A DNA stretch of 64,000 bases from Flavobacteriales bacterium (GTDB lineage Bacteria > Bacteroidota > Bacteroidia > Flavobacteriales > Flavobacteriaceae): contig WTJI01000020.1 in the NCBI GenBank assembly GCA_011524905.1, positions 10,747 to 74,746 on the forward strand, written 5' to 3'. The position numbers and the translations under genes were made by a program. Shown piece after piece: positions 1-64,000 of this stretch; within the stretch, counting starts at the first letter, position 1; each line of letters starts with the position of its first letter. Under the pieces are notes generated by a model, which was not told where the DNA came from, did not search any database, and was given only the letters and a program-made list of their open reading frames with translations.

Positions 1-1
1 A

Positions 2-352
2 GCAAGTCAAGAAAAAGACTACCAGGCCATACGTGAAATAATGAGTGATACAGTAAAAATCACCTACCACAACGGTCAATCTGCAACGGCTGACGAATTC
101 ATCAATATGAACAAACGCCGCGATTCTATGCTGGAAGCCGATGGCGAGACCCTCAATTGGAAATTACAAAGTGCCTATGCTGTAGACTTAGATCCTAGCC
201 GTGGTGGTGAACTTGTCGATGCGATGTATCTAGCCAGTTATGACGGAAAAGAAGAGGCTTACCAATTTTACGCCAATCTAAAAATGTACATCGTAAATGG
301 TAAAATCATTACTGTCAACCAGTACAACCAATCCATCGTATCCGATGAATAA
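2..352 (+). CDS. C-terminal part of a protein of unknown function, possibly NTF2/SnoaL-like (partial)
   Basis: The ORF track starts this at the ATG at 41, but the frame is open back to base 2, so this is probably the 3' end of a gene that begins outside the window. The visible part is soluble-looking and acidic, with alternating strands near the C-terminus ('KMYIVNGKIITVNQYNQS'). This resembles the last strands of NTF2/SnoaL-like cone folds, such as the small export-associated or detoxification proteins of flavobacteria, but no catalytic residue can be named. It is followed by two consecutive terminator-like hairpins. The fold assignment is an inference; the reading frame is reasonably secure. 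Confidence 0.6.
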   Translation, partial: ASQEKDYQAIREIMSDTVKITYHNGQSATADEFINMNKRRDSMLEADGETLNWKLQSAYAVDLDPSRGGELVDAMYLASYDGKEEAYQFYANLKMYIVNGKIITVNQYNQSIVSDE

Positions 353-375
353 ATAATTGGGCGTATCCTAAGATA

Positions 376-402
376 AATCCTTCCCCTTCGGAAGATTTTT
401 TT
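376..402 (+). terminator. Rho-independent terminator, first of a tandem pair
   Basis: A short hairpin with arms like ATCCTTCC / GGAAGAT around a small loop is followed at once by a run of seven T. It lies about 25 bases after the stop of the partial gene at the window start. A second, stronger hairpin begins immediately after it. Confidence 0.55.
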
Positions 403-447
403 GAGAGAATCGAGAGTAACCCCCTAACGATTCTCTCTCTTTTTTTC
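403..447 (+). terminator. Rho-independent terminator, second of a tandem pair
   Basis: A perfect 10-bp inverted repeat (GAGAGAATCG ... CGATTCTCTC) is followed by a long T-run. Together with the preceding hairpin it should insulate the upstream gene from the GH3 gene that starts at 494. Confidence 0.85.
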
Positions 448-493
448 TGGTTTTTGTATCTTACACTGCGATTCAATAAACTCGAAAAACCAA

Positions 494-2761
494 ATGAAAA
501 AACTACTTGCAGCGCTACTTTTTGTTGGCATCGGCGGCTTACACGCCCAGGAAAATATTGAGATTGAAAAAAAGGTCACGGCCTTGCTAAACCAAATGAC
601 TTTGGAGGAAAAAATTGGTCAAATGAACCAATACAACGGGTTTTGGAACGTGACTGGACCCAGCCCGAAAAGTGGAAATGCTGCATTTAAGTACAATAAC
701 TTAGCATCTGGTCGTGTGGGTTCTATGCTCAATATTCGTGGCGCCAAAGAAGTTCGAAAAGTACAGGAGATTGCCGTTGAAGAAAGCCGATTGGGAATTC
801 CACTGATCATTGGTTTCGATTTGATTCACGGTTATAAAACAGTGAGTCCCATTCCCTTGGCCGAAACTGCCAGCTGGGACTTAGCCGCCATTGAACGCTC
901 TGCTGCTTTGGGGGCACGAGAAGCTGCTGCGGCTGGTATCAACTGGACCTTTGCCCCCATGGTTGATATTACCCGTGACGCGCGCTGGGGCCGAGTCATG
1001 GAAGGCGCTGGAGAAGATCCCTATTTGGGGAGTCTTGTTGCAGCTGCTCGGGTACGTGGTTTTCAAGGCGACGACCTTTCCGACCCATTTACTATTGCTG
1101 CCTGTGCCAAACACTTTGCTGCCTATGGCTTTGCCGAAGCGGGCCGAGACTACAACACCGTGGATATTGGCCTCAACACCCTCCACAACATCGTTCTACC
1201 CCCCTTTAAGGCCGCTGCTGATGCGGGCGTTCGAACCTTTATGAATTCGTTTAACGACCTCAACGGTATTCCCGCTACAGCCGATCGCTATTTACAACGC
1301 GACATCCTTAAAGGTAATTGGCAATTCGATGGCTTTGTGGTTTCTGACTGGGGCTCACTACGAGAGATGATCGACCACGGCTACGCCAAAGATCGCAAAC
1401 ATGCTGGGGAACTCGCCCTCAACGGTGGCTCCGATATGGATATGGAATCCTATATCTATCTCGAATATATCCAATCGCTATTGGCTGAAGGGAAAGTGAC
1501 CCAAGAACAAATCGACGATGCTGTTCGTCGGATCCTCCGGGTCAAATTCGAATTAGGCCTCTTTGATGATCCCTATCGCTACTGTGACGAATCCCGAGAA
1601 AAATCAGTCACTGGCTCGAAAGAGATTATAGATGCCGCCCTTGATATGGCCAAAAAATCAATTGTTTTACTAAAAAATGACAACCAAATATTACCCCTAA
1701 AAAAGCAAGGACAAAAAATCGCTTTGATTGGCCCCCTAGCAGATGATAAAAATAGCCCCTTGGGCAACTGGCGAATTGCCGCTGACAATGGCACAGCTAT
1801 TTCGGTATTAGAGGGTATGCAAGCCTATAAGGGTAATACACTCGTTCACGAACAAGGCGTGCGATTGGTCGATAAAATTCCGGCAGGTTTTCACGAAGAA
1901 GTCGCCATCAATAACACAGACAACAGTGGTATTGCCGCTGCTGTTGCCGCTGCTCAAAATGCCGACATAGTCGTCATGGCACTAGGGGAGTATGGATTTC
2001 AATCAGGAGAAGGTCGCAGTAGGGCCCATTTAGATCTGCCAGGGTTCCAACAAGAACTTCTCGAGGCTGTTTATGCGGTCAATAAAAATATTGTATTGGT
2101 CGTGATGAGTGGCCGTCCTTTGATTCTCAATTGGGCTGATGCCCACCTACCAGCCATTGTAGAAGCTTGGCAACTGGGCACACAGGCAGGAAATGCTATT
2201 GCACAGGTGCTCTATGGGGATTACAACCCCAGCGGTAAACTGCCTATGAGTTTCCCACGAGCTGTGGGGCAACTCCCCCTCTACTACAATCACAAAAGCA
2301 CAGGGCGGCCCGGAGCCGACGGCGAAGACGCTGGTAGTGTTTTTTGGTCGCACTACGGAGATGAAAAAAACAGTCCGCTGTATCCTTTTGGTTATGGTTT
2401 AAGCTATACCCAATTTACATATTCCGATATTCGACTCAGTTCAAATAGCCTGAAAAAAGGAGGGCAACTGATCGCTGAAGTAGACGTAACCAATAGTGGA
2501 AGTCTTACGGGGAAGGAAGTAGTACAGTTGTACCTAAAAGACCATTATGCATCGGCAACACGCCCGGTTAGAGAGCTCAAAGGATTTGAACTGATTGAAC
2601 TCAAAGCAGGCGAAACCCAAACCGTTCGCTTTACCATAGACGAACAACTGCTGGCATTTTACAATGCAGCTGGTCAATGGACTGCCGAAGCAGGGGATTT
2701 TTCCCTATTTATCGGCACCGACGCAACGACCAAACGGCAGGTGAATTTTGTCTTGGAGTAG
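494..2761 (+). CDS. bglX: Periplasmic beta-glucosidase, glycoside hydrolase family 3 (BglX-like)
   Basis: Hydrolyses terminal beta-linked glucose from oligosaccharides, probably short beta-glucans in the periplasm. The 755-residue protein is close in size to E. coli BglX. It opens with a signal peptide (MKKLLAALLFVGIGGLHAQ), followed by the GH3 N-terminal barrel with the substrate-binding 'KHFAAYG' and the nucleophile motif 'GFVVSDWGS' (Asp about 285). The GH3 C-terminal alpha/beta domain has 'GEYGFQSGEGRSR', and the C-terminus is a fibronectin type III-like domain ending 'FSLFIGTDA'. The gene stands alone between a double terminator and a convergent gene. A GH16 beta-glucanase at 14 kb could feed it, although there is no SusC/SusD pair nearby. 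Family and localisation are well supported; the exact substrate is inferred. Confidence 0.95.
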   Translation: MKKLLAALLFVGIGGLHAQENIEIEKKVTALLNQMTLEEKIGQMNQYNGFWNVTGPSPKSGNAAFKYNNLASGRVGSMLNIRGAKEVRKVQEIAVEESRLGIPLIIGFDLIHGYKTVSPIPLAETASWDLAAIERSAALGAREAAAAGINWTFAPMVDITRDARWGRVMEGAGEDPYLGSLVAAARVRGFQGDDLSDPFTIAACAKHFAAYGFAEAGRDYNTVDIGLNTLHNIVLPPFKAAADAGVRTFMNSFNDLNGIPATADRYLQRDILKGNWQFDGFVVSDWGSLREMIDHGYAKDRKHAGELALNGGSDMDMESYIYLEYIQSLLAEGKVTQEQIDDAVRRILRVKFELGLFDDPYRYCDESREKSVTGSKEIIDAALDMAKKSIVLLKNDNQILPLKKQGQKIALIGPLADDKNSPLGNWRIAADNGTAISVLEGMQAYKGNTLVHEQGVRLVDKIPAGFHEEVAINNTDNSGIAAAVAAAQNADIVVMALGEYGFQSGEGRSRAHLDLPGFQQELLEAVYAVNKNIVLVVMSGRPLILNWADAHLPAIVEAWQLGTQAGNAIAQVLYGDYNPSGKLPMSFPRAVGQLPLYYNHKSTGRPGADGEDAGSVFWSHYGDEKNSPLYPFGYGLSYTQFTYSDIRLSSNSLKKGGQLIAEVDVTNSGSLTGKEVVQLYLKDHYASATRPVRELKGFELIELKAGETQTVRFTIDEQLLAFYNAAGQWTAEAGDFSLFIGTDATTKRQVNFVLE

Positions 2762-2829
2762 GCTGAGGTAATGCTAGTTATCCAAATTTTTTGAAATGAG
2801 ACCAAGGTCTAGTATTGGAGCGGGAAATA

Positions 2830-4107
2830 TTACCGCACCAATCGCCCGTCGGGCATCACGACCTCTGACAACTGGGCTTTTTGCAGATCTTCTTCGATAA
2901 GGTGGGCACCCGTAAAGTTGGCCCCGTTGATATAGGCCCCTTCAAAATTGGCCCCTTTTAAGTTGCTATAGCTAAAATTACAGCCACTCAGATTGGCCTG
3001 GGTAAAATCAGCAAACATCAAATTGGCGCGGCTAAAATTAGCCCCACTGCAATTGGCTTCTTGGAATTGGGCAAAGCGAAAGTCAGATCGATAACAAATC
3101 ATTTCAGTACACAAGGCCTTTTGAAGTTGGGCGTGCGAAAAATCAGTATAAAATAGCTCAGCTTGAGCCAATTGAGCCGATTGAAGCTGCGCGTAGGATA
3201 GGTCAACCCCATTGAGCTCAATCTTATTCAAATTAGCACGATTCAGATCAATCTCTGCTAAAGAAACCCCAGCATCACAAAGTTCTTCTAAGGCCAACTG
3301 ACGCGCAGGGCTATTTTCAATCCCAACAGCCCGATCAATAACCGACCAAGCTTGGTACTGAAATTGTTTCTTACGTTCGGGTAATTCTTTGATGTAAAGT
3401 AGTACGGCTATAAATATACTCAGGGGCTCCAGGGTATCAATAAATCGCTCGATTAATCTGTTTTCTTGACCCAAATAAGAAACAATAAGAAATAGAACCG
3501 CAGCATAAGAGGCAATTTGCCAACCTGGCTTGGCCCAAAACCAATCGATTATTTTAGTGACTAAGCTTTTATTTTGTCGGCGTTTGCGCTTTTGGGCATA
3601 AGTAAGTTTTTTGGTAGGGCGAAATCTTGGCAACTGTTGCTCTTGAAGCTCTTCCAAATGCGCCTCCAACTGTTTGGAGTCTTCTGTTTCATTATTTTGT
3701 TGTTCCCCGAGCATCAACTGAACCACTACCTGGTAGGTGTCCAGCCAGGCTTGCTCTACTTGATTATTCCACTCAGCTCCAGCTGTTTCCTTTAAAGCTG
3801 CAATCAATGCCTGACCTACGACTGGATAATGTGAGGCTATCACCCCGTAGCCCACATGCTTCTGCCCCAAGTCTGTCAAAACAGAAGTTAAAAAAGCAGT
3901 ATCGCGAATGTTTTCAACCAACAACACCAATGAACCATAAAGCTTTTTAGCTTGTTGTTTCATATCTACATGACGAAACATCGGCTTAAGCTGGGGCGAT
4001 AGTGTAAAAAGCTTTTTATAAAAAAGTGGTGCAAAGGAATCTTGTTTCTCGCGAATTATTAGAAAACTAGTCTCAATCAATTTGGCCGTATCAACTGTTG
4101 ATTCCAT
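2830..4107 (-). CDS. Globin domain fused to membrane segments and pentapeptide repeats
   Basis: Residues 1-135 look like a bacterial haemoglobin domain of the flavohaemoglobin type. They carry a B10-like Tyr about 30 ('LFYKKLF'), E7-like Gln about 51-52 ('MKQQAKKL') and the proximal His 84 in 'LGQKHVGYGV'. A charged linker (about 136-180) leads to two hydrophobic segments (about 198-214 and 227-240). Residues from about 282 onward are A(N/D)L-type pentapeptide repeats ('GANFSRANLMFADFTQANLS'), which should form a right-handed beta-helix. There is no FAD/NAD reductase domain. I chose the ATG at 4107 because the longer track ORF starts with TTG. The gene is single and convergent with bglX. Haem binding is inferred from conserved residues; oxygen or NO sensing is a guess. 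Confidence 0.8.
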   Translation of the reverse strand: MESTVDTAKLIETSFLIIREKQDSFAPLFYKKLFTLSPQLKPMFRHVDMKQQAKKLYGSLVLLVENIRDTAFLTSVLTDLGQKHVGYGVIASHYPVVGQALIAALKETAGAEWNNQVEQAWLDTYQVVVQLMLGEQQNNETEDSKQLEAHLEELQEQQLPRFRPTKKLTYAQKRKRRQNKSLVTKIIDWFWAKPGWQIASYAAVLFLIVSYLGQENRLIERFIDTLEPLSIFIAVLLYIKELPERKKQFQYQAWSVIDRAVGIENSPARQLALEELCDAGVSLAEIDLNRANLNKIELNGVDLSYAQLQSAQLAQAELFYTDFSHAQLQKALCTEMICYRSDFRFAQFQEANCSGANFSRANLMFADFTQANLSGCNFSYSNLKGANFEGAYINGANFTGAHLIEEDLQKAQLSEVVMPDGRLVR

Positions 4108-4231
4108 AAAAAATAGTAATTCATAAAGATAAGAGACCAAATCATTTTATAAAAAAAAGAGCCTTGACTTTACGTATTAGGATAAATGCCTGTTTCTTAT
4201 TATCTTTAAATCGAACCATAAACCACTCTAA

Positions 4232-4918
4232 ATGAAAAAGTTATTATTTTTTGTTTTGTCTATTGTATCCCTTGGGGTTTCTGCACAAAACATTCACTTT
4301 GAACAAGTAGGTATTGCAGTTTCTGCCAATTCATCAGACTATGTCCTTGGATTACTAGACGATTTCTACGGATCTATTGAAAAACCTGATGGTGTGTCTA
4401 TTACACTAGATTATGTGTATTTTAAGCCCGAAGAAGTAGCAGCCACCCATTATTTGACATTTGCTGGATCTTTGGAAGGCCTGGCTAAACTTCGCGAAAT
4501 ACGGTCTGGAAGTGCCTATCAGGCTATGAATTCTAGCATTCAAAAATTTGCAAAAGTAGTCTCATTACAGGGTGGGTCAACGCTAATGCGAATGCAGGTA
4601 GAAAAAGCCAATCAACCCATTGCACAGGCCTGGAAATTTCGTGTTGAAGATCCTATGGCCTTTGCTGCAGCGTTTACCAAGCTCACCAAAGGATTTCCAC
4701 AAGAAGGCTATTTGTCATTAGGGCAATTTACGCACGGTACAAGCAGCGATGGTGAAACCCATTATGTGTACACCACCCACAAAGACTATGGAACAGCACT
4801 GGGTTGGGGACCCAAAACACAGCAACAACAAGAAGCTTTTCTGAATTTTCAGAAAAAAACAGGGCCCATCTCTAACTTTCTAGGCTCTATGACCCTGATG
4901 CATGTAAAAACCTGGTAA
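4232..4918 (+). CDS. Secreted protein of unknown function
   Basis: A 228-residue protein with a signal peptide (MKKLLFFVLSIVSLGVSAQ) and a soluble mature part. I recognise no catalytic motif. The layout, with two similar-length halves each containing predicted alternating strands and helices, recalls the tandem ferredoxin-like (ABM/NIPSNAP-type) secreted proteins at 16029 and 21767. That relation is only impressionistic. It is monocistronic, ends in a bidirectional terminator, and has a TATCTTTA element about 24 bases before the ATG that could be the -7 box. Confidence 0.8.
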   Translation: MKKLLFFVLSIVSLGVSAQNIHFEQVGIAVSANSSDYVLGLLDDFYGSIEKPDGVSITLDYVYFKPEEVAATHYLTFAGSLEGLAKLREIRSGSAYQAMNSSIQKFAKVVSLQGGSTLMRMQVEKANQPIAQAWKFRVEDPMAFAAAFTKLTKGFPQEGYLSLGQFTHGTSSDGETHYVYTTHKDYGTALGWGPKTQQQQEAFLNFQKKTGPISNFLGSMTLMHVKTW

Positions 4919-4935
4919 TACAAAAAACCTTCTCA

Positions 4936-4969
4936 TAAAAACCACTGCATTTCTGTAGTGGTTTTTTAT
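4936..4969. terminator. Bidirectional terminator between convergent genes
   Basis: Hairpin AAACCACTGCA ... TGTAGTGGTTT, flanked by A-rich sequence on the left and T-rich sequence on the right. It can terminate both the secreted-protein gene (+) and the DUF5916 gene (-). Confidence 0.8.
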
Positions 4970-4972
4970 TTG

Positions 4973-7171
4973 CTACAGAATATCAAACTGATGGGTATAT
5001 TTAATGGATAGGGTTTGGGTGTTCAATGGATCATCAAAGTCAATATCATTAACCAAATTCAATACAACAAATAAACCGGTATTAGCCGTTTTCAACCAGC
5101 CAAACCGAGCGTTGACCGAAGTGATGTTGGTAATATTATTGTATTGAATTAGAGTTTGCAAAAAAGTCTGCGGTGTAAATGAATAACTTAATCGGGTACT
5201 GGACACAAAAGCATTGACATCGCCGTTCTCCAAGCTTAAGTAGTTGTAGTTGATTCCCAAGTAGGCATTAAACTTATCGCCCAGTCGCATATTCATTCTA
5301 TTACCCAATTGTACACGGCGGCCACCGTAGTAGCCCCCAATAATACTGCGATTGTAATAATTGATTCCCTTATTGGGATTGGTTTGTAGGACAAACTGAA
5401 ATTCGGAATGGTCGTAACGGCCCTCAGGAACTGTTACCCCTGTGATGGCAAAACTTGAAAAAACACTTTCAGTAGTAAAATTAATCCCTGTGTGTATCTC
5501 AAAACCACTGGGCCAAACCCAATGGTTGTCAACATGTAAAAAACTACTGACCAATCGGTCGCTAAAATCAAAATAACTGCGATAGGAAACATGGGGTCGC
5601 ACTTCAAAAATAGGTCCTAGCTTGGTCGTACGCCATTGTTTAAAGATCAAAAACTCAGGTTTGCGGAAGGCCGAACGCAATAGAAAGCCAACCTCGGGAT
5701 TAAAGCCCTCGCCAACTTCGGTATAACCCGCAGTTAGTCGCCAACCATCCCAGTTGTAATTGGCCTTGACTTGCAAAGCATGGTCTTGATTTTGAATATC
5801 AGGACTATTACTTTTTGAGAAGAAACCCGTAATATCTGCTTTTTTTCCCAGCCCCCATTTACCATCCACTGCCACAACGCGGTTGTAGTCATCGGTAGGC
5901 TGCGCCGTATTGGTTTTCCCCACAAAAATAGCACCTAGTGAGGAGCGCCTTTTAGCAAAATCGTGGTTCACCCTAGCCACGGCAAAATTATTTTGTGGGA
6001 TGTCAGCCACCGCTTCGGTAAACATATTCAAAAGACCAATATTGGTTTGTCCTACTTTCCCCGAAACACGACCTCCCCCAATGATGGGTACCAAAGCGCC
6101 AGCCTCGCCAATTCCTATGCGTCGGCTGAAAAATAAGTCAACTTCCCCAGGGCTCCCAACCGAAAACTGACCCGCATTCTCCAAAAAGAAAGCCCGTTTT
6201 TCTGGGAAAAATAGATTGAAACGATCCAAATTAATCTGTTGTTCATCAACCTCAACTTGTGCAAAATCGGTATTGTAGGTCAAATCTAGGGTCAGGCCAG
6301 GCGTAAGGCTATATTTTACGTCCATTCCCACGTCGCCTTTGGTCGTATTTGTATTTGGGTCTAGCGATGCATCTCTGATTTGTTGTCCAATTGCATAGGG
6401 AAATAGCTTTAAGTTTTTGGGGTTTTTGAGTTCCAGTCCGTTTAGCTTTCCTGCTAAGGAAACCCGCTTGATGTCTAAGCCCAAAGGTAAGACTGACCAA
6501 AATGCTACTTCGCTACGTTTGGCAATGTTACGCTGAAAGTTTATTCCCCAAGTACGGTCCTTGCCCGCCAAAAATCGGATAGACTTAAGTGGTATGGCAA
6601 ATTCAGCACTCCATCCATAGTCACCTCTGTGGGTATGAACTTCCCAAGAGGCATCCCAGTTGATATTGGTGCCTCCTACAACGCCACCTTGTTGTCTGTT
6701 GGCATTAAAATTTCCGACACCCTCATTATCTATTTGTGCATCGTATTGCATCGCATCAGCGTTGGTGCCAAAAAGAAATCCATTTTGCTGATCGTTATAG
6801 GTGTCGATGATAAATAGAAAGCTGTCTTCATCCCCCAAATCCGCATCCCGTCGTGAATCGGAAACCACTATGTTGCTGGGTTCAGAATCATAACAGACCA
6901 CGGACAAATAAAACATCTTAGGGGTATAAGCGAGTCGAATCTCAGTTTTTTCACTGGCTGGTTTTCCATAGTCTGGAGTGACCTGAGTGAGTTGTGTGAG
7001 GGGTTTTATTTTTAGCCATTCGGTATCGTCAAGAACTTTACCATCCAAGATCGGTGCAGTTTCAAGAATAGTTACCTCCCATTGTGGCGGGGTAAAACCC
7101 GAGTTGTCTTGTGCAAAAATTGAAGTTATACCCAGGCAGAAAAATGCCCAAGAGCTATAAAGAAACCGCAT
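4973..7171 (-). CDS. DUF5916 outer-membrane protein with N-terminal CBM9-like domain
   Basis: A 732-residue secreted protein. It has a signal peptide ending 'SIFAQ', then a carbohydrate-binding family 9-like beta-sandwich (about residues 25-215; 'APILDGKVLDDTEWLKI', 'WDASWEVHT', 'AEFAIPLKSIRF'). The rest is a long DUF5916 region rich in alternating amphipathic strands, as expected of an outer-membrane barrel ('NNITNITSVNARFGWL', final strand 'TLSIKYTHQFDIL'). The family is common in Bacteroidota and its function is not established; sugar binding or transport at the outer membrane is plausible. A good promoter (TTG, 18 bases, TATCTTTA) lies just upstream, so it is probably transcribed alone. 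Confidence 0.88.
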   Translation of the reverse strand: MRFLYSSWAFFCLGITSIFAQDNSGFTPPQWEVTILETAPILDGKVLDDTEWLKIKPLTQLTQVTPDYGKPASEKTEIRLAYTPKMFYLSVVCYDSEPSNIVVSDSRRDADLGDEDSFLFIIDTYNDQQNGFLFGTNADAMQYDAQIDNEGVGNFNANRQQGGVVGGTNINWDASWEVHTHRGDYGWSAEFAIPLKSIRFLAGKDRTWGINFQRNIAKRSEVAFWSVLPLGLDIKRVSLAGKLNGLELKNPKNLKLFPYAIGQQIRDASLDPNTNTTKGDVGMDVKYSLTPGLTLDLTYNTDFAQVEVDEQQINLDRFNLFFPEKRAFFLENAGQFSVGSPGEVDLFFSRRIGIGEAGALVPIIGGGRVSGKVGQTNIGLLNMFTEAVADIPQNNFAVARVNHDFAKRRSSLGAIFVGKTNTAQPTDDYNRVVAVDGKWGLGKKADITGFFSKSNSPDIQNQDHALQVKANYNWDGWRLTAGYTEVGEGFNPEVGFLLRSAFRKPEFLIFKQWRTTKLGPIFEVRPHVSYRSYFDFSDRLVSSFLHVDNHWVWPSGFEIHTGINFTTESVFSSFAITGVTVPEGRYDHSEFQFVLQTNPNKGINYYNRSIIGGYYGGRRVQLGNRMNMRLGDKFNAYLGINYNYLSLENGDVNAFVSSTRLSYSFTPQTFLQTLIQYNNITNITSVNARFGWLKTANTGLFVVLNLVNDIDFDDPLNTQTLSIKYTHQFDIL

Positions 7172-7193
7172 GAATTTTTATTTTTTATAGTTA

Positions 7194-7222
7194 TAAAGAT
7201 AGTTATACTCCCCCTTTCCCAA
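7194..7222 (-). promoter_or_regulatory. Bacteroidota-type promoter for the DUF5916 gene
   Basis: On the minus strand there is a TTG (-33 element), 18 bases, then TATCTTTA, a near match to the flavobacterial -7 consensus TAnnTTTG, about 20 bases before the ATG at 7171. Spacing and position fit the described two-part promoter of this phylum. Confidence 0.5.
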
Positions 7223-7234
7223 ATAAAGGCTAAA

Positions 7235-8155
7235 TTATTCTTTGTCCAAAAAATCTTTAACCCATTTCAAGCTAGCTACTGGGCGCTCCTCCATAGGAAT
7301 ATGCCCTGTATTGGGTATGATTTTCACTTCGGCATTGGGAATCAATTGAAGAAACTTTTGCGCATTCTCTACGGGTATCCAGGCATCCTCTGCACCCCAT
7401 AAGATCAGGGTCGGAGACCGAATGGATGGTAGCAAGCTTGTCGCATCCTCACTTTTGAGATATGCCCGATCGATAAATGCCTGTCGATTTCCCGATAGTA
7501 GTGCTAAATCATAATACCGATCAATGGTGGCATCAGTTATGGCTTGATCATCGAAATAAACTTCCTTGAGATTTTTTTCAATAAAACTTTTTGGGGTACA
7601 GTATCGTACAAAAAGATTGAGCAAAGGGGTACGTGCCAATTGAATGACCCAGGGTGATTTTTTACTAGGAAAACCCGCTGCATTAAGTAAAATGAGCTTT
7701 TTCACTTTATTGCTGTATTGCGCCGCATATTGCCACGCTACCTGTCCACCCAGAGAATTGCCCCCCAAATAAAAGCTGTCTAATTCCCACTCATGAGTCA
7801 GTGCTTCCAACAAAGCCACATAATCAGAAACAGCATATCGTTTTTGCATATCTGGCCCTGTTAACCCATAAGCGGGCAAGTCAAAACGAATGACGCGGTA
7901 ATTGGCTTTGAGTTGAGCTGTCCAAGCGTCCCAAGTATGCAAAGAAGCGCCAGTACCATGAATCAAAATGATGACCTCGCCAGATCCCTCATCTCGAAAA
8001 TGTATCTGACGACCGTCTAGTTTTATGAATTGAGAGGGTGTCGGGGCATAGGTTGCTTTTAGCGATTCCAGGGACTTATCAGGGGTAAAGCAAAAGGAAA
8101 TTACAATGAGTAATGACACAAGGCCGAAGGCTATTTTTTTTCCAAATGAAGGCAT
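7235..8155 (-). CDS. Alpha/beta hydrolase, membrane-anchored or exported
   Basis: A 306-residue alpha/beta-hydrolase. The hydrophobic N-terminus (about residues 8-23) suggests a membrane anchor or signal peptide. The oxyanion region 'LIHGTGASLHTW', nucleophile elbow 'GGNSLGG' (Ser about 134), acid in 'LWGAEDAWIP' and the His of 'NTGHIPMEER' complete the triad. Its ATG overlaps the stop codon of the upstream flavin monooxygenase by one base (TGATG), so the two are translationally coupled. The pairing suggests that this enzyme hydrolyses an ester made by the monooxygenase, but the substrate is unknown and one enzyme may be exported while the other is cytoplasmic. Confidence 0.88.
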   Translation of the reverse strand: MPSFGKKIAFGLVSLLIVISFCFTPDKSLESLKATYAPTPSQFIKLDGRQIHFRDEGSGEVIILIHGTGASLHTWDAWTAQLKANYRVIRFDLPAYGLTGPDMQKRYAVSDYVALLEALTHEWELDSFYLGGNSLGGQVAWQYAAQYSNKVKKLILLNAAGFPSKKSPWVIQLARTPLLNLFVRYCTPKSFIEKNLKEVYFDDQAITDATIDRYYDLALLSGNRQAFIDRAYLKSEDATSLLPSIRSPTLILWGAEDAWIPVENAQKFLQLIPNAEVKIIPNTGHIPMEERPVASLKWVKDFLDKE

Positions 8156-9453
8156 CAGGCAACTTTTTTACTGAAGGAAGCTTTACGAATTTGAACTTTC
8201 AGATCACGGATAAACTTGTGAAAATCTACTGTGATGCGGTGTCTACTTGTATTGATTTGACGCATATGCGGGTGGCTCACCTCCCGTTGGCAAAGCTGTT
8301 GAATATTAGTGGGGCGTTGCCATTGCCCTGTCAAAGCCAAGGCAGCCAACTTACTTTGTTGTTCTGCACCAGGCCATATACATCCTAAGGGCTGAAACAT
8401 CCCAATGAAATACAAATTGTCATAAGTGGGATGAAACATTTTTAGATACAAAGGCACGGGGCCTTGACTGTAATCAATAACCGCAGGATCAAAAAAGGGA
8501 TGCGCCAAAACATAGCCTGTACAAGCCACAACCGTATCAAATTCTTCTTGACTCCCATCGGTAAAATGCACCTTTTTCCCCTCAAAGCGTTCGATATCGG
8601 GCTTGGGCGTCACTTTGCCATGACGGATTTTATACAGTAGTTCACTGTTTACAGTAGGATGGGTGGCGCCAAATTTATGGGTTACTTGGGGTAGGCCATA
8701 CCATTGATTAGGACCAGTGGCGATTTTGATCATAATTCCTGCCAGAAAATTTCGCAGACGCACAGGGAGAAAAGTCATCTTTGAGGCAATCACGTCAGAA
8801 GGTTTTCCCATGATAAATTTAGGTAATATGCGGTACCCTCTTCGCCAGCTGATGGCCGTCTTGGAACTGACGCGACTTGTTTCAACAGCTACGTCACAGG
8901 CCGAATTACCACCACCAATAACCAATACTTTCTGACCTTCGAAAGGGGCTGCTTTTTTATATTGATGCGCATGCATAAATTGTCCTGTAAACTTTCCTGG
9001 GTAGCTGGGATAATTGGGTTGCCAATGGTGGCCATTGCAAACGACTAAGTCCGAAAACAACTCCGTTTTTTCTTGCCCCTTGCAAGTTGTTGTAACAGCC
9101 CAGTCCCCGTTTGGCTTCCGTTGACAGCGAACAACCAAAGTGTTAAACTCAATTAGTGGATACAAATCAAAATATCGCGCATAAGCCTGGAAATAGTTTC
9201 GCAATTCACTGTGGGAAGGATAATCAGCTACTTCAGGATCAAACGGAAAATCTGCGTATGCTGATAGGGATTTAGAGCTTATGATATGGGTGGTTTCAAA
9301 AACACTGGAGTGGCTTTCACTTTCGTTGTAAATCCAATTGCCCCCCACATCGGCGTTAAAATCATAGGCCACCACATGTAGGCCTTGCTCACGGATATTT
9401 TTGATGGCTGTTATTCCAGAAGGACCCGCCCCTATCACACATACTCGCTTCAT
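8155..9453 (-). CDS. Flavin-containing monooxygenase (FMO/Baeyer-Villiger type)
   Basis: FAD- and NADPH-dependent monooxygenase of 432 residues. The N-terminal dinucleotide fold carries 'VIGAGPSGITA' (FAD). The FMO identifying sequence appears as 'FTGQFMHAHQYK' (FxGxxxHxxxY). A second Rossmann motif 'VLVIGGGNSACDVA' binds NADPH. 'VVACTGYVLAHPFF' matches the conserved ATG/CTG-Y motif of class B flavin monooxygenases. It could oxygenate a soft heteroatom (for example trimethylamine or sulfides, typical for marine bacteria) or act as a Baeyer-Villiger enzyme; the sequence alone does not decide. It is the first gene of a two-gene operon with the hydrolase, overlapping it by one base. Confidence 0.9.
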   Translation of the reverse strand: MKRVCVIGAGPSGITAIKNIREQGLHVVAYDFNADVGGNWIYNESESHSSVFETTHIISSKSLSAYADFPFDPEVADYPSHSELRNYFQAYARYFDLYPLIEFNTLVVRCQRKPNGDWAVTTTCKGQEKTELFSDLVVCNGHHWQPNYPSYPGKFTGQFMHAHQYKKAAPFEGQKVLVIGGGNSACDVAVETSRVSSKTAISWRRGYRILPKFIMGKPSDVIASKMTFLPVRLRNFLAGIMIKIATGPNQWYGLPQVTHKFGATHPTVNSELLYKIRHGKVTPKPDIERFEGKKVHFTDGSQEEFDTVVACTGYVLAHPFFDPAVIDYSQGPVPLYLKMFHPTYDNLYFIGMFQPLGCIWPGAEQQSKLAALALTGQWQRPTNIQQLCQREVSHPHMRQINTSRHRITVDFHKFIRDLKVQIRKASFSKKVA

Positions 9454-9528
9454 ACTTCTTTTTCAAATGCAGCAGAAGATACGATTTTAATGTGTCAATG
9501 TTAAAATTTTGATTCCCAAACCCCTAAC

Positions 9529-11946
9529 TCAAAACTGAATTTTATATAAGATATCCAAAAAGAAACCCAGTTGATTGACATCATTTATTTGGTTGTTGGT
9601 CTCGTTAAAACGTCGGATAAATAGGTTCTCACGATTGCTAATATTCAATAAGTCGACAGACCATTCTTGGCTAATTTTTTTCTTCCCTTGACTGCGTAAA
9701 CCCAATTTTAAATCCCAGCGAAAGTAATCACTGTATTGAGAACCAAAAGCATTGGTCTCATCATAGACTTCTGTACCATTGTTAGCAATAGTCGCGGCCA
9801 AATCAATTGGAGTATAATAGCCTCCACCCGCACCCGTAACTTTCGTATTGATAAAAAAAGTATACCGAGAAGCATTACCTTTAAATTGAAAAGGAAATTC
9901 TCTACCTGCCAAAGCATTATACACATAGCCATTGTTAAAAGCCGTATTCCGTTCGACTCCATCACTTGCTATATAAGTAGAATCAAAACTACTGGCCGAA
10001 AAAAGTAAGTAATAGTTTTTGTTAAAGTAACGCTCTAGGGTCATTTCTATTCCATAGTTACTACCACTTCCCGCATTAACCAAATTACCTCTTCGGGTAA
10101 ATCGAAAATTAGCGCCTTCATTAATGGCTGAGTAAGTGCTCGGAAAGGCTTCTACGGCTATATCTTGCAACTCTTGTAAATAAACCTCAGTTTGTAAAGT
10201 CCAGTTAGGATGAAGATTCCATCTGTGCGCGAAAATGTAGTGAAAACTCTTACTATTATCCAAGTCTAAATTGGATGCGTTATAACTATCAGTAACAGGA
10301 TCATAACTGGTGTAAAAAAGAAGGGGAAGCTGTTGCACTTGGGTTTGCTTACCAAAAGAGGCACTCAGTTTGTGGCGCTGATTTGGCGTCCAACTGACAC
10401 CGCCTCGCGGTTCGAATGTTTGGTTTTGGTTGAGTGAAAAATACTGGCTGTGTAATCCTAAATGAAGATCCCATTGTTCCGAAAATCGATACTTCATCTG
10501 TCCATATAGCTGAAGCTGTTGGTAGCTCCCATCAAAGTCAGCAACAGTACGAAAATCAGCTAATCCATCTCCGTCCAAATCTTGAATCTCATCAGGCTGA
10601 AGGTTGTCTCGATTTTGAATCTGACTCAGGGCTGCTGACTGTGTCAACAGCAGCCCCGTTCTGAGGGTCGTTTTGGTGTTGAGCTTACTGTTGAGAACCG
10701 TAGCAAATTGCAAGTTTTGCTTTTCATCCACCAAGTCCAAAGTGCGATACTTAAGTGCCTCAGAGGTTGAACGCAAATAATTATCTTGAACCACTTCATT
10801 CTTACTACTCGTATAGGCTAAAGTTGTTTTTAAGTAGGTACGATCGCTTAAATAATTTTTATAGGTCAAGCCAAGTACGGCCAATTGAGATTTGTTATAC
10901 AAGTCTTCATTAGGGTTGGCAAACAAGTCATCATCATCAGTCTGATCACTCAAAAAATCAATGTTACTGGCTCCTGCCATCCCAAAAAATGCAAGCTGCC
11001 CACCTGCAAGCTTTCCTAAATCCAATTTAAAGGAAAGGTCTTGGTAGTTGGGTATCGCATTGGTGCCTATGGGAATTATGTTAAGACTGGTTAGTGCATA
11101 GCGATAACTGACCAAATAACTTCTATTACTGTCTTTTTGAAGTGGCCCTTCTATTTCCAATTCAACACCACCAGTAGCATGCATCTGGGCCGTGATTTCG
11201 AGTTCATCAAAATTACCGCTACGAAAATAAACATCAAAAACCCCAGAGGTAACATCGCCATATTCTGCAGGAAAAGCGCCTCTTAAAAAGTTGGAAGTCT
11301 TTAATAAATTGATGTTGAGTGCAGACACAGGCCCACCTGTAGTTCCAGCAACAGCAAAGTGATTGGGGTTGGGAATGGGTACTCCTTCTAAGCGCCACAA
11401 TACCCCAGAAGGTGAATTCCCGCGAACCAATATATCATTTCGGGAATCATCTGTATTGAGTACGCCAGCATAACTTCTCGCTAAACGAGCTAAATCGCGT
11501 CTGCCTCCAGAAAAACGCTCAATGGTCTCTACATCTAATTGCTGCGCACTATTTACAGCCATTTTGTCCAACATCCCTGTGGGCGCTTTACTATCGGACA
11601 ATTGAACGACAACCTCATCCAAAGCTGATAGGTCTTCTTGTAAAAAAACTTCTACCACAGCGGCTTTCCCAGCACTGATAATCAACTCAGGCAAGACCTT
11701 TGACTTGTAGCCCAAGTAACGAATTTCAAAAGACTGCCGACCATAAGGAACGTCTTCCAATACAAAACGACCATTTTCATCTGTTGTAGCACCCTTTGTA
11801 GAATAGCTCCCATCTGTATTTAGTAAAATGACAGAAACGTCAGGTAAAGCGCGTTCAGAATCCAAATCCTTTACAATTCCTTTAAACTGTTGCTGAGCAT
11901 GAATGGAAGCCACTCCAATAAAAAGTAGTACAAGAATTTTTTTCAT
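9529..11946 (-). CDS. TonB-dependent outer-membrane receptor with CarboxypepD-like N-terminal domain
   Basis: Outer-membrane active transporter of about 805 residues. The signal peptide (MKKILVLLFIGVASIHAQ) is followed by a carboxypeptidase-regulatory-like beta-sandwich ('FKGIVKDLDSERALPDVSV'), a plug domain ('RNDILVRGNSPSGVLWRLEG') and a 22-strand-type barrel ending in the aromatic terminal strand 'GFFLDILYKIQF'. I moved the start from the track's TTG at 11994 to the ATG at 11946, which gives a canonical signal peptide and removes overlap with the upstream gene. No SusD follows, so it is not a classic polysaccharide-locus pair; the ligand could be a siderophore, peptide or sugar. It lies 40 bases downstream of the DUF6503 gene and is probably co-transcribed with it. 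Confidence 0.93.
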   Translation of the reverse strand: MKKILVLLFIGVASIHAQQQFKGIVKDLDSERALPDVSVILLNTDGSYSTKGATTDENGRFVLEDVPYGRQSFEIRYLGYKSKVLPELIISAGKAAVVEVFLQEDLSALDEVVVQLSDSKAPTGMLDKMAVNSAQQLDVETIERFSGGRRDLARLARSYAGVLNTDDSRNDILVRGNSPSGVLWRLEGVPIPNPNHFAVAGTTGGPVSALNINLLKTSNFLRGAFPAEYGDVTSGVFDVYFRSGNFDELEITAQMHATGGVELEIEGPLQKDSNRSYLVSYRYALTSLNIIPIGTNAIPNYQDLSFKLDLGKLAGGQLAFFGMAGASNIDFLSDQTDDDDLFANPNEDLYNKSQLAVLGLTYKNYLSDRTYLKTTLAYTSSKNEVVQDNYLRSTSEALKYRTLDLVDEKQNLQFATVLNSKLNTKTTLRTGLLLTQSAALSQIQNRDNLQPDEIQDLDGDGLADFRTVADFDGSYQQLQLYGQMKYRFSEQWDLHLGLHSQYFSLNQNQTFEPRGGVSWTPNQRHKLSASFGKQTQVQQLPLLFYTSYDPVTDSYNASNLDLDNSKSFHYIFAHRWNLHPNWTLQTEVYLQELQDIAVEAFPSTYSAINEGANFRFTRRGNLVNAGSGSNYGIEMTLERYFNKNYYLLFSASSFDSTYIASDGVERNTAFNNGYVYNALAGREFPFQFKGNASRYTFFINTKVTGAGGGYYTPIDLAATIANNGTEVYDETNAFGSQYSDYFRWDLKLGLRSQGKKKISQEWSVDLLNISNRENLFIRRFNETNNQINDVNQLGFFLDILYKIQF

Positions 11947-11986
11947 GAATAGTGAGATTCTGTATAAAAATAAAGTGAGAGTAGAT

Positions 11987-12700
11987 TTATTCAACGACTA
12001 AAGTATCCGTCCCCAGAAATGTATTATCTGCATTGGTGTACCATGAACGTATTTTGGGCAACCTCATTCCGTTGAGGACAACCTCATCTGCAAGCAATAT
12101 GTATTCACCATCATTTTGAGTTTCGTCATGATAAAATTTATAATGTCGCAATTGGTAGGTTGCGGTGTCAAAATAAAAGTACCAGCGATCGGTACCCACG
12201 GCTTCATCATAATCTACGCGAAGACAATAATAAGTATCGTCCATAAACTCTTTCTTTTCGACAATAGGGTAGAGACGTGTTCCAGGATCTTGAAGTTTCA
12301 TGGGTAGGCCATACAAGTAGGTGTAATAATTCCGCATCTTGTTAGTACGTTCACAATTAAGCCTATATTTTTCGGCAATGTCCTCTGAAATATCTGAATC
12401 CCCTTCAAAGAAGTGTTGGCATTTACCTTTGTCCCAAACAGATGTGGTCGTTACACCATCCTGTTGGACATCACTTTTAAAGTAATTTTTGGGAAGACTA
12501 ATTTCCAATTCCGTATGCCGTAATGGTCGCGATGGTGTTTCCATTTCGACAATCAGTTGACCCTCAAAAGTTGCCCATTGGCCATTGGGGTCGTGATAGG
12601 CTATGCTTTTCTTGAGTAAGTCTTCTGCTGAAATACCCTGCCCCATAGTTACATTAGTGGTAAACGTAAGAATGGCGACACTTATCTTTAAAAACTTCAA
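11987..12700 (-). CDS. DUF6503 family secreted protein
   Basis: A 237-residue exported protein with signal peptide (ending near 'TMGQ') and a LolA/outer-membrane-lipoprotein-sorting-like fold. It opens 'AEDLLKKSIAYHDPNGQW', a signature I associate with DUF6503 in flavobacteria, and has repeated beta-hairpins ('YYCLRVDYDEA', 'WYFYFDTATYQLRHYKFY'). The role of the family is unknown; a lipid- or ligand-binding shuttle in the periplasm is plausible from the fold. It is encoded 40 bases upstream of a TonB-dependent receptor on the same strand, which suggests a shared job. Confidence 0.82.
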   Translation of the reverse strand: MKFLKISVAILTFTTNVTMGQGISAEDLLKKSIAYHDPNGQWATFEGQLIVEMETPSRPLRHTELEISLPKNYFKSDVQQDGVTTTSVWDKGKCQHFFEGDSDISEDIAEKYRLNCERTNKMRNYYTYLYGLPMKLQDPGTRLYPIVEKKEFMDDTYYCLRVDYDEAVGTDRWYFYFDTATYQLRHYKFYHDETQNDGEYILLADEVVLNGMRLPKIRSWYTNADNTFLGTDTLVVE

Positions 12701-13028
12701 AACACTATTACTTTATCTGTTAAAATTAAACAAATACATCTAACCAAAAGCCATAAGTGCAAAACAACCGAACAGTGCAACTTATGAATTGATAAAGGTG
12801 TCTTTCACATTGAACGACTCGTTTTTTGCAAGTGTAAAAGAAATGTCGTAACTTACTGGAAATCACTAAAAATGATTTTGCTTGGGCTGACGTTTTTCCC
12901 TGCCTTTGTTGCAATTATGTCTTGTTTTGACAATAACATTAGTAAATTACTTCCCGCACTAAGGTTCAGTTTTTTTGTCAAGTGAAAACAGATAGACCAA
13001 GCAAAACCCTTTTTATTTATTAATAGCT
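12701..13028. other. Intergenic stretch without a supported gene
   Basis: About 330 bases between the divergent DUF6503 gene and the Cys-rich small ORF. I see no terminator, RNA gene or convincing long frame. A 37-codon hydrophobic frame (12872-12985, 'MILLGLTFFPAFVAIMSC') is possible but lacks supporting signals. The stretch probably holds promoters for both flanking genes. Confidence 0.6.
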
Positions 13029-13136
13029 ATGAAAAAAGAAACAAAACCACAACCCATCAACCCAGAGTGCTGCTGTGGCGAGTCACTCAACCCAGATGGT
13101 AGTTGCGATCACTTTGGAAATTACCACTGCCATTAG
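13029..13136 (+). CDS. 35-residue Cys/His-rich small protein, candidate metal binder
   Basis: Too short for the ORF track. The frame from ATG 13029 to TAG 13134-13136 encodes a peptide with 'NPECCCGESLN', 'GSCDHFG' and the end 'NYHCH': five cysteines and three histidines in 35 residues, preceded by a lysine-rich start. Such composition suggests a Zn- or Cu-binding micro-protein. It is the first of four small co-directional genes, but 90 bases separate it from the next. I do not recognise the family; the coding call rests on composition and on an ATG start in a gap otherwise empty. Confidence 0.5.
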   Translation: MKKETKPQPINPECCCGESLNPDGSCDHFGNYHCH

Positions 13137-13226
13137 TGCATAAATAAGTATCAATCTGTCTTTGCAGACTGTTTTGGATTTGTTGGGAATAGTTTATTTT
13201 GGTAACCTATTTTGTAACTTTCAGTA

Positions 13227-13433
13227 ATGAAAAATGCGTTTACCAAACATCCCAATTCCGTAGGAGAAAGCTATCTCCAACACCTGTGTTTTGCTTTTCT
13301 CACTGGATTCAAACTTATCGGCTGGGGTTGTATTGCAATCATCCATGGTATCTTTCCGTTTACTTTTACTACCTATGTTTCTGAGCGTATCAAAAAACTT
13401 TACCAAAAAATCACCCAAAGACAAGCAAGCTAA
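13227..13433 (+). CDS. DUF6356 family small membrane protein
   Basis: A 68-residue protein starting 'MKNAFTKHPNSVGESYLQHL', the characteristic opening of the DUF6356 family. One or two hydrophobic segments follow ('FAFLTGFKLIGWGCIAIIHG', about residues 22-42), and the basic C-terminus is 'SERIKKLYQKITQRQ'. The function of the family is unknown. The downstream small membrane gene starts 10 bases after its stop, so they are likely one transcript with the HNH gene. Confidence 0.75.
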   Translation: MKNAFTKHPNSVGESYLQHLCFAFLTGFKLIGWGCIAIIHGIFPFTFTTYVSERIKKLYQKITQRQAS

Positions 13434-13443
13434 ATTACCCTTT

Positions 13444-13626
13444 ATGTACCGAAAAATTTGGATCAAACGAATGGAAAGATTGATGCTGATGTTTGCGGCT
13501 TTAGGATTTTCTACCCAGCAATTTTTACCTGAAACTGTTGGCCTTATTTTTTATGGTTTGGGATTTCTGTGCTTTGTTTTATGGCTGTTTTTTCTCCTTA
13601 AAAAACCGCCTCCCCAAAAATATTAA
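13444..13626 (+). CDS. Small membrane protein of unknown function (60 residues)
   Basis: The track lists a longer frame from 13291, but that overlaps the DUF6356 gene. The ATG at 13444 gives a 60-residue protein with a basic start (MYRKIWIKRMERL), a hydrophobic stretch and a strong transmembrane helix (about residues 32-52, 'VGLIFYGLGFLCFVLWLFFL') followed by a lysine/proline tail. The stop sits one base before the ATG of the HNH gene. No family recognised; the tight spacing on both sides supports it as real. Confidence 0.6.
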   Translation: MYRKIWIKRMERLMLMFAALGFSTQQFLPETVGLIFYGLGFLCFVLWLFFLLKKPPPQKY

Positions 13627-13627
13627 A

Positions 13628-14005
13628 ATGACCTTGCTATCAGCATCTTTGGGCTTATGGTTAACTGCCCTATGCCTCCTAGGCGGTTTCGTAATCTTGG
13701 TCCCTTATGCCCGATGGAAAGTCAATCAAATAAAGAAAAGAGACCAGCAATACGCACAGACTCGAGGATGGAGCTATGAAGAACTCCAAGAAGTCCGTAA
13801 ACGCAAACGAAACCGCAAAATTCCTGCTTCCCATCGCAAACAAGTTCTCCGTAGAGATCTATACCAATGTCAACATTGTGGTAGCTCATCCGGCTTAAGT
13901 GTTGATCATATTTTCCCCTTTTCAAGAGGTGGTGGCCACGAAATTGAAAACCTACAAGTTTTGTGCAAAAGTTGTAATCAAAAAAAATCAGATGCACTCC
14001 CCTAA
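13628..14005 (+). CDS. Membrane-anchored HNH endonuclease
   Basis: A 125-residue protein. An N-terminal transmembrane helix (about residues 5-27, 'SASLGLWLTALCLLGGFVIL') is followed by a basic helix-rich linker and a C-terminal HNH nuclease fold with 'CQHCG', 'SVDHIFPFSRGG', 'ENLQVLCKSCNQKK'. The catalytic His, the Asn and both zinc-type CxxC pairs are present. I placed the start at ATG 13628, not the track's 13538, because the longer version overlaps the small membrane protein. Role unknown: such nucleases occur in defence, DNA uptake and mobile elements, and the membrane anchor would place the nuclease at the inner membrane. It ends the cluster of four small genes. Confidence 0.82.
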   Translation: MTLLSASLGLWLTALCLLGGFVILVPYARWKVNQIKKRDQQYAQTRGWSYEELQEVRKRKRNRKIPASHRKQVLRRDLYQCQHCGSSSGLSVDHIFPFSRGGGHEIENLQVLCKSCNQKKSDALP

Positions 14006-14043
14006 ATTATCGTAAAATTCAAACGCTTTCATTTCTCAATCAG

Positions 14044-14051
14044 TAAATTTG
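14044..14051 (+). promoter_or_regulatory. -7 promoter element (TAnnTTTG) of the GH16 gene
   Basis: TAAATTTG is an exact match to the flavobacterial -7 consensus and lies 23 bases before the ATG of the GH16 gene. No clear -33 TTG was seen at the expected distance, so the call is tentative. Confidence 0.4.
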
Positions 14052-14074
14052 AAACATTAATTCAATCGTAAATC

Positions 14075-14866
14075 ATGTCCTTGTACCACACAATTTTTCT
14101 TGTTACGCTTTATTTTTCTTTCCCCACAAATGGAGCATACCAACTCATTTGGAGTGATGAATTTAATCAAAATTCACGTCAAATTGATGCAACAAAGTGG
14201 TTTCTAGAAACCCAAGCCCCAAACAATGGACGTTGGTACAACAACGAAAAACAACATTATACAGACCGACTTGATAATGTTTATGTGAGTGATGGCACTT
14301 TGAAAATTGTTGCAAAAAAAGAGAACTACACGCATTCAGGTACCCAGCTAGCCTACACATCTGCACGACTCAATTCCAAAGTTTCTTTTACCTATGGAAA
14401 AGTTGTTGTACGCGCCAAACTCCCCAAAGCACAAGGAACCTGGCCTGCCATTTGGATGCTCGGCAGTAACCTTGAAACCGTTGGATGGCCCGCCTGTGGT
14501 GAAATCGATATCATGGAGCAACTCTTCGAAAATCAACAAATGGTACAGTGTGCTGTACACACACCAGCCACCCACGGGGACAATACCATAGTCAAACAAA
14601 TTAATGTGTCCGACGTCACCCAAAATTTCCACGAATATGGGATGGTATGGACAGCAGAAAAAATTGAATTTTTTGTCGACGGACAACACTACTTTACCTA
14701 TGAACCAAAAAATAAAACCCCACAAAACTGGCCTTACTTCAACGACCAATACATTCTCCTAAATATTGCCATGGGAGGGAATTTGGGCGGTAAAATAGCG
14801 GCTGATTTTACACAAGACCAAATGGAAGTAGACTATGTCCGGGTTTATCAACAAATAGCGGAGTAG
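14075..14866 (+). CDS. Glycoside hydrolase family 16 beta-glucanase (laminarinase-like)
   Basis: Endo-acting beta-glucanase of 263 residues with a signal peptide (ending near 'FPTNGA') and a single GH16 jelly-roll domain. The active-site strand 'GEIDIMEQL' supplies nucleophile Glu 143, Asp 145 and acid/base Glu 148. 'WYNNEKQHYTDRLDN' and 'WPAIWMLG' are typical of the laminarinase branch, so beta-1,3-glucan (laminarin, the main diatom storage sugar) is the likely substrate. No extra binding module, no lipobox and no sorting domain. It may cooperate with the GH3 enzyme at the window start, although they are 11 kb apart. Confidence 0.93.
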   Translation: MSLYHTIFLVTLYFSFPTNGAYQLIWSDEFNQNSRQIDATKWFLETQAPNNGRWYNNEKQHYTDRLDNVYVSDGTLKIVAKKENYTHSGTQLAYTSARLNSKVSFTYGKVVVRAKLPKAQGTWPAIWMLGSNLETVGWPACGEIDIMEQLFENQQMVQCAVHTPATHGDNTIVKQINVSDVTQNFHEYGMVWTAEKIEFFVDGQHYFTYEPKNKTPQNWPYFNDQYILLNIAMGGNLGGKIAADFTQDQMEVDYVRVYQQIAE

Positions 14867-14962
14867 AAAATCCACTATCCCTTCAATACATTTCTTTACA
14901 TTGATTTAAAACAAAATATCTAAAAAAAAGTCCTTCTTACATGAAGCGCTGATTTTACTTCT

Positions 14963-15958
14963 TTATGGGAACACCACCAAAAAAGAATAGGGGATGCCTG
15001 TTTTTACATCTCCCATTTGTGCTGGAATCATTTTTGGTAGTTTCTTAACCACCCTTAATGCCTCTTGAGCAAATAGCTCATTTCCTTCTTCTGTGCGTGC
15101 CCTGTAGTCAGAAAGGTTTCCAAAGGCATCTATAAATATCTGTACATACACTCTTATACCCTGTCGTTTCTCAATTTTTGTGTCTGGATACTGAAGCTGA
15201 GATTGGACAAATTGCTGCACATGCTTTTTAAAACACGATTTCTTTTCTTTAGCCACTTCGCAGCCAGGAAAAAGGGGCGCATTGATGTAAGGGCTGTCTA
15301 GATAAATTTCAGACTTAGCATCCTTATCTAGACCTACTGTTCTTCGCATGCTTTCTTTTCTTTTTTTGGCATTTTTAGTAGTAATCACAATGACCCCTGC
15401 ATTACCCTGTAAGCCATATCGTACTGTTTCGGCTAATGAAGAAAGTACCTCAACGTCTACGATGTCATCAAAAGGAATCGGTGGATAGAAACTCCATAAG
15501 GGGATTCCTCTTTGTTGGGCATCTTTTACTGCTTGGTCTGGGATCTCAAATAACTGTCCGTCAACCACAAACAAAGGGATGGTGCGATTGTTATTTATCG
15601 AGTTCACAGCCCGAAGTTGAACCAAGCCTGTGGCAGGACTTAATTGTTGTACCCCCGGGAGCCGATGCTGAATTGCATCTATCAAATTTATTGCCTTTGT
15701 ATCAATGCCATAAGCATTTAATCCCATTTTTTGCCAACGAATACTCTGCTGTAAAGAGTCTATCTGAAAGTCTTGCAACTCAGTTGCGTTAAAAATTGTT
15801 TGAACGCCTTTATTTTCAATAGATAAAGATATTATTGAGTCTTCTGTTACAATGACTTCTTTGAGCGAAATCCCAGTTAAGCTATCCTTTTTTTCTTGGG
15901 CCCAATTGAAATGAACCCAACAAATAAAGAACGCTAACAAAAACAGCTCTCCTCTCAT
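14963..15958 (-). CDS. TonB plug domain fused to TonB C-terminal domain, no beta-barrel
   Basis: A 331-residue secreted protein. After the signal peptide (ending 'HFNWAQ') comes a segment with 'SLKEVIVTED', then a TonB-receptor plug-like domain (about residues 95-205; 'LVQLRAVNSINNNRTIPLFV', 'GLQGNAGVIVITTK'). The C-terminal domain (about 235-331) resembles TonB_C: 'YPDTKIEKRQGIRVYVQIFI', 'ALRVVKKLPKMIPAQMGDV'. The 22-strand barrel that normally follows a plug is absent, and there is no N-terminal membrane anchor like that of true TonB. Related plug/TonB_C pairs occur behind M56 BlaR1-type domains in Bacteroidota; here the M56 part is missing. Function unknown; it may interact with TonB-dependent receptors or their TonB boxes. 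Confidence 0.8.
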   Translation of the reverse strand: MRGELFLLAFFICWVHFNWAQEKKDSLTGISLKEVIVTEDSIISLSIENKGVQTIFNATELQDFQIDSLQQSIRWQKMGLNAYGIDTKAINLIDAIQHRLPGVQQLSPATGLVQLRAVNSINNNRTIPLFVVDGQLFEIPDQAVKDAQQRGIPLWSFYPPIPFDDIVDVEVLSSLAETVRYGLQGNAGVIVITTKNAKKRKESMRRTVGLDKDAKSEIYLDSPYINAPLFPGCEVAKEKKSCFKKHVQQFVQSQLQYPDTKIEKRQGIRVYVQIFIDAFGNLSDYRARTEEGNELFAQEALRVVKKLPKMIPAQMGDVKTGIPYSFLVVFP

Positions 15959-15988
15959 TTTTCACAAGATTTTTTATAGGGAATGTAT

Positions 15989-16017
15989 AAAAAAAAGCCC
16001 CCTTTTCAAAGGAGGCT
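15989..16017 (-). terminator. Terminator of the 16029-16748 gene
   Basis: On the minus strand AGCCTCCTTT / AAAGGGGGCT forms a hairpin followed by eight T. It lies about 12 bases after the stop of the upstream minus-strand gene and separates it from the plug-TonB gene. Confidence 0.85.
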
Positions 16018-16028
16018 AAAAATGAAGT

Positions 16029-16748
16029 TTAGTTGATGGCTTTGACCTGTTCCCATATAACACGTAGTCGGAAGCCATCAGGATCATATTCACTCATTTT
16101 CGACCCTTTTGGAGGATTCCAATCAGTTCTTGAACCGTCCAATGCGTGCATGGCATCTTTCAAAGTGGCATAGCCGTCCCAGGTCATAATGGTGCTCTCA
16201 TCTTGTCCGCTTGGATAAAGTTTATAACCCATACCCCAGTCCGTCATGCCTGTGGAACCAGCTCGAATGGCTTTTTGGTGGTATGGCTTCCACATTTTTT
16301 TATTTTCTTGAATAAAACCGCTGAGATTTTTAGGTCTGGCATAATTAAACACCCAGTACTTACCGCCTTCACCGTCAATGTTGTCTAGAATTTTGTAATT
16401 GTGAATTTCATAAGTGGTATAAGGTGAGGCTGCATCAGCAGGATCCATTCCGTCTAGTGCAGTCGCATCCCATTGTGGGTTGGCCATTGCTTCTATTGAA
16501 GGAAATCCGTTGACAAAAGCATAGTTCACTTCGTTGGTGCCTGCTGTACCAACTTTCTTCATTAAAGCCCAAAGCGTTTGTTGCCCCTTTTCAATATTAC
16601 TTTGTGCTACCTTGGCCCAATATTGCGTTTCCTTACGTTCGAATTCCGCAATGTCTTCCTGAGCAACTGACACGTACATTATGTAATAATACTGAGCTTG
16701 GAGACTACAACTAACAAATAAAATAAAAAGAAAAAACAGTTTTTTCAT
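16029..16748 (-). CDS. Secreted protein with two ABM/NIPSNAP-like repeats
   Basis: A 239-residue exported protein (signal peptide ending 'CSLQAQ'). It seems to consist of two similar ferredoxin-like halves. The first opens 'YYYIMYVSVAQEDIAEFERK' and the second 'KYWVFNYARPKNLSGFIQEN'; both continue with an amphipathic helix and a 'W..(L/M)..' strand. This layout resembles antibiotic-biosynthesis-monooxygenase/NIPSNAP dimeric alpha-beta barrels, here as an internal dimer. There is no obvious cofactor site. It is monocistronic, with its own terminator, and divergent from the stand-alone plug gene. Fold is inferred from pattern only; function unknown. Confidence 0.78.
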   Translation of the reverse strand: MKKLFFLFILFVSCSLQAQYYYIMYVSVAQEDIAEFERKETQYWAKVAQSNIEKGQQTLWALMKKVGTAGTNEVNYAFVNGFPSIEAMANPQWDATALDGMDPADAASPYTTYEIHNYKILDNIDGEGGKYWVFNYARPKNLSGFIQENKKMWKPYHQKAIRAGSTGMTDWGMGYKLYPSGQDESTIMTWDGYATLKDAMHALDGSRTDWNPPKGSKMSEYDPDGFRLRVIWEQVKAIN

Positions 16749-16807
16749 GTTGAATTAATTTATGGTTTTGTACAATTTACAACTTTTTTAAATATTTTTA
16801 TTTTATT

Positions 16808-17239
16808 ATGTCAAACCTATTCTCGCTTACAAAAAACCACCTGTTTTTTTTGTTTTTGTTGGGTTCAATCGCTGCGCTAAGGTCACAAAACCCACCCTAC
16901 ATCAACGCTTTGGAACAAGCACAAGGCCAATTGCCAGGTGTAAACATTACCCCAAACAGAAGTCAACTAGATGCACCGCCCAAGGTCATTATTCGGGGGT
17001 ATTCAACTTGGAATAATAACGGACCACTTTATGTCATTGACGGCGTACAAACAGAAGATAGTGGTCTCTTTAACAGTCTTAACCCCTATGATATAAAATC
17101 AATTACTGTACTCAAAGATGCCAGTGCATCAATCTATGGCGCAAGGGGAGCCAATGGTGTAATATTGGTAAAAACCAAAGAAGCAGCTTACACCAAAAAA
17201 AGAAATAAAAAAAGGAAAAAGTTGAAGAAAAATAACTGA
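16808..17239 (+). CDS. Stand-alone TonB receptor plug domain protein
   Basis: A 143-residue protein with signal peptide (ending near 'AALRSQ'), then a single SusC-type plug: 'INALEQAQGQLPGVNITPNR', 'PKVIIRGYSTWNNNGPLYVI', 'SITVLKDASASIYGARGANG', 'GVILVKTK'. It stops right after the plug with a lysine-rich tail ('KKRNKKRKKLKKNN') and has no barrel. The reading frame stops cleanly and no barrel-like frame follows, so it is either a deliberately truncated plug protein or a very old remnant of a receptor. A complex inverted repeat with a T-tract lies downstream. Function unknown. Confidence 0.72.
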   Translation: MSNLFSLTKNHLFFLFLLGSIAALRSQNPPYINALEQAQGQLPGVNITPNRSQLDAPPKVIIRGYSTWNNNGPLYVIDGVQTEDSGLFNSLNPYDIKSITVLKDASASIYGARGANGVILVKTKEAAYTKKRNKKRKKLKKNN

Positions 17240-17250
17240 GCTATTAAAAA

Positions 17251-17365
17251 GAACCCTTGCTTACTAGCACCTTCAGAAAGTAACCAAATCAAAATGAAAA
17301 AAAGTCTAAACTCGAACAATCAATCTAAAAAAGAACGTGCTAGCATTAGACAAGGGTTTCTTTTT
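17251..17365 (+). terminator. Long imperfect stem-loop downstream of the plug gene
   Basis: GAACCCTTG ... CTAGCAC at 17251-17270 pairs with GTGCTAG ... CAAGGGTTTC at 17337-17360, giving two helices of 7-9 bp separated by an internal loop, with about 66 bases in the apical loop. The right arm is followed by TTTTTC. It may act as terminator for the plug gene or be part of a structured small RNA. Confidence 0.5.
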
Positions 17366-17443
17366 CATAGCATTACAAATTTCTTTTTTTTATTGCTAAA
17401 AAACTGATAAAGAGACGTTAAAAAGCGTTAAAATTTTTGAACT

Positions 17444-17821
17444 TTAAGACATAAGGGTTTCGTCTCTTTCAATCATAAGAATGGCCGACTGAGGTACAAT
17501 CATATATTTATCCCCTTTATAATCCACCTCATAAGAGCCATTTTGAAGAAAAACAGCTAGATCACCCTCTTTGACCTGGAGCGGCATGTAATTTAATTTC
17601 TCAGCTGAAAGTTTCCAAGTTTCGTTAGTATCAACAGAGGTCGGCAGTGGATAACCCGGTCCAGACTTGACGACATATCCATATTGGATTTTTTCCTTTT
17701 CACGAACCCCTGGTGGAAGATACAAACCGCTTGCAGTTCGCTCTGACTCTTTTCGAGGCTTAACCAGTACACGATCTCCAATGACATGTATCTGAGATAA
17801 ATCATTACTTTGGTTGCTCAT
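17444..17821 (-). CDS. GroES-family co-chaperonin paralogue
   Basis: A 125-residue Cpn10-fold protein: 'IHVIGDRVLVKPRKESERTA', mobile-loop-like 'GLYLPPGVREKEKIQYGYVV', 'VKEGDLAVFLQNGSYEVDYK' and 'YMIVPQSAILMI'. The start at ATG 17821 (MSNQSNDLSQ) replaces the track's upstream start, which would run into the trehalase gene. It is longer than canonical GroES, with an insertion rich in Pro/Thr/Trp before the roof strands, and no groEL is adjacent. It lies 50 bases downstream of the trehalase gene on the same strand and is likely the last gene of that operon. Probably an accessory or divergent co-chaperonin; a real GroEL partner is assumed elsewhere. Confidence 0.85.
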   Translation of the reverse strand: MSNQSNDLSQIHVIGDRVLVKPRKESERTASGLYLPPGVREKEKIQYGYVVKSGPGYPLPTSVDTNETWKLSAEKLNYMPLQVKEGDLAVFLQNGSYEVDYKGDKYMIVPQSAILMIERDETLMS

Positions 17822-17871
17822 TTTAGCTATTTTTCCGGCAAAGATATCAACAGTGTATTTCAAAAAAAAAC

Positions 17872-19371
17872 CTAATGGGCGCCTAATAATTGGAGGTAGA
17901 CTCCGTTGGTCCATCCAAATCCGTCCTGAACAGGATACTCTCCACCCCCAGTTGATTGATCCGGATTTACAACATTATATTTTTCTAACATTTTACCAGT
18001 CTGTTGGTAAACTTTCTTGTTGAGTGCCATCCAGCGTTCAGAGATCATATTTGCTAAATTGTATAAGCCATAATTTCTGAGTCCTTTAATAGCAATCCAC
18101 TGAAGTGGTGCCCATCCGTTAGGGGCATCCCATTGTTGCGAAGTGGTTTGTAGGGTAGTAATTAGGCCGCCTGGTTTTAAAAAAGATTTTTCTAAAATGA
18201 GAGCACAAGCATGCGCTTGTTCAGGAGTAGCAAGCTTAAAAAAGAGTGGGAAAATCCCCGCAAGTGTAATGGCAGCTGTCGATTGGTAAGTTGTCCGGTC
18301 AAGGTCGTGGAAAAAGCTGGTCGCTTCGTTCCAAAAATATGTTTGAATACTTTTTTTTCGATTCTTAGCTTTTTGCGCATAGAATTCACTTTTTTCGGAC
18401 TTGTCCTTGGCAAACGCTACGGATAGTAAACCTTCTAGGTTGAAGAGCAAACAATTCAAATCTACTGGGATGATATCTGTAGTATAAATACTATCTATTT
18501 CTTGTGGATTTGCAAACCAACGTGAACTAAAGTCCCAGCCTGACTCACAAGCGGCCCGAAGATGACCAAATAGTACTTTGTGGTCTTGCTGGCTATTTTG
18601 AGCTAATTCATAATCAGTCTGATACATTTCATCACGTGGGCTGGCATAGTGGTCAAAGTATCGATTCCAAATCTGTCCCTTTGGTCCAGTAACAACTCTT
18701 TTATTGGTGGGTTTTGTCTCCTTTAAATCTTCCTGACCTAACATCCAGAAAGCATACTCTTTCTCCAATTGGGGTCGGTATTGCTTCAAAACAGTATCTC
18801 CACGCTGCGAAGCCAATAATTGAACCATCAAACTAAAAAAAGGTGGTTGAGAACGTCCTAAAAAATAACTGCGATTTCCGTTTGGAATAAAACCAAAAGT
18901 GTCTATCAAAAAGGCAAAGTTGGCAACCATATCAGCAACGGCATCCGTACGACCGCTTTGCACCAAACCCAATTGGGTGAAATAACTATCCCAGTAGTAG
19001 ATTTCATTGAATCGGCCCCCAGGTACAATATAAGGATGTGGTAATGGTATCAGTGAACTTCCAGTAACTACTTGGTCTTTTTCCCGCGTCAATACAGACC
19101 ATAGTTTTTCGATGTGCTTCTCTATGGATTGCGAAAGATCGCTTTTAAAAGTTGTAGTACGAGAGGGATTGGGAAGAAAGTGTGTTTCAAAAAACAAGCT
19201 TATATCAAAGCCCTTTTCATCCTTTTTATGGGCATATGCGGTGAGAATTTCCTTGGGGGAAGCTAGTGGGATCGCATCAGAAATTTGCTTGCCATCTGGC
19301 CAAAAACCACTCGCATGCAAATCTTGAAATAACCCAGGATACAATAAACTTGGTGGCGCTATTTTTCTCAT
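17872..19371 (-). CDS. treF: Cytoplasmic trehalase (glycoside hydrolase family 37)
   Basis: Hydrolyses alpha,alpha-trehalose to two glucose. The 499-residue protein has both GH37 signatures: 'PGGRFNEIYYWDSYFT' (about residues 117-132) and 'QWDAPNGWAPLQW' (about 413-425). The early 'SDAIPLASPKEI' is also typical. There is no signal peptide, so it acts in the cytoplasm like E. coli TreF. It follows an MFS transporter by 9 bases; the transporter probably imports the disaccharide. The gene order LLM oxidoreductase, MFS, trehalase, GroES-like on one strand suggests an operon. Confidence 0.95.
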   Translation of the reverse strand: MRKIAPPSLLYPGLFQDLHASGFWPDGKQISDAIPLASPKEILTAYAHKKDEKGFDISLFFETHFLPNPSRTTTFKSDLSQSIEKHIEKLWSVLTREKDQVVTGSSLIPLPHPYIVPGGRFNEIYYWDSYFTQLGLVQSGRTDAVADMVANFAFLIDTFGFIPNGNRSYFLGRSQPPFFSLMVQLLASQRGDTVLKQYRPQLEKEYAFWMLGQEDLKETKPTNKRVVTGPKGQIWNRYFDHYASPRDEMYQTDYELAQNSQQDHKVLFGHLRAACESGWDFSSRWFANPQEIDSIYTTDIIPVDLNCLLFNLEGLLSVAFAKDKSEKSEFYAQKAKNRKKSIQTYFWNEATSFFHDLDRTTYQSTAAITLAGIFPLFFKLATPEQAHACALILEKSFLKPGGLITTLQTTSQQWDAPNGWAPLQWIAIKGLRNYGLYNLANMISERWMALNKKVYQQTGKMLEKYNVVNPDQSTGGGEYPVQDGFGWTNGVYLQLLGAH

Positions 19372-19380
19372 ATTCTTCGT

Positions 19381-20595
19381 TTAGTTTTGTCGGGTTAAAC
19401 GTTGAAGGATGAGCAATGCGATAAACAAAGCGGATATCGGTATCAAAGTGTAATAAAACCCCTCTTGTGGTCCCAATCCTGCAAATAGATAGCCCATTGC
19501 TCTTGAGCCAAGTGTCCCTCCTAATGCAGAAAAAACAATAATCAATCCAGTCATGGGACTGTGCAGTCGCTTGGGAAGCGCACTGAGCACCGCCGAATTC
19601 AGTAACGGATATATGGGTGCCACAAACAAGCCTACCAAAGGAAATGCATAGCCAATTATTGGAACCTCTGATAGGTTATCGGTTTGTTCTCTCAATTGAC
19701 CTGCAGCTACTGTCTGTGGCAGTACAAAAATCACCATCAATACTGTGAGTACAATACAGCCGCCGACAACATAAAACCATGAATAGCGCTGAGATAGGTA
19801 ACCTGCAATTAAACGTCCCAAACCAAGAGAAACTGCAAAAATACTAGCCATCATGATAGATACATTTTCAGATAGTGCAAGGACATCCTTGTTGAAAGTA
19901 GGCAGCCAAGTCATGATCCCCTGTTCGACCATAACAAATAAAAAAGCGGCCATGACAAAAACCAAAACCAAAATTTTCCCGCACAAAGCCATCATTTGTT
20001 TTAAATCATCTTTCCAATCGTTACCCGGAATTTCGGCCCCTTCATCAAAAGGAACACGCCACAGAAGAAAAAAAGATAAGATTGAGAGGGTCGCCAATAC
20101 CCAATAAACGTCAAGCCAGCTATTGGGATCAGTGGGACTATTGAATGCTGGAAAAAGAAAATAAGCCAGTGCAATCCCAAACATAAATACGCCTTCAATG
20201 CTACTCATCAAACTACTGTGCTGCTTTTTTGTATCTGTAACTAGACCGATTGAGGCGTAAACGGAGACTTTAACTAAGGCAAAAGCAGCACCCACAAGCG
20301 CAAAAAGTACTTTTGCTGCAAAAAATGAATTGCCAAAAAACATACAAAGGCAAGCGAACACCACCATGGCTAGGGCGCTCAACATGGCTTTTTTATAGCC
20401 AATACGGGGCAGGAAAGAGGCTACAAAAAAAGAAACGATCGCTATGGGCAAGTCTTTATAGGCTTCAAGAACACTAGCTTGAACTTCATCAACACCATAG
20501 CTACTTATCGATTTAAGTATAACAATCCCAACGCTATTCAACAAAATAGCAAAGACAAAATAATTAAGATAAAGAGACAATTTGATTCCACGCAC
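19381..20595 (-). CDS. MFS sugar transporter, probable trehalose importer
   Basis: A 404-residue major facilitator with about 12 hydrophobic segments and a central cytoplasmic loop ('WRVPFDEGAEIPGNDWKDDL'). The only candidate starts near the N-terminus are GTG (20595) and an in-frame TTG slightly downstream; I keep GTG. It is 9 bases upstream of the trehalase gene, so trehalose or a related disaccharide is the likely substrate, inferred from context. 'SALPKRLHSPMTGLIIVFSA' near the C-terminus recalls the fucose/glucose:H+ symporter group. Confidence 0.88.
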   Translation of the reverse strand: MRGIKLSLYLNYFVFAILLNSVGIVILKSISSYGVDEVQASVLEAYKDLPIAIVSFFVASFLPRIGYKKAMLSALAMVVFACLCMFFGNSFFAAKVLFALVGAAFALVKVSVYASIGLVTDTKKQHSSLMSSIEGVFMFGIALAYFLFPAFNSPTDPNSWLDVYWVLATLSILSFFLLWRVPFDEGAEIPGNDWKDDLKQMMALCGKILVLVFVMAAFLFVMVEQGIMTWLPTFNKDVLALSENVSIMMASIFAVSLGLGRLIAGYLSQRYSWFYVVGGCIVLTVLMVIFVLPQTVAAGQLREQTDNLSEVPIIGYAFPLVGLFVAPIYPLLNSAVLSALPKRLHSPMTGLIIVFSALGGTLGSRAMGYLFAGLGPQEGFYYTLIPISALFIALLILQRLTRQN

Positions 20596-20638
20596 AACCC
20601 AATAATTTAATTTACTTCTTCTAAAGTAGGAATTTAAT

Positions 20639-21682
20639 TTAGAGTTTTGCCGCTTGTTTTTCTTCTACTAGCGGTTTGACTTTTTGGGCTATGAGTTCAA
20701 AAGAGCGCATCAGTTGGTCGTGTGTTAACCCGGCATTATCCATCTGAAAGGTAAATCGAGACAATCCTCCAAGTGCTTGGCTATGCCGAACAATCTTATC
20801 CGCTACTTCTTCGGGATCGGCAACCAATAGCGCCCCAAGCCTGTTATTTTGCAAATCAAATCGACTCCTGGTTACCGGGGGCCAACCTCGCTCTTTACCA
20901 ATACGAGTAAAAGTTTCCGCATAACCTGGGAAATAGTCATTAACAGCAATTTCTTTGGTATTTGCCACATAGCCCAAAGAATGTATCCCAACTTTAAGCT
21001 GATTCCCATTAAAACCCGCCTCCTCACCAGCTTTTCGATACAATTCTACCAAGGGTGCAAAACGATGGGTCTCACCTCCGATAATAGCAATCATAAGGGG
21101 TAGCCCAAGCCGGCCCGCCCGAACAAAAGAAGTAGCTGTGCCCCCCACTCCAACCCAAATTGGTATCTTTTCTTGAAAGGGTCTTGGTGTTATTTTTTGG
21201 GCTTGCAATGCGGGTCTAAACTGCCCTTCCCAGCTGAGAATTTCATTTTGGCGGATGGCCAATAACAATGCTAGCTTCTCTTCAAAAAGTGCATCATAGT
21301 CTTGAAATTGATAGCCAAATAAAGGAAATGACTCCGAGAAAGAACCTCTGCCAACCACCATTTCAGCCCGTCCAGCACTGACTAAGTCAACAGTTGCGTA
21401 ATTTTGAAATACACGAACAGGATCTGCAGCACTCAATACCGTTACTGCACTAGTTAGTTTGATACTTTTGGTTTGGGCAGCCGCAGCCGCCAACAAAACA
21501 TGTGGTGCCGCATCTAAAAATTCTTCCCGATGGTGCTCGCCAATCCCAAAAACATCTAAACCTACCTGATCGGCATAAACGATTCTTTCAAGTAATTCTT
21601 CTACTGCCAGAACACGGTCTTGCGCCGTTGGTTTACCCTGTCGAACATCAACAGCAGCAAAGCTGTCTATACCAATTTCCAT
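20639..21682 (-). CDS. LLM-class flavin-dependent oxidoreductase (luciferase-like)
   Basis: A 347-residue bacterial-luciferase-family TIM barrel. It starts 'MEIGIDSFAAVDV', with 'FGIGEHHREEFLDAAPHVLL' (conserved GEHH), 'TSAVTVLSAADPVRVFQNYA' and 'GRAEMVVGRGSFSESFPLFG', all typical of LLM monooxygenases that use FMNH2. Its substrate is unknown. It is the first gene of a probable four-gene operon with the MFS transporter and trehalase (43-base gap), although the metabolic link is unclear and it could be a general redox enzyme. Confidence 0.9.
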   Translation of the reverse strand: MEIGIDSFAAVDVRQGKPTAQDRVLAVEELLERIVYADQVGLDVFGIGEHHREEFLDAAPHVLLAAAAAQTKSIKLTSAVTVLSAADPVRVFQNYATVDLVSAGRAEMVVGRGSFSESFPLFGYQFQDYDALFEEKLALLLAIRQNEILSWEGQFRPALQAQKITPRPFQEKIPIWVGVGGTATSFVRAGRLGLPLMIAIIGGETHRFAPLVELYRKAGEEAGFNGNQLKVGIHSLGYVANTKEIAVNDYFPGYAETFTRIGKERGWPPVTRSRFDLQNNRLGALLVADPEEVADKIVRHSQALGGLSRFTFQMDNAGLTHDQLMRSFELIAQKVKPLVEEKQAAKL

Positions 21683-21732
21683 TTTTGGTTTAAAGATAGC
21701 TTATTGTATTTTGTCGTCAAGACGATAAAAAA

Positions 21733-21757
21733 TAAAACCCTCATTTAGAGGGTTTTG
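21733..21757 (-). terminator. Hairpin terminator after the 21767-22516 gene
   Basis: AAAACCCTC / GAGGGTTTT with a 5-base loop, flanked by A-rich and T-rich sequence. It lies just after the stop of the minus-strand gene and before the start of the LLM gene. Confidence 0.8.
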
Positions 21758-21766
21758 ATTATAAGC

Positions 21767-22516
21767 TTATTCCATGTTGGGCGGCGAACTCAGTTCAGGT
21801 AAGAGTCGCATATGAATGGCTCTACGACCCCACAAATTTTCAAGTGACTCATTTAAGCCCTTTAGATCTGCCTCGTAAGCGTCTTTCCCAAACATTTTAT
21901 CGTATTGTTCTACCAATAATGGAAAATCCTTTTCGTTGTCAATACGTTGATCAGCGAAATTTTTATGACCAAAGGAGACCAACACGACATTTCCATTGCA
22001 ACCTGAACCACAACTCCATACATTCATTGACAGATTGGAATTTGATTCTTTCATGGCACGGGCAACACGTGTTCGAAAACGCCAAAAATCTGGTGCCCCC
22101 GTATTACTGATAGTGTAAAATAACATACGACTAAGCATATTGGATTCTTGAGTGTCGGGCCTGTGTGAAGCATTTTCGTTAAATGACCAGTACTGAACGT
22201 TTTGTGAACTGTGCATCTTACCAACCGTTTGCTGCCAATATGCATTCCCAGCAGTGTCAACTGTATCAAAATCATCTATTTGATCAGCCACTTGAACCCG
22301 CCATAGCTTTTGGGCATTGGGACCCGAGAGTACTTCAAACGTGTAATAGGCGGGTTGTCCTTTTTTTGAATTGTACTTTTTGGTTTTTAGCGCTGCGAGT
22401 TCTTTGAACTTTGCCATTTTTCCGTCTTTGATGGTCAGATAACGGCTCATAGCGACTTGTGCTTGCAGGGTTGCAGTCAACAATAAAGCTGCTGCAACAA
22501 CTAAATTTCTTGTCAT
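21767..22516 (-). CDS. Secreted protein of unknown function, tandem alpha/beta fold
   Basis: A 249-residue exported protein. I start it at ATG 22516 (MTRNLVVAAALLLTATLQAQ), a clean signal peptide; the track's version adds nine residues. The mature part shows two similar halves with strand-helix-strand patterns ('MSRYLTIKDGKMAKFKELAA'; 'VVLVSFGHKNFADQRIDNEK'), a small Cys-Gly patch ('WSCGSGCNGN'), and a conserved-looking end 'RRAIHMRLLPELS'. The pattern is reminiscent of the tandem ABM-like protein at 16029. No enzyme motif recognised. Confidence 0.78.
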   Translation of the reverse strand: MTRNLVVAAALLLTATLQAQVAMSRYLTIKDGKMAKFKELAALKTKKYNSKKGQPAYYTFEVLSGPNAQKLWRVQVADQIDDFDTVDTAGNAYWQQTVGKMHSSQNVQYWSFNENASHRPDTQESNMLSRMLFYTISNTGAPDFWRFRTRVARAMKESNSNLSMNVWSCGSGCNGNVVLVSFGHKNFADQRIDNEKDFPLLVEQYDKMFGKDAYEADLKGLNESLENLWGRRAIHMRLLPELSSPPNME

Positions 22517-22623
22517 TGATTTGTGTTTATGGTTATATCCCAAATTTAATTAAATGTTGATAAACCTCTATTTTATTGTCCAAAAAATTTAATTCCTTCT
22601 AAAGATTGCCCACTTTTTTCTTC

Positions 22624-22631
22624 TAATTTTG
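22624..22631 (+). promoter_or_regulatory. -7 promoter element (TAnnTTTG) before the coiled-coil lipoprotein gene
   Basis: TAATTTTG matches the flavobacterial -7 consensus exactly and sits 22 bases before the ATG at 22654. A TTG lies 15 bases further upstream, slightly closer than usual for the -33 element. Confidence 0.4.
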
Positions 22632-22653
22632 ATTAAACAAATTGACTATATCG

Positions 22654-23220
22654 ATGCATAAAATTGGAATGGGCTTTCTTTTTGCTCTAATGATTATGGC
22701 AGGAGGATGCACGAAGAAATTAGAAAAAGACGTAACTGATCTGCAGGCAGAACTGGCAGCTATCAATCTAGAATTGGCAACTTTAAAGACCACTAATGTA
22801 GAATTAGATGCCATTATTGCGAATTTGCAACGCACCAATGCAGATTTTGAAGCCTTATATGAAAGTGATTTTATTGGCTGTTGGTATACTCAAGCATCTG
22901 CTTTACAAGGGGCCATTACAGAAATACAAATTTATCCTGGTGGGGTAGGTTCGCTAGATTTTGGTGGTGGGGTGTATCAAATTTTTTCCTGGTCTGAAAG
23001 AAATGAAATAACAACCCTTCATTTTGGAGATGTTTTATTCTGTAGTTGCTTTGGTGTCGATTATAATTTCATCATGGATAGTGCTCAAATTCTCTTTGGA
23101 GAAATGTTTGACCAAGATCACGTACCAACTATTCAGTTTACAGAAAATGATACTGAATATTTTGAATTATCGGATTGGCGTGAATCCACAATAGCTTTTA
23201 ATCGTTGCATCGTAGACTAA
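22654..23220 (+). CDS. Lipoprotein with coiled-coil segment, unknown function
   Basis: A 188-residue lipoprotein: hydrophobic N-terminus ending 'IMAGGC', then a heptad-like helix (about residues 20-65, 'DVTDLQAELAAINLELATLK') that probably forms a coiled coil, then a compact beta-rich domain of about 110 residues with 'ESDFIGCWYTQ' and two cysteines in 'DVLFCSCFG'. I chose ATG 22654 because the track start is TTG. The short coiled coil after the lipid anchor resembles Lpp-type spacers. It is followed 9 bases later by the CAP-domain gene. Function unknown. Confidence 0.78.
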   Translation: MHKIGMGFLFALMIMAGGCTKKLEKDVTDLQAELAAINLELATLKTTNVELDAIIANLQRTNADFEALYESDFIGCWYTQASALQGAITEIQIYPGGVGSLDFGGGVYQIFSWSERNEITTLHFGDVLFCSCFGVDYNFIMDSAQILFGEMFDQDHVPTIQFTENDTEYFELSDWRESTIAFNRCIVD

Positions 23221-23229
23221 ATATTGAAC

Positions 23230-23763
23230 ATGATAAAATATCTATTTGTAGGTCTTTTCTTTATCAACTCCTTTGTTATATGGGAAAAGGCTGACAATAC
23301 AACCGCTGCTAAAAAACTTACAATTACAGATAGAACAGCCGCTTTGAAAGTCCACAATGATGCCCGTGCTGATGTAGGACTACCTGCTTTAATTTGGTCG
23401 GATGATTTGGCGACAGATGCAGCTGAGTGGGCCCAAAATATGGCTGAAAAGGATAAAATGTACCATTCTAGTAATGACCAACGCCCCAATCAAGGTGAAA
23501 ATCTATATTACACCACAGCAACTGATACGGAAAAAGCGGGTCAATCTGCAGCACAGGCATGGTATAATGAAATCCATGATTTTACATACGCACCCATTGG
23601 ATCTGGGAAAAATAATTTTCCAGCCATTGGCCACTACACTCAAATGGTGTGGAAATCTACTACAGCTGTTGGCATGGCACTTGCCGTATCAAAGTCTGGT
23701 GCAACATACGTGGTTGCGCGCTACAGTCCACCTGGCAACTGGCAAGGAGAAAAACCCTATTAA
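23230..23763 (+). CDS. CAP (SCP/PR-1) domain secreted protein
   Basis: A 177-residue exported protein with hydrophobic N-terminus and one CAP domain: 'ALKVHNDARADVGLPALIWS', 'MYHSSNDQRPNQGENLYYTT', 'IGHYTQMVWKSTTAVGMALA' and 'VVARYSPPGNWQGEKPY'. The CAP-site His and Glu (in GEN and HYTQ) are conserved. Bacterial CAP proteins bind lipids or act as proteases or adhesins in the envelope; the role here is not known. I chose ATG 23230 over the TTG in the track. It probably shares a transcript with the upstream lipoprotein and ends in a strong terminator. Confidence 0.9.
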   Translation: MIKYLFVGLFFINSFVIWEKADNTTAAKKLTITDRTAALKVHNDARADVGLPALIWSDDLATDAAEWAQNMAEKDKMYHSSNDQRPNQGENLYYTTATDTEKAGQSAAQAWYNEIHDFTYAPIGSGKNNFPAIGHYTQMVWKSTTAVGMALAVSKSGATYVVARYSPPGNWQGEKPY

Positions 23764-23764
23764 A

Positions 23765-23806
23765 GTAAAAGCCCCCCTGTGTCAGAGAAGGGCTTTTATA
23801 TTTTTA
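23765..23806. terminator. Bidirectional terminator between CAP gene and carbonic anhydrase
   Basis: AAAAGCCC ... GGGCTTTT hairpin, with T-runs on both strands, placed exactly between two convergent stop codons. Confidence 0.85.
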
Positions 23807-23807
23807 C

Positions 23808-24425
23808 CTAAAGAAAATTGACCTCCCCGCTGGCCACATCATAGATAGCCCCAACAATATCAATTGTTCCATTGTCGTAAAGCGACTTTAAAACAGGACT
23901 GTCCGACTTGATTTTGGCTATGGTAGCTTCTACATTTTTATGGGTGACCATATCAACAAATTCTTTATTTTTTGAAGAGCGATCTCCCGCATAACTAACA
24001 CCTTCCAAGACACTGTCAAAATTTTTAAGCATATCGGTCAAATTGCCCAACTCTACATGGTCACAAGCGCCTTTAATGGCACCACAGGCTGTATGCCCTA
24101 ACACCAAAATCAGCTTTGAGCCTGCTACTTGACAAGCAAATTCCATACTACCAAGAATATCAGTATTGACAAAATTTCCAGCTATTCTTACATTGAAAAT
24201 ATCGCCTATCCCTTGATCGAAAACAATCTCAGAAGGGACACGTGAGTCAATACAGCCCAAAACACAAGCAAAAGGAAATTGGCCTCCAGATGTGGCTTCA
24301 ACTTGACTTGAATAATTCCTGTCTGCTGGTTGACGCGTAAGAAAACGCTGGTTCCCCTCCTGTAAAAGCGTCAATGCTTGCTTTGGCGTTAGTTTTTGTT
24401 GTTCTATTTGTGTAAATGCATTCAT
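23808..24425 (-). CDS. Beta-class carbonic anhydrase
   Basis: Interconverts CO2 and bicarbonate. The 205-residue protein has the beta-class zinc site: Cys 58 and Asp/Arg of 'GCIDSRVPSE' with His 111 and Cys 114 of 'LGHTACGAIKGA'. No signal peptide, so it is cytoplasmic. It lies 21 bases downstream of a SulP transporter and is likely co-transcribed, which suggests that the transporter handles bicarbonate and the two supply carboxylases or buffer internal pH. Confidence 0.95.
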   Translation of the reverse strand: MNAFTQIEQQKLTPKQALTLLQEGNQRFLTRQPADRNYSSQVEATSGGQFPFACVLGCIDSRVPSEIVFDQGIGDIFNVRIAGNFVNTDILGSMEFACQVAGSKLILVLGHTACGAIKGACDHVELGNLTDMLKNFDSVLEGVSYAGDRSSKNKEFVDMVTHKNVEATIAKIKSDSPVLKSLYDNGTIDIVGAIYDVASGEVNFL

Positions 24426-24446
24426 ATTTTTTAAATTTTTAAGTAA

Positions 24447-26036
24447 TTATGCTGATTCCCGCATGGGACCAAGGTATGTAGTAAAACTATCCGGATTTTC
24501 GACCGTACCGCTTTCAGAAATCAAAATCAATTTGATTCCGTCCAGTTTGGCTTTCTCATTAAAATCCTCCAATATTTCAATAATATCATTGTCCAAATAA
24601 CGTGTCCTAGTTACATCTATTTCAAGTGTTGTTTGATCTGGTATCGCATTAAGTTCGTTCAAAATCGCACCTTTATTGATAAAGGTAACCTCTTCCGCAA
24701 GCGTCATTTTTACGTTCATAACTGTTTCTCCAGATTTTTCCATGTGAAGGAAATGGGAATTTTGATAGCTTTTGATAAGTATGATCACTATACCCACTAC
24801 CAATCCCATTCCTATTCCAACCAGTAAATCGGTAAATACAATCCCCAGTATGGTTATGAAGTAGGGAACATATTGCTTCCATCCGAGTGCAATCATTTTC
24901 TTAAATGTTGTTGGATTAGCTAGTTTATATCCCACAATAAACAATACTGCTGCCAAAACAGAGAGTGGTATTTTATTTAATAATTGAGGTATGGAAACGA
25001 CGGATACTAGTAAAAATATCCCATGAATAATTGCAGACATTTTACTTTTTCCCCCCGATTGAATATTGGCCGAACTTCTCACAATAACCTGCGTAATGGG
25101 TAACCCTCCTATCAATCCAGAAAAAATATTTCCCACGCCTTGCGCCAAAAGTTCACGATTGGTTGGAGTGATTCGCTTATAGGGATCTAGCTTGTCGGTT
25201 GCTTCAACACATAATAGTGTTTCTAAACTTGCCACCAAAGCAATGGTAAAAGCAGTAATCCAAATTTGTGGATTGCCAATCATTGCAAAGTTGGGGAAAG
25301 TAAACTGACCTAAAAAGGAATTCATATCCTCGGGCACAGGCACTTTAACCAAGCCACTGTTTGCTATAGCCCAATAAGTATTTGACACTGTTAGTTGATA
25401 ATATGCTATCCCTACAACAACGGCAACCAATGGTCCTTGTATCAATTGAAAGATCCTTGCCTTCGCAGCAAGAACATTACTCCACAGCAGTAATATCCCT
25501 AAAGAAATAACTGCAATAAGTGTAGCTCCAGGGCTAATATATTGGAACGCAGACGTAATACCGCTAAAGGTATTTGACCCATCGGATTGCATGAAAGAAA
25601 AATCACCTTCTGGGGCTTCATAACCAAAGAAAATGGGTATTTGCTTGAGAATAATAATTAAACCAATGCCAGATAGCATGCCTTTGATCACTGAGGAAGG
25701 AAAATAATATCCAATAATTCCTGCTTTAAGAATTCCAAAAAGTAATTGGATACAGCCACCCAATACCACGGCTAAAAGGAAGTTTTCAAAACCTCCAAGA
25801 GTGCCAATAGCCGTTAGAACAATAGCCGCTAATCCAGCAGCGGGTCCACTGACGCCAATCTGTGAACCACTAAGTGCGCCTACAACAATTCCGCCCACTA
25901 TACCTGCAATTAAACCAGAGAATAAAGGGGCGCCACTTGCCAATGCAATCCCTAAACACAAGGGTAAGGCAACGAAAAAAACGACTACACTTGCCGGTAA
26001 ATCAGATTTAATATTTTGTATTAATGTATTTTTCAT
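24447..26036 (-). CDS. SulP-family anion transporter with STAS domain, probable bicarbonate importer
   Basis: A 529-residue SulP/SLC26 transporter. It opens 'IKSDLPASVVVFFVALPLCL', has the conserved 'SGPAAGLAAIV' and 'GVGNIFSGLIGGLPITQVIV' stretches in about 12-14 membrane segments, and a C-terminal STAS domain (about residues 435-520, 'TTLEIDVTRTRYLDNDIIEI'). Linkage with the beta-carbonic anhydrase favours bicarbonate over sulfate as substrate, but this is inference. A small GCACA-ttgc-TGTGC hairpin lies upstream of the start. Confidence 0.92.
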   Translation of the reverse strand: MKNTLIQNIKSDLPASVVVFFVALPLCLGIALASGAPLFSGLIAGIVGGIVVGALSGSQIGVSGPAAGLAAIVLTAIGTLGGFENFLLAVVLGGCIQLLFGILKAGIIGYYFPSSVIKGMLSGIGLIIILKQIPIFFGYEAPEGDFSFMQSDGSNTFSGITSAFQYISPGATLIAVISLGILLLWSNVLAAKARIFQLIQGPLVAVVVGIAYYQLTVSNTYWAIANSGLVKVPVPEDMNSFLGQFTFPNFAMIGNPQIWITAFTIALVASLETLLCVEATDKLDPYKRITPTNRELLAQGVGNIFSGLIGGLPITQVIVRSSANIQSGGKSKMSAIIHGIFLLVSVVSIPQLLNKIPLSVLAAVLFIVGYKLANPTTFKKMIALGWKQYVPYFITILGIVFTDLLVGIGMGLVVGIVIILIKSYQNSHFLHMEKSGETVMNVKMTLAEEVTFINKGAILNELNAIPDQTTLEIDVTRTRYLDNDIIEILEDFNEKAKLDGIKLILISESGTVENPDSFTTYLGPMRESA

Positions 26037-26116
26037 TTAATATAGTTTTTGCCACGCACATTGCTGTGCAGTTAAGCATCAATAAAATAATTAGTTAATT
26101 GTTGGAGTAGTCAGTC

Positions 26117-26422
26117 TTATGACTTTAATTCGGGAGGTGGTAATATGATCTCACTACTAAGAAGACCATTCCCATGTCTGTAAAGACAAGAATGAGAAAC
26201 TTTTATTTCCGCTACCAAATTATAGCTGAAATCAGTAATAATTTTATCGGTGTCTTCTGTATCTTTTTTTGAATCTTCTGACTCTTTATCCCATTCAATA
26301 TCAGTTTCCAAAATAATTTCAAATCCATTGGATGCGTTGGAAATCTTTTCAACTGTTGAGACCAACAACATGCCCAAAAAAAGGCTCAAAAAAAGAATAG
26401 AATATTTTTGTTGTTTTAGCAC
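26117..26422 (-). CDS. Small acidic exported/membrane protein of unknown function
   Basis: A 101-residue protein starting with GTG. A hydrophobic N-terminus (about residues 8-24) is followed by a strongly acidic linker ('WDKESEDSKKDTEDTDKI') and an end 'LLSSEIILPPPELKS'. Small proteins of this composition with a P-P-E/P-E-like end are frequent in flavobacteria near envelope genes; none has a known function. It lies 80 bases upstream of the SulP gene on the same strand and may share its transcript. Confidence 0.6.
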   Translation of the reverse strand: MLKQQKYSILFLSLFLGMLLVSTVEKISNASNGFEIILETDIEWDKESEDSKKDTEDTDKIITDFSYNLVAEIKVSHSCLYRHGNGLLSSEIILPPPELKS

Positions 26423-26482
26423 TATCAGATAGACTTATTTGAAACATTTCAAATATAGGGAAACTATAACTAACATATTCCC

Positions 26483-29400
26483 TTAAAAAGACAACACCCC
26501 AATACCTGCATCGTAGCATGCTGCATTGAAATTTGGAATGGATTTATTTTGTAAAAATTCACCTTCTTTTTTAAGTAATCCCCATTGGGCATTTAGCTCT
26601 TTTAGTCTGCTTTTTGCTCCGGTAGTTACAATAGGTATTTCACTGTCGACTTGATTTAGTAGGGTCAAATAATGAGCTGTAAATCCATTTTCATAGTTTT
26701 CTACATCATCATAGGCTTGTGCCAATCGTTGAACCATTTTATTATCCCAGTCAGATAAGGCCGCTAAAAGCGTTTTACCTTGGGTGTACAATTCTTTTTC
26801 ACCCTGGATTGCTGGGGATTTCAATAACTTTTTTAATTGTGATTGTTGGGCAAACAATTGATTGGTCAATTCAGTCATTTTAGTGTAGGCCTCTGATCCA
26901 GCTTCCATAAACGCATCATAAGCAGCGTAATCTGCTTCATTTAACTTGTGTACAGGGTTAGGAATAATTTTTACTGAGCTACTAAGTTTAGTTTGACCAT
27001 AACTTATCTTTAGGGTATAATCCCCAGGAATTGCTTTTCGACCCCTGTAACTGCCCTCAAGATAAACTTTGGGGGCTCCTGGTAGCGAGGCATGACGTAG
27101 ATTCCAAACAAATCGATTAAGTCCTTGACGTGCTTTTAATCTTTGGGGAGCAGAAGGCCCTCCTTCATAATTTATGTGTGCCGTATCTGGTATGGAGCTA
27201 AAATGATTGACTAAATCCCCATTGGCATTGGATATTTCGATAGTTAAGGTATCATTTTTCACAAGCTCAGGCAGTTCAAAGTAAATGACCATACCTGTAG
27301 CCGGATTAACACCTTCAAAACTACCTTTACCTGTTGCTTTATTGTTGTTCATTGCACTGTACCAGTGAGCCCAATAAGCTGGATTCGGTTGGTATAGTTT
27401 CGCATTCTGAACGGGTTTTTCAGTGATTTGCCGCAATAATTCCACATCGTCTAATATCCAAAAAGAGCGACCTTGGGTGGCCACTACCAAATCATTGTGT
27501 GCAATTTTTAAGTCTGTTATGGGGGTAACGGGAAGATTTAATTGAAGTGAATGCCATGTTGAACCACCATTCCAAGAAGCATAAACCCCCTTGACTGTCC
27601 CTGCAAAAAGTAAGTCCTTGCGTTGGGTGTCTTCTCTTACAACTTTGGTATATGCATCCGCAGGCAATCCCTTGGAAATTAATGACCATGATTTCCCGTA
27701 GTTGGTACTTTTATACAACGAAGGGGTAAAGTCATTGAATTTATATCTGGTTGTTGCCAGATAAACCGTTGCGGAATCGTGTGGCGATACTTCGATACTG
27801 TTGACCAGGGCTTCCCCCAAGGCTTTGGGCGTAATATCAACCCAATTTTTACCGTTATCTTGTGTTCGATAAACCTTTCCATCATCACTACCCGTGTAAA
27901 AAACACCAGCCTCATGAGGAGACTCCACAATATAGCTGATGGTCCCATAATTCTCTGCTCCAACAGCTTCATTGGTGTAGGGACCGCCACCTTTTCCTTG
28001 TTTTGTATCATCATTTGCCGTTAAGTCTGGGGAAATGACTTCCCAATTTTTCCCTTCATCTCTGGTTCGGAGTACGTATTGTGCACAGTGATAAAAAGTA
28101 TTTTCTTCATGTTGTGACCGAATGATGGGTGCATTCCAATTGTATAAATATTTCATATCCCTAGCTGCCAAGCCCAAATACAGATTGGGTTCAATCATGA
28201 TCTCAGTACTCTCATCCGTATGCGCATCTCGAATTTCAATAGTCCCTAAATAGCTTCCTCCCATTACTTTGTCTGGCTGATCTGGATCAAACGCTAAAAA
28301 AGCACTTTCGCCACCAGCTGACGGGGACCAGTCTCTTACACCAATTCCACTACTGCCAATTCCCACACTCGCAATCTTTACAGAAGAATTGTCTTGTTGT
28401 CCTCCATAAATATTGTATGGATAGAGATTGTCAGTGTTAATACGGTAAAACTGTGCAGTAGGTAAATGATCAAGACGAGACCAATGTTTTCCTTTGTCAA
28501 AAGTAACTTCACATCCTCCATCACTGGTCAATATCATATTATCTGAATTGTTGGGGTTAATCCATAAATCATGGTAATCCCCATGAGCGCTGCGGATGCG
28601 CCTCCAATTTTTCCCGCCATCAATAGACTTGTACGTAGAAGCACTCAGAACATAAACCACATTTTCGTCTTGTGGATCCAATGCCAATTCAATGTAATAC
28701 CACGCCCTTTGTATGAGGCGATGATCTCCACTTACTCGAGTCCAGCTTTTACCCGCATTTTTGGACACAAACAAGCCTCCTTTTTCCTTTTGCGAATCAC
28801 TTTCAATCAGAGCATAGACCCACTCAGAATTGGCTGGAGAAACAGCAATAGCCATTTTTCCTTTTTCTTCGGGGAGTCCTTTGTTCATTGTTTTCCATGT
28901 ATTACCGCCGTCAGTTGACTTGTACAAACCGCTGCCTTTACCTCCAGAAACAACCTGCCAAGGCTTGCGAATATGTTCCCACATGGCGGCATATAATATC
29001 TCTGGGTTATTGGTATCGATTGACAATTCACTAGCCCCAGTAAGCTGATTTACATAAAGTGTTTTTTTCCAAGTTTTTCCACCATCAGATGATTTGTAAA
29101 TGCCTCTATCTGTGCTTTTGCCGTGTAAGGCGCCTTGAGCAGCGACCCAAACGATATCAGGGTTATTTGGATGTATTACGATTCGAGAAATATGTTGGGT
29201 TTTTTCTAAGCCTATTTGCTTCCAAGTTTTTCCTGCATCCGTTGATTTATAAACACCGTCACCATGAGAAGTCATTACTCCCCTTGGCGCATGCTCGCCC
29301 ATACCTACATAGACTATGTTGGGGTCGCTCTGAGAAACAGCTACAGCCCCCACAGAGCCCAGTTTAAAAAATCCATCTGAAACGTTGTCCCAGTGTTGCC

Positions 29401-29617
29401 CAGCATCAGTAGTTTTCCATAGACCGCCACCTGTTGTTCCCATGTAATAGGTCAAAGGGTCGCCAACTACACCCGTGCCAGCATTTGCTCTCCCACCCCG
29501 AAAGGGTCCAATATTTCTATACTTTAGGGGGGCTAAATGGGTAGATATTGATTGTGAAAAACTCCCTGTTATACCTAACAATAATAGGCTTATTGTCAAA
29601 AAATAAGTGCGCTTCAT
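26483..29617 (-). CDS. Large secreted BNR/sortilin-like beta-propeller protein
   Basis: A protein of about 1,044 residues with signal peptide ([15 protein letters not shown]...). It contains many Asp-box/BNR-like repeats of the form 'SxDGGxTW' ('[13 protein letters not shown]', '[12 protein letters not shown]', '[12 protein letters not shown]'), forming one or two seven-bladed propellers of the sortilin/xyloglucanase type across about residues 30-730. A C-terminal region (about 780-1,040) has a beta-sandwich part and helices. Genes of this family are often named 'glycosyl hydrolase', but the acids of GH74 cannot be confirmed here, so enzyme activity is uncertain. Several in-frame ATGs exist (29644, 29626, 29617); the last gives the best signal peptide. 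Confidence 0.85.
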
Positions 29618-29752
29618 TTGGTTCATTGCGTTTGCTTTTGTCATTTAAAAATTGGCTCCTTTTCTATCTGACATCATGTTTTTTAATTCAGTCCGATAAA
29701 CAAACCAATATTAATCTGCTGCTTTTTTTATTATTTATAGATGGTATATATG

Positions 29753-32305
29753 CTAATTTACTTGTTTTATGGCGTTTTCAATAAGTGTTTTTAAATGTGT
29801 TTTATGAGCAACAGAAGCTAAATTCCCTTTGGGATGTTTTAGTTTCTTGCGCAATTCTTTCAAATTGTAGATGGCCATGGATTGGGCAGCAACTTTAAAT
29901 TTACCCGCATTTTTACTATTCAACATGGCTATCAGTCGTTTGACATAAGTGGCTTGTAGATTTTGTCTGAAAGTATTGACATCACCTTTGATATCCGCAT
30001 CAAAAATAGCTTGGTTAAGGTCATTCATAAATGCATCTAGTGAATATTTATTGCCATACAACTCAGAATCAGAAATACGTTGGAGCGTATTGGGGTGCAT
30101 CAAGTGAGCCAATACCCTTGTTTGGTATCCCAAAACCCGATCTTGAATCTTAGGATCTTCGGGACCACTGAAGAAATTAAATCCACGGCGCTGTCTTGCC
30201 AAGAAGTTATATAACGAAGCAGGAGCTTGGAAAGCTTTCGGCGAAAATACGTAGGTACTCAAAGCATTAAAAGCGCGCTTTTGGTCGTCCAATGCAACAG
30301 GTGTATAGGGCTGGGTACCCCCTTTTTGGCCTTGAACAGCCCGATCTACGTAAACTCCGCCTATAAAACGAGACAAAACATCCCCAGCTCGTGCCGCTTG
30401 TGCATTGAGTACATAATAGGCACGACGTAAATCCTCATACGTTTGCCCTTTTGCGTAAAAATTGTCTTTGATTTGTCCCATCAAATTATTAACCAATTTA
30501 AACCGATCCACCGAATATCGTATCGGGTCACCAGACAGATCACCTGTCATCACACGTGGGTCAATAGCTTTTCCAGGTGAGCGCATGTCATCAGCATCAT
30601 TTCCAAAAATCAACTCGGGCTCTGTGGAGCGTTCCAACAGTCTATCTCTCTCTTCAGCTGAATTGAATGGTGTGTAACCAAACTGAATGGCCCAGATGTC
30701 GTAAGGACCAACAGCCATGTCATAATACTGTCCTTGTTCATTTCTGTTTTGGGTCAGGTTTATTCCTGCATAATCCATTACAGAACCTGTTAATGCTTTA
30801 CCTGCAATAAAATCTGCATCTGCTAGCTGAGCGGGACTGTATATCTGACTTGCTTTCATGTTGTGGTTCAAGCCTAGTGTATGACCCACTTCATGCATGA
30901 TTAACGATTTCATGGCTTCTTTTTTTAGGGTTTGCATTTCCCAATCACTAGCATTATTAACCTGCAGAAAAGTAGTCCCTAATTGTTGACTTTCCTGTAT
31001 TTCAAACCCTTGAGAACAAAGCAAATTTTGTCCCTCCATACGACGCTGATCAAAATAAGGGGTTGTTTCTTCTAAAGACATATTTTCAGCAGCACTGTTG
31101 TATAAACGATCATAGAAAACACGATTGGTAAAGTGAACGAATTCAAGCATAATATCAGCGCCAATAATTTCGCCTGTTTGGGGGTTTTTTAGGCTTGGTC
31201 CATAACCTCCAAAAGGCGGGTTGGGTGAAGAAGTCCACCGCAACACATTATATCGAATATCGCCAGCATCCCATTCCGCGTTATCAGGTTGGATTTTGAC
31301 CTCTAATGCGTTTGAAAAACCAGCTTTTTCAAAGGCTTCATTCCATGCTAAGACCCCCTCTTTGATTGTTTCACGCCATTCGAGAGGGGTCGAATTTTCA
31401 ATCCACCAAGTGATGGGTTTTACGGGATCTGAAACCGCTGCTGATCGATCTTTTTTAACCAATCGCCACCGATTGATAAAGTCTCTGTAATTGGTTGTAC
31501 CAGTTGCAGTTTGGTCGTCTTTAAATGTTAAAAAATAACCGACTCGTGGATCATCCATCCTTGGCTCATAACCTGGTTCTGGTAGGCTGATAAAGCTATG
31601 GAACACTTTTATGATGACGTTTCTACCATCGGCAATAGCCTCTGACCCCAAATTGAGTGCTGTAGGATTTTTATAGACGTAAACCGTTTTAACGTCGGTG
31701 TTTTTCGGATAATTTTTGATCGTTTCAATTTTGGTTAGTTTTTTGTCAAAACTTCCAAGTTTGAAAGCTGTTGGCGGGGATTTAGGACGTTTGGGCTGCT
31801 TTATTCGAGTTAAAGTTTCTGAGAGAAAAAGATCTGTTGCCTCGATTAGATAAATGTCTTTCTCTTTATCATGCGCTAAAATTTTCTTGGACGCTAACAA
31901 TGCGTCAGAGGTATTGGCGCTTGCAGATTTTGCCAATTTGCTTTCTGGATCAAAATAAAAATTTGTGTTGGGCGCAACTAACTCGATATGGTCATAATGC
32001 TTTTGGAACTTAAGAATTTTTGAGCCCCGATAAGACCCTCTAAAAGAACCTGCTTCTGTTACTCCGTCTGCGATTTGAGAGAAATGAATAAATTCTTTCT
32101 CTAACTGTTCACCTCGAATCGCCATTTTAATTTTCCCCGATAAACTATCCTGGTAGAGCGTATAAAACCCTTCCATCCTATGGCTTTTTTCAGTGAGTTC
32201 TTCTAGAGTTTTTTCTTTGGATTTTTCGTCTTTTTTCTTGTTAGAACTTTGCGCATAAATACTTAAAGAAAGGATCAAAAAAAGTGCACTAATACAATTT
32301 TTCAT
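29753..32305 (-). CDS. Secreted zinc metalloprotease (DUF5117/DUF4953 family)
   Basis: An 850-residue exported protein (signal peptide ending 'SLSIYAQ'). The zinc site is 'HEVGHTLGLNHN' (His 471, Glu 472, His 475, His 481), as in metzincin-like peptidases. N-terminal DUF5118/5117-type regions ('MEGFYTLYQDSLSGKIKMAI', 'FHSFISLPEPGYEPRMDDPR') and the C-terminal DUF4953 region ('SVMDYAGINLTQNRNEQGQY') match the common Bacteroidota architecture. The substrate is unknown; likely environmental or envelope protein. Its promoter region contains a perfect palindrome overlapping a -7 element. Confidence 0.9.
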   Translation of the reverse strand: MKNCISALFLILSLSIYAQSSNKKKDEKSKEKTLEELTEKSHRMEGFYTLYQDSLSGKIKMAIRGEQLEKEFIHFSQIADGVTEAGSFRGSYRGSKILKFQKHYDHIELVAPNTNFYFDPESKLAKSASANTSDALLASKKILAHDKEKDIYLIEATDLFLSETLTRIKQPKRPKSPPTAFKLGSFDKKLTKIETIKNYPKNTDVKTVYVYKNPTALNLGSEAIADGRNVIIKVFHSFISLPEPGYEPRMDDPRVGYFLTFKDDQTATGTTNYRDFINRWRLVKKDRSAAVSDPVKPITWWIENSTPLEWRETIKEGVLAWNEAFEKAGFSNALEVKIQPDNAEWDAGDIRYNVLRWTSSPNPPFGGYGPSLKNPQTGEIIGADIMLEFVHFTNRVFYDRLYNSAAENMSLEETTPYFDQRRMEGQNLLCSQGFEIQESQQLGTTFLQVNNASDWEMQTLKKEAMKSLIMHEVGHTLGLNHNMKASQIYSPAQLADADFIAGKALTGSVMDYAGINLTQNRNEQGQYYDMAVGPYDIWAIQFGYTPFNSAEERDRLLERSTEPELIFGNDADDMRSPGKAIDPRVMTGDLSGDPIRYSVDRFKLVNNLMGQIKDNFYAKGQTYEDLRRAYYVLNAQAARAGDVLSRFIGGVYVDRAVQGQKGGTQPYTPVALDDQKRAFNALSTYVFSPKAFQAPASLYNFLARQRRGFNFFSGPEDPKIQDRVLGYQTRVLAHLMHPNTLQRISDSELYGNKYSLDAFMNDLNQAIFDADIKGDVNTFRQNLQATYVKRLIAMLNSKNAGKFKVAAQSMAIYNLKELRKKLKHPKGNLASVAHKTHLKTLIENAIKQVN

Positions 32306-32336
32306 TTGCTGAATTTTTCTCTTTTTCCCTCAAACT

Positions 32337-32355
32337 GTAACTTTAACAAAGTTAC
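32337..32355 (-). promoter_or_regulatory. Palindrome overlapping the -7 element of the metalloprotease promoter
   Basis: GTAACTTT-aac-AAAGTTAC is a perfect 8-bp inverted repeat with a 3-base spacer. Read on the minus strand it contains TAACTTTG, an exact TAnnTTTG -7 element, about 40 bases before the ATG. A regulator binding here would block or control the promoter; the hairpin could also lie at the very start of the mRNA. Confidence 0.45.
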
Positions 32356-32436
32356 TATTGGAAATAAGAAGGTTAAGGGCTAAATGTAGTGGTATTCCGA
32401 TGAAAAAACAAAGCGTCGCTTGTGCGTTGCTATATA

Positions 32437-33051
32437 TTAATTTTTAATCCTTCTAATTAGGGCAGTTACATCGATTGTTGACCCCTCCAAAAGCGCATCA
32501 TCTACTACCAAAATAAGGTGCTGTTTGATGCCTTTGCGATAAAATATCTCTTGTCCGATGGACAAGAGAACATTACTTTCCGAATGGGGTGAGAGATTGG
32601 GGTTCATAACACCAGGAATCAATAAAGGAATGGACGTATCGCTTGTATTGGACAATACAAATTGTTTCTGTTGAGCTAACTGTGCTTCTGGTTTTTTCGG
32701 ATTTGTATTGAAATAATTCAATACTATCTCAGCTTGTATCCTATTGGGGTTTTTTACTTTCAAGCCCCGTTCTTTTGAGAGTGATAGTTTAGTTTTCCCT
32801 TTCGCAGCCAAGCCAAATCCACCATCGGCTTGCTCGGATTTTTTATTGATTAATTGTACTTCCAAAGGTGTCTGAGATTTCACTTTCAACACGATGGTGT
32901 ATTGGTTGGGCTCAGGTATATGCTTATTTATATCTATAAATTCAAAATCATAATTTTGTAGGGGAGGAATAATTATGGTTGATTTTTGGGCCCACAAAGC
33001 CATCACCGTGAAGTGAAAAAAAATAAAAAATAGTGTCTTCAGGTTTTTCAT
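32437..33051 (-). CDS. Secreted protein of unknown function
   Basis: A 204-residue exported protein (signal peptide ending 'VMALWAQ') with a predicted beta-sandwich ('NQYTIVLKVKSQTPLEVQLI', 'NRIQAEIVLNYFN') and a hydrophobic strand 'KQHLILVVDDALLEG'. No family recognised. It follows the GNAT gene by one base, so the two are very likely co-transcribed. Confidence 0.75.
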   Translation of the reverse strand: MKNLKTLFFIFFHFTVMALWAQKSTIIIPPLQNYDFEFIDINKHIPEPNQYTIVLKVKSQTPLEVQLINKKSEQADGGFGLAAKGKTKLSLSKERGLKVKNPNRIQAEIVLNYFNTNPKKPEAQLAQQKQFVLSNTSDTSIPLLIPGVMNPNLSPHSESNVLLSIGQEIFYRKGIKQHLILVVDDALLEGSTIDVTALIRRIKN

Positions 33052-33052
33052 T

Positions 33053-33607
33053 TTATAAATTCCAGTTCCATAAAACTAAATTCCAGTTGGCATCCCCATA
33101 GTTTAATGCACCAACAATTTCAAAACCCGATTTTAGGTGTGCTTTAAGAGATCGAGGATTGTTTTGATCAATATCGGTTATGCAACAATCAAAGCGGTCG
33201 TCCAAAGTATGACGAAAGTGTTTATACAGTCTTTGGGCGATACCTTGCCCTCGATAAGGTTTGGCTACACATAGTTGACCTACAATGACATAGGGGCGTT
33301 CTGACAACTGCTGACCATTGTATGTTACTTTATCACAATGTTGAATTAAATCGTCTAGCAATTCATGTTTTCCTCTGATTTCTTTTGTAGCAACCAAGGC
33401 ATAACCAACTACCTGATTCTCGTTTTTGGCAAGAATCGCTGGATAGTAACTATTCATCAAATTGAGAAATTCTTCAGTGTAGGAAGCGGTTAAAAAACCC
33501 TCACTTAGCTGTTCGTTTTCACTCAAATTGGTCTTCAAATATTTTGTCTGTAAGTCTTTTATTTGAAGAATTTCTTCTGCCGTTGACTGCAAACAAATAG
33601 AAACCAA
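33053..33607 (-). CDS. GNAT-family N-acetyltransferase
   Basis: A 184-residue GNAT enzyme. Motif A is visible as 'VIVGQLCVAKPYRGQGIAQR' (the acetyl-CoA pyrophosphate loop R-G-x-G-x-A), followed by 'RSLKAHLKSGFEIVGALNYG', which is motif B. The track start is a TTG and no ATG or GTG is available close by; homologous enzymes begin near here, so the TTG start is accepted with caution. Substrate unknown. It sits between two secreted-protein genes in a tight three-gene run. Confidence 0.85.
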   Translation of the reverse strand: MVSICLQSTAEEILQIKDLQTKYLKTNLSENEQLSEGFLTASYTEEFLNLMNSYYPAILAKNENQVVGYALVATKEIRGKHELLDDLIQHCDKVTYNGQQLSERPYVIVGQLCVAKPYRGQGIAQRLYKHFRHTLDDRFDCCITDIDQNNPRSLKAHLKSGFEIVGALNYGDANWNLVLWNWNL

Positions 33608-33617
33608 AATTTAGCTA

Positions 33618-34088
33618 TTAATTACAATAGGATGTCAATGTATTTGACAATAAATTATATTGAATCTCTGCGGGATCTCCGTCTATTTCACCATTGATAG
33701 TCAACGCAATACTTTCAGTTAAAACATCATTTGAAACAGTCATTACTCTGACATAACTCGCTGTATTTTCACCGTCAGTAAGGCTTATTGAATAAATGAA
33801 TTCTTCGGGAATGTTACGCGCGATTTGAATAGAATAAGTATTGCCATCCTCCTCAAAAGAAATATTATCTGAAAAGTAGTTACACTCCAATAAGCCAATA
33901 TTCCATAAGAAGCGGCTCGTATCATTTTCAAAACCTATGCGGCCTACGTCTTCGTTTTCCCAAGCTGTGTTGTTGTATTTTTCGAGGAAGGTTGTGGGCT
34001 CTGGCTCTGGAATTACTTCAGGGGCCTCCTCTTCCGTTGAGCATGAGAATAACAATATTGAAAAAAATAAAAAGAATGATTTTTTCAT
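33618..34088 (-). CDS. Lipoprotein of unknown function
   Basis: A 156-residue protein whose N-terminus (MKKSFFLFFSILLFSCSTEE) is a lipoprotein signal with the lipid Cys at about residue 16. An acidic Pro/Glu spacer ('EEEAPEVIPEPEPTT') typical of surface-exposed flavobacterial lipoproteins follows, then a lipocalin-like beta-rich domain ('NTAWENEDVGRIGFENDTSR'). I placed the start at ATG 34088; the track's longer start adds residues in front of the signal. First gene of the run lipoprotein, GNAT, secreted protein. Confidence 0.8.
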   Translation of the reverse strand: MKKSFFLFFSILLFSCSTEEEAPEVIPEPEPTTFLEKYNNTAWENEDVGRIGFENDTSRFLWNIGLLECNYFSDNISFEEDGNTYSIQIARNIPEEFIYSISLTDGENTASYVRVMTVSNDVLTESIALTINGEIDGDPAEIQYNLLSNTLTSYCN

Positions 34089-34614
34089 GGCTTTAAATAT
34101 AGACTGCAATTTAATAAAATGATTGTTTGAAAGCACAGGGGGGCTAATTTGATACATGAATAGTTTTCAACAAACGCAAGCGTTATTTCCTGATTGCGTT
34201 GAATCATTTTCAAATGATCGGTGTCACACAATTCAAATGGAATACTTTGAATGAAATTAGGTGACATCATTGCAAAATACAATTGAACTGCCAAAGTATG
34301 TCTTTTCCTAAAGAGTTACCAAATCAACATCGAAATGGTATCGCTGAATAGATTAGACTGCGGGAGGTCTGCTCGAATAACGTTTCTGTAATTCAAAATA
34401 AATGCACAAAACCCAAAAAATTCAGAAAAAGGGTTTTGTGCATTAGAAAATAGAACTATTAAGTATGATAAAATGTGCGGGGGTAATTAAAAATTACATT
34501 TCAATTGGTTTATGGTTGCACATTAAAAGTAATAAAAAAAATAAAGCCTACAAAAAAAACCTGAAAACATTTCAGATTATGTAACTTATAGCTAGGTTTA
34601 CAAAAAGAAATAGC
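34089..34614. other. 526-base intergenic region with a strong palindrome, no supported gene
   Basis: Between the divergent lipoprotein gene and the HxlR regulator. No convincing frame (the 69-codon minus frame at 34085-34294 lacks any signal). It holds a 13-bp perfect inverted repeat at 34402-34443 and a small hairpin CTGAAA-aca-TTTCAG near 34561. The right end must contain the promoter of the regulator gene; TAGGTTTA about 25 bases before its ATG is a candidate -7 box. Confidence 0.6.
34402..34443. repeat. 13-bp perfect inverted repeat
   Basis: ATGCACAAAACCC and GGGTTTTGTGCAT, separated by 16 A-rich bases. It has no long T-run directly after either arm, so it is not a standard terminator. 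It lies about 170 bases upstream of the HxlR-type regulator gene. Confidence 0.7.
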
Positions 34615-35064
34615 ATGTATAGATCGGGTTGCCCAGTAACTAACGTCCTGGATTTAATCGGTGATCGATGGTCCTTGGTCATCATTCGGGATCTTTTTAT
34701 GGGAAGAAAAACATTTAAAGAATTCTTAAGTTCACCTGAAGGGATTGCTACCAATATACTTTCATCACGCTTACAATCGCTTTTAAATCATGGATTAATC
34801 AACTACACATTTAGTCCAAAGAATAAAAAAATTAAATATTACTATCTTGAAAATAGAGGCATTGACTTATATCCAGTTATGTATGAAATGTCAATGTGGA
34901 GTGAACGTAACTTAGACAAACCTTTTCACCCCCTTTCAACAAAATGGTTTATTGACAATAAAGGGAAGCTTTCTGAAGAAGTTATTGCAAATGAAAAAAA
35001 GGCCTATTTAGAAATCCGCAAACAACTTTTTGAAGACATTCAAGCTGCCGATAAAATTCAATAA
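34615..35064 (+). CDS. HxlR-family transcriptional regulator
   Basis: A 149-residue winged-helix regulator. 'GCPVTNVLDLIGDRWSLVII' and 'SSRLQSLLNHGLINYTF' are the HxlR signature, including the N-terminal Cys that can sense electrophiles or redox state. It is the first gene of the acyl-CoA oxidation cluster: its stop codon TAA is directly followed by the ATG of the 3-hydroxyacyl-CoA dehydrogenase gene. It therefore probably autoregulates and controls the cluster, possibly through the palindrome upstream. Confidence 0.92.
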   Translation: MYRSGCPVTNVLDLIGDRWSLVIIRDLFMGRKTFKEFLSSPEGIATNILSSRLQSLLNHGLINYTFSPKNKKIKYYYLENRGIDLYPVMYEMSMWSERNLDKPFHPLSTKWFIDNKGKLSEEVIANEKKAYLEIRKQLFEDIQAADKIQ

Positions 35065-35958
35065 ATGACTTTCAACAGAATTACAGTCGTGGGCGCTGGA
35101 ACAATGGGAAATGGCATAGCTCATGTCTTTGCACAATACGGCTTTAACGTCACACTCTGTGATCCCAACCAAGCTCAATTAGATTTAGCATTAGAAACGA
35201 TTTCTAAGAATTTGGATCGGCAGTTGCAGAAAGGAAAGTTAACACAAGAATCTAAGGCTGCGAGTTTAAACAATATTGAAATAAGCACGCAACCCAAATT
35301 GATCTTCCCGCATTCTGACATGATTATAGAAGCGGTACCCGAAAATATGTCAATCAAAAGAGAAGTTTTTGAGCAAATTGGCAAATACAAATCCAAACAC
35401 TGTTTAGTGGCAAGCAACACCTCTTCTTTATCTATAACCGCCCTAGGGGCTATGACGCAAACACCTGAGCAATTTATAGGAATGCATTTTATGAATCCAG
35501 TACCTGTCATGCCATTGGTTGAAGTTATTGTGGGTCACAGAACAGCCCAAAAAACTGTCGACGCTGTTGTTGCGCTTAGCCAAAAAATTAATAAAAAGCC
35601 TTTCATTGTAAACGATTATCCAGGCTTTGTTGCCAACCGGATTGCACTCCCTATGATTAATGAAGCCATCGAAGCGCTAGAACTAGGTGTTGGTGGGGTA
35701 TTGGAAATTGATCAAATCATGAAGCTAGGGATGGGTCACCCTATGGGACCGCTTCAATTAGCTGACTTTATTGGCCTCGATGTTTGTTTAGCCATTTTAG
35801 AAATTTTACACAAAGAACTGGGTAAAGACAAATACGCACCATCAATCTTGTTGCGTAAAATGGTGTTGGCCCAACATTTAGGTCGCAAGTCGGGCATCGG
35901 TTTTTATGACTACCAATCAGATATAAAAAATCCCACAATAGCACCACAATTTACGTAG
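35065..35958 (+). CDS. 3-hydroxybutyryl-CoA dehydrogenase (short-chain 3-hydroxyacyl-CoA dehydrogenase)
   Basis: NAD-dependent oxidation of 3-hydroxyacyl-CoA. The 297-residue protein has the NAD site 'VVGAGTMGNGIAHVFAQYGF' and the catalytic His region 'GMHFMNPVPVMPLVEVI', then 'NDYPGFVANRIALPMINEAI' and the C-terminal dimer domain. It is fused translationally end-to-start with the regulator gene (TAA-ATG). In this cluster it would act after the enoyl-CoA hydratase; the thiolase is not here but one is encoded at 49.6 kb. Confidence 0.95.
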   Translation: MTFNRITVVGAGTMGNGIAHVFAQYGFNVTLCDPNQAQLDLALETISKNLDRQLQKGKLTQESKAASLNNIEISTQPKLIFPHSDMIIEAVPENMSIKREVFEQIGKYKSKHCLVASNTSSLSITALGAMTQTPEQFIGMHFMNPVPVMPLVEVIVGHRTAQKTVDAVVALSQKINKKPFIVNDYPGFVANRIALPMINEAIEALELGVGGVLEIDQIMKLGMGHPMGPLQLADFIGLDVCLAILEILHKELGKDKYAPSILLRKMVLAQHLGRKSGIGFYDYQSDIKNPTIAPQFT

Positions 35959-35961
35959 GTA

Positions 35962-36831
35962 ATGCCCCTATTTAAAAATGATACGTTCCGAGATCTCGTT
36001 CTTCTTAACTTGGGCATACTGTGCATTAGCACCTCTGGCATTCTAGGTCGAACCATTTATCTAGATCCTACCCAGACAATATTTTGGCGTGCGCTCATTG
36101 CTTTTTTTTGCCTGCTTGGAATCACCCTCCTTCAACGGAAGAAAATTTATCATCTATGTATCTCTGCCCCCTGGCCTTTGTTGATTAGCGGCATTCTCCT
36201 TGGATTACATTGGGTGACTTACTTTTTTGCACTGCAGTGGTCAAGTGTAGCGATTGGAATGCTGTCTTTGTATACGTTCCCGATCATAACTGCATTCCTA
36301 GAACCATTTTTTGGTCATGAAACATTTAAAACCAAGCATCTTTACCTAGGACTCGCTATGCTTTTTGGAATTTACCTAATCAGCCCAGAAATTGATTGGG
36401 AAAATCAACAGTTTCTCGCTGTAGCCATGGGGGTTTTTTCTGCCTTTTGTTTTGCCTTCAGAAACCTATTGATCAAGAAGCTCAGTAAAGTCAATGATGG
36501 TCAGTCTATTATGACTGTTCAGGTGGCTATCGTAGGTGTTTTCTTACTCCCATGGGGCATTCAAAGTGATTCCGCTATCCTTTTAGAAAATAGCAGCCAA
36601 CTCTTTTTTTTGGCCTTGGTTACCACCGTTATTGGACATAGTCTCTTCCTCCAAAGCTTTCAAAAGTTTTCCATAACCACAGCTAGTTTGATCAGTTGTA
36701 TGCAACCACTCTATGGAATAATTATGGGATTCGTTTTTTTGGATGAATTGCCCGATATCAAAACACTTTTTGGAGGTGCTATCATTCTTACTGCTGTCGG
36801 TTGGGAAATCTACAGCATTCAAAAAAAATGA
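35962..36831 (+). CDS. EamA/DMT-family transporter
   Basis: A 289-residue membrane protein with ten hydrophobic segments in two EamA halves ('GLHWVTYFFALQWSSVAIGM' and 'SLISCMQPLYGIIMGFVFLD'). DMT proteins export metabolites or amino acids. It is inserted three bases after the dehydrogenase gene inside the beta-oxidation run, so it may export an acid or amine made there; substrate not known. Confidence 0.9.
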   Translation: MPLFKNDTFRDLVLLNLGILCISTSGILGRTIYLDPTQTIFWRALIAFFCLLGITLLQRKKIYHLCISAPWPLLISGILLGLHWVTYFFALQWSSVAIGMLSLYTFPIITAFLEPFFGHETFKTKHLYLGLAMLFGIYLISPEIDWENQQFLAVAMGVFSAFCFAFRNLLIKKLSKVNDGQSIMTVQVAIVGVFLLPWGIQSDSAILLENSSQLFFLALVTTVIGHSLFLQSFQKFSITTASLISCMQPLYGIIMGFVFLDELPDIKTLFGGAIILTAVGWEIYSIQKK

Positions 36832-36883
36832 CACTGTGTCTAAAAAAATAGGTAAATTATTTTTCTATCAATAGATTAGCTAC

Positions 36884-36891
36884 TACATTTG
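36884..36891 (+). promoter_or_regulatory. -7 promoter element (TAnnTTTG) of the enoyl-CoA hydratase gene
   Basis: TACATTTG matches the consensus exactly, 26 bases before the ATG at 36918, in the 86-base gap after the DMT gene. It suggests that the hydratase-dehydrogenase-ETF run has its own promoter in addition to read-through. Confidence 0.45.
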
Positions 36892-36917
36892 ACGTAAATA
36901 CGAACCCCTGTTTAAGC

Positions 36918-37709
36918 ATGGAATTGCCAAAAAACTTTCTCTTTGAACTTAACAACCACATAGCGACTGTCACACTTAATAGACCAAAGGCGCTGAATGC
37001 GCTGAACAAAGATGTGATGGAAGAACTACATGATTTCTTTAGCAATCAACTGCCACAAATGGGTTGTAAGGGAGTTGTTTTAACAGGAAGCGGAGACCGA
37101 GCTTTTGCAGCAGGAGCCGACATCAAAGAGTTTATGACCATGGATCGCATTCAAATGGAAGCCCAATCTAAATTGGGGCATCAACTTATGTTTGCCATCG
37201 AAAAAAGTCCGATTCCCGTTGTAGCTGCCATCGAAGGATATGCTTTAGGGGGTGGTTTCGAATTGGCACTTGCTTGCCATTTGCGGGTCGGCTCTGAAAA
37301 AGCACGAATGGGAAATCCCGAAGTAAATCTCGGTATAATACCTGGTTATGGAGCCACACAACGCCTTCCGCAACTGGTCGGCCGCGGACGCAGTCTTGAT
37401 ATCATGATGACAGCACGCATGATAGACGCCAATGAAGCATTGGAATGGGGGTTGCTCAATCGAATTGCTCCCGTCGGAAAAACCGTATCAGTAGCAAAGG
37501 AAATTATCACACTAATTGGCACCAAAGGCCCCATGGCTATCACCAAAGTCATTGAGACAGTTGATGCCTACTATGATAAAAATAAAGATGGGTTTGCCGA
37601 GGAAGTAGCCACTTTTGGTAGTTTATCTGCACTAGACGAATTCAAAGAAGGCACAAAGGCTTTTGTAGAAAATAGACCTGTAAATTTTAAAAATCAGGAT
37701 GGAATTTAA
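36918..37709 (+). CDS. Enoyl-CoA hydratase/isomerase
   Basis: Adds water to trans-2-enoyl-CoA. A 263-residue crotonase-fold protein with oxyanion-hole segments 'AFAAGADIKEFMTM' and 'ALGGGFELALACHL', and the catalytic Glu pair in 'GNPEVNLGIIPGYGATQRL'. All the residues expected of a hydratase (rather than only an isomerase) seem present. Overlaps the next gene by 11 bases, so translation is coupled to the acyl-CoA dehydrogenase. Confidence 0.94.
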   Translation: MELPKNFLFELNNHIATVTLNRPKALNALNKDVMEELHDFFSNQLPQMGCKGVVLTGSGDRAFAAGADIKEFMTMDRIQMEAQSKLGHQLMFAIEKSPIPVVAAIEGYALGGGFELALACHLRVGSEKARMGNPEVNLGIIPGYGATQRLPQLVGRGRSLDIMMTARMIDANEALEWGLLNRIAPVGKTVSVAKEIITLIGTKGPMAITKVIETVDAYYDKNKDGFAEEVATFGSLSALDEFKEGTKAFVENRPVNFKNQDGI

Positions 37710-38859
37710 ACTTTCAGAAGAACACCTTGCCGTACGAGAAGCTGCCAAAGACTTTGCCGAAACACGCTTGTTAGAAGGTGTAATCGAAAGGGACAACAAC
37801 CGGGTTCATCCAACCGAGCAAGTCAAAGAAATGGGTGCATTGGGCTTTATGGGTATTATGACCAGCCCACAATATGGTGGGAGTGGTATGGACACATTAT
37901 CCTATGCCCTAGCCATTGAAGAAATTGCCAAAATTGATGCAAGTGCTGCAGTAATTATGAGCGCACACAACTCGCTTTGTCTTTGGGCAATAGAAGCCTA
38001 CGGTACAGAAGAACAAAAACATAAATATCTCTCACCTTTAGCAAAAGGACTGGCCTTAGGCTGCTTTTGTCTTTCTGAACCAGAGGCTGGAAGCGATGCA
38101 ACTATGCAACGAACAACCGCTATCGATAAAGGTGATCACTACTTACTAAATGGTGTGAAAAATTGGATCACCAATGGCGGACAATCTGAATATCAACTTG
38201 TCATTGCACAAACTGACCCTGAAAAAAAACACCGAGGCATCAATGCGCTCATTATTGAGAAAAACTGGCAAGGTGTTACCATTGGACCAAAAGAAGACAA
38301 ACTGGGAATCCGCTCTTCTGACACACATGCGATCAATTATACTGATGTCAAAGTGCCTAAGGCCAATAGGCTCGGGGCCGATGGTTTTGGTTTTAAGCTT
38401 GCCATGCAAATTCTCGAAGGTGGACGCATTGGAATTGCGGCACAAGCTTTGGGTATTGCAGCGGGTGCCTACGAACGCTCAGTAGCCTATGCACAAGAAA
38501 GAAAAGCCTTCGGTAAACCGATAGCTGAACACCAAGCCATTGCTTTCAAATTAGCTGACATGGCAGTTGACATTGAAGCGGCTCGAATGCTGGTGTATCG
38601 TGCAGCCTTTCTCAAAGATCAAAAACAAGACTATGGATATGCTAGTGCTATGGCCAAATTAAAAGCCTCTGAAGTCGCCATGAAACACACCATAGAAGCC
38701 GTGCAAATTCATGGAGGTAATGGTTATGTCAAAGAATACCATGTGGAAAGAATGATGCGAGATGCCAAAATCACCCAAATCTATGAAGGTACTTCAGAAA
38801 TACACAAAATTATTTTAGCTAGAAATATATTGAAAGGTGAACTTGCTTTGCCGCTATAA
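37699..38859 (+). CDS. Acyl-CoA dehydrogenase (short-chain/branched type)
   Basis: FAD enzyme making 2-enoyl-CoA. A 386-residue protein of typical length, with 'CFCLSEPEAGSDATMQRTTA', 'NGVKNWITNGGQSEYQLVIA', 'AYERSVAYAQERKAFGKPIA' and the catalytic base Glu about 363 in 'IYEGTSEIHKIILARNIL'. The base position matches short-chain/butyryl-type enzymes. It passes electrons to the ETF encoded next. Confidence 0.95.
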   Translation: MEFKLSEEHLAVREAAKDFAETRLLEGVIERDNNRVHPTEQVKEMGALGFMGIMTSPQYGGSGMDTLSYALAIEEIAKIDASAAVIMSAHNSLCLWAIEAYGTEEQKHKYLSPLAKGLALGCFCLSEPEAGSDATMQRTTAIDKGDHYLLNGVKNWITNGGQSEYQLVIAQTDPEKKHRGINALIIEKNWQGVTIGPKEDKLGIRSSDTHAINYTDVKVPKANRLGADGFGFKLAMQILEGGRIGIAAQALGIAAGAYERSVAYAQERKAFGKPIAEHQAIAFKLADMAVDIEAARMLVYRAAFLKDQKQDYGYASAMAKLKASEVAMKHTIEAVQIHGGNGYVKEYHVERMMRDAKITQIYEGTSEIHKIILARNILKGELALPL

Positions 38860-38878
38860 CGATTAATACTTTTAAAAA

Positions 38879-39625
38879 ATGAAAATTTTAGTTTGTATTA
38901 GCCATGTTCCTGACACGACATCAAAGATCAACTTTGTGGAAGGAGATACGCAATTTGATACCCAAGGGGTACAATACATTATTAACCCCAACGACGAATT
39001 TGGATTGACACGCGCCATGTGGTTCAAAGAAAAAAATGGTGCTAGTGTTGATGTGATTAATGTGGGTGGCCCAGAAACTGAGGCCACACTCAGAAAAGCG
39101 CTAGCCATTGGGGCAGACAATGCCATTCGCGTCAATACCCCAGCCAAAGAAGCCATTCAGGTTGCCAAAGAAATTGTGTCTGTCATCCAACAAAACCAAT
39201 ATGATTTGATCATTGCTGGCCGAGAATCCATTGATTACAATGGTGGAATGGTTCCTGGGATGATTGCTGCTCTAACAGGAATGAATTATCTGAACAACTG
39301 CATCGGCCTTGAAATTGATGCGAATTTAGCAACAGCAATACGAGAAATGGACGGCGGAAAAGAGACGGTAACAGCACCGCTTCCGCTTGTAATTGGAGCA
39401 CAAAAGGGATTGGTAGAAGAAAGTGATTTAAGAATACCCAATATGCGTGGGATTATGATGGCACGAAAAAAACCCCTGACTGTCATGGAACCACAGGAAA
39501 TGAGCGAACAAGTAACCTCTGTTTCCTTTGAAAAACCTGCTCCAAAAGGAGATGTGAAATTAATAGATCCCGAAAATATTGATGAATTGATCGCTTTACT
39601 TCACAATGAAGCAAAAGTGATTTAA
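38879..39625 (+). CDS. etfB: Electron transfer flavoprotein beta subunit
   Basis: A 248-residue subunit with 'KILVCISHVPDTTSKINFVE', 'NPNDEFGLTRAM', 'LIIAGRESIDYNGGMVPGMI' and the late EtfB-type signature region 'DLRIPNMRGIMMARKKPLTV'. Binds AMP and, with the alpha subunit, carries electrons from the acyl-CoA dehydrogenase to the quinone pool. 19 bases after the dehydrogenase, 14 before etfA. Confidence 0.95.
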   Translation: MKILVCISHVPDTTSKINFVEGDTQFDTQGVQYIINPNDEFGLTRAMWFKEKNGASVDVINVGGPETEATLRKALAIGADNAIRVNTPAKEAIQVAKEIVSVIQQNQYDLIIAGRESIDYNGGMVPGMIAALTGMNYLNNCIGLEIDANLATAIREMDGGKETVTAPLPLVIGAQKGLVEESDLRIPNMRGIMMARKKPLTVMEPQEMSEQVTSVSFEKPAPKGDVKLIDPENIDELIALLHNEAKVI

Positions 39626-39639
39626 CTAAAAAAAATAGT

Positions 39640-40596
39640 ATGTCAGTAGTAATATATGCCGAATCAGAAAAAGGACAATTAAAAAAAATCGCCCTAGAAT
39701 TGGCTTCCTATGGAAAAGCCATTGCAGCAGAACTCCAAACGGAATTAGTAGCGGTAACAATTAATTGTGAGAATAATGAAAGTCTAGGTGAATATGGTGT
39801 TGATAAAGTGCTAACTGTTGAGCACCAAGGCGCCTTCAATGCCCAGCAATATGCAACTATTATTGCGGAGGCAGCCAGAAGCCAATCTGTTGCAGTCGCC
39901 GTTGTAAGTTCTAGTGCAGACAGCAGATTCTTAGCACCACTCTTAGCAATCCAACTCGAAGCAGGATATGTGTCTAACGTTGTTGCAACTCCCATAAGCA
40001 CAAGTCCTTTTCAAGTCAAACGTTCTGTTTTCACCAATAAAGCATTTAATATCAGTGAAATAAATACAGAAGTGAAACTCATTGGCCTATCCAAAAACGC
40101 CTTTGGTCTTCACCCTCATCCTACAACCGCTACTGTATCTTCATTTGAAGCCAGTTCCAATACTTCCACCATGGAAGTGCAATCAGTTGACCAAGCTAGT
40201 GATAGTGTTACCATTGCTGATGCTGAAATCGTTGTATCGGGTGGACGAGGATTGAAAGGGCCTGAAAACTGGCATTTAATTGAAAACCTTGCAAGCACCC
40301 TTGGAGCTGCAACAGCTTGTTCTAAGCCTGTATCTGATATGGGATGGCGCCCCCACAGTGAACACGTTGGTCAGACGGGAAAACCAGTTGCATCTAATCT
40401 ATATATCGCCATAGGTGTTTCTGGTGCCATTCAACATTTGGCAGGTATTAATGCCTCCAAGGTTAAAGTCGTCATCAATAGCGATCCCGAAGCGCCTTTT
40501 TTCAAAGCTGCTGATTATGGTATCGTTGGGGATGCTTTTGAGGTTGTACCTAAAATGATTGAAAAATTCAAAGCCTTTCAGGCAGAAAACGCCTAG
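39640..40596 (+). CDS. etfA: Electron transfer flavoprotein alpha subunit
   Basis: A 318-residue FAD-binding subunit. The C-terminal domain shows 'IVVSGGRGLKGPENWHLIEN', 'DMGWRPHSEHVGQTGKPVAS', 'YIAIGVSGAIQHLAGINASK' and 'VVINSDPEAPFFKAADYGIV', all EtfA landmarks. Its TAG stop overlaps the stop of the convergent thioesterase gene inside one CTAG, so the two genes share the four bases. Confidence 0.96.
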   Translation: MSVVIYAESEKGQLKKIALELASYGKAIAAELQTELVAVTINCENNESLGEYGVDKVLTVEHQGAFNAQQYATIIAEAARSQSVAVAVVSSSADSRFLAPLLAIQLEAGYVSNVVATPISTSPFQVKRSVFTNKAFNISEINTEVKLIGLSKNAFGLHPHPTTATVSSFEASSNTSTMEVQSVDQASDSVTIADAEIVVSGGRGLKGPENWHLIENLASTLGAATACSKPVSDMGWRPHSEHVGQTGKPVASNLYIAIGVSGAIQHLAGINASKVKVVINSDPEAPFFKAADYGIVGDAFEVVPKMIEKFKAFQAENA

Positions 40597-40964
40597 TCTT
40601 GTATTTTTTGTTTGTTGCCTTGTTTGTCAACGGCAACAAAAACAATGTCACAAGCACAGTTTTCCAATCGTCTATTGGAAACTAAGTTTTCGCTACATAC
40701 AGTTACGTGCATCCTTATGGAAGTGGTTCCCTTTTGGAGCACTCGTGCATGCAGATGAACTAAATCACCAATAGAAATAGGATTAATAAATTCTATCCCG
40801 TCTACATATTTAGTGACACAGTACTTATGGGTATGTTGTACTGCAAGCGCATAAGCTGCCTCGTCAATCCACTTCATCACATTGCCTCCATGAACCGATC
40901 CAAAATAATTAACATCGGTTGGTTGTGCTAAAAAAGACATTTCTATTTCGTTGTTTTTCTTCAT
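40593..40964 (-). CDS. Acyl-CoA thioesterase, YciA/ACOT-type hotdog
   Basis: A 123-residue hotdog-fold protein: 'MSFLAQPTDVNYFGSVHGGN' with the catalytic Asp/His-Gly-Gly surroundings and 'KWIDEAAYALAVQHT', followed by 'FINPISIGDLVHLHARVLQK'. It hydrolyses acyl-CoA to free acid and CoA and could prevent CoA trapping by the neighbouring beta-oxidation cluster. Convergent to etfA with stop codons sharing CTAG. Confidence 0.92.
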   Translation of the reverse strand: MKKNNEIEMSFLAQPTDVNYFGSVHGGNVMKWIDEAAYALAVQHTHKYCVTKYVDGIEFINPISIGDLVHLHARVLQKGTTSIRMHVTVCSENLVSNRRLENCACDIVFVAVDKQGNKQKIQD

Positions 40965-41027
40965 GGTTGTATTTGCATTTGACTATTGGCAAAATTATAG
41001 TTAAAATTACAGCTATTGATAACCATA

Positions 41028-41594
41028 ATGTATCGTTTCATCCTGGCTTTTTTGTTTGTAAGTATAATCAAAGGGCCTCTACATGCCCAAAAAAGAAAAG
41101 TACTCCGCCCACAAAAGCCTCTAGTGGTTTTGAATACCAATCGGACTTTGAATGCCGCCAAAGCCAAGCGGGCCTTTTTTTTGAAGGAAAAATTAAATCC
41201 TTTACAACTTGATTCAATTGCGGTAAAACACAGACTCCGATTTGTAGAACTTTATGCCGAAAGAAATTTGGTTGGTCAACTTGGATGTGAAATTTTTACC
41301 GCCCTATATAATCTCTCAAACGACAACTTTATATCCCATAAAAGTATGCGCTTGGTAAGCACAGAAAAAGACCCTCAATTGGTCCGAAAAAAACTTCCCC
41401 TAATCAAACAAATACTAACAGAAGAGAAAATTTTTGACTTAGACCTTCCAGTAAGAGTATCTCACGTTTCAGGATCTAGTTTGGGCTTGTATTTCGACAT
41501 TGATTTTACACTTCGAGACACTTTAATTCAGGCTCATGTTGACTACAGGTATAACAACAAAAAAAGTCGTATCATTGTCTATGATGACCAATAA
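41028..41594 (+). CDS. Secreted protein of unknown function
   Basis: A 188-residue exported protein; ATG 41028 gives a signal peptide (MYRFILAFLFVSIIKGPLHAQ), whereas the track start is a TTG. The mature part is basic and alpha/beta ('RTLNAAKAKRAFFLKEKLNP', 'VSGSSLGLYFDIDFTLRDTL'). No family recognised. The ThuA gene begins inside its last codons (overlap 14 bases), so the two are coupled and may act together in the periplasm. Confidence 0.72.
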   Translation: MYRFILAFLFVSIIKGPLHAQKRKVLRPQKPLVVLNTNRTLNAAKAKRAFFLKEKLNPLQLDSIAVKHRLRFVELYAERNLVGQLGCEIFTALYNLSNDNFISHKSMRLVSTEKDPQLVRKKLPLIKQILTEEKIFDLDLPVRVSHVSGSSLGLYFDIDFTLRDTLIQAHVDYRYNNKKSRIIVYDDQ

Positions 41595-42345
41595 AATATA
41601 TTTCCTGCTTGCTTTATTTGTGCACATGAGTATTGTGAATGCGCAACAAAGCATAGACACACTTGTTTATCATTCAGCCCAACAAAAAACAGTTTTTATC
41701 TTGACTGCCACAGCTGGCTATTATCATAAAGAAGCTATTCCTGCTGGTAAACAATTACTCCAAAAGTTGGCTGAAAAAAACACGTTCAACCTGATGCATT
41801 CAAGCCAATCAAAAGCTTTGGAGGCAATGGATTTATCACAAACAGCAGCTGTTGTTTTTTTATGTACTACCTTAGACATTTTAGACAAGAAACAAGAAGA
41901 AGTTTTCCAGGGATTTATCAGAAATGGCGGCGGGTTTGTTGGTATTCATGCGGCGGCGGACACCGAATACGATTGGCCATGGTACGGTCAATTGGTCGGC
42001 GCTTATTTTGAATCTCATCCGCCAGGCACCCCCCTTGCTAGGCTCACAACAATTGATCCACAAAATCCGTTTACCAATCACCTGCCACAATCATGGGAAA
42101 TCTATGATGAATGGTATAATTATAATTTTCAAAACCCAAACATTATAAGCTTGCTTAATTTGGAAGAATCAAGTTACGCAGGTGGAAAAAATGGACCAAA
42201 ACATCCTATCAGTTGGTACCATTCATTTGATGGAGGACGATCATTCTATACCGGTCTAGGTCATAAAGCAGAAGTTTATGAAGACCCCCGCTTTGTTCAG
42301 TTTTTAGAGAAAGGACTGGCCTATGCTATGGGTGTCTCATTTTAA
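41581..42345 (+). CDS. ThuA-domain secreted protein
   Basis: A ThuA-like (trehalose utilisation) glutamine-amidotransferase-fold protein with signal peptide (ending 'MSIVNAQ'). 'KTVFILTATAGYYHKEAIPA', 'FIRNGGGFVGIHAAADTEYD', 'YEDPRFVQFLEKGLAYAMG' match the family. ThuA proteins are found with sugar oxidation and sugar-degradation genes; activity is not established. I start at 41581 (adjacent ATGs at 41581 and 41584) because the track's longer start includes residues from the upstream gene's frame. It is followed by a convergent pterin dehydratase gene whose stop shares TTAA with its own stop. Confidence 0.9.
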   Translation: MMTNKIYFLLALFVHMSIVNAQQSIDTLVYHSAQQKTVFILTATAGYYHKEAIPAGKQLLQKLAEKNTFNLMHSSQSKALEAMDLSQTAAVVFLCTTLDILDKKQEEVFQGFIRNGGGFVGIHAAADTEYDWPWYGQLVGAYFESHPPGTPLARLTTIDPQNPFTNHLPQSWEIYDEWYNYNFQNPNIISLLNLEESSYAGGKNGPKHPISWYHSFDGGRSFYTGLGHKAEVYEDPRFVQFLEKGLAYAMGVSF

Positions 42346-42602
42346 AGAGTTCTTTCTTTTTGAAATTCCTCAATCCACAAATGATCTTTTGTTGTTATTC
42401 CGTTGGTCTCATGTGTCCACAACTCTAGAACTACCTCATTATAAAGATTGACAATTCTTGGGTGGTGTTGTAGTCTTTCTGATAAAATGCCCACTTTATT
42501 GATAAATGACAATGCCGCTTGAAAATCTTCAAAAATAAATCCCTGTGAAAAACGATTTTCTGAAAACTGCCACCCCCATTTTTTCCAATTATCTAACGTC
42601 AT
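42342..42602 (-). CDS. phhB: Pterin-4a-carbinolamine dehydratase
   Basis: An 86-residue protein. 'FEDFQAALSFINKVGILSER', 'LQHHPRIVNLYNEVVLELWT' (the HHP catalytic core) and 'HETNGITTKDH' define the PCD/DCoH family. It regenerates tetrahydrobiopterin after aromatic-amino-acid hydroxylation. It lies 8 bases downstream of the SMP-30 gene and is probably carried on the gluconate transcript, although its function is unrelated. Stop codon overlaps that of the ThuA gene within TTAA. Confidence 0.93.
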   Translation of the reverse strand: MTLDNWKKWGWQFSENRFSQGFIFEDFQAALSFINKVGILSERLQHHPRIVNLYNEVVLELWTHETNGITTKDHLWIEEFQKERTL

Positions 42603-42610
42603 AAGTCCGA

Positions 42611-43603
42611 TTAAGGTTTTAATTTGATCCGTGCTAATCGATCAAAAGTTGTGACATAAAGATAGGTTTCTGTGGTATCGAAAGCACAATTTGTGATTGC
42701 TTTTCCAAAATTTATAGTCCCCATTAATTCTCCTGTCGGCGAAAGGATAAGAATTCCATTGGGTCCAGTTGTAAAAATATGCCCAGATGAGTGGACCTTC
42801 ATCCCATCAAAATTACCGTCATATTTAGCCGCCAATTTGGATCCATCAAAAAAAACATCTTCCTGCCAATTGTTTGTTACTTCGTAGCGCATCATCAGTG
42901 GCATTTTAGGGTCAGAATTATTGACATACAAATAGCGTTCATCTAATGACAAAGCAATACCGTTGGGTCTACTGAGTTCTTTGGAGATAAGAATGACTTC
43001 TCCAGCGGCACTGTATTGAAAAATTCCATTGAACGGAATTTCCCTGTACAATTCTTCATCATAACTATTGGTTTCCTTGTTGTATAAGCCATAAGGGGGA
43101 TCAGTAAAATAAAAATCTCCCTTTCTACTGATTACCAAATCGTTTGGGCTATTAAACCTTTTGCCTTGATACGTGTCCACCAACGTCCCAAATGTTGGTT
43201 TTGTCCCTTCAATAGCTTCAATATATGCTACTCGGCGGTCACCATGCTGACATAAGATTAATTGATTCCCATAATAAACCACTCCGTTGGCGCCGTTGGA
43301 CCCGTTCTCAAAAGTTGGAGCATAGGATGTAAAGCCACTTGGGGCTAAATACACAGAAACGCCTTGTCCCTCTTTCCATAGATACATCTTGTTAGCAGCT
43401 ACATCAGTAAATAGTAAGCCTTGGTGCTGTGGACTCCATACTGGACCCTCAGAAACTTCATAAACCTTATCTGTGAGATATTCAATTGATGCCTGTGCTG
43501 ATATTATATCTGTCAATTCAGGATTAATGATGGTAACATCATCTCCGGAAGAACTTGAACAGGAAGCAAAAATTAAAGTGGCTAAGAGAATTATTTTTTT
43601 CAT
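42611..43603 (-). CDS. SMP-30/gluconolactonase-family lipoprotein
   Basis: A 330-residue lipoprotein (MKKIILLATLIFASCSSSSG, lipid Cys about 16) with a six-bladed SMP-30 beta-propeller: 'VSEGPVWSPQHQGLLFTDVA', 'FNSPNDLVISRKGDFYFTDP', 'SRPNGIALSLDERYLYVNNS', 'KYDGNFDGMKVHSSGHIFTT'. The metal-binding Glu, Asn and Asp positions appear conserved. As a periplasmic or outer-membrane lactonase it would open sugar lactones before uptake by the adjacent GntP permease. Start ATG 43603 chosen for the lipoprotein signal. Confidence 0.9.
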   Translation of the reverse strand: MKKIILLATLIFASCSSSSGDDVTIINPELTDIISAQASIEYLTDKVYEVSEGPVWSPQHQGLLFTDVAANKMYLWKEGQGVSVYLAPSGFTSYAPTFENGSNGANGVVYYGNQLILCQHGDRRVAYIEAIEGTKPTFGTLVDTYQGKRFNSPNDLVISRKGDFYFTDPPYGLYNKETNSYDEELYREIPFNGIFQYSAAGEVILISKELSRPNGIALSLDERYLYVNNSDPKMPLMMRYEVTNNWQEDVFFDGSKLAAKYDGNFDGMKVHSSGHIFTTGPNGILILSPTGELMGTINFGKAITNCAFDTTETYLYVTTFDRLARIKLKP

Positions 43604-43661
43604 CCTTCTGTAATTACGTCCCAAAAATAAAGCTTTTTAAAAATGGAAATATCTCTGGTTG

Positions 43662-45002
43662 CTATACCCAAAAATTAATAAAACACGCCATTGCAAAGCC
43701 CGTTACTGCCAAAATGGTTGTCATTACTGTCCATGATCGAAATGTTTGCTTTTCGGTCATACCAAGATATTGACTTACCAGCCAAAAACCGCTATCATTG
43801 ACATGAGAAAAAATTGAAGCCCCAGAAGCAATTGCAACAACCAATAAACTGAGTTGAAAAGAACCTAAAGTAGTATTTTCAATTAGTGGTGCCATGATAC
43901 CAGCAGCAGTGATCATGGCTACTGTGGAAGAACCTTGTAAAATTCTAACTATGGCTGCGGTGCCAAAGGCAACTATCAAGAAAGAGTCTTGATTCCCAAA
44001 CCACATTTGCGCCATCTCTACACCTATAGATGTAGTAATCAGCATTTCTTTTAGTGCTCCCCCAGCACCTGTAAGCAGAATTATGGAACCTGCTGGTGCC
44101 AAAGAGGCTAAGCTAATCTTTAATAGAACAGATCGAGAATACCCTCGAACCACACCCAAAAGATACCATGCCAACAGGTTGGCAATAATCAATGCGGCAA
44201 AAGGATGGCCAAGAAACAATAATGTTTGAGAAAATATTGTTGGCAAGGCCACAATAACACCTGCTTTTATAAGGGCTTTAACAACGATTAAAATTAAAGG
44301 CAAAAGGAGAATAGATAAAATTACATGCAGCTTGGGGGGTGCTATGGTTGGCGTATCATTGTTGCTTAACGTGTCTATTTTTGGGGCAGCAACAAAAATC
44401 TTTACAGCAACCAAGCGACCAAAAACAATCCCCGCGGCAACAGCAGCCGGAATCCCGGTCAACAACCCAGCTAGAATAACCCAGCCTAATTCTGCCCCTA
44501 AAATATCTGCTACCGCAATGGGTCCAGGCGTAGGGGGGATAAAAGCATGTGTAACCGCCAACCCAGCCAACAATGGCAGGGCGTACAGTAATAATGAATG
44601 GCCAGATTGTTTTTGTAAAGCGTATAAGACAGGAATCAAAATAATAAATGCTACATCAAAAAAGACTGGAATTGCCAAAATGAACCCAATAAGTAATAAT
44701 GCCCAGGGCGCATTTTTCTGCCCCGCTCTTGCAAGTAATTGCTGTGCCAGTTGCTGAGCTCCTCCTGTCTTTTCTAATAGCGCACCAAATAATGCCCCCA
44801 AGCCCACCACCGTAGCTACATAACCCAGGGTATTGCCCATTCCGTTTTGAATGGTATCAAATATTTTTTCACTCGGTATTCCTGACAGAATTCCAATTGA
44901 AATTGTTGCTATTAACAAAGCCAAAAAAGCAGGGATTTTTAATCGCAAAATCAAAAAAAGCAATAATGCCAAGCCGACAAGCAATGGTATCAGTATCGTC
45001 AT
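43662..45002 (-). CDS. gntP: Gluconate:H+ symporter, GntP family
   Basis: A 446-residue permease with about 12-14 membrane segments; 'FIPPTPGPIAVADILGAELG', 'SHVNDSGFWLVSQYLGMTEK' and 'RSWTVMTTILAVTGFAMACF' are hallmarks of GntP transporters. It imports gluconate or a related sugar acid for the kinase encoded upstream. It lies 2 bases downstream of gnd and 58 bases upstream of the lactonase gene. Confidence 0.95.
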   Translation of the reverse strand: MTILIPLLVGLALLLFLILRLKIPAFLALLIATISIGILSGIPSEKIFDTIQNGMGNTLGYVATVVGLGALFGALLEKTGGAQQLAQQLLARAGQKNAPWALLLIGFILAIPVFFDVAFIILIPVLYALQKQSGHSLLLYALPLLAGLAVTHAFIPPTPGPIAVADILGAELGWVILAGLLTGIPAAVAAGIVFGRLVAVKIFVAAPKIDTLSNNDTPTIAPPKLHVILSILLLPLILIVVKALIKAGVIVALPTIFSQTLLFLGHPFAALIIANLLAWYLLGVVRGYSRSVLLKISLASLAPAGSIILLTGAGGALKEMLITTSIGVEMAQMWFGNQDSFLIVAFGTAAIVRILQGSSTVAMITAAGIMAPLIENTTLGSFQLSLLVVAIASGASIFSHVNDSGFWLVSQYLGMTEKQTFRSWTVMTTILAVTGFAMACFINFWV

Positions 45003-45004
45003 TT

Positions 45005-46417
45005 TTATTGCTTTGAACTTTTATGCCAAGGGCCATGTGCGCCCCTGTGCGATTCGTCTTGGGTCCAAGTCAATCCGTGGGCTCCAAAATAATCCCGTTG
45101 CGCTTGAATAAAATTACCTGTTGAACGTGCTTCTGTAATCCCCATCAAATATTGCCATGTAGCTGAAAAAGCGGGTAGTGGCACTTGCGTACTCATACCC
45201 CATTGGAGTAATTTTGACAAAGCCTTAAGGTTGACATTAAATTGTTTTGAGAATGCTTTTGTCTCTAATAAATTGGGATATTTTTCCAGTAGCTCCTCAC
45301 ATTGATACATTAATTCTGATTGGATAATACACCCTGCTGTCCAGGATCTTGCTGCTGTTGCTAGTGAAAAAGTCCATTCGTACTGTTTTTTGGCGTACTC
45401 TAAAATAGAAAATCCTTGGAGGTGATTGACCCAGCGTGCCAGGTCATACGCTTTTTTGATTGTATCAGCATCTGGTACTTTTGACTGTTGTATAGATTTC
45501 GATAAGGTTTTGGCCATTTTTTCACGGATTGCTTTTTGTGCAGAACTAAACCGTGCCTGCAGTGCTGCTGTCATAATGGTTGCAGGAAACCCTAATTCGG
45601 CGGCACTGATTGCTGACCATACCCCAGTCCCTTTGTGCTGAGTTACATCTTCGATAGCTTCGATTAGTAAGTCATTTTTACTTTTATAATTCATTAAGTC
45701 TGCACTAACGCCTAATAAATAACTTTGACTATCCGTATGTTGCCATTCTGCAAAAAGATGCCAAGGTGAGGCATCTTGTTGTCGCATCCAGGCGTATACC
45801 TCTGCCAATAGTTGCATTTCTCCATATTCAATCCCGTTGTGAATTGTTTTGACAAAATGTCCTGCACCACCAGTACCAAAATAGCCCAAGCAAGGGGTGC
45901 TATTTTTATTTTTAGCTACTATTTTTTCTAAGATAGCACGTACACTTTCAAAGTCCGATGGGTTGCCACCAACCATCATAGCAGGTCCCTTTAATGCTCC
46001 TGTTTCTCCCCCTGAGACCCCGATACCTAAAAAAGAAATACCTTGCTTTTTGAGATCACGATATCGTGATTGGGTGTTTTCAAAATGAGAATTGCCACCA
46101 TCGATAATCATATCCCCGGGACTTAATAGCTTAACCAAATCGGTCAAAACTGCATCAACAGCTGCCCCCGCTGGCACCATGACTATAATTTTACGCTTGG
46201 GGCGTAAGGCAGTTACAAATTCTTTAATATTTTCAAAAGCCAAGGAGTTGCTCAGTTCCGTATGTTCTTGACAACGACGCGCGGCAATTCGCTCTTCTTT
46301 TCCTTTTACAAACTGATTATATAAGGCCAGCGATACCCCATTTCTAGCCAAGTTCCGAGCCAGGGCCGTTCCCATAACCCCCAGGCCAATTATTCCCCAT
46401 TCTAATTGGTTTTTCAT
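45005..46417 (-). CDS. gnd: 6-phosphogluconate dehydrogenase (decarboxylating)
   Basis: Oxidises 6-phosphogluconate to ribulose-5-phosphate and CO2 with NADP or NAD. 470 residues, the usual size. 'GLGVMGTALARNLARNGVSL' (dinucleotide), 'GIGVSGGETGALKGPAMMVG', 'HFVKTIHNGIEYGEMQLLAE' (catalytic Lys and substrate site) and 'QRDYFGAHGLTWTQDESHRG' (C-terminal substrate tail). Overlaps gntK by 4 bases (ATGA), so translation is coupled. With gluconokinase it routes gluconate into the pentose phosphate pathway rather than Entner-Doudoroff. Confidence 0.96.
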   Translation of the reverse strand: MKNQLEWGIIGLGVMGTALARNLARNGVSLALYNQFVKGKEERIAARRCQEHTELSNSLAFENIKEFVTALRPKRKIIVMVPAGAAVDAVLTDLVKLLSPGDMIIDGGNSHFENTQSRYRDLKKQGISFLGIGVSGGETGALKGPAMMVGGNPSDFESVRAILEKIVAKNKNSTPCLGYFGTGGAGHFVKTIHNGIEYGEMQLLAEVYAWMRQQDASPWHLFAEWQHTDSQSYLLGVSADLMNYKSKNDLLIEAIEDVTQHKGTGVWSAISAAELGFPATIMTAALQARFSSAQKAIREKMAKTLSKSIQQSKVPDADTIKKAYDLARWVNHLQGFSILEYAKKQYEWTFSLATAARSWTAGCIIQSELMYQCEELLEKYPNLLETKAFSKQFNVNLKALSKLLQWGMSTQVPLPAFSATWQYLMGITEARSTGNFIQAQRDYFGAHGLTWTQDESHRGAHGPWHKSSKQ

Positions 46418-46905
46418 CTGATTCGTGATATAACTAAATCAAGTTGTTGTTGAGTACTTAAGGCACAGGATAATACCAAAGCTTCACTTGGCTTTTCTAG
46501 AGCTGCCAACTGGCTTTGAAGTAAGTCTACTGGCATAAAATGATGTCTTTCTGCCATCCTCTTCTCAATAAGTGCAGCCTCCCCTTCTAAATAAACCCAA
46601 TATGGCGGCGGCTCCATACCTCGTGACAAAATATCACGGTAGGACTGTTTGAGCGCAGAACAAGCTAAAACAACAAATTGCTTAGGATCTTTTAATACTT
46701 TATTTAGACTTTCTAGCCAGGGCTGCCTGTCTATATCGTTAAGGGGAATCCCTTTTCTCATTTTATTTACATTGGCTTCCGAATGGTAGTCATCGCCTTC
46801 GATAAATGTTAAGTCTAGGTTATCTGCTAAAGCTTTGGCCAAAGTGGATTTTCCGCTTCCACTGACACCCATAACTACGATGTTAGCAGGATATGATTGT
46901 TTCAT
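46414..46905 (-). CDS. gntK: Gluconokinase
   Basis: Phosphorylates gluconate at C6 using ATP. 163 residues with P-loop 'MGVSGSGKSTLAKAL', 'FIEGDDYHSEANVNKMRKGI', 'DRQPWLESLN' and 'VLACSALKQSYRDIL', which match the GntK family closely. First gene of the gluconate operon. An 8-bp palindrome lies about 25-45 bases upstream of its ATG. Confidence 0.96.
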   Translation of the reverse strand: MKQSYPANIVVMGVSGSGKSTLAKALADNLDLTFIEGDDYHSEANVNKMRKGIPLNDIDRQPWLESLNKVLKDPKQFVVLACSALKQSYRDILSRGMEPPPYWVYLEGEAALIEKRMAERHHFMPVDLLQSQLAALEKPSEALVLSCALSTQQQLDLVISRIR

Positions 46906-46929
46906 GTATCAGCAAATTACTAAAATAAT

Positions 46930-46952
46930 TTACTTACAAGTTTGGTAAGTAA
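46930..46952. promoter_or_regulatory. Palindromic operator candidate upstream of the gluconate operon
   Basis: TTACTTAC-aagtttg-GTAAGTAA is an 8-bp inverted repeat with a 7-base spacer, located in the 100-base divergent region between gntK and the propeller gene at 47006. Size and position fit a binding site for a dimeric sugar-acid regulator. No regulator gene is adjacent. Confidence 0.5.
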
Positions 46953-47005
46953 TTACAAATTACAAATATTTATGTTTCGTTTTAATTTCCACCTAAAAAT
47001 AGAAA

Positions 47006-47827
47006 ATGCGTGTTTTCTTGATTTTCCTTTTTTGTTTACATGGTGCCTTGGCACAAAACCTCGTTGCAGTCATCCCGCTTGACAATAGCATGAAAGAAAC
47101 CTCTGGCCTTGAATTTTTCAATGGTCATTTTTTGACACATAATGACTCAGGGGGAGAAGCAGCCCTTTATGAATTTGATTCCAAAGGGAGGCTGATCGCT
47201 ATTCACTCAGTTACCAATGCCAAAAACAAAGACTGGGAAGATATAGCTCAAGACCAAGACTTTATGTATATCGGTGATCATGGTAATAATTATGCTTCTA
47301 GAGAAGGGCTAAAGATTTATAAAACAAAATGGAACGGTAGCAGTTTTAAGAGCATAGGTAAAATTCGTATTCGTTATGGTCAACAAAAAAACTTTAACAA
47401 AAGAGGCATGAACGCCTTTGATGCGGAGGGGCTGACTGTAGCTGGAGAAAAACTACTTCTTTTTTCTAAAAATAGAAACACAAAAAACACAGAAGTCTAT
47501 ACCATTTCTAAAGAACCGGGTGAATATGTTATTTACCCTAAATCATCAGTTGCTGTCGATGCGCTCATTACAGGGGCAGATTTTGATCCAAAAACCCAAG
47601 TTCTGGGTTTGGTAGGCTATGGATTTGATGGTACCCAATTTATTTTTAGGGTACAAAATTTTGATCCTGAAAAATTAAATTTTGAAGCCATTGAGTCTGC
47701 TGAAATACCCCACAAAGGGGCACAAATCGAAGCCATAAAGGTAATCGATGCACAACATTTTTGGATAACCTCTGAAAAAACAAAAACCTTCGGACAAGCA
47801 GAGCTTATTCAACTTGAGTGGAAATAA
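47006..47827 (+). CDS. Secreted beta-propeller-like protein of unknown function
   Basis: A 273-residue exported protein (signal peptide MRVFLIFLFCLHGALAQ). It has propeller-type blades: 'ETSGLEFFNGHFLTHNDSGG', 'KDWEDIAQDQDFMYIGDHGN', 'DAEGLTVAGEKLLLFSKNRN', 'EAIKVIDAQHFWITSEKTKT'. The pattern resembles SdiA-regulated or phytase-like/esterase-like propellers. It is divergent from gntK and shares the intergenic palindrome, but a functional link to gluconate is unproven. Confidence 0.78.
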   Translation: MRVFLIFLFCLHGALAQNLVAVIPLDNSMKETSGLEFFNGHFLTHNDSGGEAALYEFDSKGRLIAIHSVTNAKNKDWEDIAQDQDFMYIGDHGNNYASREGLKIYKTKWNGSSFKSIGKIRIRYGQQKNFNKRGMNAFDAEGLTVAGEKLLLFSKNRNTKNTEVYTISKEPGEYVIYPKSSVAVDALITGADFDPKTQVLGLVGYGFDGTQFIFRVQNFDPEKLNFEAIESAEIPHKGAQIEAIKVIDAQHFWITSEKTKTFGQAELIQLEWK

Positions 47828-48310
47828 TTATTCGCCCAGGAAGTTTTTGATCGACTCTTTTAGTAAAATACCATCGCTACTAAACAAGCGTGCTTGCTCT
47901 ACTTTTTTAGAATTACCGAACGTCAGTATATAAATTGGATGAATCAATGTTTTCCCTTCAAATTGAAGCTTTTCTAATTCATACATACGATGACTAACCC
48001 TTCCTGAATTATAACGTTTAATTAACCTTGTATTGACACCTGTTCCGCCTTGTTGTGTTGACAAAAAATCTTGACTAAAACCAAAAAAATGATTTTGATA
48101 AGGAATGTCAATAGTAGCGGGCTTATTGTTTTTATCCATCCATAGACTGTCTTGGCTCATGTGGTAATAATAGGTTTGGGCATAATCTTGCGGACTCAAT
48201 ATTGCATCGAAATCTTCAAACATTTTTTGAGCAACATCAAAATCTGGATAGTGTGAAGTTTCACACCCAAAAAAAATCAAGTAGCCAACTAAAAAAGCAT
48301 ATCGTTTCAT
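47828..48310 (-). CDS. Lipoprotein of unknown function
   Basis: A 160-residue lipoprotein (MKRYAFLVGYLIFFGCETSH, lipid Cys about 16). The mature part is mixed alpha/beta with 'RMYELEKLQFEGKTLIHPIY'. Stop codons of this gene and the convergent 47006 gene are directly adjacent (TAA|TTA) with no base between. Overlaps the upstream DUF6150 gene by 4 bases, so it is part of a coupled three-gene run. No family recognised. Confidence 0.72.
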   Translation of the reverse strand: MKRYAFLVGYLIFFGCETSHYPDFDVAQKMFEDFDAILSPQDYAQTYYYHMSQDSLWMDKNNKPATIDIPYQNHFFGFSQDFLSTQQGGTGVNTRLIKRYNSGRVSHRMYELEKLQFEGKTLIHPIYILTFGNSKKVEQARLFSSDGILLKESIKNFLGE

Positions 48311-48663
48311 TCCAATAATTTCATTTTACGATTGTTTATCCACCCAGCTTGGGACTTTTCTTCAACAAAATAAATAGATAAATCAGCAGCTGATTTTTCT
48401 TCAACAAAAAATATTTTCTTTTGGGCGTAGGTTTGGGAATCTTGAAAATACCAGAGTCCTTGGTTGCCAATCGCCTGTTTTTTGGAGGTGACAACAAAAA
48501 CGTGCAAGTCAGCAGTATCGGGAAAATCAGATATATATACTCGCACGCTACTTTTTTTGGCTTCCCCCACGGATTGTACAACTTGCCCGGTAGCAAAATT
48601 AGCTTTCACAATAGCCAAAAAAGCACCTATAAAAAAAATAAGTTTATTTCGTTCCAACACCAT
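48307..48663 (-). CDS. DUF6150 family secreted repeat protein
   Basis: About 118 residues, with signal-like N-terminus ('LIFFIGAFLAIVKANFATGQ') and imperfect repeats of the DUF6150 type: 'RVYISDFPDTADLHVFVV', 'QTYAQKKIFFVEEKSAADLS', 'IYFVEEKSQAGWIN', each a beta strand plus an 'S/T-x-A-D/G' turn. Family function unknown. ATGs exist at 48675 and 48663; both lie inside the end of the upstream gene, so translation is overlapped by 20-32 bases. It overlaps the downstream gene by 4 bases. Confidence 0.78.
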   Translation of the reverse strand: MVLERNKLIFFIGAFLAIVKANFATGQVVQSVGEAKKSSVRVYISDFPDTADLHVFVVTSKKQAIGNQGLWYFQDSQTYAQKKIFFVEEKSAADLSIYFVEEKSQAGWINNRKMKLLE

Positions 48664-49093
48664 CGAAAGTATCATGTAAGTGATTGGTATTCCAATTCAA
48701 ATATGCACAAAAGTAGTCCAGACTTTTATCGTATTCAAAGCGAAATTGTAAATCGCCTTCTCGGACAACAACATCCTTTAGTGTTGCAACAGAATCAAGG
48801 AACAAATTGCCCGCTTCAAAACGATGTGGTCCGCTGTAAACGTGGCTTTGGTAAACACCTCCCTCTCCTGTTGTAAAGGTAATTATTAGGTTGTCCTGCT
48901 GAATATCAAGGGTGTTGACGTAGCAAACCTTTGCCGCTTTAGATTGATTCGAGCGTCTTATTTTCCATTTACCAATTAATTGTGGATCTATTTCCTGTAG
49001 GGGAGATGCTTCTTCTTTGCAGCTTTGGCAAAGGATCACACAGAGGATTGTAATCAGGAGTGCAATTTGAACTGGCTGTGATCTATTCTTCAT
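48644..49093 (-). CDS. Lipocalin-like lipoprotein of unknown function
   Basis: A 149-residue lipoprotein: hydrophobic N-terminus ending 'CVILCQSCKEE', then a small beta-barrel-like domain opening 'DPQLIGKWKIRRSNQS' and containing three cysteines. The 'L.GKW' start is typical of lipocalin-like domains. First gene of the overlapping run with the DUF6150 gene and the 47828 lipoprotein. Confidence 0.7.
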   Translation of the reverse strand: MKNRSQPVQIALLITILCVILCQSCKEEASPLQEIDPQLIGKWKIRRSNQSKAAKVCYVNTLDIQQDNLIITFTTGEGGVYQSHVYSGPHRFEAGNLFLDSVATLKDVVVREGDLQFRFEYDKSLDYFCAYLNWNTNHLHDTFDGVGTK

Positions 49094-49186
49094 TACTTTA
49101 ACGTGACTTTAACCTGCTTTTGATCAAACCTTAACATACTAGTTGGTAATTTTAAATGATTGAATAGGCTTTTGTCATTTTGTTTG

Positions 49187-49240
49187 ATAGCCCGTTTTAT
49201 ATTGGTTTGAAGTTATCCATAGAAGCGGGCTTTTTTATTG
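49187..49240 (+). terminator. Plus-strand terminator without an obvious plus-strand gene
   Basis: AGCCCGTTTTAT pairs with ATAGAAGCGGGCT (one bulge, two G-T pairs) around an 18-base loop and is followed by TTTTTTATT on the plus strand. On the minus strand the sequence after the hairpin is not T-rich. The nearest plus-strand gene ends at 47827, so it may close an unannotated small RNA, or serve the minus-strand SET gene poorly. Confidence 0.55.
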
Positions 49241-49603
49241 ACTCACCTCAAATTCAAATTCCCAATTGGGATTGTCTAGTTGGTTGATTATGTATTTGAG
49301 AGTCAATTCTTGACCAGCTTCTATGGGCTGGGTAGTAATGAGCCTAATATGCTTCACAGCACCTACTTGTTCGTCTTTCTCAGCAATAATGGCCTTACAA
49401 TTTGGCATATCGTGATGGTTTATAAAACCGCCTATGGGTAATCTTATGTAACCATTGTCAAAGCGTGTATCGAACACATGACTCATGCCCAGGTCTGTTT
49501 CTGCGGGAATATGCTGTGTGGCAATCAGCCCTAATCCTTCTATTTTACTGGGGCCTATAGTCAGAAAGCTAGGTAAAGGCCGCCATTGTGAGTTTTCCAA
49601 CAT
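49235..49603 (-). CDS. SET-domain protein (putative lysine methyltransferase)
   Basis: A 122-residue minimal SET domain. 'IEGLGLIATQHIPAETDLGM' is the N-SET turn, 'IGGFINHHDMPNCKAIIAEK' carries the NHxxxPN knot and 'LITTQPIEAGQELTLKYI' the GEEL-x-x-x-Y end with the catalytic Tyr. SAM-dependent protein-lysine methylation is expected; bacterial substrates are not known. Last gene of the run M20, secreted protein, SBF, thiolase, SET (30 bases after thiolase). Confidence 0.85.
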   Translation of the reverse strand: MLENSQWRPLPSFLTIGPSKIEGLGLIATQHIPAETDLGMSHVFDTRFDNGYIRLPIGGFINHHDMPNCKAIIAEKDEQVGAVKHIRLITTQPIEAGQELTLKYIINQLDNPNWEFEFEVSQ

Positions 49604-49633
49604 TTGGTCTGATTTCTATGGTAAAAATAGAAA

Positions 49634-50803
49634 TTATTTTTTCAAAATAAGAGCAGAAGCCCCGCCACCACCATTACATACTGCTGCTGCGCCATAAGTT
49701 CCGCTTTTTTGTAATTGTGACAATAAAGTAACCACAATACGAGCACCTGAACATCCCAAAGGATGCCCTAAAGAAACAGCGCCTCCATTAGGATTTACTT
49801 TTTGAGAGTCCAACCCCAACAATTTGATGTTTGCCAGTCCTACAACTGAAAAAGCTTCATTAAGCTCAAACCAATCTATGTCTGATATTTTCAAATGCGC
49901 GCGTTTTAGCGCCTTAGGAAGGGCCTGAGCAGGTGCTGTAGTGAACCACTGTGGTTCCTGGGCTGCATCGGCCTGACTTACTAGGGTTGCCAGAGGGGTA
50001 AGGCCCAGAGATTTTGATTTTTCTAATGACATTAAAATCAATGCAGCAGCTCCATCGTTCAATGTAGATGCATTGGCAGCTGTCACTGTTCCTTCTTTTC
50101 CAAAAGCAGGACGAAGCTGCGCAAATTTCTCCAAGTTAACACGGGTATACTCCTCGTCTTCAGAAATAATTAGAGGTGCTCCTTTTCGTTGAGGTACACT
50201 GACTGGTACTACCTCTTCTGCAAAAAATCCTGAAGTCCAAGCTGCTTGACTCCTTTTGTAGGACTGTTGGGCAAAAGCATCTTGCGCTTCTCTGGTTATT
50301 TGGTGTTTTACAGCTGTAGCATCTGCAAACACACCCATGGCAACTTGATCATAGGCATCAGTCAACCCATCTACTTGCATCGTATCAGACAATTGACCTG
50401 AACCAAATTTTAACCCTGCTCGTAAATGTGCAAAATGAGGGCTACGACTCATGTTTTCCATCCCACCGGCTACGACCACATCAGCTGTTCCGAGAGCTAT
50501 CGCTTGGGCTGCCAGTTGAATACTTTTCATCCCAGAAGCGCATACTTTATTTACCGTAGTGCAGGGGACATTTGTCGAAATTCCAGCTTTTATAGCAGCT
50601 TGTCTTGCTGGGGCTTGACCACAGCCCGCTTGCAAAACTTGCCCCATAAAAACCTCTTCGACTTCCGACGGATTCAATCCAATTGAATCCATCGCTGAAC
50701 GAATGGCAATACTGCCCAGTTTTACCGATTCAACTGTCGATAAACCGCCCATAAAACCCCCTATTGGTGTTCTTTTGGCCGAAACTATGACTACTTCTTT
50801 CAT
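49634..50803 (-). CDS. Acetyl-CoA C-acetyltransferase (thiolase)
   Basis: Thiolytic cleavage or condensation of 3-ketoacyl-CoA. 389 residues with active-site Cys 88 in 'NKVCASGMKSIQLAAQ', the His of 'NGGAVSLGHPLGCSGARIVV' and second Cys in 'AAVCNGGGGASAL'. Size and motifs fit the degradative/acetoacetyl-CoA type. It supplies the step missing in the 35-40 kb cluster, although it is encoded 9 kb away in a different operon, 8 bases downstream of the SBF symporter. Confidence 0.95.
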   Translation of the reverse strand: MKEVVIVSAKRTPIGGFMGGLSTVESVKLGSIAIRSAMDSIGLNPSEVEEVFMGQVLQAGCGQAPARQAAIKAGISTNVPCTTVNKVCASGMKSIQLAAQAIALGTADVVVAGGMENMSRSPHFAHLRAGLKFGSGQLSDTMQVDGLTDAYDQVAMGVFADATAVKHQITREAQDAFAQQSYKRSQAAWTSGFFAEEVVPVSVPQRKGAPLIISEDEEYTRVNLEKFAQLRPAFGKEGTVTAANASTLNDGAAALILMSLEKSKSLGLTPLATLVSQADAAQEPQWFTTAPAQALPKALKRAHLKISDIDWFELNEAFSVVGLANIKLLGLDSQKVNPNGGAVSLGHPLGCSGARIVVTLLSQLQKSGTYGAAAVCNGGGGASALILKK

Positions 50804-50811
50804 GATCCTTT

Positions 50812-51735
50812 TTACTTTTTTTTCGGGAATATTACTGTAAATATACTCCCATAGATAGAATGAACTAAGCTTGAAATGGCTGCTGGTATAGCTGCCATAG
50901 GATTGGCAATATTTTCTTGTGCCAAAACCACACCTAGTCCAGAATTTTGCATCCCAACTTCTATAGATATGGTCTTACTAACTTCGGGCTGGCGAAGCAT
51001 CCACAAGCTAAAAAAATACCCCAATACAAATCCCAATAAATGCAGAATCAACAAGGCAGCAACCAAATGTAGGCCTGCTGATAAAATAATTTCCTTCCCC
51101 TTTCCAATGATACTAGCAACAATCAGGGTAATCAATATGACAGCTATTGGTGGCGCGAAAGGAATACATTTTTGAGTTGTTCTTGGTAAATATCGATTGA
51201 TAATTATTCCCAGGGCAATGGGTAGAAGGACTACTTTAACCGTAGAGAAAAACAATCCGGAAGCCGCTACAGCAACATAAGTCCCTGACAGGCTTGATGT
51301 CAATAAAGGCGTTAAAACTATGGCTGCTAAGGTAGAAACAGTTGTCATGGCGACAGACAAGGCCAGGTGTGCGCGTGCCAAGTATGCAATAACATTGGAA
51401 GCCGTACCCCCTGGACAGCAGGAAACTAAAATCAACCCAACTGCAAAAAAAGGTGGCAACTGAAACAAAACCCCTAATAACCAGCCTAAAAAAGGCATAA
51501 CTGTAAATTGAAGTAAAACTCCAAAAAACACCCATCGAGGCGATCGACCTACTTCTTTAAAATCTTCCCAACGCAGGGTAATTCCCATCCCTAGCATAAT
51601 GCCCCCAAGACCTAAGGTAATGAGTGAGCCTGAGAACCACGTAAATAATGGAGGGTGGTATAAGGCGGTAGCCGCTGCTGCTGTTACTAAAAATGGAAAG
51701 GCTCTAGTAAGGTTTTCTGTTACAGAACTAAGCAT
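50812..51735 (-). CDS. SBF/bile-acid:sodium symporter family transporter
   Basis: A 307-residue membrane protein with about ten segments. 'GLILVSCCPGGTASNVIAYL' and 'ISIEVGMQNSGLGVVLAQEN' are the sodium-binding hallmarks of the BASS/SBF fold. Bacterial members import organic acids or sterol-like acids with sodium. The gene abuts the upstream secreted-protein gene with zero spacing, and the thiolase gene follows by 8 bases. Confidence 0.93.
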   Translation of the reverse strand: MLSSVTENLTRAFPFLVTAAAATALYHPPLFTWFSGSLITLGLGGIMLGMGITLRWEDFKEVGRSPRWVFFGVLLQFTVMPFLGWLLGVLFQLPPFFAVGLILVSCCPGGTASNVIAYLARAHLALSVAMTTVSTLAAIVLTPLLTSSLSGTYVAVAASGLFFSTVKVVLLPIALGIIINRYLPRTTQKCIPFAPPIAVILITLIVASIIGKGKEIILSAGLHLVAALLILHLLGFVLGYFFSLWMLRQPEVSKTISIEVGMQNSGLGVVLAQENIANPMAAIPAAISSLVHSIYGSIFTVIFPKKK

Positions 51736-52392
51736 TTATTTTGCAGAGCGTTGTGTCCATATTTCATGCATTGGCTGACCTTTACTACTTTTTCCTTTGT
51801 GATACCAATCATTCCCATTGCGGTTAAATTCAAAAGACAATGACATGCCAACTTTATTGTTGTCACGTGAAAAATATTCTATATGCTCTGTGTAGGTCCC
51901 CTCTTTTGAAGTAAATGCACCGCCTCCCGAACCAAAAAACTTAAAGCCTTCCGTGTTGTAGGCCGTCCATTGAAAATAACCATCAACTAAAAATTTTAGT
52001 GTTTTCCGACTGCGGGTTATATCTCGGCGTTGTTCTCCTTCTGGTTTAACTCTTCCCCCCATTAGCCATTTGCCATCTAGAACTTGCTCATGATTGGTTT
52101 GTTGTTCCCACTCCCTTTTATCCCATTTAAATACGTCCAAAGAATCCTTCTCAAAATTGGAATTGAACTCTAAATCTGCGACGAGTTGGTTCCCTTCCTT
52201 TTTATAGTAGCCACCCCGTGTCAAAATAAATTTGGGTGGGTCTATTTGATAGGTCGTTTCTATGATGTACTCTGAGTCCATTAAGATACGGTGTTGTACT
52301 TCCATATTTTCCTCTCCAGAGGTAAATTGATAGACTTGCCCTTGGGCAAAGGCAGTAGCTAAAATCAAAAGGGCTAAAACTAGTTTTTTCAT
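51736..52392 (-). CDS. Secreted protein of unknown function
   Basis: A 218-residue exported protein (MKKLVLALLILATAFAQGQ). The mature part is beta-rich: 'ENMEVQHRILMDSEYIIETT', 'KTLKFLVDGYFQWTAYNTEG', 'VGMSLSFEFNRNGNDWYHKG', suggesting a lipocalin-like barrel. It looks like a family common in flavobacteria without assigned function. Encoded between the M20 hydrolase (25 bases) and the SBF symporter (0 bases). Confidence 0.78.
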   Translation of the reverse strand: MKKLVLALLILATAFAQGQVYQFTSGEENMEVQHRILMDSEYIIETTYQIDPPKFILTRGGYYKKEGNQLVADLEFNSNFEKDSLDVFKWDKREWEQQTNHEQVLDGKWLMGGRVKPEGEQRRDITRSRKTLKFLVDGYFQWTAYNTEGFKFFGSGGGAFTSKEGTYTEHIEYFSRDNNKVGMSLSFEFNRNGNDWYHKGKSSKGQPMHEIWTQRSAK

Positions 52393-52417
52393 GGAAAACG
52401 TTTATCAGTTTATAAAT

Positions 52418-53836
52418 TTAATTTCTGTAATTCAAGGCTGGTTCACGATCACCAAGCAAGGGAATATATTCAAAATCTTTGCCTCTAACTTCCAAGAATT
52501 CTTTTTTGATCTGATCTCTAAACGCAGCATCATCTATAAGTTGCATCCCTGTAAGAGCGAGTGTTTTTGCTGCAACCATCATTCCTTTTTCACCAATAGA
52601 GGTACCTCCAGCAGCTACAGCTTGCCAACTATGGGCCGGTGTACCCGGCACCCACGTAGCAGCTCGTAATCCTGCAGTTGGCACAGCAAAACTCACATCA
52701 CCAACGTCTGTAGATCCTCCAGCTTTTTGCCCTGTTGAATAGGGCATAACACCATTTACAAATTCCGTTGATAAATTACGATTAAGGCTTTTGGAGATTT
52801 TTTCAGCAAAAACACGTTCAGAATCTGTGTAGGTATACCCCCCTATTTTGACTAGATTGTTGTGGACTCTTTTTTGTAATGTGGGGACATAAAGAAGTTC
52901 ATGGGTGCCACCAATCATTTCATAATCCATGGTCGTTCCTGTACCCAATGCAGCCCCTTTGGCAGCATTAACGATCCGATCGAATACCCGAATGACCTCA
53001 TCTCTTGTTTTGTGGCGTGCATAATAATACACTTCTGCAAAATCAGGAACAACATTTGGTGCCTCGCCCCCTCTAGTAATAACATAATGGATTCGGGTGT
53101 CATCAGTTACATGTTCACGCATCATATTGACCATGCTATTCATCGCCTCTACTCCGTCTAGAGCTGAACGACCCATCTCTGGCGCCCCTGCCGCATGAGC
53201 AGCTACACCATAGAAACGAAATTTGGCTGATTTATTGGCTAGAGCCGGACGAATACCCGCTGAGTTTTTACTGTCAGCGTGCCAATGCAAGGCTACATCT
53301 ACATCATCAAAAAGGCCTGCTCGTGTCATATAGACTTTTCCAGATCCGCCTTCTTCAGCAGGGCAGCCATAAAGTCTAATGGTCGCTTTTTTACCTGTCT
53401 TTTCCAAGTACACTTTCAAGGCAATGGCAGCTGCTGTCGAAGCAGTTCCAAAAAGGTGATGCCCACAGGCGTGGCCCCCACGACCGCCATTCGAAACTTT
53501 GTAGGGAACCGCTTTTTGTGATAAACCTGGCAAAGCATCGTACTCCGCCAAGATAGCAATAGTAGGACCACCACTACCATAAGTCGCAACAAAGGCTGTT
53601 GGAATTCCTGCTACACCAGCCTCTATTTCAAATCCTGCTGATGATAAGGTTGACTGTAACAAGGCGCTACTTTGCTGTTCTTGGTAACCCAATTCTGCAT
53701 AGGACCAAATCGTTTGTGCGACTTGAGCATATTGTTCTGCTTGCTTATCTAATTCGGTTAAAACTGTCGTATATCTTTTTTGCGCTTGAAGGCTTCCGAA
53801 TACGACCATAAAAGCTAAGATAGTTGTATATTTCAT
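52418..53836 (-). CDS. Secreted M20-family amidohydrolase (AbgB/aminoacylase type)
   Basis: A 472-residue metallohydrolase exported by the signal peptide MKYTTILAFMVVFGSLQAQ (start moved to ATG 53836). 'IAILAEYDALPGLSQKAVPY' and 'GGHACGHHLFGTASTAAAIA' carry the M20 metal ligands, and 'GCPAEEGGSGKVYMTRAG' the catalytic Glu pair. M20D enzymes hydrolyse amide conjugates such as N-acyl amino acids or aminobenzoyl-glutamate. First gene of the probable operon with SBF symporter and thiolase. Confidence 0.92.
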   Translation of the reverse strand: MKYTTILAFMVVFGSLQAQKRYTTVLTELDKQAEQYAQVAQTIWSYAELGYQEQQSSALLQSTLSSAGFEIEAGVAGIPTAFVATYGSGGPTIAILAEYDALPGLSQKAVPYKVSNGGRGGHACGHHLFGTASTAAAIALKVYLEKTGKKATIRLYGCPAEEGGSGKVYMTRAGLFDDVDVALHWHADSKNSAGIRPALANKSAKFRFYGVAAHAAGAPEMGRSALDGVEAMNSMVNMMREHVTDDTRIHYVITRGGEAPNVVPDFAEVYYYARHKTRDEVIRVFDRIVNAAKGAALGTGTTMDYEMIGGTHELLYVPTLQKRVHNNLVKIGGYTYTDSERVFAEKISKSLNRNLSTEFVNGVMPYSTGQKAGGSTDVGDVSFAVPTAGLRAATWVPGTPAHSWQAVAAGGTSIGEKGMMVAAKTLALTGMQLIDDAAFRDQIKKEFLEVRGKDFEYIPLLGDREPALNYRN

Positions 53837-53953
53837 GACTGAATTTGTTTTCTTAAATGTATAAAACAAAATTCATCCTGTTACAAAAACCCAAAATATT
53901 GATTTTTACCCCATTTCCATTTTTTACTTTCTCAATCTGAAATTCACTTTCCT

Positions 53954-55267
53954 ATGAAAAAAAATGCTCTGTTACTAGGTCTTATTTACTGTGGATGGCT
54001 GACGGCACAGCAAGTTAACTTTGAAGAATATGACTTGCCTAATGGTTTACACGTCATACTTCACCAAGATAATTCCGTCCCCATTGTCACTACCTCTGTT
54101 TTATATCACGTAGGCTCTAAGGATGAAAATCCAGAGCGAACTGGCTTTGCCCATTTTTTTGAACATCTACTTTTTGAAGGCACTAAAAACATCGAAAAAG
54201 GCAAATGGTTCCAAATTGTAACAGCCAATGGTGGATCGAACAATGCCTACACCACAGACGATTTCACCTATTATTATGAAAATTTTCCCTCCAACAATCT
54301 CAAATTGGGACTTTGGATGGAATCAGAACGGATGCTACATCCAGTCATTGACCAAAAAGGTGTCGATACACAGAATGAGGTCGTCAAAGAAGAAAAGAGA
54401 CTGAGTTATGACAATAGTCCCTATGGGAAATGGGAAGAAATGGTTAAAGCCAATCTTTTCAAAGTACATCCCTATAAACAAACAACAATTGGTGAAATGG
54501 CACATTTAGATGCTGCAACTTTAGAAGAATTTCGTGCATTTAATAAAAAATATTACATCCCCAACAATGCAGTTTTAACCGTTGCTGGAGACCTAGACAT
54601 AGCTGAAACAAAGCAATGGATTGCCGACTATTTTGGCAGTATTCCCCCTGGCACTGCTATCGAAAGGAGTTTCCCAAAAGAAGAGCCCATCCAAACAACC
54701 ATTCGCGCCGAAGCTTTTGATCCCAATATCCAAGTCCCAGCTTTGTTTATGGCCTACAGAACGCCTGGCAGGAATACACGTGTCGCCCGTGTCCTCAATA
54801 TGATCTCTACTTATTTAAGCCAAGGAAAAAGCTCAAAATTGTATAAAAAGCTTGTTGACAAGAAAAAAATGGCTTTAGAAGTGGCTGCCTTCAATATAGA
54901 TAATGAAGATTATGGTACTTATGTTGTTTTGGCGCTGCCTATGGGAGAAACTTCACTAGAAACCCTAACTGCTGAAATGAGTAATGAAGTTGAAAAAATC
55001 CAGACTGAACTCATTTCTGAAAAAGATTACCAAAAACTTCAAAACCAATTTGAATCTAATTTTGTCAATTCTAATTCTAGTATTGAAGGGATTGCCAATT
55101 CACTTGCAGAATACTACACGTTTTACGGTAATACCAATCTAATCAATACCGAACTTGAGACCTATCGCTCCATAACTCGAGAAGAAATTCGAAAAGTAGC
55201 ACAATCCTACCTACAGTCCAATCAACGCTTGGAGTTGCATTACTTACCCAAATCCCAAAAAGAATAA
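53954..55267 (+). CDS. Zinc protease of family M16 (catalytic subunit)
   Basis: A 437-residue protein with signal peptide (ending 'GWLTAQ') and an M16 active site 'HFFEHLLF' (HxxEH) with the distal Glu in 'NEVVKEEKRLSYDN'. Two M16 alpha/beta halves, as in insulinase-type peptidases acting in the periplasm. The partner at 55271 starts 3 bases after the stop and lacks the zinc motif. Together they fit the heterodimeric M16B arrangement known from bacteria. Confidence 0.94.
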   Translation: MKKNALLLGLIYCGWLTAQQVNFEEYDLPNGLHVILHQDNSVPIVTTSVLYHVGSKDENPERTGFAHFFEHLLFEGTKNIEKGKWFQIVTANGGSNNAYTTDDFTYYYENFPSNNLKLGLWMESERMLHPVIDQKGVDTQNEVVKEEKRLSYDNSPYGKWEEMVKANLFKVHPYKQTTIGEMAHLDAATLEEFRAFNKKYYIPNNAVLTVAGDLDIAETKQWIADYFGSIPPGTAIERSFPKEEPIQTTIRAEAFDPNIQVPALFMAYRTPGRNTRVARVLNMISTYLSQGKSSKLYKKLVDKKKMALEVAAFNIDNEDYGTYVVLALPMGETSLETLTAEMSNEVEKIQTELISEKDYQKLQNQFESNFVNSNSSIEGIANSLAEYYTFYGNTNLINTELETYRSITREEIRKVAQSYLQSNQRLELHYLPKSQKE

Positions 55268-55270
55268 AAT

Positions 55271-57325
55271 ATGAACCGCAATAGATACCTTATCGGGGCC
55301 CTTCTTGTTTGTACCCTAACACTCGCTCAAATTGACCGAAGCGTCCAACCCCAAGCAGGTCCTGAACCTGAAATCAATTTTGGCACACCACAAGAATACC
55401 AATTCTCCAATGGCCTTACTTTAATGGTGGTAGAAAATCATAAACTACCCCAAGTTTCCGTTTCACTTCGAATTGACAGCCCGCTTTACACAGAAGGAGA
55501 AAGGGCAGGCATCAATGGGTTACTTACACGAATGATGGGAAAAGGCAGCACAAATGTGTCAAAAGATGCGTTTGAAGAAGAAATTGATTTCATGGGTGCA
55601 CATTTCCATTTTAACTCCGACGGAGCCCATGCCAGTTCGTTGACCCGTTATTTTCCGCGTGTTTTTGAACTGTTAGCCGATGCAACGCTGCATCCCAATT
55701 TTATCGAGAGCGAGCTGACCAAAGAAAAAGACAAACTGATCGAAGCGTTAAAAACAAGTGAAAAAGACGTAAAAACAGTTGCTAGAAGAGTAGAAAACCT
55801 TCTATCCTATGGCCCTGCACACCCCCGCGGTGAATATATTACAGAAAGCAGTATTGGCAACACTGATATGGCGGCCCTAAAGGCACAATACCAAAAAATG
55901 TTTCATGCCCAAAATGCTTATCTGATTGTGGTGGGGGATATTGATTTTGCCACAGCCAAAAAGATGACTAAAAAACACTTTGGTAGATGGAAAAAAGGAA
56001 CCGTAGCTACTTCCCAATTCCCTGCACCAACCAATGTAGCGCAAACAGAAATTGCTTTTGTAGAAATGCCAAATGCAGTACAATCAGAAATTTCGGCAAT
56101 TTTTACTTTTGATTTGGATAAGAAAAACCCCGACTATTATGCGGCGATGATTGCCAACCAAATCTTGGGCGGTGGTGGCGAAGCTCGACTTTTTCTCAAC
56201 CTTCGCGAAGACAAAGGCTACACCTATGGGGCTTATGCCTCTCTCTCGGATAGCCGAAAGACCAAAGCCCGTCTTCGTGCCTTTGCCAGCGTTCGCAATG
56301 CCGTGACGGATAGTGCCATCGTGCAAATGATTTATGAAATTGGACGCTTAGGGAAAGAATTTGTTACCGAAGAAGAGCTGGAAACTGTCAAACAAAAGTA
56401 TTCGGGTAGTTTGATCGGTTCGTTGGAGGACCCTGAAAACATTGCCAATTTTGCTTACAGCACCAAAACCCAGCAGTTACCCGAAGATTTTTACAACAAT
56501 CTACTCAAGAATATCAAAAAAGTAACCCGTGAAGATATTCAACGTGTGGGGAATAAATACTTTTCAGACAAACAATTACGGATTGTGGTTACTGGTAAAG
56601 GAAGTGATATCCTCTCGAACCTAGAAAATGTAAAAATGGGTAATCAAGTTCTTTCCGTAAAATATTATGACAAATATGGCACAGCAACAGTAAGGCCAAG
56701 TTTTTCCAAACCGATACCAGCAGGGATTACCGCCCAAACAATTATTGAGAACTATTTGGATGCCATTGGTGGCCGTGCGGCCCTTGAAAAAATAAAAAGC
56801 CGCCATACGGTTTACGAAGCGAATCTCCAGGGAATGACCATTCAAATGGAAGAGAAGAAAGCAGATAATACCAAAATGTCTATGGAAATCAAAATGATGG
56901 GGAACACCGTGCAACGTATCGTCATCAATTCCGAAGCGGCATTTATGGAAGCACAGGGTCAAAAAATTCCAATACCTGAAGCTCAAAAAGAAGCATCGCA
57001 GGCAAGCTTACCAATTTTCCCTGAATTATTTTTTGGTGAAAAAGTAACCTTAAAAGGAATTGTGGATAAGGATGGAAAAGAAGCCTATGAGATTCAAATT
57101 AATGAAGAAAAAACCTACTATTTCGACACAACAACCCATTTAAAAATTGCCGAGATAAATGTTCAAGATGGCAGCGCCGTTGAAACGAAAATCACTGCTT
57201 ACAAAGAAGTTAGTGGTCTGAAGATTCCTGAAACTGTGGTATCTCAGATGGGGCCGCAAGAAGTCAATTTTGTCTTGAAAAGTGTACGATTTAATTCAGT
57301 TTTTTCTGCGGCTGAATTCCAATAA
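55271..57325 (+). CDS. M16-like non-catalytic subunit with C-terminal LolA-like domain
   Basis: 684 residues. The two M16 halves (about 35-465) keep the substrate-binding 'LREDKGYTYGAYASL' pair, but the HxxEH site is replaced by 'GLLTRMMGKGSTN', so it cannot bind zinc. From about residue 490 a separate domain begins ('QTIIENYLDAIGGRAALEKI') that resembles the LolA/outer-membrane-lipoprotein-sorting fold and DUF-type sister proteins. It pairs with the active subunit encoded just upstream. Ends at a strong bidirectional terminator. Confidence 0.9.
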   Translation: MNRNRYLIGALLVCTLTLAQIDRSVQPQAGPEPEINFGTPQEYQFSNGLTLMVVENHKLPQVSVSLRIDSPLYTEGERAGINGLLTRMMGKGSTNVSKDAFEEEIDFMGAHFHFNSDGAHASSLTRYFPRVFELLADATLHPNFIESELTKEKDKLIEALKTSEKDVKTVARRVENLLSYGPAHPRGEYITESSIGNTDMAALKAQYQKMFHAQNAYLIVVGDIDFATAKKMTKKHFGRWKKGTVATSQFPAPTNVAQTEIAFVEMPNAVQSEISAIFTFDLDKKNPDYYAAMIANQILGGGGEARLFLNLREDKGYTYGAYASLSDSRKTKARLRAFASVRNAVTDSAIVQMIYEIGRLGKEFVTEEELETVKQKYSGSLIGSLEDPENIANFAYSTKTQQLPEDFYNNLLKNIKKVTREDIQRVGNKYFSDKQLRIVVTGKGSDILSNLENVKMGNQVLSVKYYDKYGTATVRPSFSKPIPAGITAQTIIENYLDAIGGRAALEKIKSRHTVYEANLQGMTIQMEEKKADNTKMSMEIKMMGNTVQRIVINSEAAFMEAQGQKIPIPEAQKEASQASLPIFPELFFGEKVTLKGIVDKDGKEAYEIQINEEKTYYFDTTTHLKIAEINVQDGSAVETKITAYKEVSGLKIPETVVSQMGPQEVNFVLKSVRFNSVFSAAEFQ

Positions 57326-57341
57326 CTAAAAAAAATTATAG

Positions 57342-57375
57342 TTAAAACACACGCTTCACTTCGAAGTGTGTTTTT
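57342..57375. terminator. Bidirectional terminator between the M16 pair and EamA gene
   Basis: AAAACACACGCTTC / GAAGTGTGTTTT hairpin with flanking A-run and T-run. The last three codons and the stop of the minus-strand EamA gene lie inside the stem. Confidence 0.8.
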
Positions 57376-58243
57376 TTTTATCCATAACCAAATAAACTCC
57401 CACCAAAATAGTTATGGAAGCTAGTGCGTGGAGCCACCCAAGCTGTTCCCCATCCAAAACACCCCAAAAAAAAGCTACTATAGGAAGCATAAAAGTAATG
57501 GAGGATGAAAAAACAGGAGAGGCAATTGCCACCAATTCATTGAACATAACCTTGGCAATCGCAGTTCCAAAAAAAGCTAAAATAAAAATGTAACCTATTG
57601 AGTGTAAAACTGAAGTGGTATGGAAGTTTAGCTGATGAAAATCAGAAAAAAAGAGAATAATCAATGCGGGTAACCCAATAGCCATAAAATTTCCCAGAGC
57701 AATTCCCATGGCAGTAACACCACGAATTTTATATTTGATGATGTTTATGTTCATTGCATAGCATAGGGCAGCAATGACAGCCAATAGGGTGTACATCCCA
57801 TTTTTGACACCCTGGCTTTGTAATTGATCCAAAACCAAAAACAAAGTCCCTGTCATGCCAACAAAAACCCCCAATAATTTCTTTTTCTCGAAGACAACAC
57901 CGAAAAAGATTAATCCTATTATAAGTGTAAACAAAGGGGTAAGACCGTTAAGAACAGCTGCAATTGCACTATCAATTTTGGTTTCTGCAAAAGCAAACAA
58001 AAAATTGGGAAAAAAAGTACCCAAATATCCAGAGAGTGCAATCCACTTCCACTTGTCTCGAGGAATGGTTTGAAGATGTCTCCAGCCAGCCAACGTTAAA
58101 ATGGAAAGAGTCATCAAAATTCTTAAAGACCCTAGTTGTAAGGGGCTGAGCCCAACAAGGCCTTTTTTTATAAGTATGTAAGAACTACCCCAAACTAAGG
58201 AAAGTAATATAAGGTAGAACCATTTTTTGTACTTGGATTGCAT
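57356..58243 (-). CDS. EamA/DMT-family transporter
   Basis: A 295-residue membrane protein with ten segments: 'LSLVWGSSYILIKKGLVGLS', 'GSLRILMTLSILTLAGWRHL', 'FGTAIAKVMFNELVAIASPV', typical of DMT exporters. Substrate not known. It lies 16 bases downstream of gldD on the same strand but its terminator is shared with the M16 operon. A second DMT protein is encoded at 35962, and the two are not close paralogues by eye. Confidence 0.9.
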   Translation of the reverse strand: MQSKYKKWFYLILLSLVWGSSYILIKKGLVGLSPLQLGSLRILMTLSILTLAGWRHLQTIPRDKWKWIALSGYLGTFFPNFLFAFAETKIDSAIAAVLNGLTPLFTLIIGLIFFGVVFEKKKLLGVFVGMTGTLFLVLDQLQSQGVKNGMYTLLAVIAALCYAMNINIIKYKIRGVTAMGIALGNFMAIGLPALIILFFSDFHQLNFHTTSVLHSIGYIFILAFFGTAIAKVMFNELVAIASPVFSSSITFMLPIVAFFWGVLDGEQLGWLHALASITILVGVYLVMDKKKHTSK

Positions 58244-58259
58244 CCCTGCAAAGGTGAGG

Positions 58260-58820
58260 CTATTTTTTGGGTTTCCAGGACAGAGTCTCCATCAAATGAA
58301 CTACGTCTTTTTCAATATAATCCAAAGCCGGTAAAAGCGAATCATAATTAGGGCGGCTATAGAAGTACAAGGATCCAACCAAAAAATGTTGGGTGCTGTC
58401 GGTGAGAAAAAACTGAAGTTGGGAAGCAGCATCACCAACCACCTTAAAAAGTGTACCATAAACGCGATTATCAGGATTGATAAAAAGACGTTCTGGAATT
58501 TCCTGTGCTTTGCTAATATGCTTACTAGGAAGTTTGTAGGCATCTGTTAACAATGAATCTAGATTTTTCGTAACGGGTACATAAGATAAATAAAGAGATG
58601 CTTTCATTTTTGGGTACACAATTGTGTAGGCCTGCTTAAGACCCCTCCTAATATTGGCTTGTTGATTATACTCAAAATTGAAGGGTGCTTGCTGTATAGA
58701 TTGAATATAGGCAGCATCAGGATATTGCAACTTCAATAAACCATTGGGTTTGGGTAAAAAATGGTCGCTACAACCCCAGGCAAGAAATAATACAACGAGA
58801 GAAAAAAATATACTTTTCAT
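58260..58820 (-). CDS. gldD: Gliding-motility lipoprotein GldD
   Basis: 186 residues with a lipoprotein signal (lipid Cys in 'LAWGCSDHF') and the GldD signature 'FLPKPNGLLKLQYPDAAY', then 'SQLQFFLTDSTQHFLVGSLY'. GldD is needed for gliding and for type IX secretion in Flavobacterium johnsoniae. It follows gldE by 6 bases, as in other flavobacteria. Confidence 0.93.
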   Translation of the reverse strand: MKSIFFSLVVLFLAWGCSDHFLPKPNGLLKLQYPDAAYIQSIQQAPFNFEYNQQANIRRGLKQAYTIVYPKMKASLYLSYVPVTKNLDSLLTDAYKLPSKHISKAQEIPERLFINPDNRVYGTLFKVVGDAASQLQFFLTDSTQHFLVGSLYFYSRPNYDSLLPALDYIEKDVVHLMETLSWKPKK

Positions 58821-58826
58821 ACCAGC

Positions 58827-60140
58827 TTAATTCTTTGGCAAGGTCACTTTAATTTGCCTAATTCGTTTTCTGTCGACTGATTCTACTGTAAACTCAAGAG
58901 TTTCAAAATGAAGCTTTTGCCCGAGTTTTGGAAAGCTTTGACCTAATTCAAGGAGAAAACCGGCTAGTGTTTCTGCTTCTCCTTTAACTTTTTCAAATAC
59001 CTCTTGATCATCAATGGGAACCACCTTCAAAAAATCTTTTAGACTGGTTTTGGCGTCAAAGACATAGTTATAAGCATCCAATTTGGAGTAAAACAGGGCG
59101 TCTTCATCAAACTCATCAGAAATTTCACCAACGATTTCTTCAATGATGTCTTCCAGCGTAATGACGCCTTGCGTCCCCCCATACTCATCTACAACAACAG
59201 CAAGATGAATTTTCTTTTGCTGAAACTCTGTTAGCAAATCATCAAGCTTTTTATATTCAGGTACGTAAAATGGTGGTCGAAGTAAACTGTGCCAATTAAA
59301 ATCCTTTTGTTGCAGATGTGGTAAGAGATCTTTGATGTACAAGATACCCGATATTTCTTCTTGCTTTTCTTTATGGACAGGAATCCGAGAAAAACCTTTG
59401 TCTATGATTTGCGAGACAATATCTTCAAAGGAGGTATCCTCAGATAAAGTAAACATATCAACGCGTGGACACATAACTTCTTTGACTTCGGTATTGCCAA
59501 AATTGACGATTCCTTGTAAAATTTTTTCTTCTTCTAAGCTGCGTTTTTCTTCGGTATTGAGTTCTAAAACTTGAGACAACCTATCTACCGAAAACTCATT
59601 TTTCTGGTTTCTTGCTCTTTTTTCAAACCATAAGGTTAGTCGGCTCATTGGACTAGTCAAAACAAAAAGAAAATAGCGATCAATCAACTTGAGCAGTGGT
59701 GCCATTCTTTGCGAAAAGCCCAATGCATTTCGATTGGCATACACTTTAGGTACAATTTCTCCAAAAACCAAAATTAAACCAGTAATTAGACCTATTTCAA
59801 TAAGTAGCACCAGTAATGGGTTGGTGATTCCACTGAGATAAAGTGGACTTAAAGAGGCAAAAAGAAGTACAATGGCTATATTGATAAAGTTGTTTGCTAC
59901 CAATATAATAGCCAATAAGCGATTCGGACGTTCCAATAAAGAACGAATCAATGCTATGTTTTTTTTGTTTGCTGCTTCGGCTTCATTTAGTTGCACGCCG
60001 CTAAGCGAAAAAAAGGCAACTTCGGCCCCAGAAATCAAAGCTGAAGAAAAAATCAATCCCAGAAGCACCACAATTTTTATCCAAATAACAGGAGATGCTA
60101 TTGTTGTGAAAGTCAAAATAAATATGGGTTCTGGATCCAA
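58827..60140 (-). CDS. gldE: Gliding-motility-associated protein GldE (CNNM/HlyC-CorC type)
   Basis: 437 residues. N-terminal CNNM/DUF21 membrane domain ('ALISGAEVAFFSLSGVQLNE', 'LIEIGLITGLILVFGEIVPK'), then a CBS pair ('VKEVMCPRVDMFTLSEDTSF', 'QKKIHLAVVVDEYGGTQGVI') and a CorC/HlyC C-terminal domain. It begins with TTG ('MDPEP'); family members start with MDPDP, which supports this unusual start. gldE is found with gldD and may be partly redundant in gliding. Spacing of 9 bases from ssb. Confidence 0.94.
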   Translation of the reverse strand: MDPEPIFILTFTTIASPVIWIKIVVLLGLIFSSALISGAEVAFFSLSGVQLNEAEAANKKNIALIRSLLERPNRLLAIILVANNFINIAIVLLFASLSPLYLSGITNPLLVLLIEIGLITGLILVFGEIVPKVYANRNALGFSQRMAPLLKLIDRYFLFVLTSPMSRLTLWFEKRARNQKNEFSVDRLSQVLELNTEEKRSLEEEKILQGIVNFGNTEVKEVMCPRVDMFTLSEDTSFEDIVSQIIDKGFSRIPVHKEKQEEISGILYIKDLLPHLQQKDFNWHSLLRPPFYVPEYKKLDDLLTEFQQKKIHLAVVVDEYGGTQGVITLEDIIEEIVGEISDEFDEDALFYSKLDAYNYVFDAKTSLKDFLKVVPIDDQEVFEKVKGEAETLAGFLLELGQSFPKLGQKLHFETLEFTVESVDRKRIRQIKVTLPKN

Positions 60141-60149
60141 AAAAATTAA

Positions 60150-60572
60150 TTAAAATGGAAGGTCATCGTCTGGGGGCGTATCAATACCCGAAGGGGCTTC
60201 TTGCGGTGTTTGTTTCGCCTGAGGATCTGTTTGCTTTTTAGTGTTCAGGAAAGTAAATTCATTGACATGTACTTCTGTAGTGTATCGATCAACTCCTTCC
60301 TTAGATTGCCACTTTCTTGTTTTGAGTTTACCTTCTACGTAAACTTTGTCGCCTTTGCTTAAATATTTTTCGCAAATCTCTGCTGCTTTATTTCGCAATA
60401 CAACAGCGTGCCACTCGGTGTTGGTGACCCGTTCTCCCGAGCTTTTGTTCGTGTAGGACTCGTTGGTCGCCAAATTGAAACGACCGACGCAGTCACCGCC
60501 GTCAAAATAGTGTAATTTCACGTCATCGCCTAGATGACCAATCAAGATAACTTTGTTTAAGGTTCCGTTCAT
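60150..60572 (-). CDS. ssb: Single-stranded DNA-binding protein
   Basis: 140 residues from ATG 60572 (MNGTLNKVILIGHLGDDVKL); the track start adds 12 residues. OB fold with 'WHAVVLRNKAAEICEKYLSK' and 'VYVEGKLKTRKWQSKEGVDR', then an acidic flexible tail ending 'PPDDDLPF', the protein-interaction tip of SSB. Part of the conserved mutY-ssb-gldE-gldD run. Confidence 0.95.
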   Translation of the reverse strand: MNGTLNKVILIGHLGDDVKLHYFDGGDCVGRFNLATNESYTNKSSGERVTNTEWHAVVLRNKAAEICEKYLSKGDKVYVEGKLKTRKWQSKEGVDRYTTEVHVNEFTFLNTKKQTDPQAKQTPQEAPSGIDTPPDDDLPF

Positions 60573-60613
60573 AGTGCATGTTTTTGATGGGTTAACCAAA
60601 TATAACAAATTTC

Positions 60614-61648
60614 TTATACCCTTGTTTCTTTAATGAAGTTTGCAATGGGAACAGGTACTGCCAAACCATCTAACTCTTTTTTTGAATACCCTTTACATTG
60701 GACTTCACAGGCCTGAACAAACCAAAAATTTATTTCAATATGTTGGTGGGTTAATTTGTGTAATAAGGGTTGCTTCCATCGAACTGGCTTAGAGCCTCCT
60801 GTAGTATAGTCAGCGATAGCCTTTTCCAATAGTTTATGATTGGACTGAATACTTTCTTGTGTTTCTACCAATGGAAATTCAAATAATTTGTGCCATATAC
60901 CGGATTCTTTTCTTTGTTTTAAATACCATAAATGATCAGGTGTTTGAAAAATCAAGTAGTTGAAATAACGATACCTGATTTTTGCTTTTTTTGCTTTAAC
61001 GGGGTACTGTGCTACTTGTCCCCAAGCAAATGCTTTACAAGAAGAAGCCAAGGGACACACTGTACAATTGGGATTTTTGGGCACACATTGTAGCGCCCCC
61101 AATTCCATTACGGCCTGATTAAAGTTTCCAGGTGATTGGGTAGGCAATACTTTTTGCGCTAAGGCTTTAAAATGTTTAAATGCGACACTTGAAGGCACAG
61201 GCAAATCGATACCAAAAAAACGAGCATAAACCCGATATACATTCCCGTCTACAACTGCTTCTGGCAAATCATAAGCGATAGATGCAATAGCGCTGGCGGT
61301 GTAATCCCCTACACCCTTAAGAGCCAATAAACCTTTGAATGTTGTGGGGAATTTAGAATCGTAGGTGTAATATATTTCTTTGGCAGTACTGTGCAAATTG
61401 CGCGCTCTTGAATAATAGCCTAGGCCTTGCCAAAGTTTTAAAACTTGTCCTTCTTCTGCCGCGGCCAAGTCTGCGACCGTGGGAAAAGTTGAAACAAATG
61501 CTTCGTAATAGGGTAGGCCTTGTTGAGTTCGCGTTTGCTGCATAATTATTTCAGACAACCAGATTTTATAGGGGTCTTTTGTTTGTCGCCATGGAAATTC
61601 TCTTTTGTAGAGATCATACCATTCCATCAGTTTATTTTGCCAACTCAT
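60614..61648 (-). CDS. mutY: A/G-specific adenine DNA glycosylase
   Basis: Removes adenine mispaired with 8-oxoguanine. 344 residues with 'LSEIIMQQTRTQQGLPYYEA' (catalytic Glu), helix-hairpin-helix 'ALKGVGDYTASAIASIAYDL' and catalytic Asp in 'VVDGNVYRVYARFFG', a [4Fe-4S] cluster motif 'CVPKNPNCTVCPLASSC' (C-x6-C-x2-C-x5-C) and a C-terminal NUDIX-like domain. First gene of the conserved minus-strand block; 41 bases to ssb. Confidence 0.96.
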   Translation of the reverse strand: MSWQNKLMEWYDLYKREFPWRQTKDPYKIWLSEIIMQQTRTQQGLPYYEAFVSTFPTVADLAAAEEGQVLKLWQGLGYYSRARNLHSTAKEIYYTYDSKFPTTFKGLLALKGVGDYTASAIASIAYDLPEAVVDGNVYRVYARFFGIDLPVPSSVAFKHFKALAQKVLPTQSPGNFNQAVMELGALQCVPKNPNCTVCPLASSCKAFAWGQVAQYPVKAKKAKIRYRYFNYLIFQTPDHLWYLKQRKESGIWHKLFEFPLVETQESIQSNHKLLEKAIADYTTGGSKPVRWKQPLLHKLTHQHIEINFWFVQACEVQCKGYSKKELDGLAVPVPIANFIKETRV

Positions 61649-61730
61649 TGCGGTAAAGATACCAGTTTCGCATCAGTCCTTCGACTGTTTTAAATTGGTT
61701 AGTGAGAGTAGATTATAATTTATTAATGTG

Positions 61731-61738
61731 TATATTTG
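61731..61738 (+). promoter_or_regulatory. -7 promoter element of the HU gene
   Basis: TATATTTG, an exact TAnnTTTG match, 44 bases before the ATG of the HU gene. The following leader is A-rich, as usual for strong flavobacterial promoters. Confidence 0.55.
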
Positions 61739-61782
61739 CAAGCCTTTAAATCGATAAAAAATAAATCTGTAAAAAAAATAAA

Positions 61783-62073
61783 ATGACAAAAGCAGATATT
61801 GTATCCAACATATCCGAGCAATCGGGCATTGATAAGTCCGATGTGCAAGCGGTAGTTGAAAAATTCATGCACGAAGTAAAAGAATCACTTGAAAAGGGAG
61901 AAAATGTTTACTTGAGAGGTTTTGGTAGTTTTATCATTAAAACTCGCGCCGAAAAAACAGGGAGAAACATTTCAAAAAATGTAGCTGTTCAAATCCCAGC
62001 GCATAATATTCCTGCCTTTAAGCCCGCTAAAGTATTTGTTCAGGGGGTAAAATCTAAAGTTCCCGTAGCTTAG
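61783..62073 (+). CDS. hup: HU-type DNA-binding protein
   Basis: 96 residues with the HU/IHF fold: 'MTKADIVSNISEQSGIDKSD', 'GENVYLRGFGSFIIKTRAEK' and the DNA-grasping arm 'GRNISKNVAVQIPAHNIPAF' with its Pro. It bends and organises the nucleoid. Divergent from mutY, followed after 34 bases by the small basic protein gene. The same order occurs in many Bacteroidota. Confidence 0.96.
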   Translation: MTKADIVSNISEQSGIDKSDVQAVVEKFMHEVKESLEKGENVYLRGFGSFIIKTRAEKTGRNISKNVAVQIPAHNIPAFKPAKVFVQGVKSKVPVA

Positions 62074-62107
62074 AAAAAATTAATGTCAAATTTAACACAA
62101 CACTTGT

Positions 62108-62197
62108 ATGCCTAGTGGTAAAAAACGCAAAAGACACAAGGTAGCGACGCACAAGCGTAAAAAACGCAGAAGAGCGAACCGCCACAAAAAGAAATAG
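62108..62197 (+). CDS. 29-residue highly basic small protein, candidate ribosome-associated
   Basis: Below the ORF-track cut-off. ATG 62108 to TAG 62195-62197 encodes 'MPSGKKRKRHKVATHKRKKR' plus 9 more residues ending 'NRHKKK'; more than half are Lys/Arg and none is acidic. I recall near-identical short proteins in this position (between HU and RNase G genes) across Bacteroidota, which supports it strongly. Composition fits a small RNA- or ribosome-binding protein of the bTHX kind; the exact role is not established to my knowledge. Confidence 0.85.
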   Translation: MPSGKKRKRHKVATHKRKKRRRANRHKKK

Positions 62198-62329
62198 TGT
62201 GTTAGGACACACTCAAAATAATCCCAACGTTCATTGAAATTGTTTTTGAAAAAAAACAACAGGTATTACGCCTGATATTTATTGTTTAATCAGCCAACTT
62301 CCCATGAAGCTGGTACAAACCCGTTCAGA

Positions 62330-63883
62330 GTGAATAAAGAACTTATTATCCGATCGAATTCCTCTGCAGTTGATTTTGCTTTGCTCAAGGATGGAAAATT
62401 AATTGAGCTCAATAAAGAAGTGGAAAACAATAAATTTTCTGTTGGCGACATCTATGTTGCTAAGATCAGAAAATCTATAGCAGGGCTGAATGCAGCCTTT
62501 GCGAATGTGGGTCATGAAAAAGATGGTTTTTTACACTATCATGACTTAGGACCTCGATTCCCTTCCATGCTAAAATTTTTAAAACATATAAGTACAGGTA
62601 AGCAAAAAGACTATTTCCTAAAAAATTTTCAGTTTGAACCTGAAATACCAAAAGACGGCAATATTGATGATGTAGTTAAAAGCCAACAAACAGTATTAGT
62701 TCAAGTAGTTAAAGAACCTATTTCTACCAAAGGGCCGCGACTGAGTTCTGAAATATCCCTGGCTGGTCGCTATATGGTAGTTATGCCTTTTTCAGATCGC
62801 GTATCAATTTCACAGAAAATACAGGATCGTGAAGAAAAAAACCGTCTCAAAAGACTGGTCCAAAGCATCCGACCGAAAGGATTTGGAATTATTATCCGCA
62901 CGGTTGCCGAAGGCAAAAAAGTTGCTGAACTAGATGCTGATTTACAATCGCTTCTTAAACGGTGGAAAAATCTTTGTCAGCAGTTGCCGCGAATTGACAA
63001 ACATCCCACCAAAGTTTTAAGTGAAATCAACAGGTCTTCTTCTATACTGAGAGATGTTTTTGACGACAGCTTTAAAGGTATTTATACCGATGACCCCCAA
63101 ATGTTGGATGAAGTCAAAGACTATTTGTCAGCCATTGCCCCCAAGAAGCTGAACATGGCCAAATTGTACAACGACCGTCTCCCTATTTTTGAAAAATTTG
63201 GTATTGACAGGCAAATCAAAACCAGTTTTGGTCAAACCGTTTCTATGCAAAAGGGTGCCTATTTGGTCATCGAACATACTGAAGCCCTTCACGTAATTGA
63301 TGTGAACAGTGGTAACCGTTCGAACAAGTCTCGCTCTCAAGAAGATACGGCCCTTGAAGTCAACATGATTGCTGCCTCAGAGATTGCACGCCAACTACGC
63401 TTGCGAGATATGGGTGGGATTATTGTTGTTGATTTTATTGATATGGCGTCTGGTGAAAATAGACGCAAACTCTTTGAGCACCTTCGCGAGGCGATGAATG
63501 AAGACCGAACCAAACACAAAATCCTGCCCCCTAGTAAGTTCGGTTTGATACAAATCACACGACAGCGTGTGCGTCAGGAAATGGCTATTAAAACAAAAGA
63601 GCGCAATCCCAATCGAAATGGTGAAGTCGAAGCGCCGATTGTTCTAATCGACAAAATCAACGCAGAGCTTAACAAAGTTGTTAAGAACAAGCAAAATAAA
63701 GGACAAAGCATCAATTTGCATGTCCATCCTTTTATTGCTGCATATATAACCAAAGGATTTCCATCCATCCGTTTTAAATGGTGGTTAGAACATAATAAAT
63801 GGGTGCATATTGTACCCCGAAATGCTTACTTGTATTTAGATTTCCGTTTTCTTAACAAAGAAGGAAAACGACTTAGGAATTAA
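62330..63883 (+). CDS. rng: Ribonuclease E/G family endoribonuclease
   Basis: 517 residues from GTG 62330 ('NKELIIRSNSSAVDFALLKD'); the track's TTG start adds 16 residues unlike the family. N-terminal S1-like domain ('NAAFANVGHEKDGFLHYHDL'), then the RNase H-like and DNase I-like core with the metal-binding 'GGIIVVDFIDMASGENRRKL' and 'FGLIQITRQRVRQEMAI'. It matures 16S rRNA and degrades mRNA. The start GTG overlaps a possible 9-codon leader frame (GTGA). Confidence 0.95.
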   Translation: MNKELIIRSNSSAVDFALLKDGKLIELNKEVENNKFSVGDIYVAKIRKSIAGLNAAFANVGHEKDGFLHYHDLGPRFPSMLKFLKHISTGKQKDYFLKNFQFEPEIPKDGNIDDVVKSQQTVLVQVVKEPISTKGPRLSSEISLAGRYMVVMPFSDRVSISQKIQDREEKNRLKRLVQSIRPKGFGIIIRTVAEGKKVAELDADLQSLLKRWKNLCQQLPRIDKHPTKVLSEINRSSSILRDVFDDSFKGIYTDDPQMLDEVKDYLSAIAPKKLNMAKLYNDRLPIFEKFGIDRQIKTSFGQTVSMQKGAYLVIEHTEALHVIDVNSGNRSNKSRSQEDTALEVNMIAASEIARQLRLRDMGGIIVVDFIDMASGENRRKLFEHLREAMNEDRTKHKILPPSKFGLIQITRQRVRQEMAIKTKERNPNRNGEVEAPIVLIDKINAELNKVVKNKQNKGQSINLHVHPFIAAYITKGFPSIRFKWWLEHNKWVHIVPRNAYLYLDFRFLNKEGKRLRN

Positions 63884-63885
63884 TG

Positions 63886-63924
63886 TGAAACCGCCTTACA
63901 CACCGTAGGGCGGTTTTTTTTATT
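63886..63924 (+). terminator. Strong terminator of rng
   Basis: AAACCGCC / GGCGGTTT with an inner TAC/GTA pair, followed by eight T, 5 bases after the rng stop codon. Confidence 0.9.
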
Positions 63925-64000
63925 TCATAAATGTATATTGAAATAAAGTTGACTTTTAATAAGTTTATCGACAGACAAGCATAAAGCTTTACCAAACAAA

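Follow-up and report, generated by a model that had tools for sequence, protein, structure and literature searches.

The chimeric globins known so far combine the globin with a reductase or a signalling domain. For most pentapeptide proteins no function is known, and the membrane-bound ones have hardly been studied. A pentapeptide repeat protein contains at least eight contiguous pentapeptides, which form a quadrilateral beta-helix (PMC8145042). HGbRL of Methylacidiphilum infernorum, a putative globin-coupled sensor whose Lys52(E10) binds the haem in the closed form, has been reported as unique to Methylacidiphilum, and RsbR, a sensor-type globin, is known to have lost haem binding (PMC4476040). 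Here we describe a gene from a Flavobacteriales bacterium, located in a stretch of 64,000 nucleotides which was analysed as a whole (the window), in which a globin, two membrane segments and a pentapeptide beta-helix are joined in one protein. We found no paper describing a globin-pentapeptide fusion in a search that left most subscription papers uncovered. By term search, globin is absent from the pentapeptide review PMC8145042 and pentapeptide is absent from the 2006 globin census PMC1457004. Domain listings generated automatically may well contain this combination. Because of this, and because the literature was only partly covered, we present the protein as a variant of the chimeric globins and not as a new category.

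Architecture of the window protein

The gene is an open reading frame on the minus strand (4107..2830) with an ATG start and 425 codons for amino acids. Its longest frame opens at a TTG (4140), but the ATG was taken as the start because it agrees with the start of the relatives. The features are as follows.

2830..4107, minus strand: whole gene, globin-linker-membrane hairpin-pentapeptide beta-helix (425 aa; ORF, Pfam, AlphaFold2 model)
3697..4092, minus strand: F-type globin domain, residues 6-137 (PF00042; 3wfw, E 3.6e-27; 3s1i, TM 0.92)
4018..4020, minus strand: B10 Tyr30 (alignments)
3952..3954, minus strand: E7 Gln52 (alignments)
3943..3945, minus strand: E10 Lys55, aligned to HGbRL Lys52(E10) (alignments)
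3856..3858, minus strand: F8 His84, proximal haem ligand (alignments)
3526..3696, minus strand: linker, residues 138-194, charged and then strongly basic (sequence composition, model)
3466..3525, minus strand: membrane helix 1, about residues 195-214 (hydropathy; helix in model)
3382..3438, minus strand: membrane helix 2, about residues 224-242 (hydropathy; helix in model)
3262..3381, minus strand: conserved juxtamembrane stretch PERKKQ..YQAWS.ID.A.G...S.AR, residues 243-282 (alignments)
2857..3261, minus strand: 27 pentapeptide repeats, residues 283-417 (PF00805; pentad analysis; model)
3073..3075, minus strand: Phe345, invariant i+2 position, predicted to face outward (alignment of repeats)
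3013..3015, minus strand: Phe365, invariant i+2 position, predicted to face outward, one coil further (alignment of repeats)

A Pfam search of the 425-residue protein matched Globin (PF00042) at residues 29-130 with E 9.9e-16 and Pentapeptide (PF00805) in four stretches with E 1.6e-28, and no further Pfam domain was found between them. The AlphaFold2 model, made from an alignment of 11 rows, has a mean pLDDT of 81 and gives the order globin, helices, beta-helix. Its globin and beta-helix are confident. By Foldseek, the globin matches Hell's Gate globin I (3s1i) with TM 0.92 and rmsd 1.5 over 130 columns, and the repeat part matches solved pentapeptide beta-helices, including the fold of MfpA and QnrB1. 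The linker is of low confidence and floppy, so the coupling path is not visible in the model, and a pTM of 0.49 does not fix how the domains are placed relative to each other. The original prediction, made from the sequence alone, had proposed a globin tethered by two membrane segments to a pentapeptide beta-helix in place of a reductase. Pfam, hydropathy and AlphaFold2 agree with this architecture. The globin profile matches the N-terminal part, the structure prediction recovers both folds, the tether appears as two hydrophobic segments that are helical in the model, and Pfam finds no FAD/NAD(P)H reductase domain in the protein.

Thirteen K/R residues lie across residues 140-197, in the basic linker ahead of helix 1, and ERKK follows helix 2. 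Because of these charges, the positive-inside rule for membrane protein topology predicts both soluble ends to be cytoplasmic, which would place globin and beta-helix together on the cytoplasmic side of the inner membrane. The hairpin and juxtamembrane motif (Y.AW..ID.A.G...S.AR..AL..L) are also found in proteins that have no globin: cyanobacterial plasmid proteins whose only annotation is pentapeptide repeat-containing, and one gammaproteobacterial protein (G1095, L085/L088), where the 12 kb read around the gene contain no globin. Thus, a self-standing membrane pentapeptide module has been joined to a globin. With its membrane helix, Y.AW..I motif and pentapeptides, the window protein falls into the cyanobacterial membrane-helix/AWQxI/pentapeptide class.

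The C-terminal part is a pentapeptide repeat protein by its 27 pentads, its PF00805 matches and the beta-helix in the model. Its core 'i' positions are 90% L/F/I/M/V, a level reached by 0 of 20,000 shuffles. The repeats of eight globin-coupled proteins align without length change, and all eight have Phe at the positions of Phe345 and Phe365, exactly one coil apart. The pair is absent from the four cyanobacterial relatives examined. The i+2 position faces outward in pentapeptide structures, and the two Phe residues are likely to form a docking patch.

The original prediction had also raised a DNA-mimic role for the beta-helix. A globin-controlled protein binding gyrase in the manner of Qnr or MfpA would have the right fold, as the Foldseek match indicates, but all Qnr and MfpA models fall far short of their cut-offs (Qnr 32.7 of 240 bits, MfpA 22.4 of 360). 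With 10 K/R and 15 D/E in 140 residues the beta-helix has only a mild acidic excess, and it is held at the membrane. We consider this role very improbable. An anti-phage defence protein was also rejected, as PADLOC gives one marginal match (E 0.0065).

The globin and its predicted haem pocket

Among solved structures, the closest sequence relative of the globin is that of HGbRL (3wfw), followed by HGbI, Vitreoscilla haemoglobin and flavohaemoglobins. The globin profile match, the 3/3 fold without helix D and the pocket residues Tyr30 (B10), Gln52 (E7), Lys55 (E10) and His84 (F8) assign it to the HGbI/HGbRL-like F family; Phe44 is at CD1. A flavohaemoglobin-like globin with these B10, E7 and F8 residues had been predicted, and only the Gln moves, from about 51 to 52. 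The prediction had missed the E10 Lys and, as described below, the gene pairs, the double globins and the presence of the module beyond Bacteroidota.

CD1 Phe and E10 Lys are present in 9/9 membrane-pentapeptide-coupled globins of our alignment and E7 Gln in 8/9, with Met in G1155. In the same alignment E10 Lys is common in ordinary flavobacterial single-domain globins, and it is thus not specific to a sensor role. Other residues occupy E10 in a flavobacterial flavohaemoglobin (Ala; L010), in two cyclase-linked globins (Leu; L008, L009) and in two Nostoc globins (Gln/His). Since Lys55 aligns with Lys52 of HGbRL, closure of the haem by Lys and His is a reasonable prediction for the window globin, although not one specific to the fusion.

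The cyclase-linked globins, in two other Flavobacteriaceae genomes (L008 1471-2826, L009 1480-2820), stand at the C-terminus of their proteins; in the L008 protein a 2Fe-2S ferredoxin and a nucleotide cyclase domain precede the globin (Pfam), suggesting an unusual redox/gas-sensing cyclase. Paired globin frames were seen in G803 (L051 965-1405, 1318-1902) and G656 (L053 1627-2121, 2132-2617). The frame at L051 965-1405 has lost F8 His and CD1 Phe and is a degenerate globin next to an intact one.

Two assignments of the window protein were rejected. It is not a flavohaemoglobin, as it contains no reductase domain and reaches 73.7 of 432 bits with the NCBIfam Hmp model, over the globin part only. 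An S-lineage globin-coupled sensor is also not indicated: the globin matches PF00042 only, no HemAT is among the best 60 PDB matches listed, and by Pfam the protein contains pentapeptide repeats and no known signalling output domain.

The membrane, and not a gas, might switch the haem between six- and five-coordinate states, which would make the protein a sensor of lipid, redox or acid-base conditions at the membrane surface. HGb-I binds lipids and changes its coordination with lipid and pH (PMC11203436). The conserved E10 Lys and the attachment of the globin to a membrane hairpin are in line with such a switch, but the lipid effect is known only in a soluble globin of a thermoacidophile, and we regard this explanation as improbable.

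Fused and split relatives

A contig scan with the window protein alone gave no matches, and an alignment-based one did. The hairpin/juxtamembrane profile served as the query, as pentapeptide queries were swamped by unrelated repeat proteins. The module is now known from eight loci in seven genomes, including the window, as five fusions and three adjacent gene pairs with 29-84% protein identity. Beyond the window there are four loci in three flavobacterial genomes (one double-globin fusion and three pairs) and three gammaproteobacteria. Searching the whole family revealed a second genus, G605 (MAG PL36329bin_16), which carries the module twice. At L061/L064 a single protein of 591 residues has the order globin-globin-hairpin-pentapeptide, and its second globin has Tyr for F8 His and Phe for B10 Tyr and keeps its fold. 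At L060/L066 the parts are separate, and a globin gene (129 residues) lies 12 bases ahead of a hairpin-pentapeptide gene (303 residues). Scanning genome contigs with a profile yielded two further adjacent pairs in Flavobacteriaceae MAGs, with gaps of 6 bases (L065) and about 70 bases (L068, start uncertain). The gammaproteobacterium Halioglobus pacificus encodes a 577-residue double-globin fusion (L067), and searches around it gave two single-globin fusions, in G1155 (L086/L087) and G1333 (L089). Pfam confirms globin and pentapeptide domains in L064, L067, L087 and L089, and the globin gene comes first in L066, L065 and L068. Phage and viral matches that we examined were plain pentapeptide proteins with neither globin nor hairpin.

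The fusions (window, L064, L067, L087, L089) together with the adjacent genes (L066, L065, L068) link the globin to the membrane pentapeptide protein by gene fusion and gene pairing. At L060 4296-5609 and L065 126-1400 both genes lie in one reading frame, parted by a single stop with a nearby ATG, so that a single step separates the paired from the fused form. In both of two maximum-likelihood trees the three split loci fall into one group, and the split form therefore looks like one inherited state and not like repeated sequencing errors.

The module was found in 2/400 genomes of the window's family and 1/348 of the order sample, in 2/140 of the Halioglobus family, and in 1/321 of the class sample, the one being Halioglobus itself; three more genomes sampled from the same genus as the window, of which two are incomplete, gave no match. 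So sporadic an occurrence would suit an accidental fusion or an assembly artefact without function. However, the order of the parts is the same at all eight loci and the pocket residues are conserved across their wide range of identity. Independent genomes carry the same architecture, and these copies refute the accident, which we find hardly credible. Because a rare combination recurs in unrelated marine bacteria, the protein is probably a true gas- or redox-sensing device.

Protein identity between the G1155 and G1333 genes is 84% and DNA identity 78%, while their flanks share nothing and the genomes belong to different families. The G1333 gene has a G+C of 0.49 vs 0.547 in its surroundings. 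These data together point to transfer of the gene alone, and the module, rare as it is, probably moves between hosts. The coupled globins cluster in both trees, with 0 of 500 label shuffles as tight. In the second tree a branch with 100/99 support parts them from the resident flavobacterial single-domain globins, and recruitment from these was rejected as they fall across that branch. The two trees disagree on whether Nostoc single-domain globins belong inside the coupled group, and several branches are long; the coupled globins may form a single clade, which the AU test does not reject (p-AU 0.36).

The same architecture thus exists elsewhere in Bacteroidota, where the original prediction had suggested looking for it. 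Among the loci compared no output partner gene was found, and no neighbour gene recurs beside the module. By sequence reading, a desaturase-like gene lies upstream in L067 and tyrosine-degradation dioxygenase-like genes lie downstream in L061; a neighbourhood of O2-dependent enzymes was rejected as a clue, since such genes occur near these two loci and not near the others. In the window, Pfam gave no match for the protein at 4232-4918 (+), whose gene diverges from that of the globin; it is small and looks similar to those at 16029-16748 (-) and 21767-22543 (-), all with signal-peptide-like starts. By their sequence, two adjacent genes at 23808-26036 (-) resemble those of a beta-carbonic anhydrase and a SulP-type transporter.

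A sensor is supported by an intact globin without a reductase and by the nearest solved relative, HGbRL, a putative sensor. On the other hand, B10 Tyr and E7 Gln suit NO dioxygenation equally. The strongest rival of the sensor reading is a membrane-tethered NO dioxygenase or O2 carrier, which would destroy NO or feed an oxidase with the help of an unlinked reductase, the hairpin and beta-helix serving only to position the globin. This globin retains the flavohaemoglobin residues B10 Tyr, E7 Gln and F8 His, no other PF00042 globin was found in its genome (90% complete), and double-globin forms could mean more capacity. Against this, there is neither a reductase domain nor a conserved reductase neighbour, the proximal His is lost in one tandem globin, and a beta-helix with conserved surface residues exceeds the needs of an anchor. 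We judge this rival rather unlikely.

Proposed function and comparison with known systems

The original prediction had read the protein as a gas- or redox-responsive membrane device, and this is still the most likely reading. We give about even chances to its more precise form, a haem-based sensor without catalytic output that is anchored in the inner membrane and holds a beta-helix docking platform. In the absence of a bound ligand, the haem would be closed by Lys55(E10), in the manner of HGbRL. When O2, NO or CO binds, or when the redox or acid-base state changes, Lys55 would be freed and helix E and loop CE would move, and this motion would reach the beta-helix by way of the linker and hairpin. 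The beta-helix, without a catalytic site, would act as a docking platform for a partner, perhaps through the conserved Phe345/Phe365 pair, which is predicted to be exposed. Such a sensor explains most of the observations: the missing reductase, the lack of an active site in the partner domain, the gene pairs and the His-less globin of L064.

A broader proposal, which we offer tentatively and with somewhat less than even confidence, is a horizontally moving marine module for membrane haem sensing, in which one or two Lys-His hexacoordinate F-type globins, fused or paired, control a beta-helix platform. If true, it would represent a class of globin-coupled signalling with a structural rather than an enzymatic output. 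A haem domain of known chemistry is here physically tied to a membrane pentapeptide protein, both as a fusion and as a gene pair. This gives a handle on the role of membrane pentapeptide proteins and on what the abundant Lys-E10 single-domain globins sense, and the module could be tested directly through its haem spectrum.

Hell's Gate globin I (PDB 3s1i) shares the globin fold, Tyr B10 and Gln E7 with the window protein but is a single soluble domain. Flavohaemoglobin (Hmp/FHb) is of common globin lineage; the window protein differs in lacking the FAD/NAD reductase and in its E10 Lys, as compared to Ala in L010. The cyanobacterial membrane pentapeptide proteins (e.g. Leptolyngbya boryana WP_172412518.1) have membrane helices, the Y.AW..ID/N....S.AR..AL..L motif and then pentapeptides, with about 35% identity over this stretch. 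However, they lack the Phe345/Phe365 pair, and neither the proteins themselves nor the few kb of flanking sequence read contain a globin. HglK of Nostoc is described as a membrane-anchored pentapeptide protein with a cell-envelope phenotype, but it has four membrane helices, 36 pentapeptides and no globin (PMC8145042).

HGbRL (PDB 3wfw, 3wfx; PMC4476040), whose globin is the closest by sequence among solved structures, has in common with the window protein an N-terminal F-type globin, B10 Tyr, E10 Lys and a non-enzymatic partner, and both are putative sensors. Its output is Roadblock/LC7, with neither membrane hairpin nor pentapeptide beta-helix. Globin-coupled sensors of the HemAT and RsbR type likewise couple an N-terminal globin to another domain, and Bacillus subtilis RsbR and the second globin of L064 have both lost the haem His. 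These sensors belong to the S lineage, in contrast to the F lineage here, and have MCP, STAS or cyclase outputs that the window protein lacks. The window protein would thus work like a globin-coupled sensor without belonging to that lineage.
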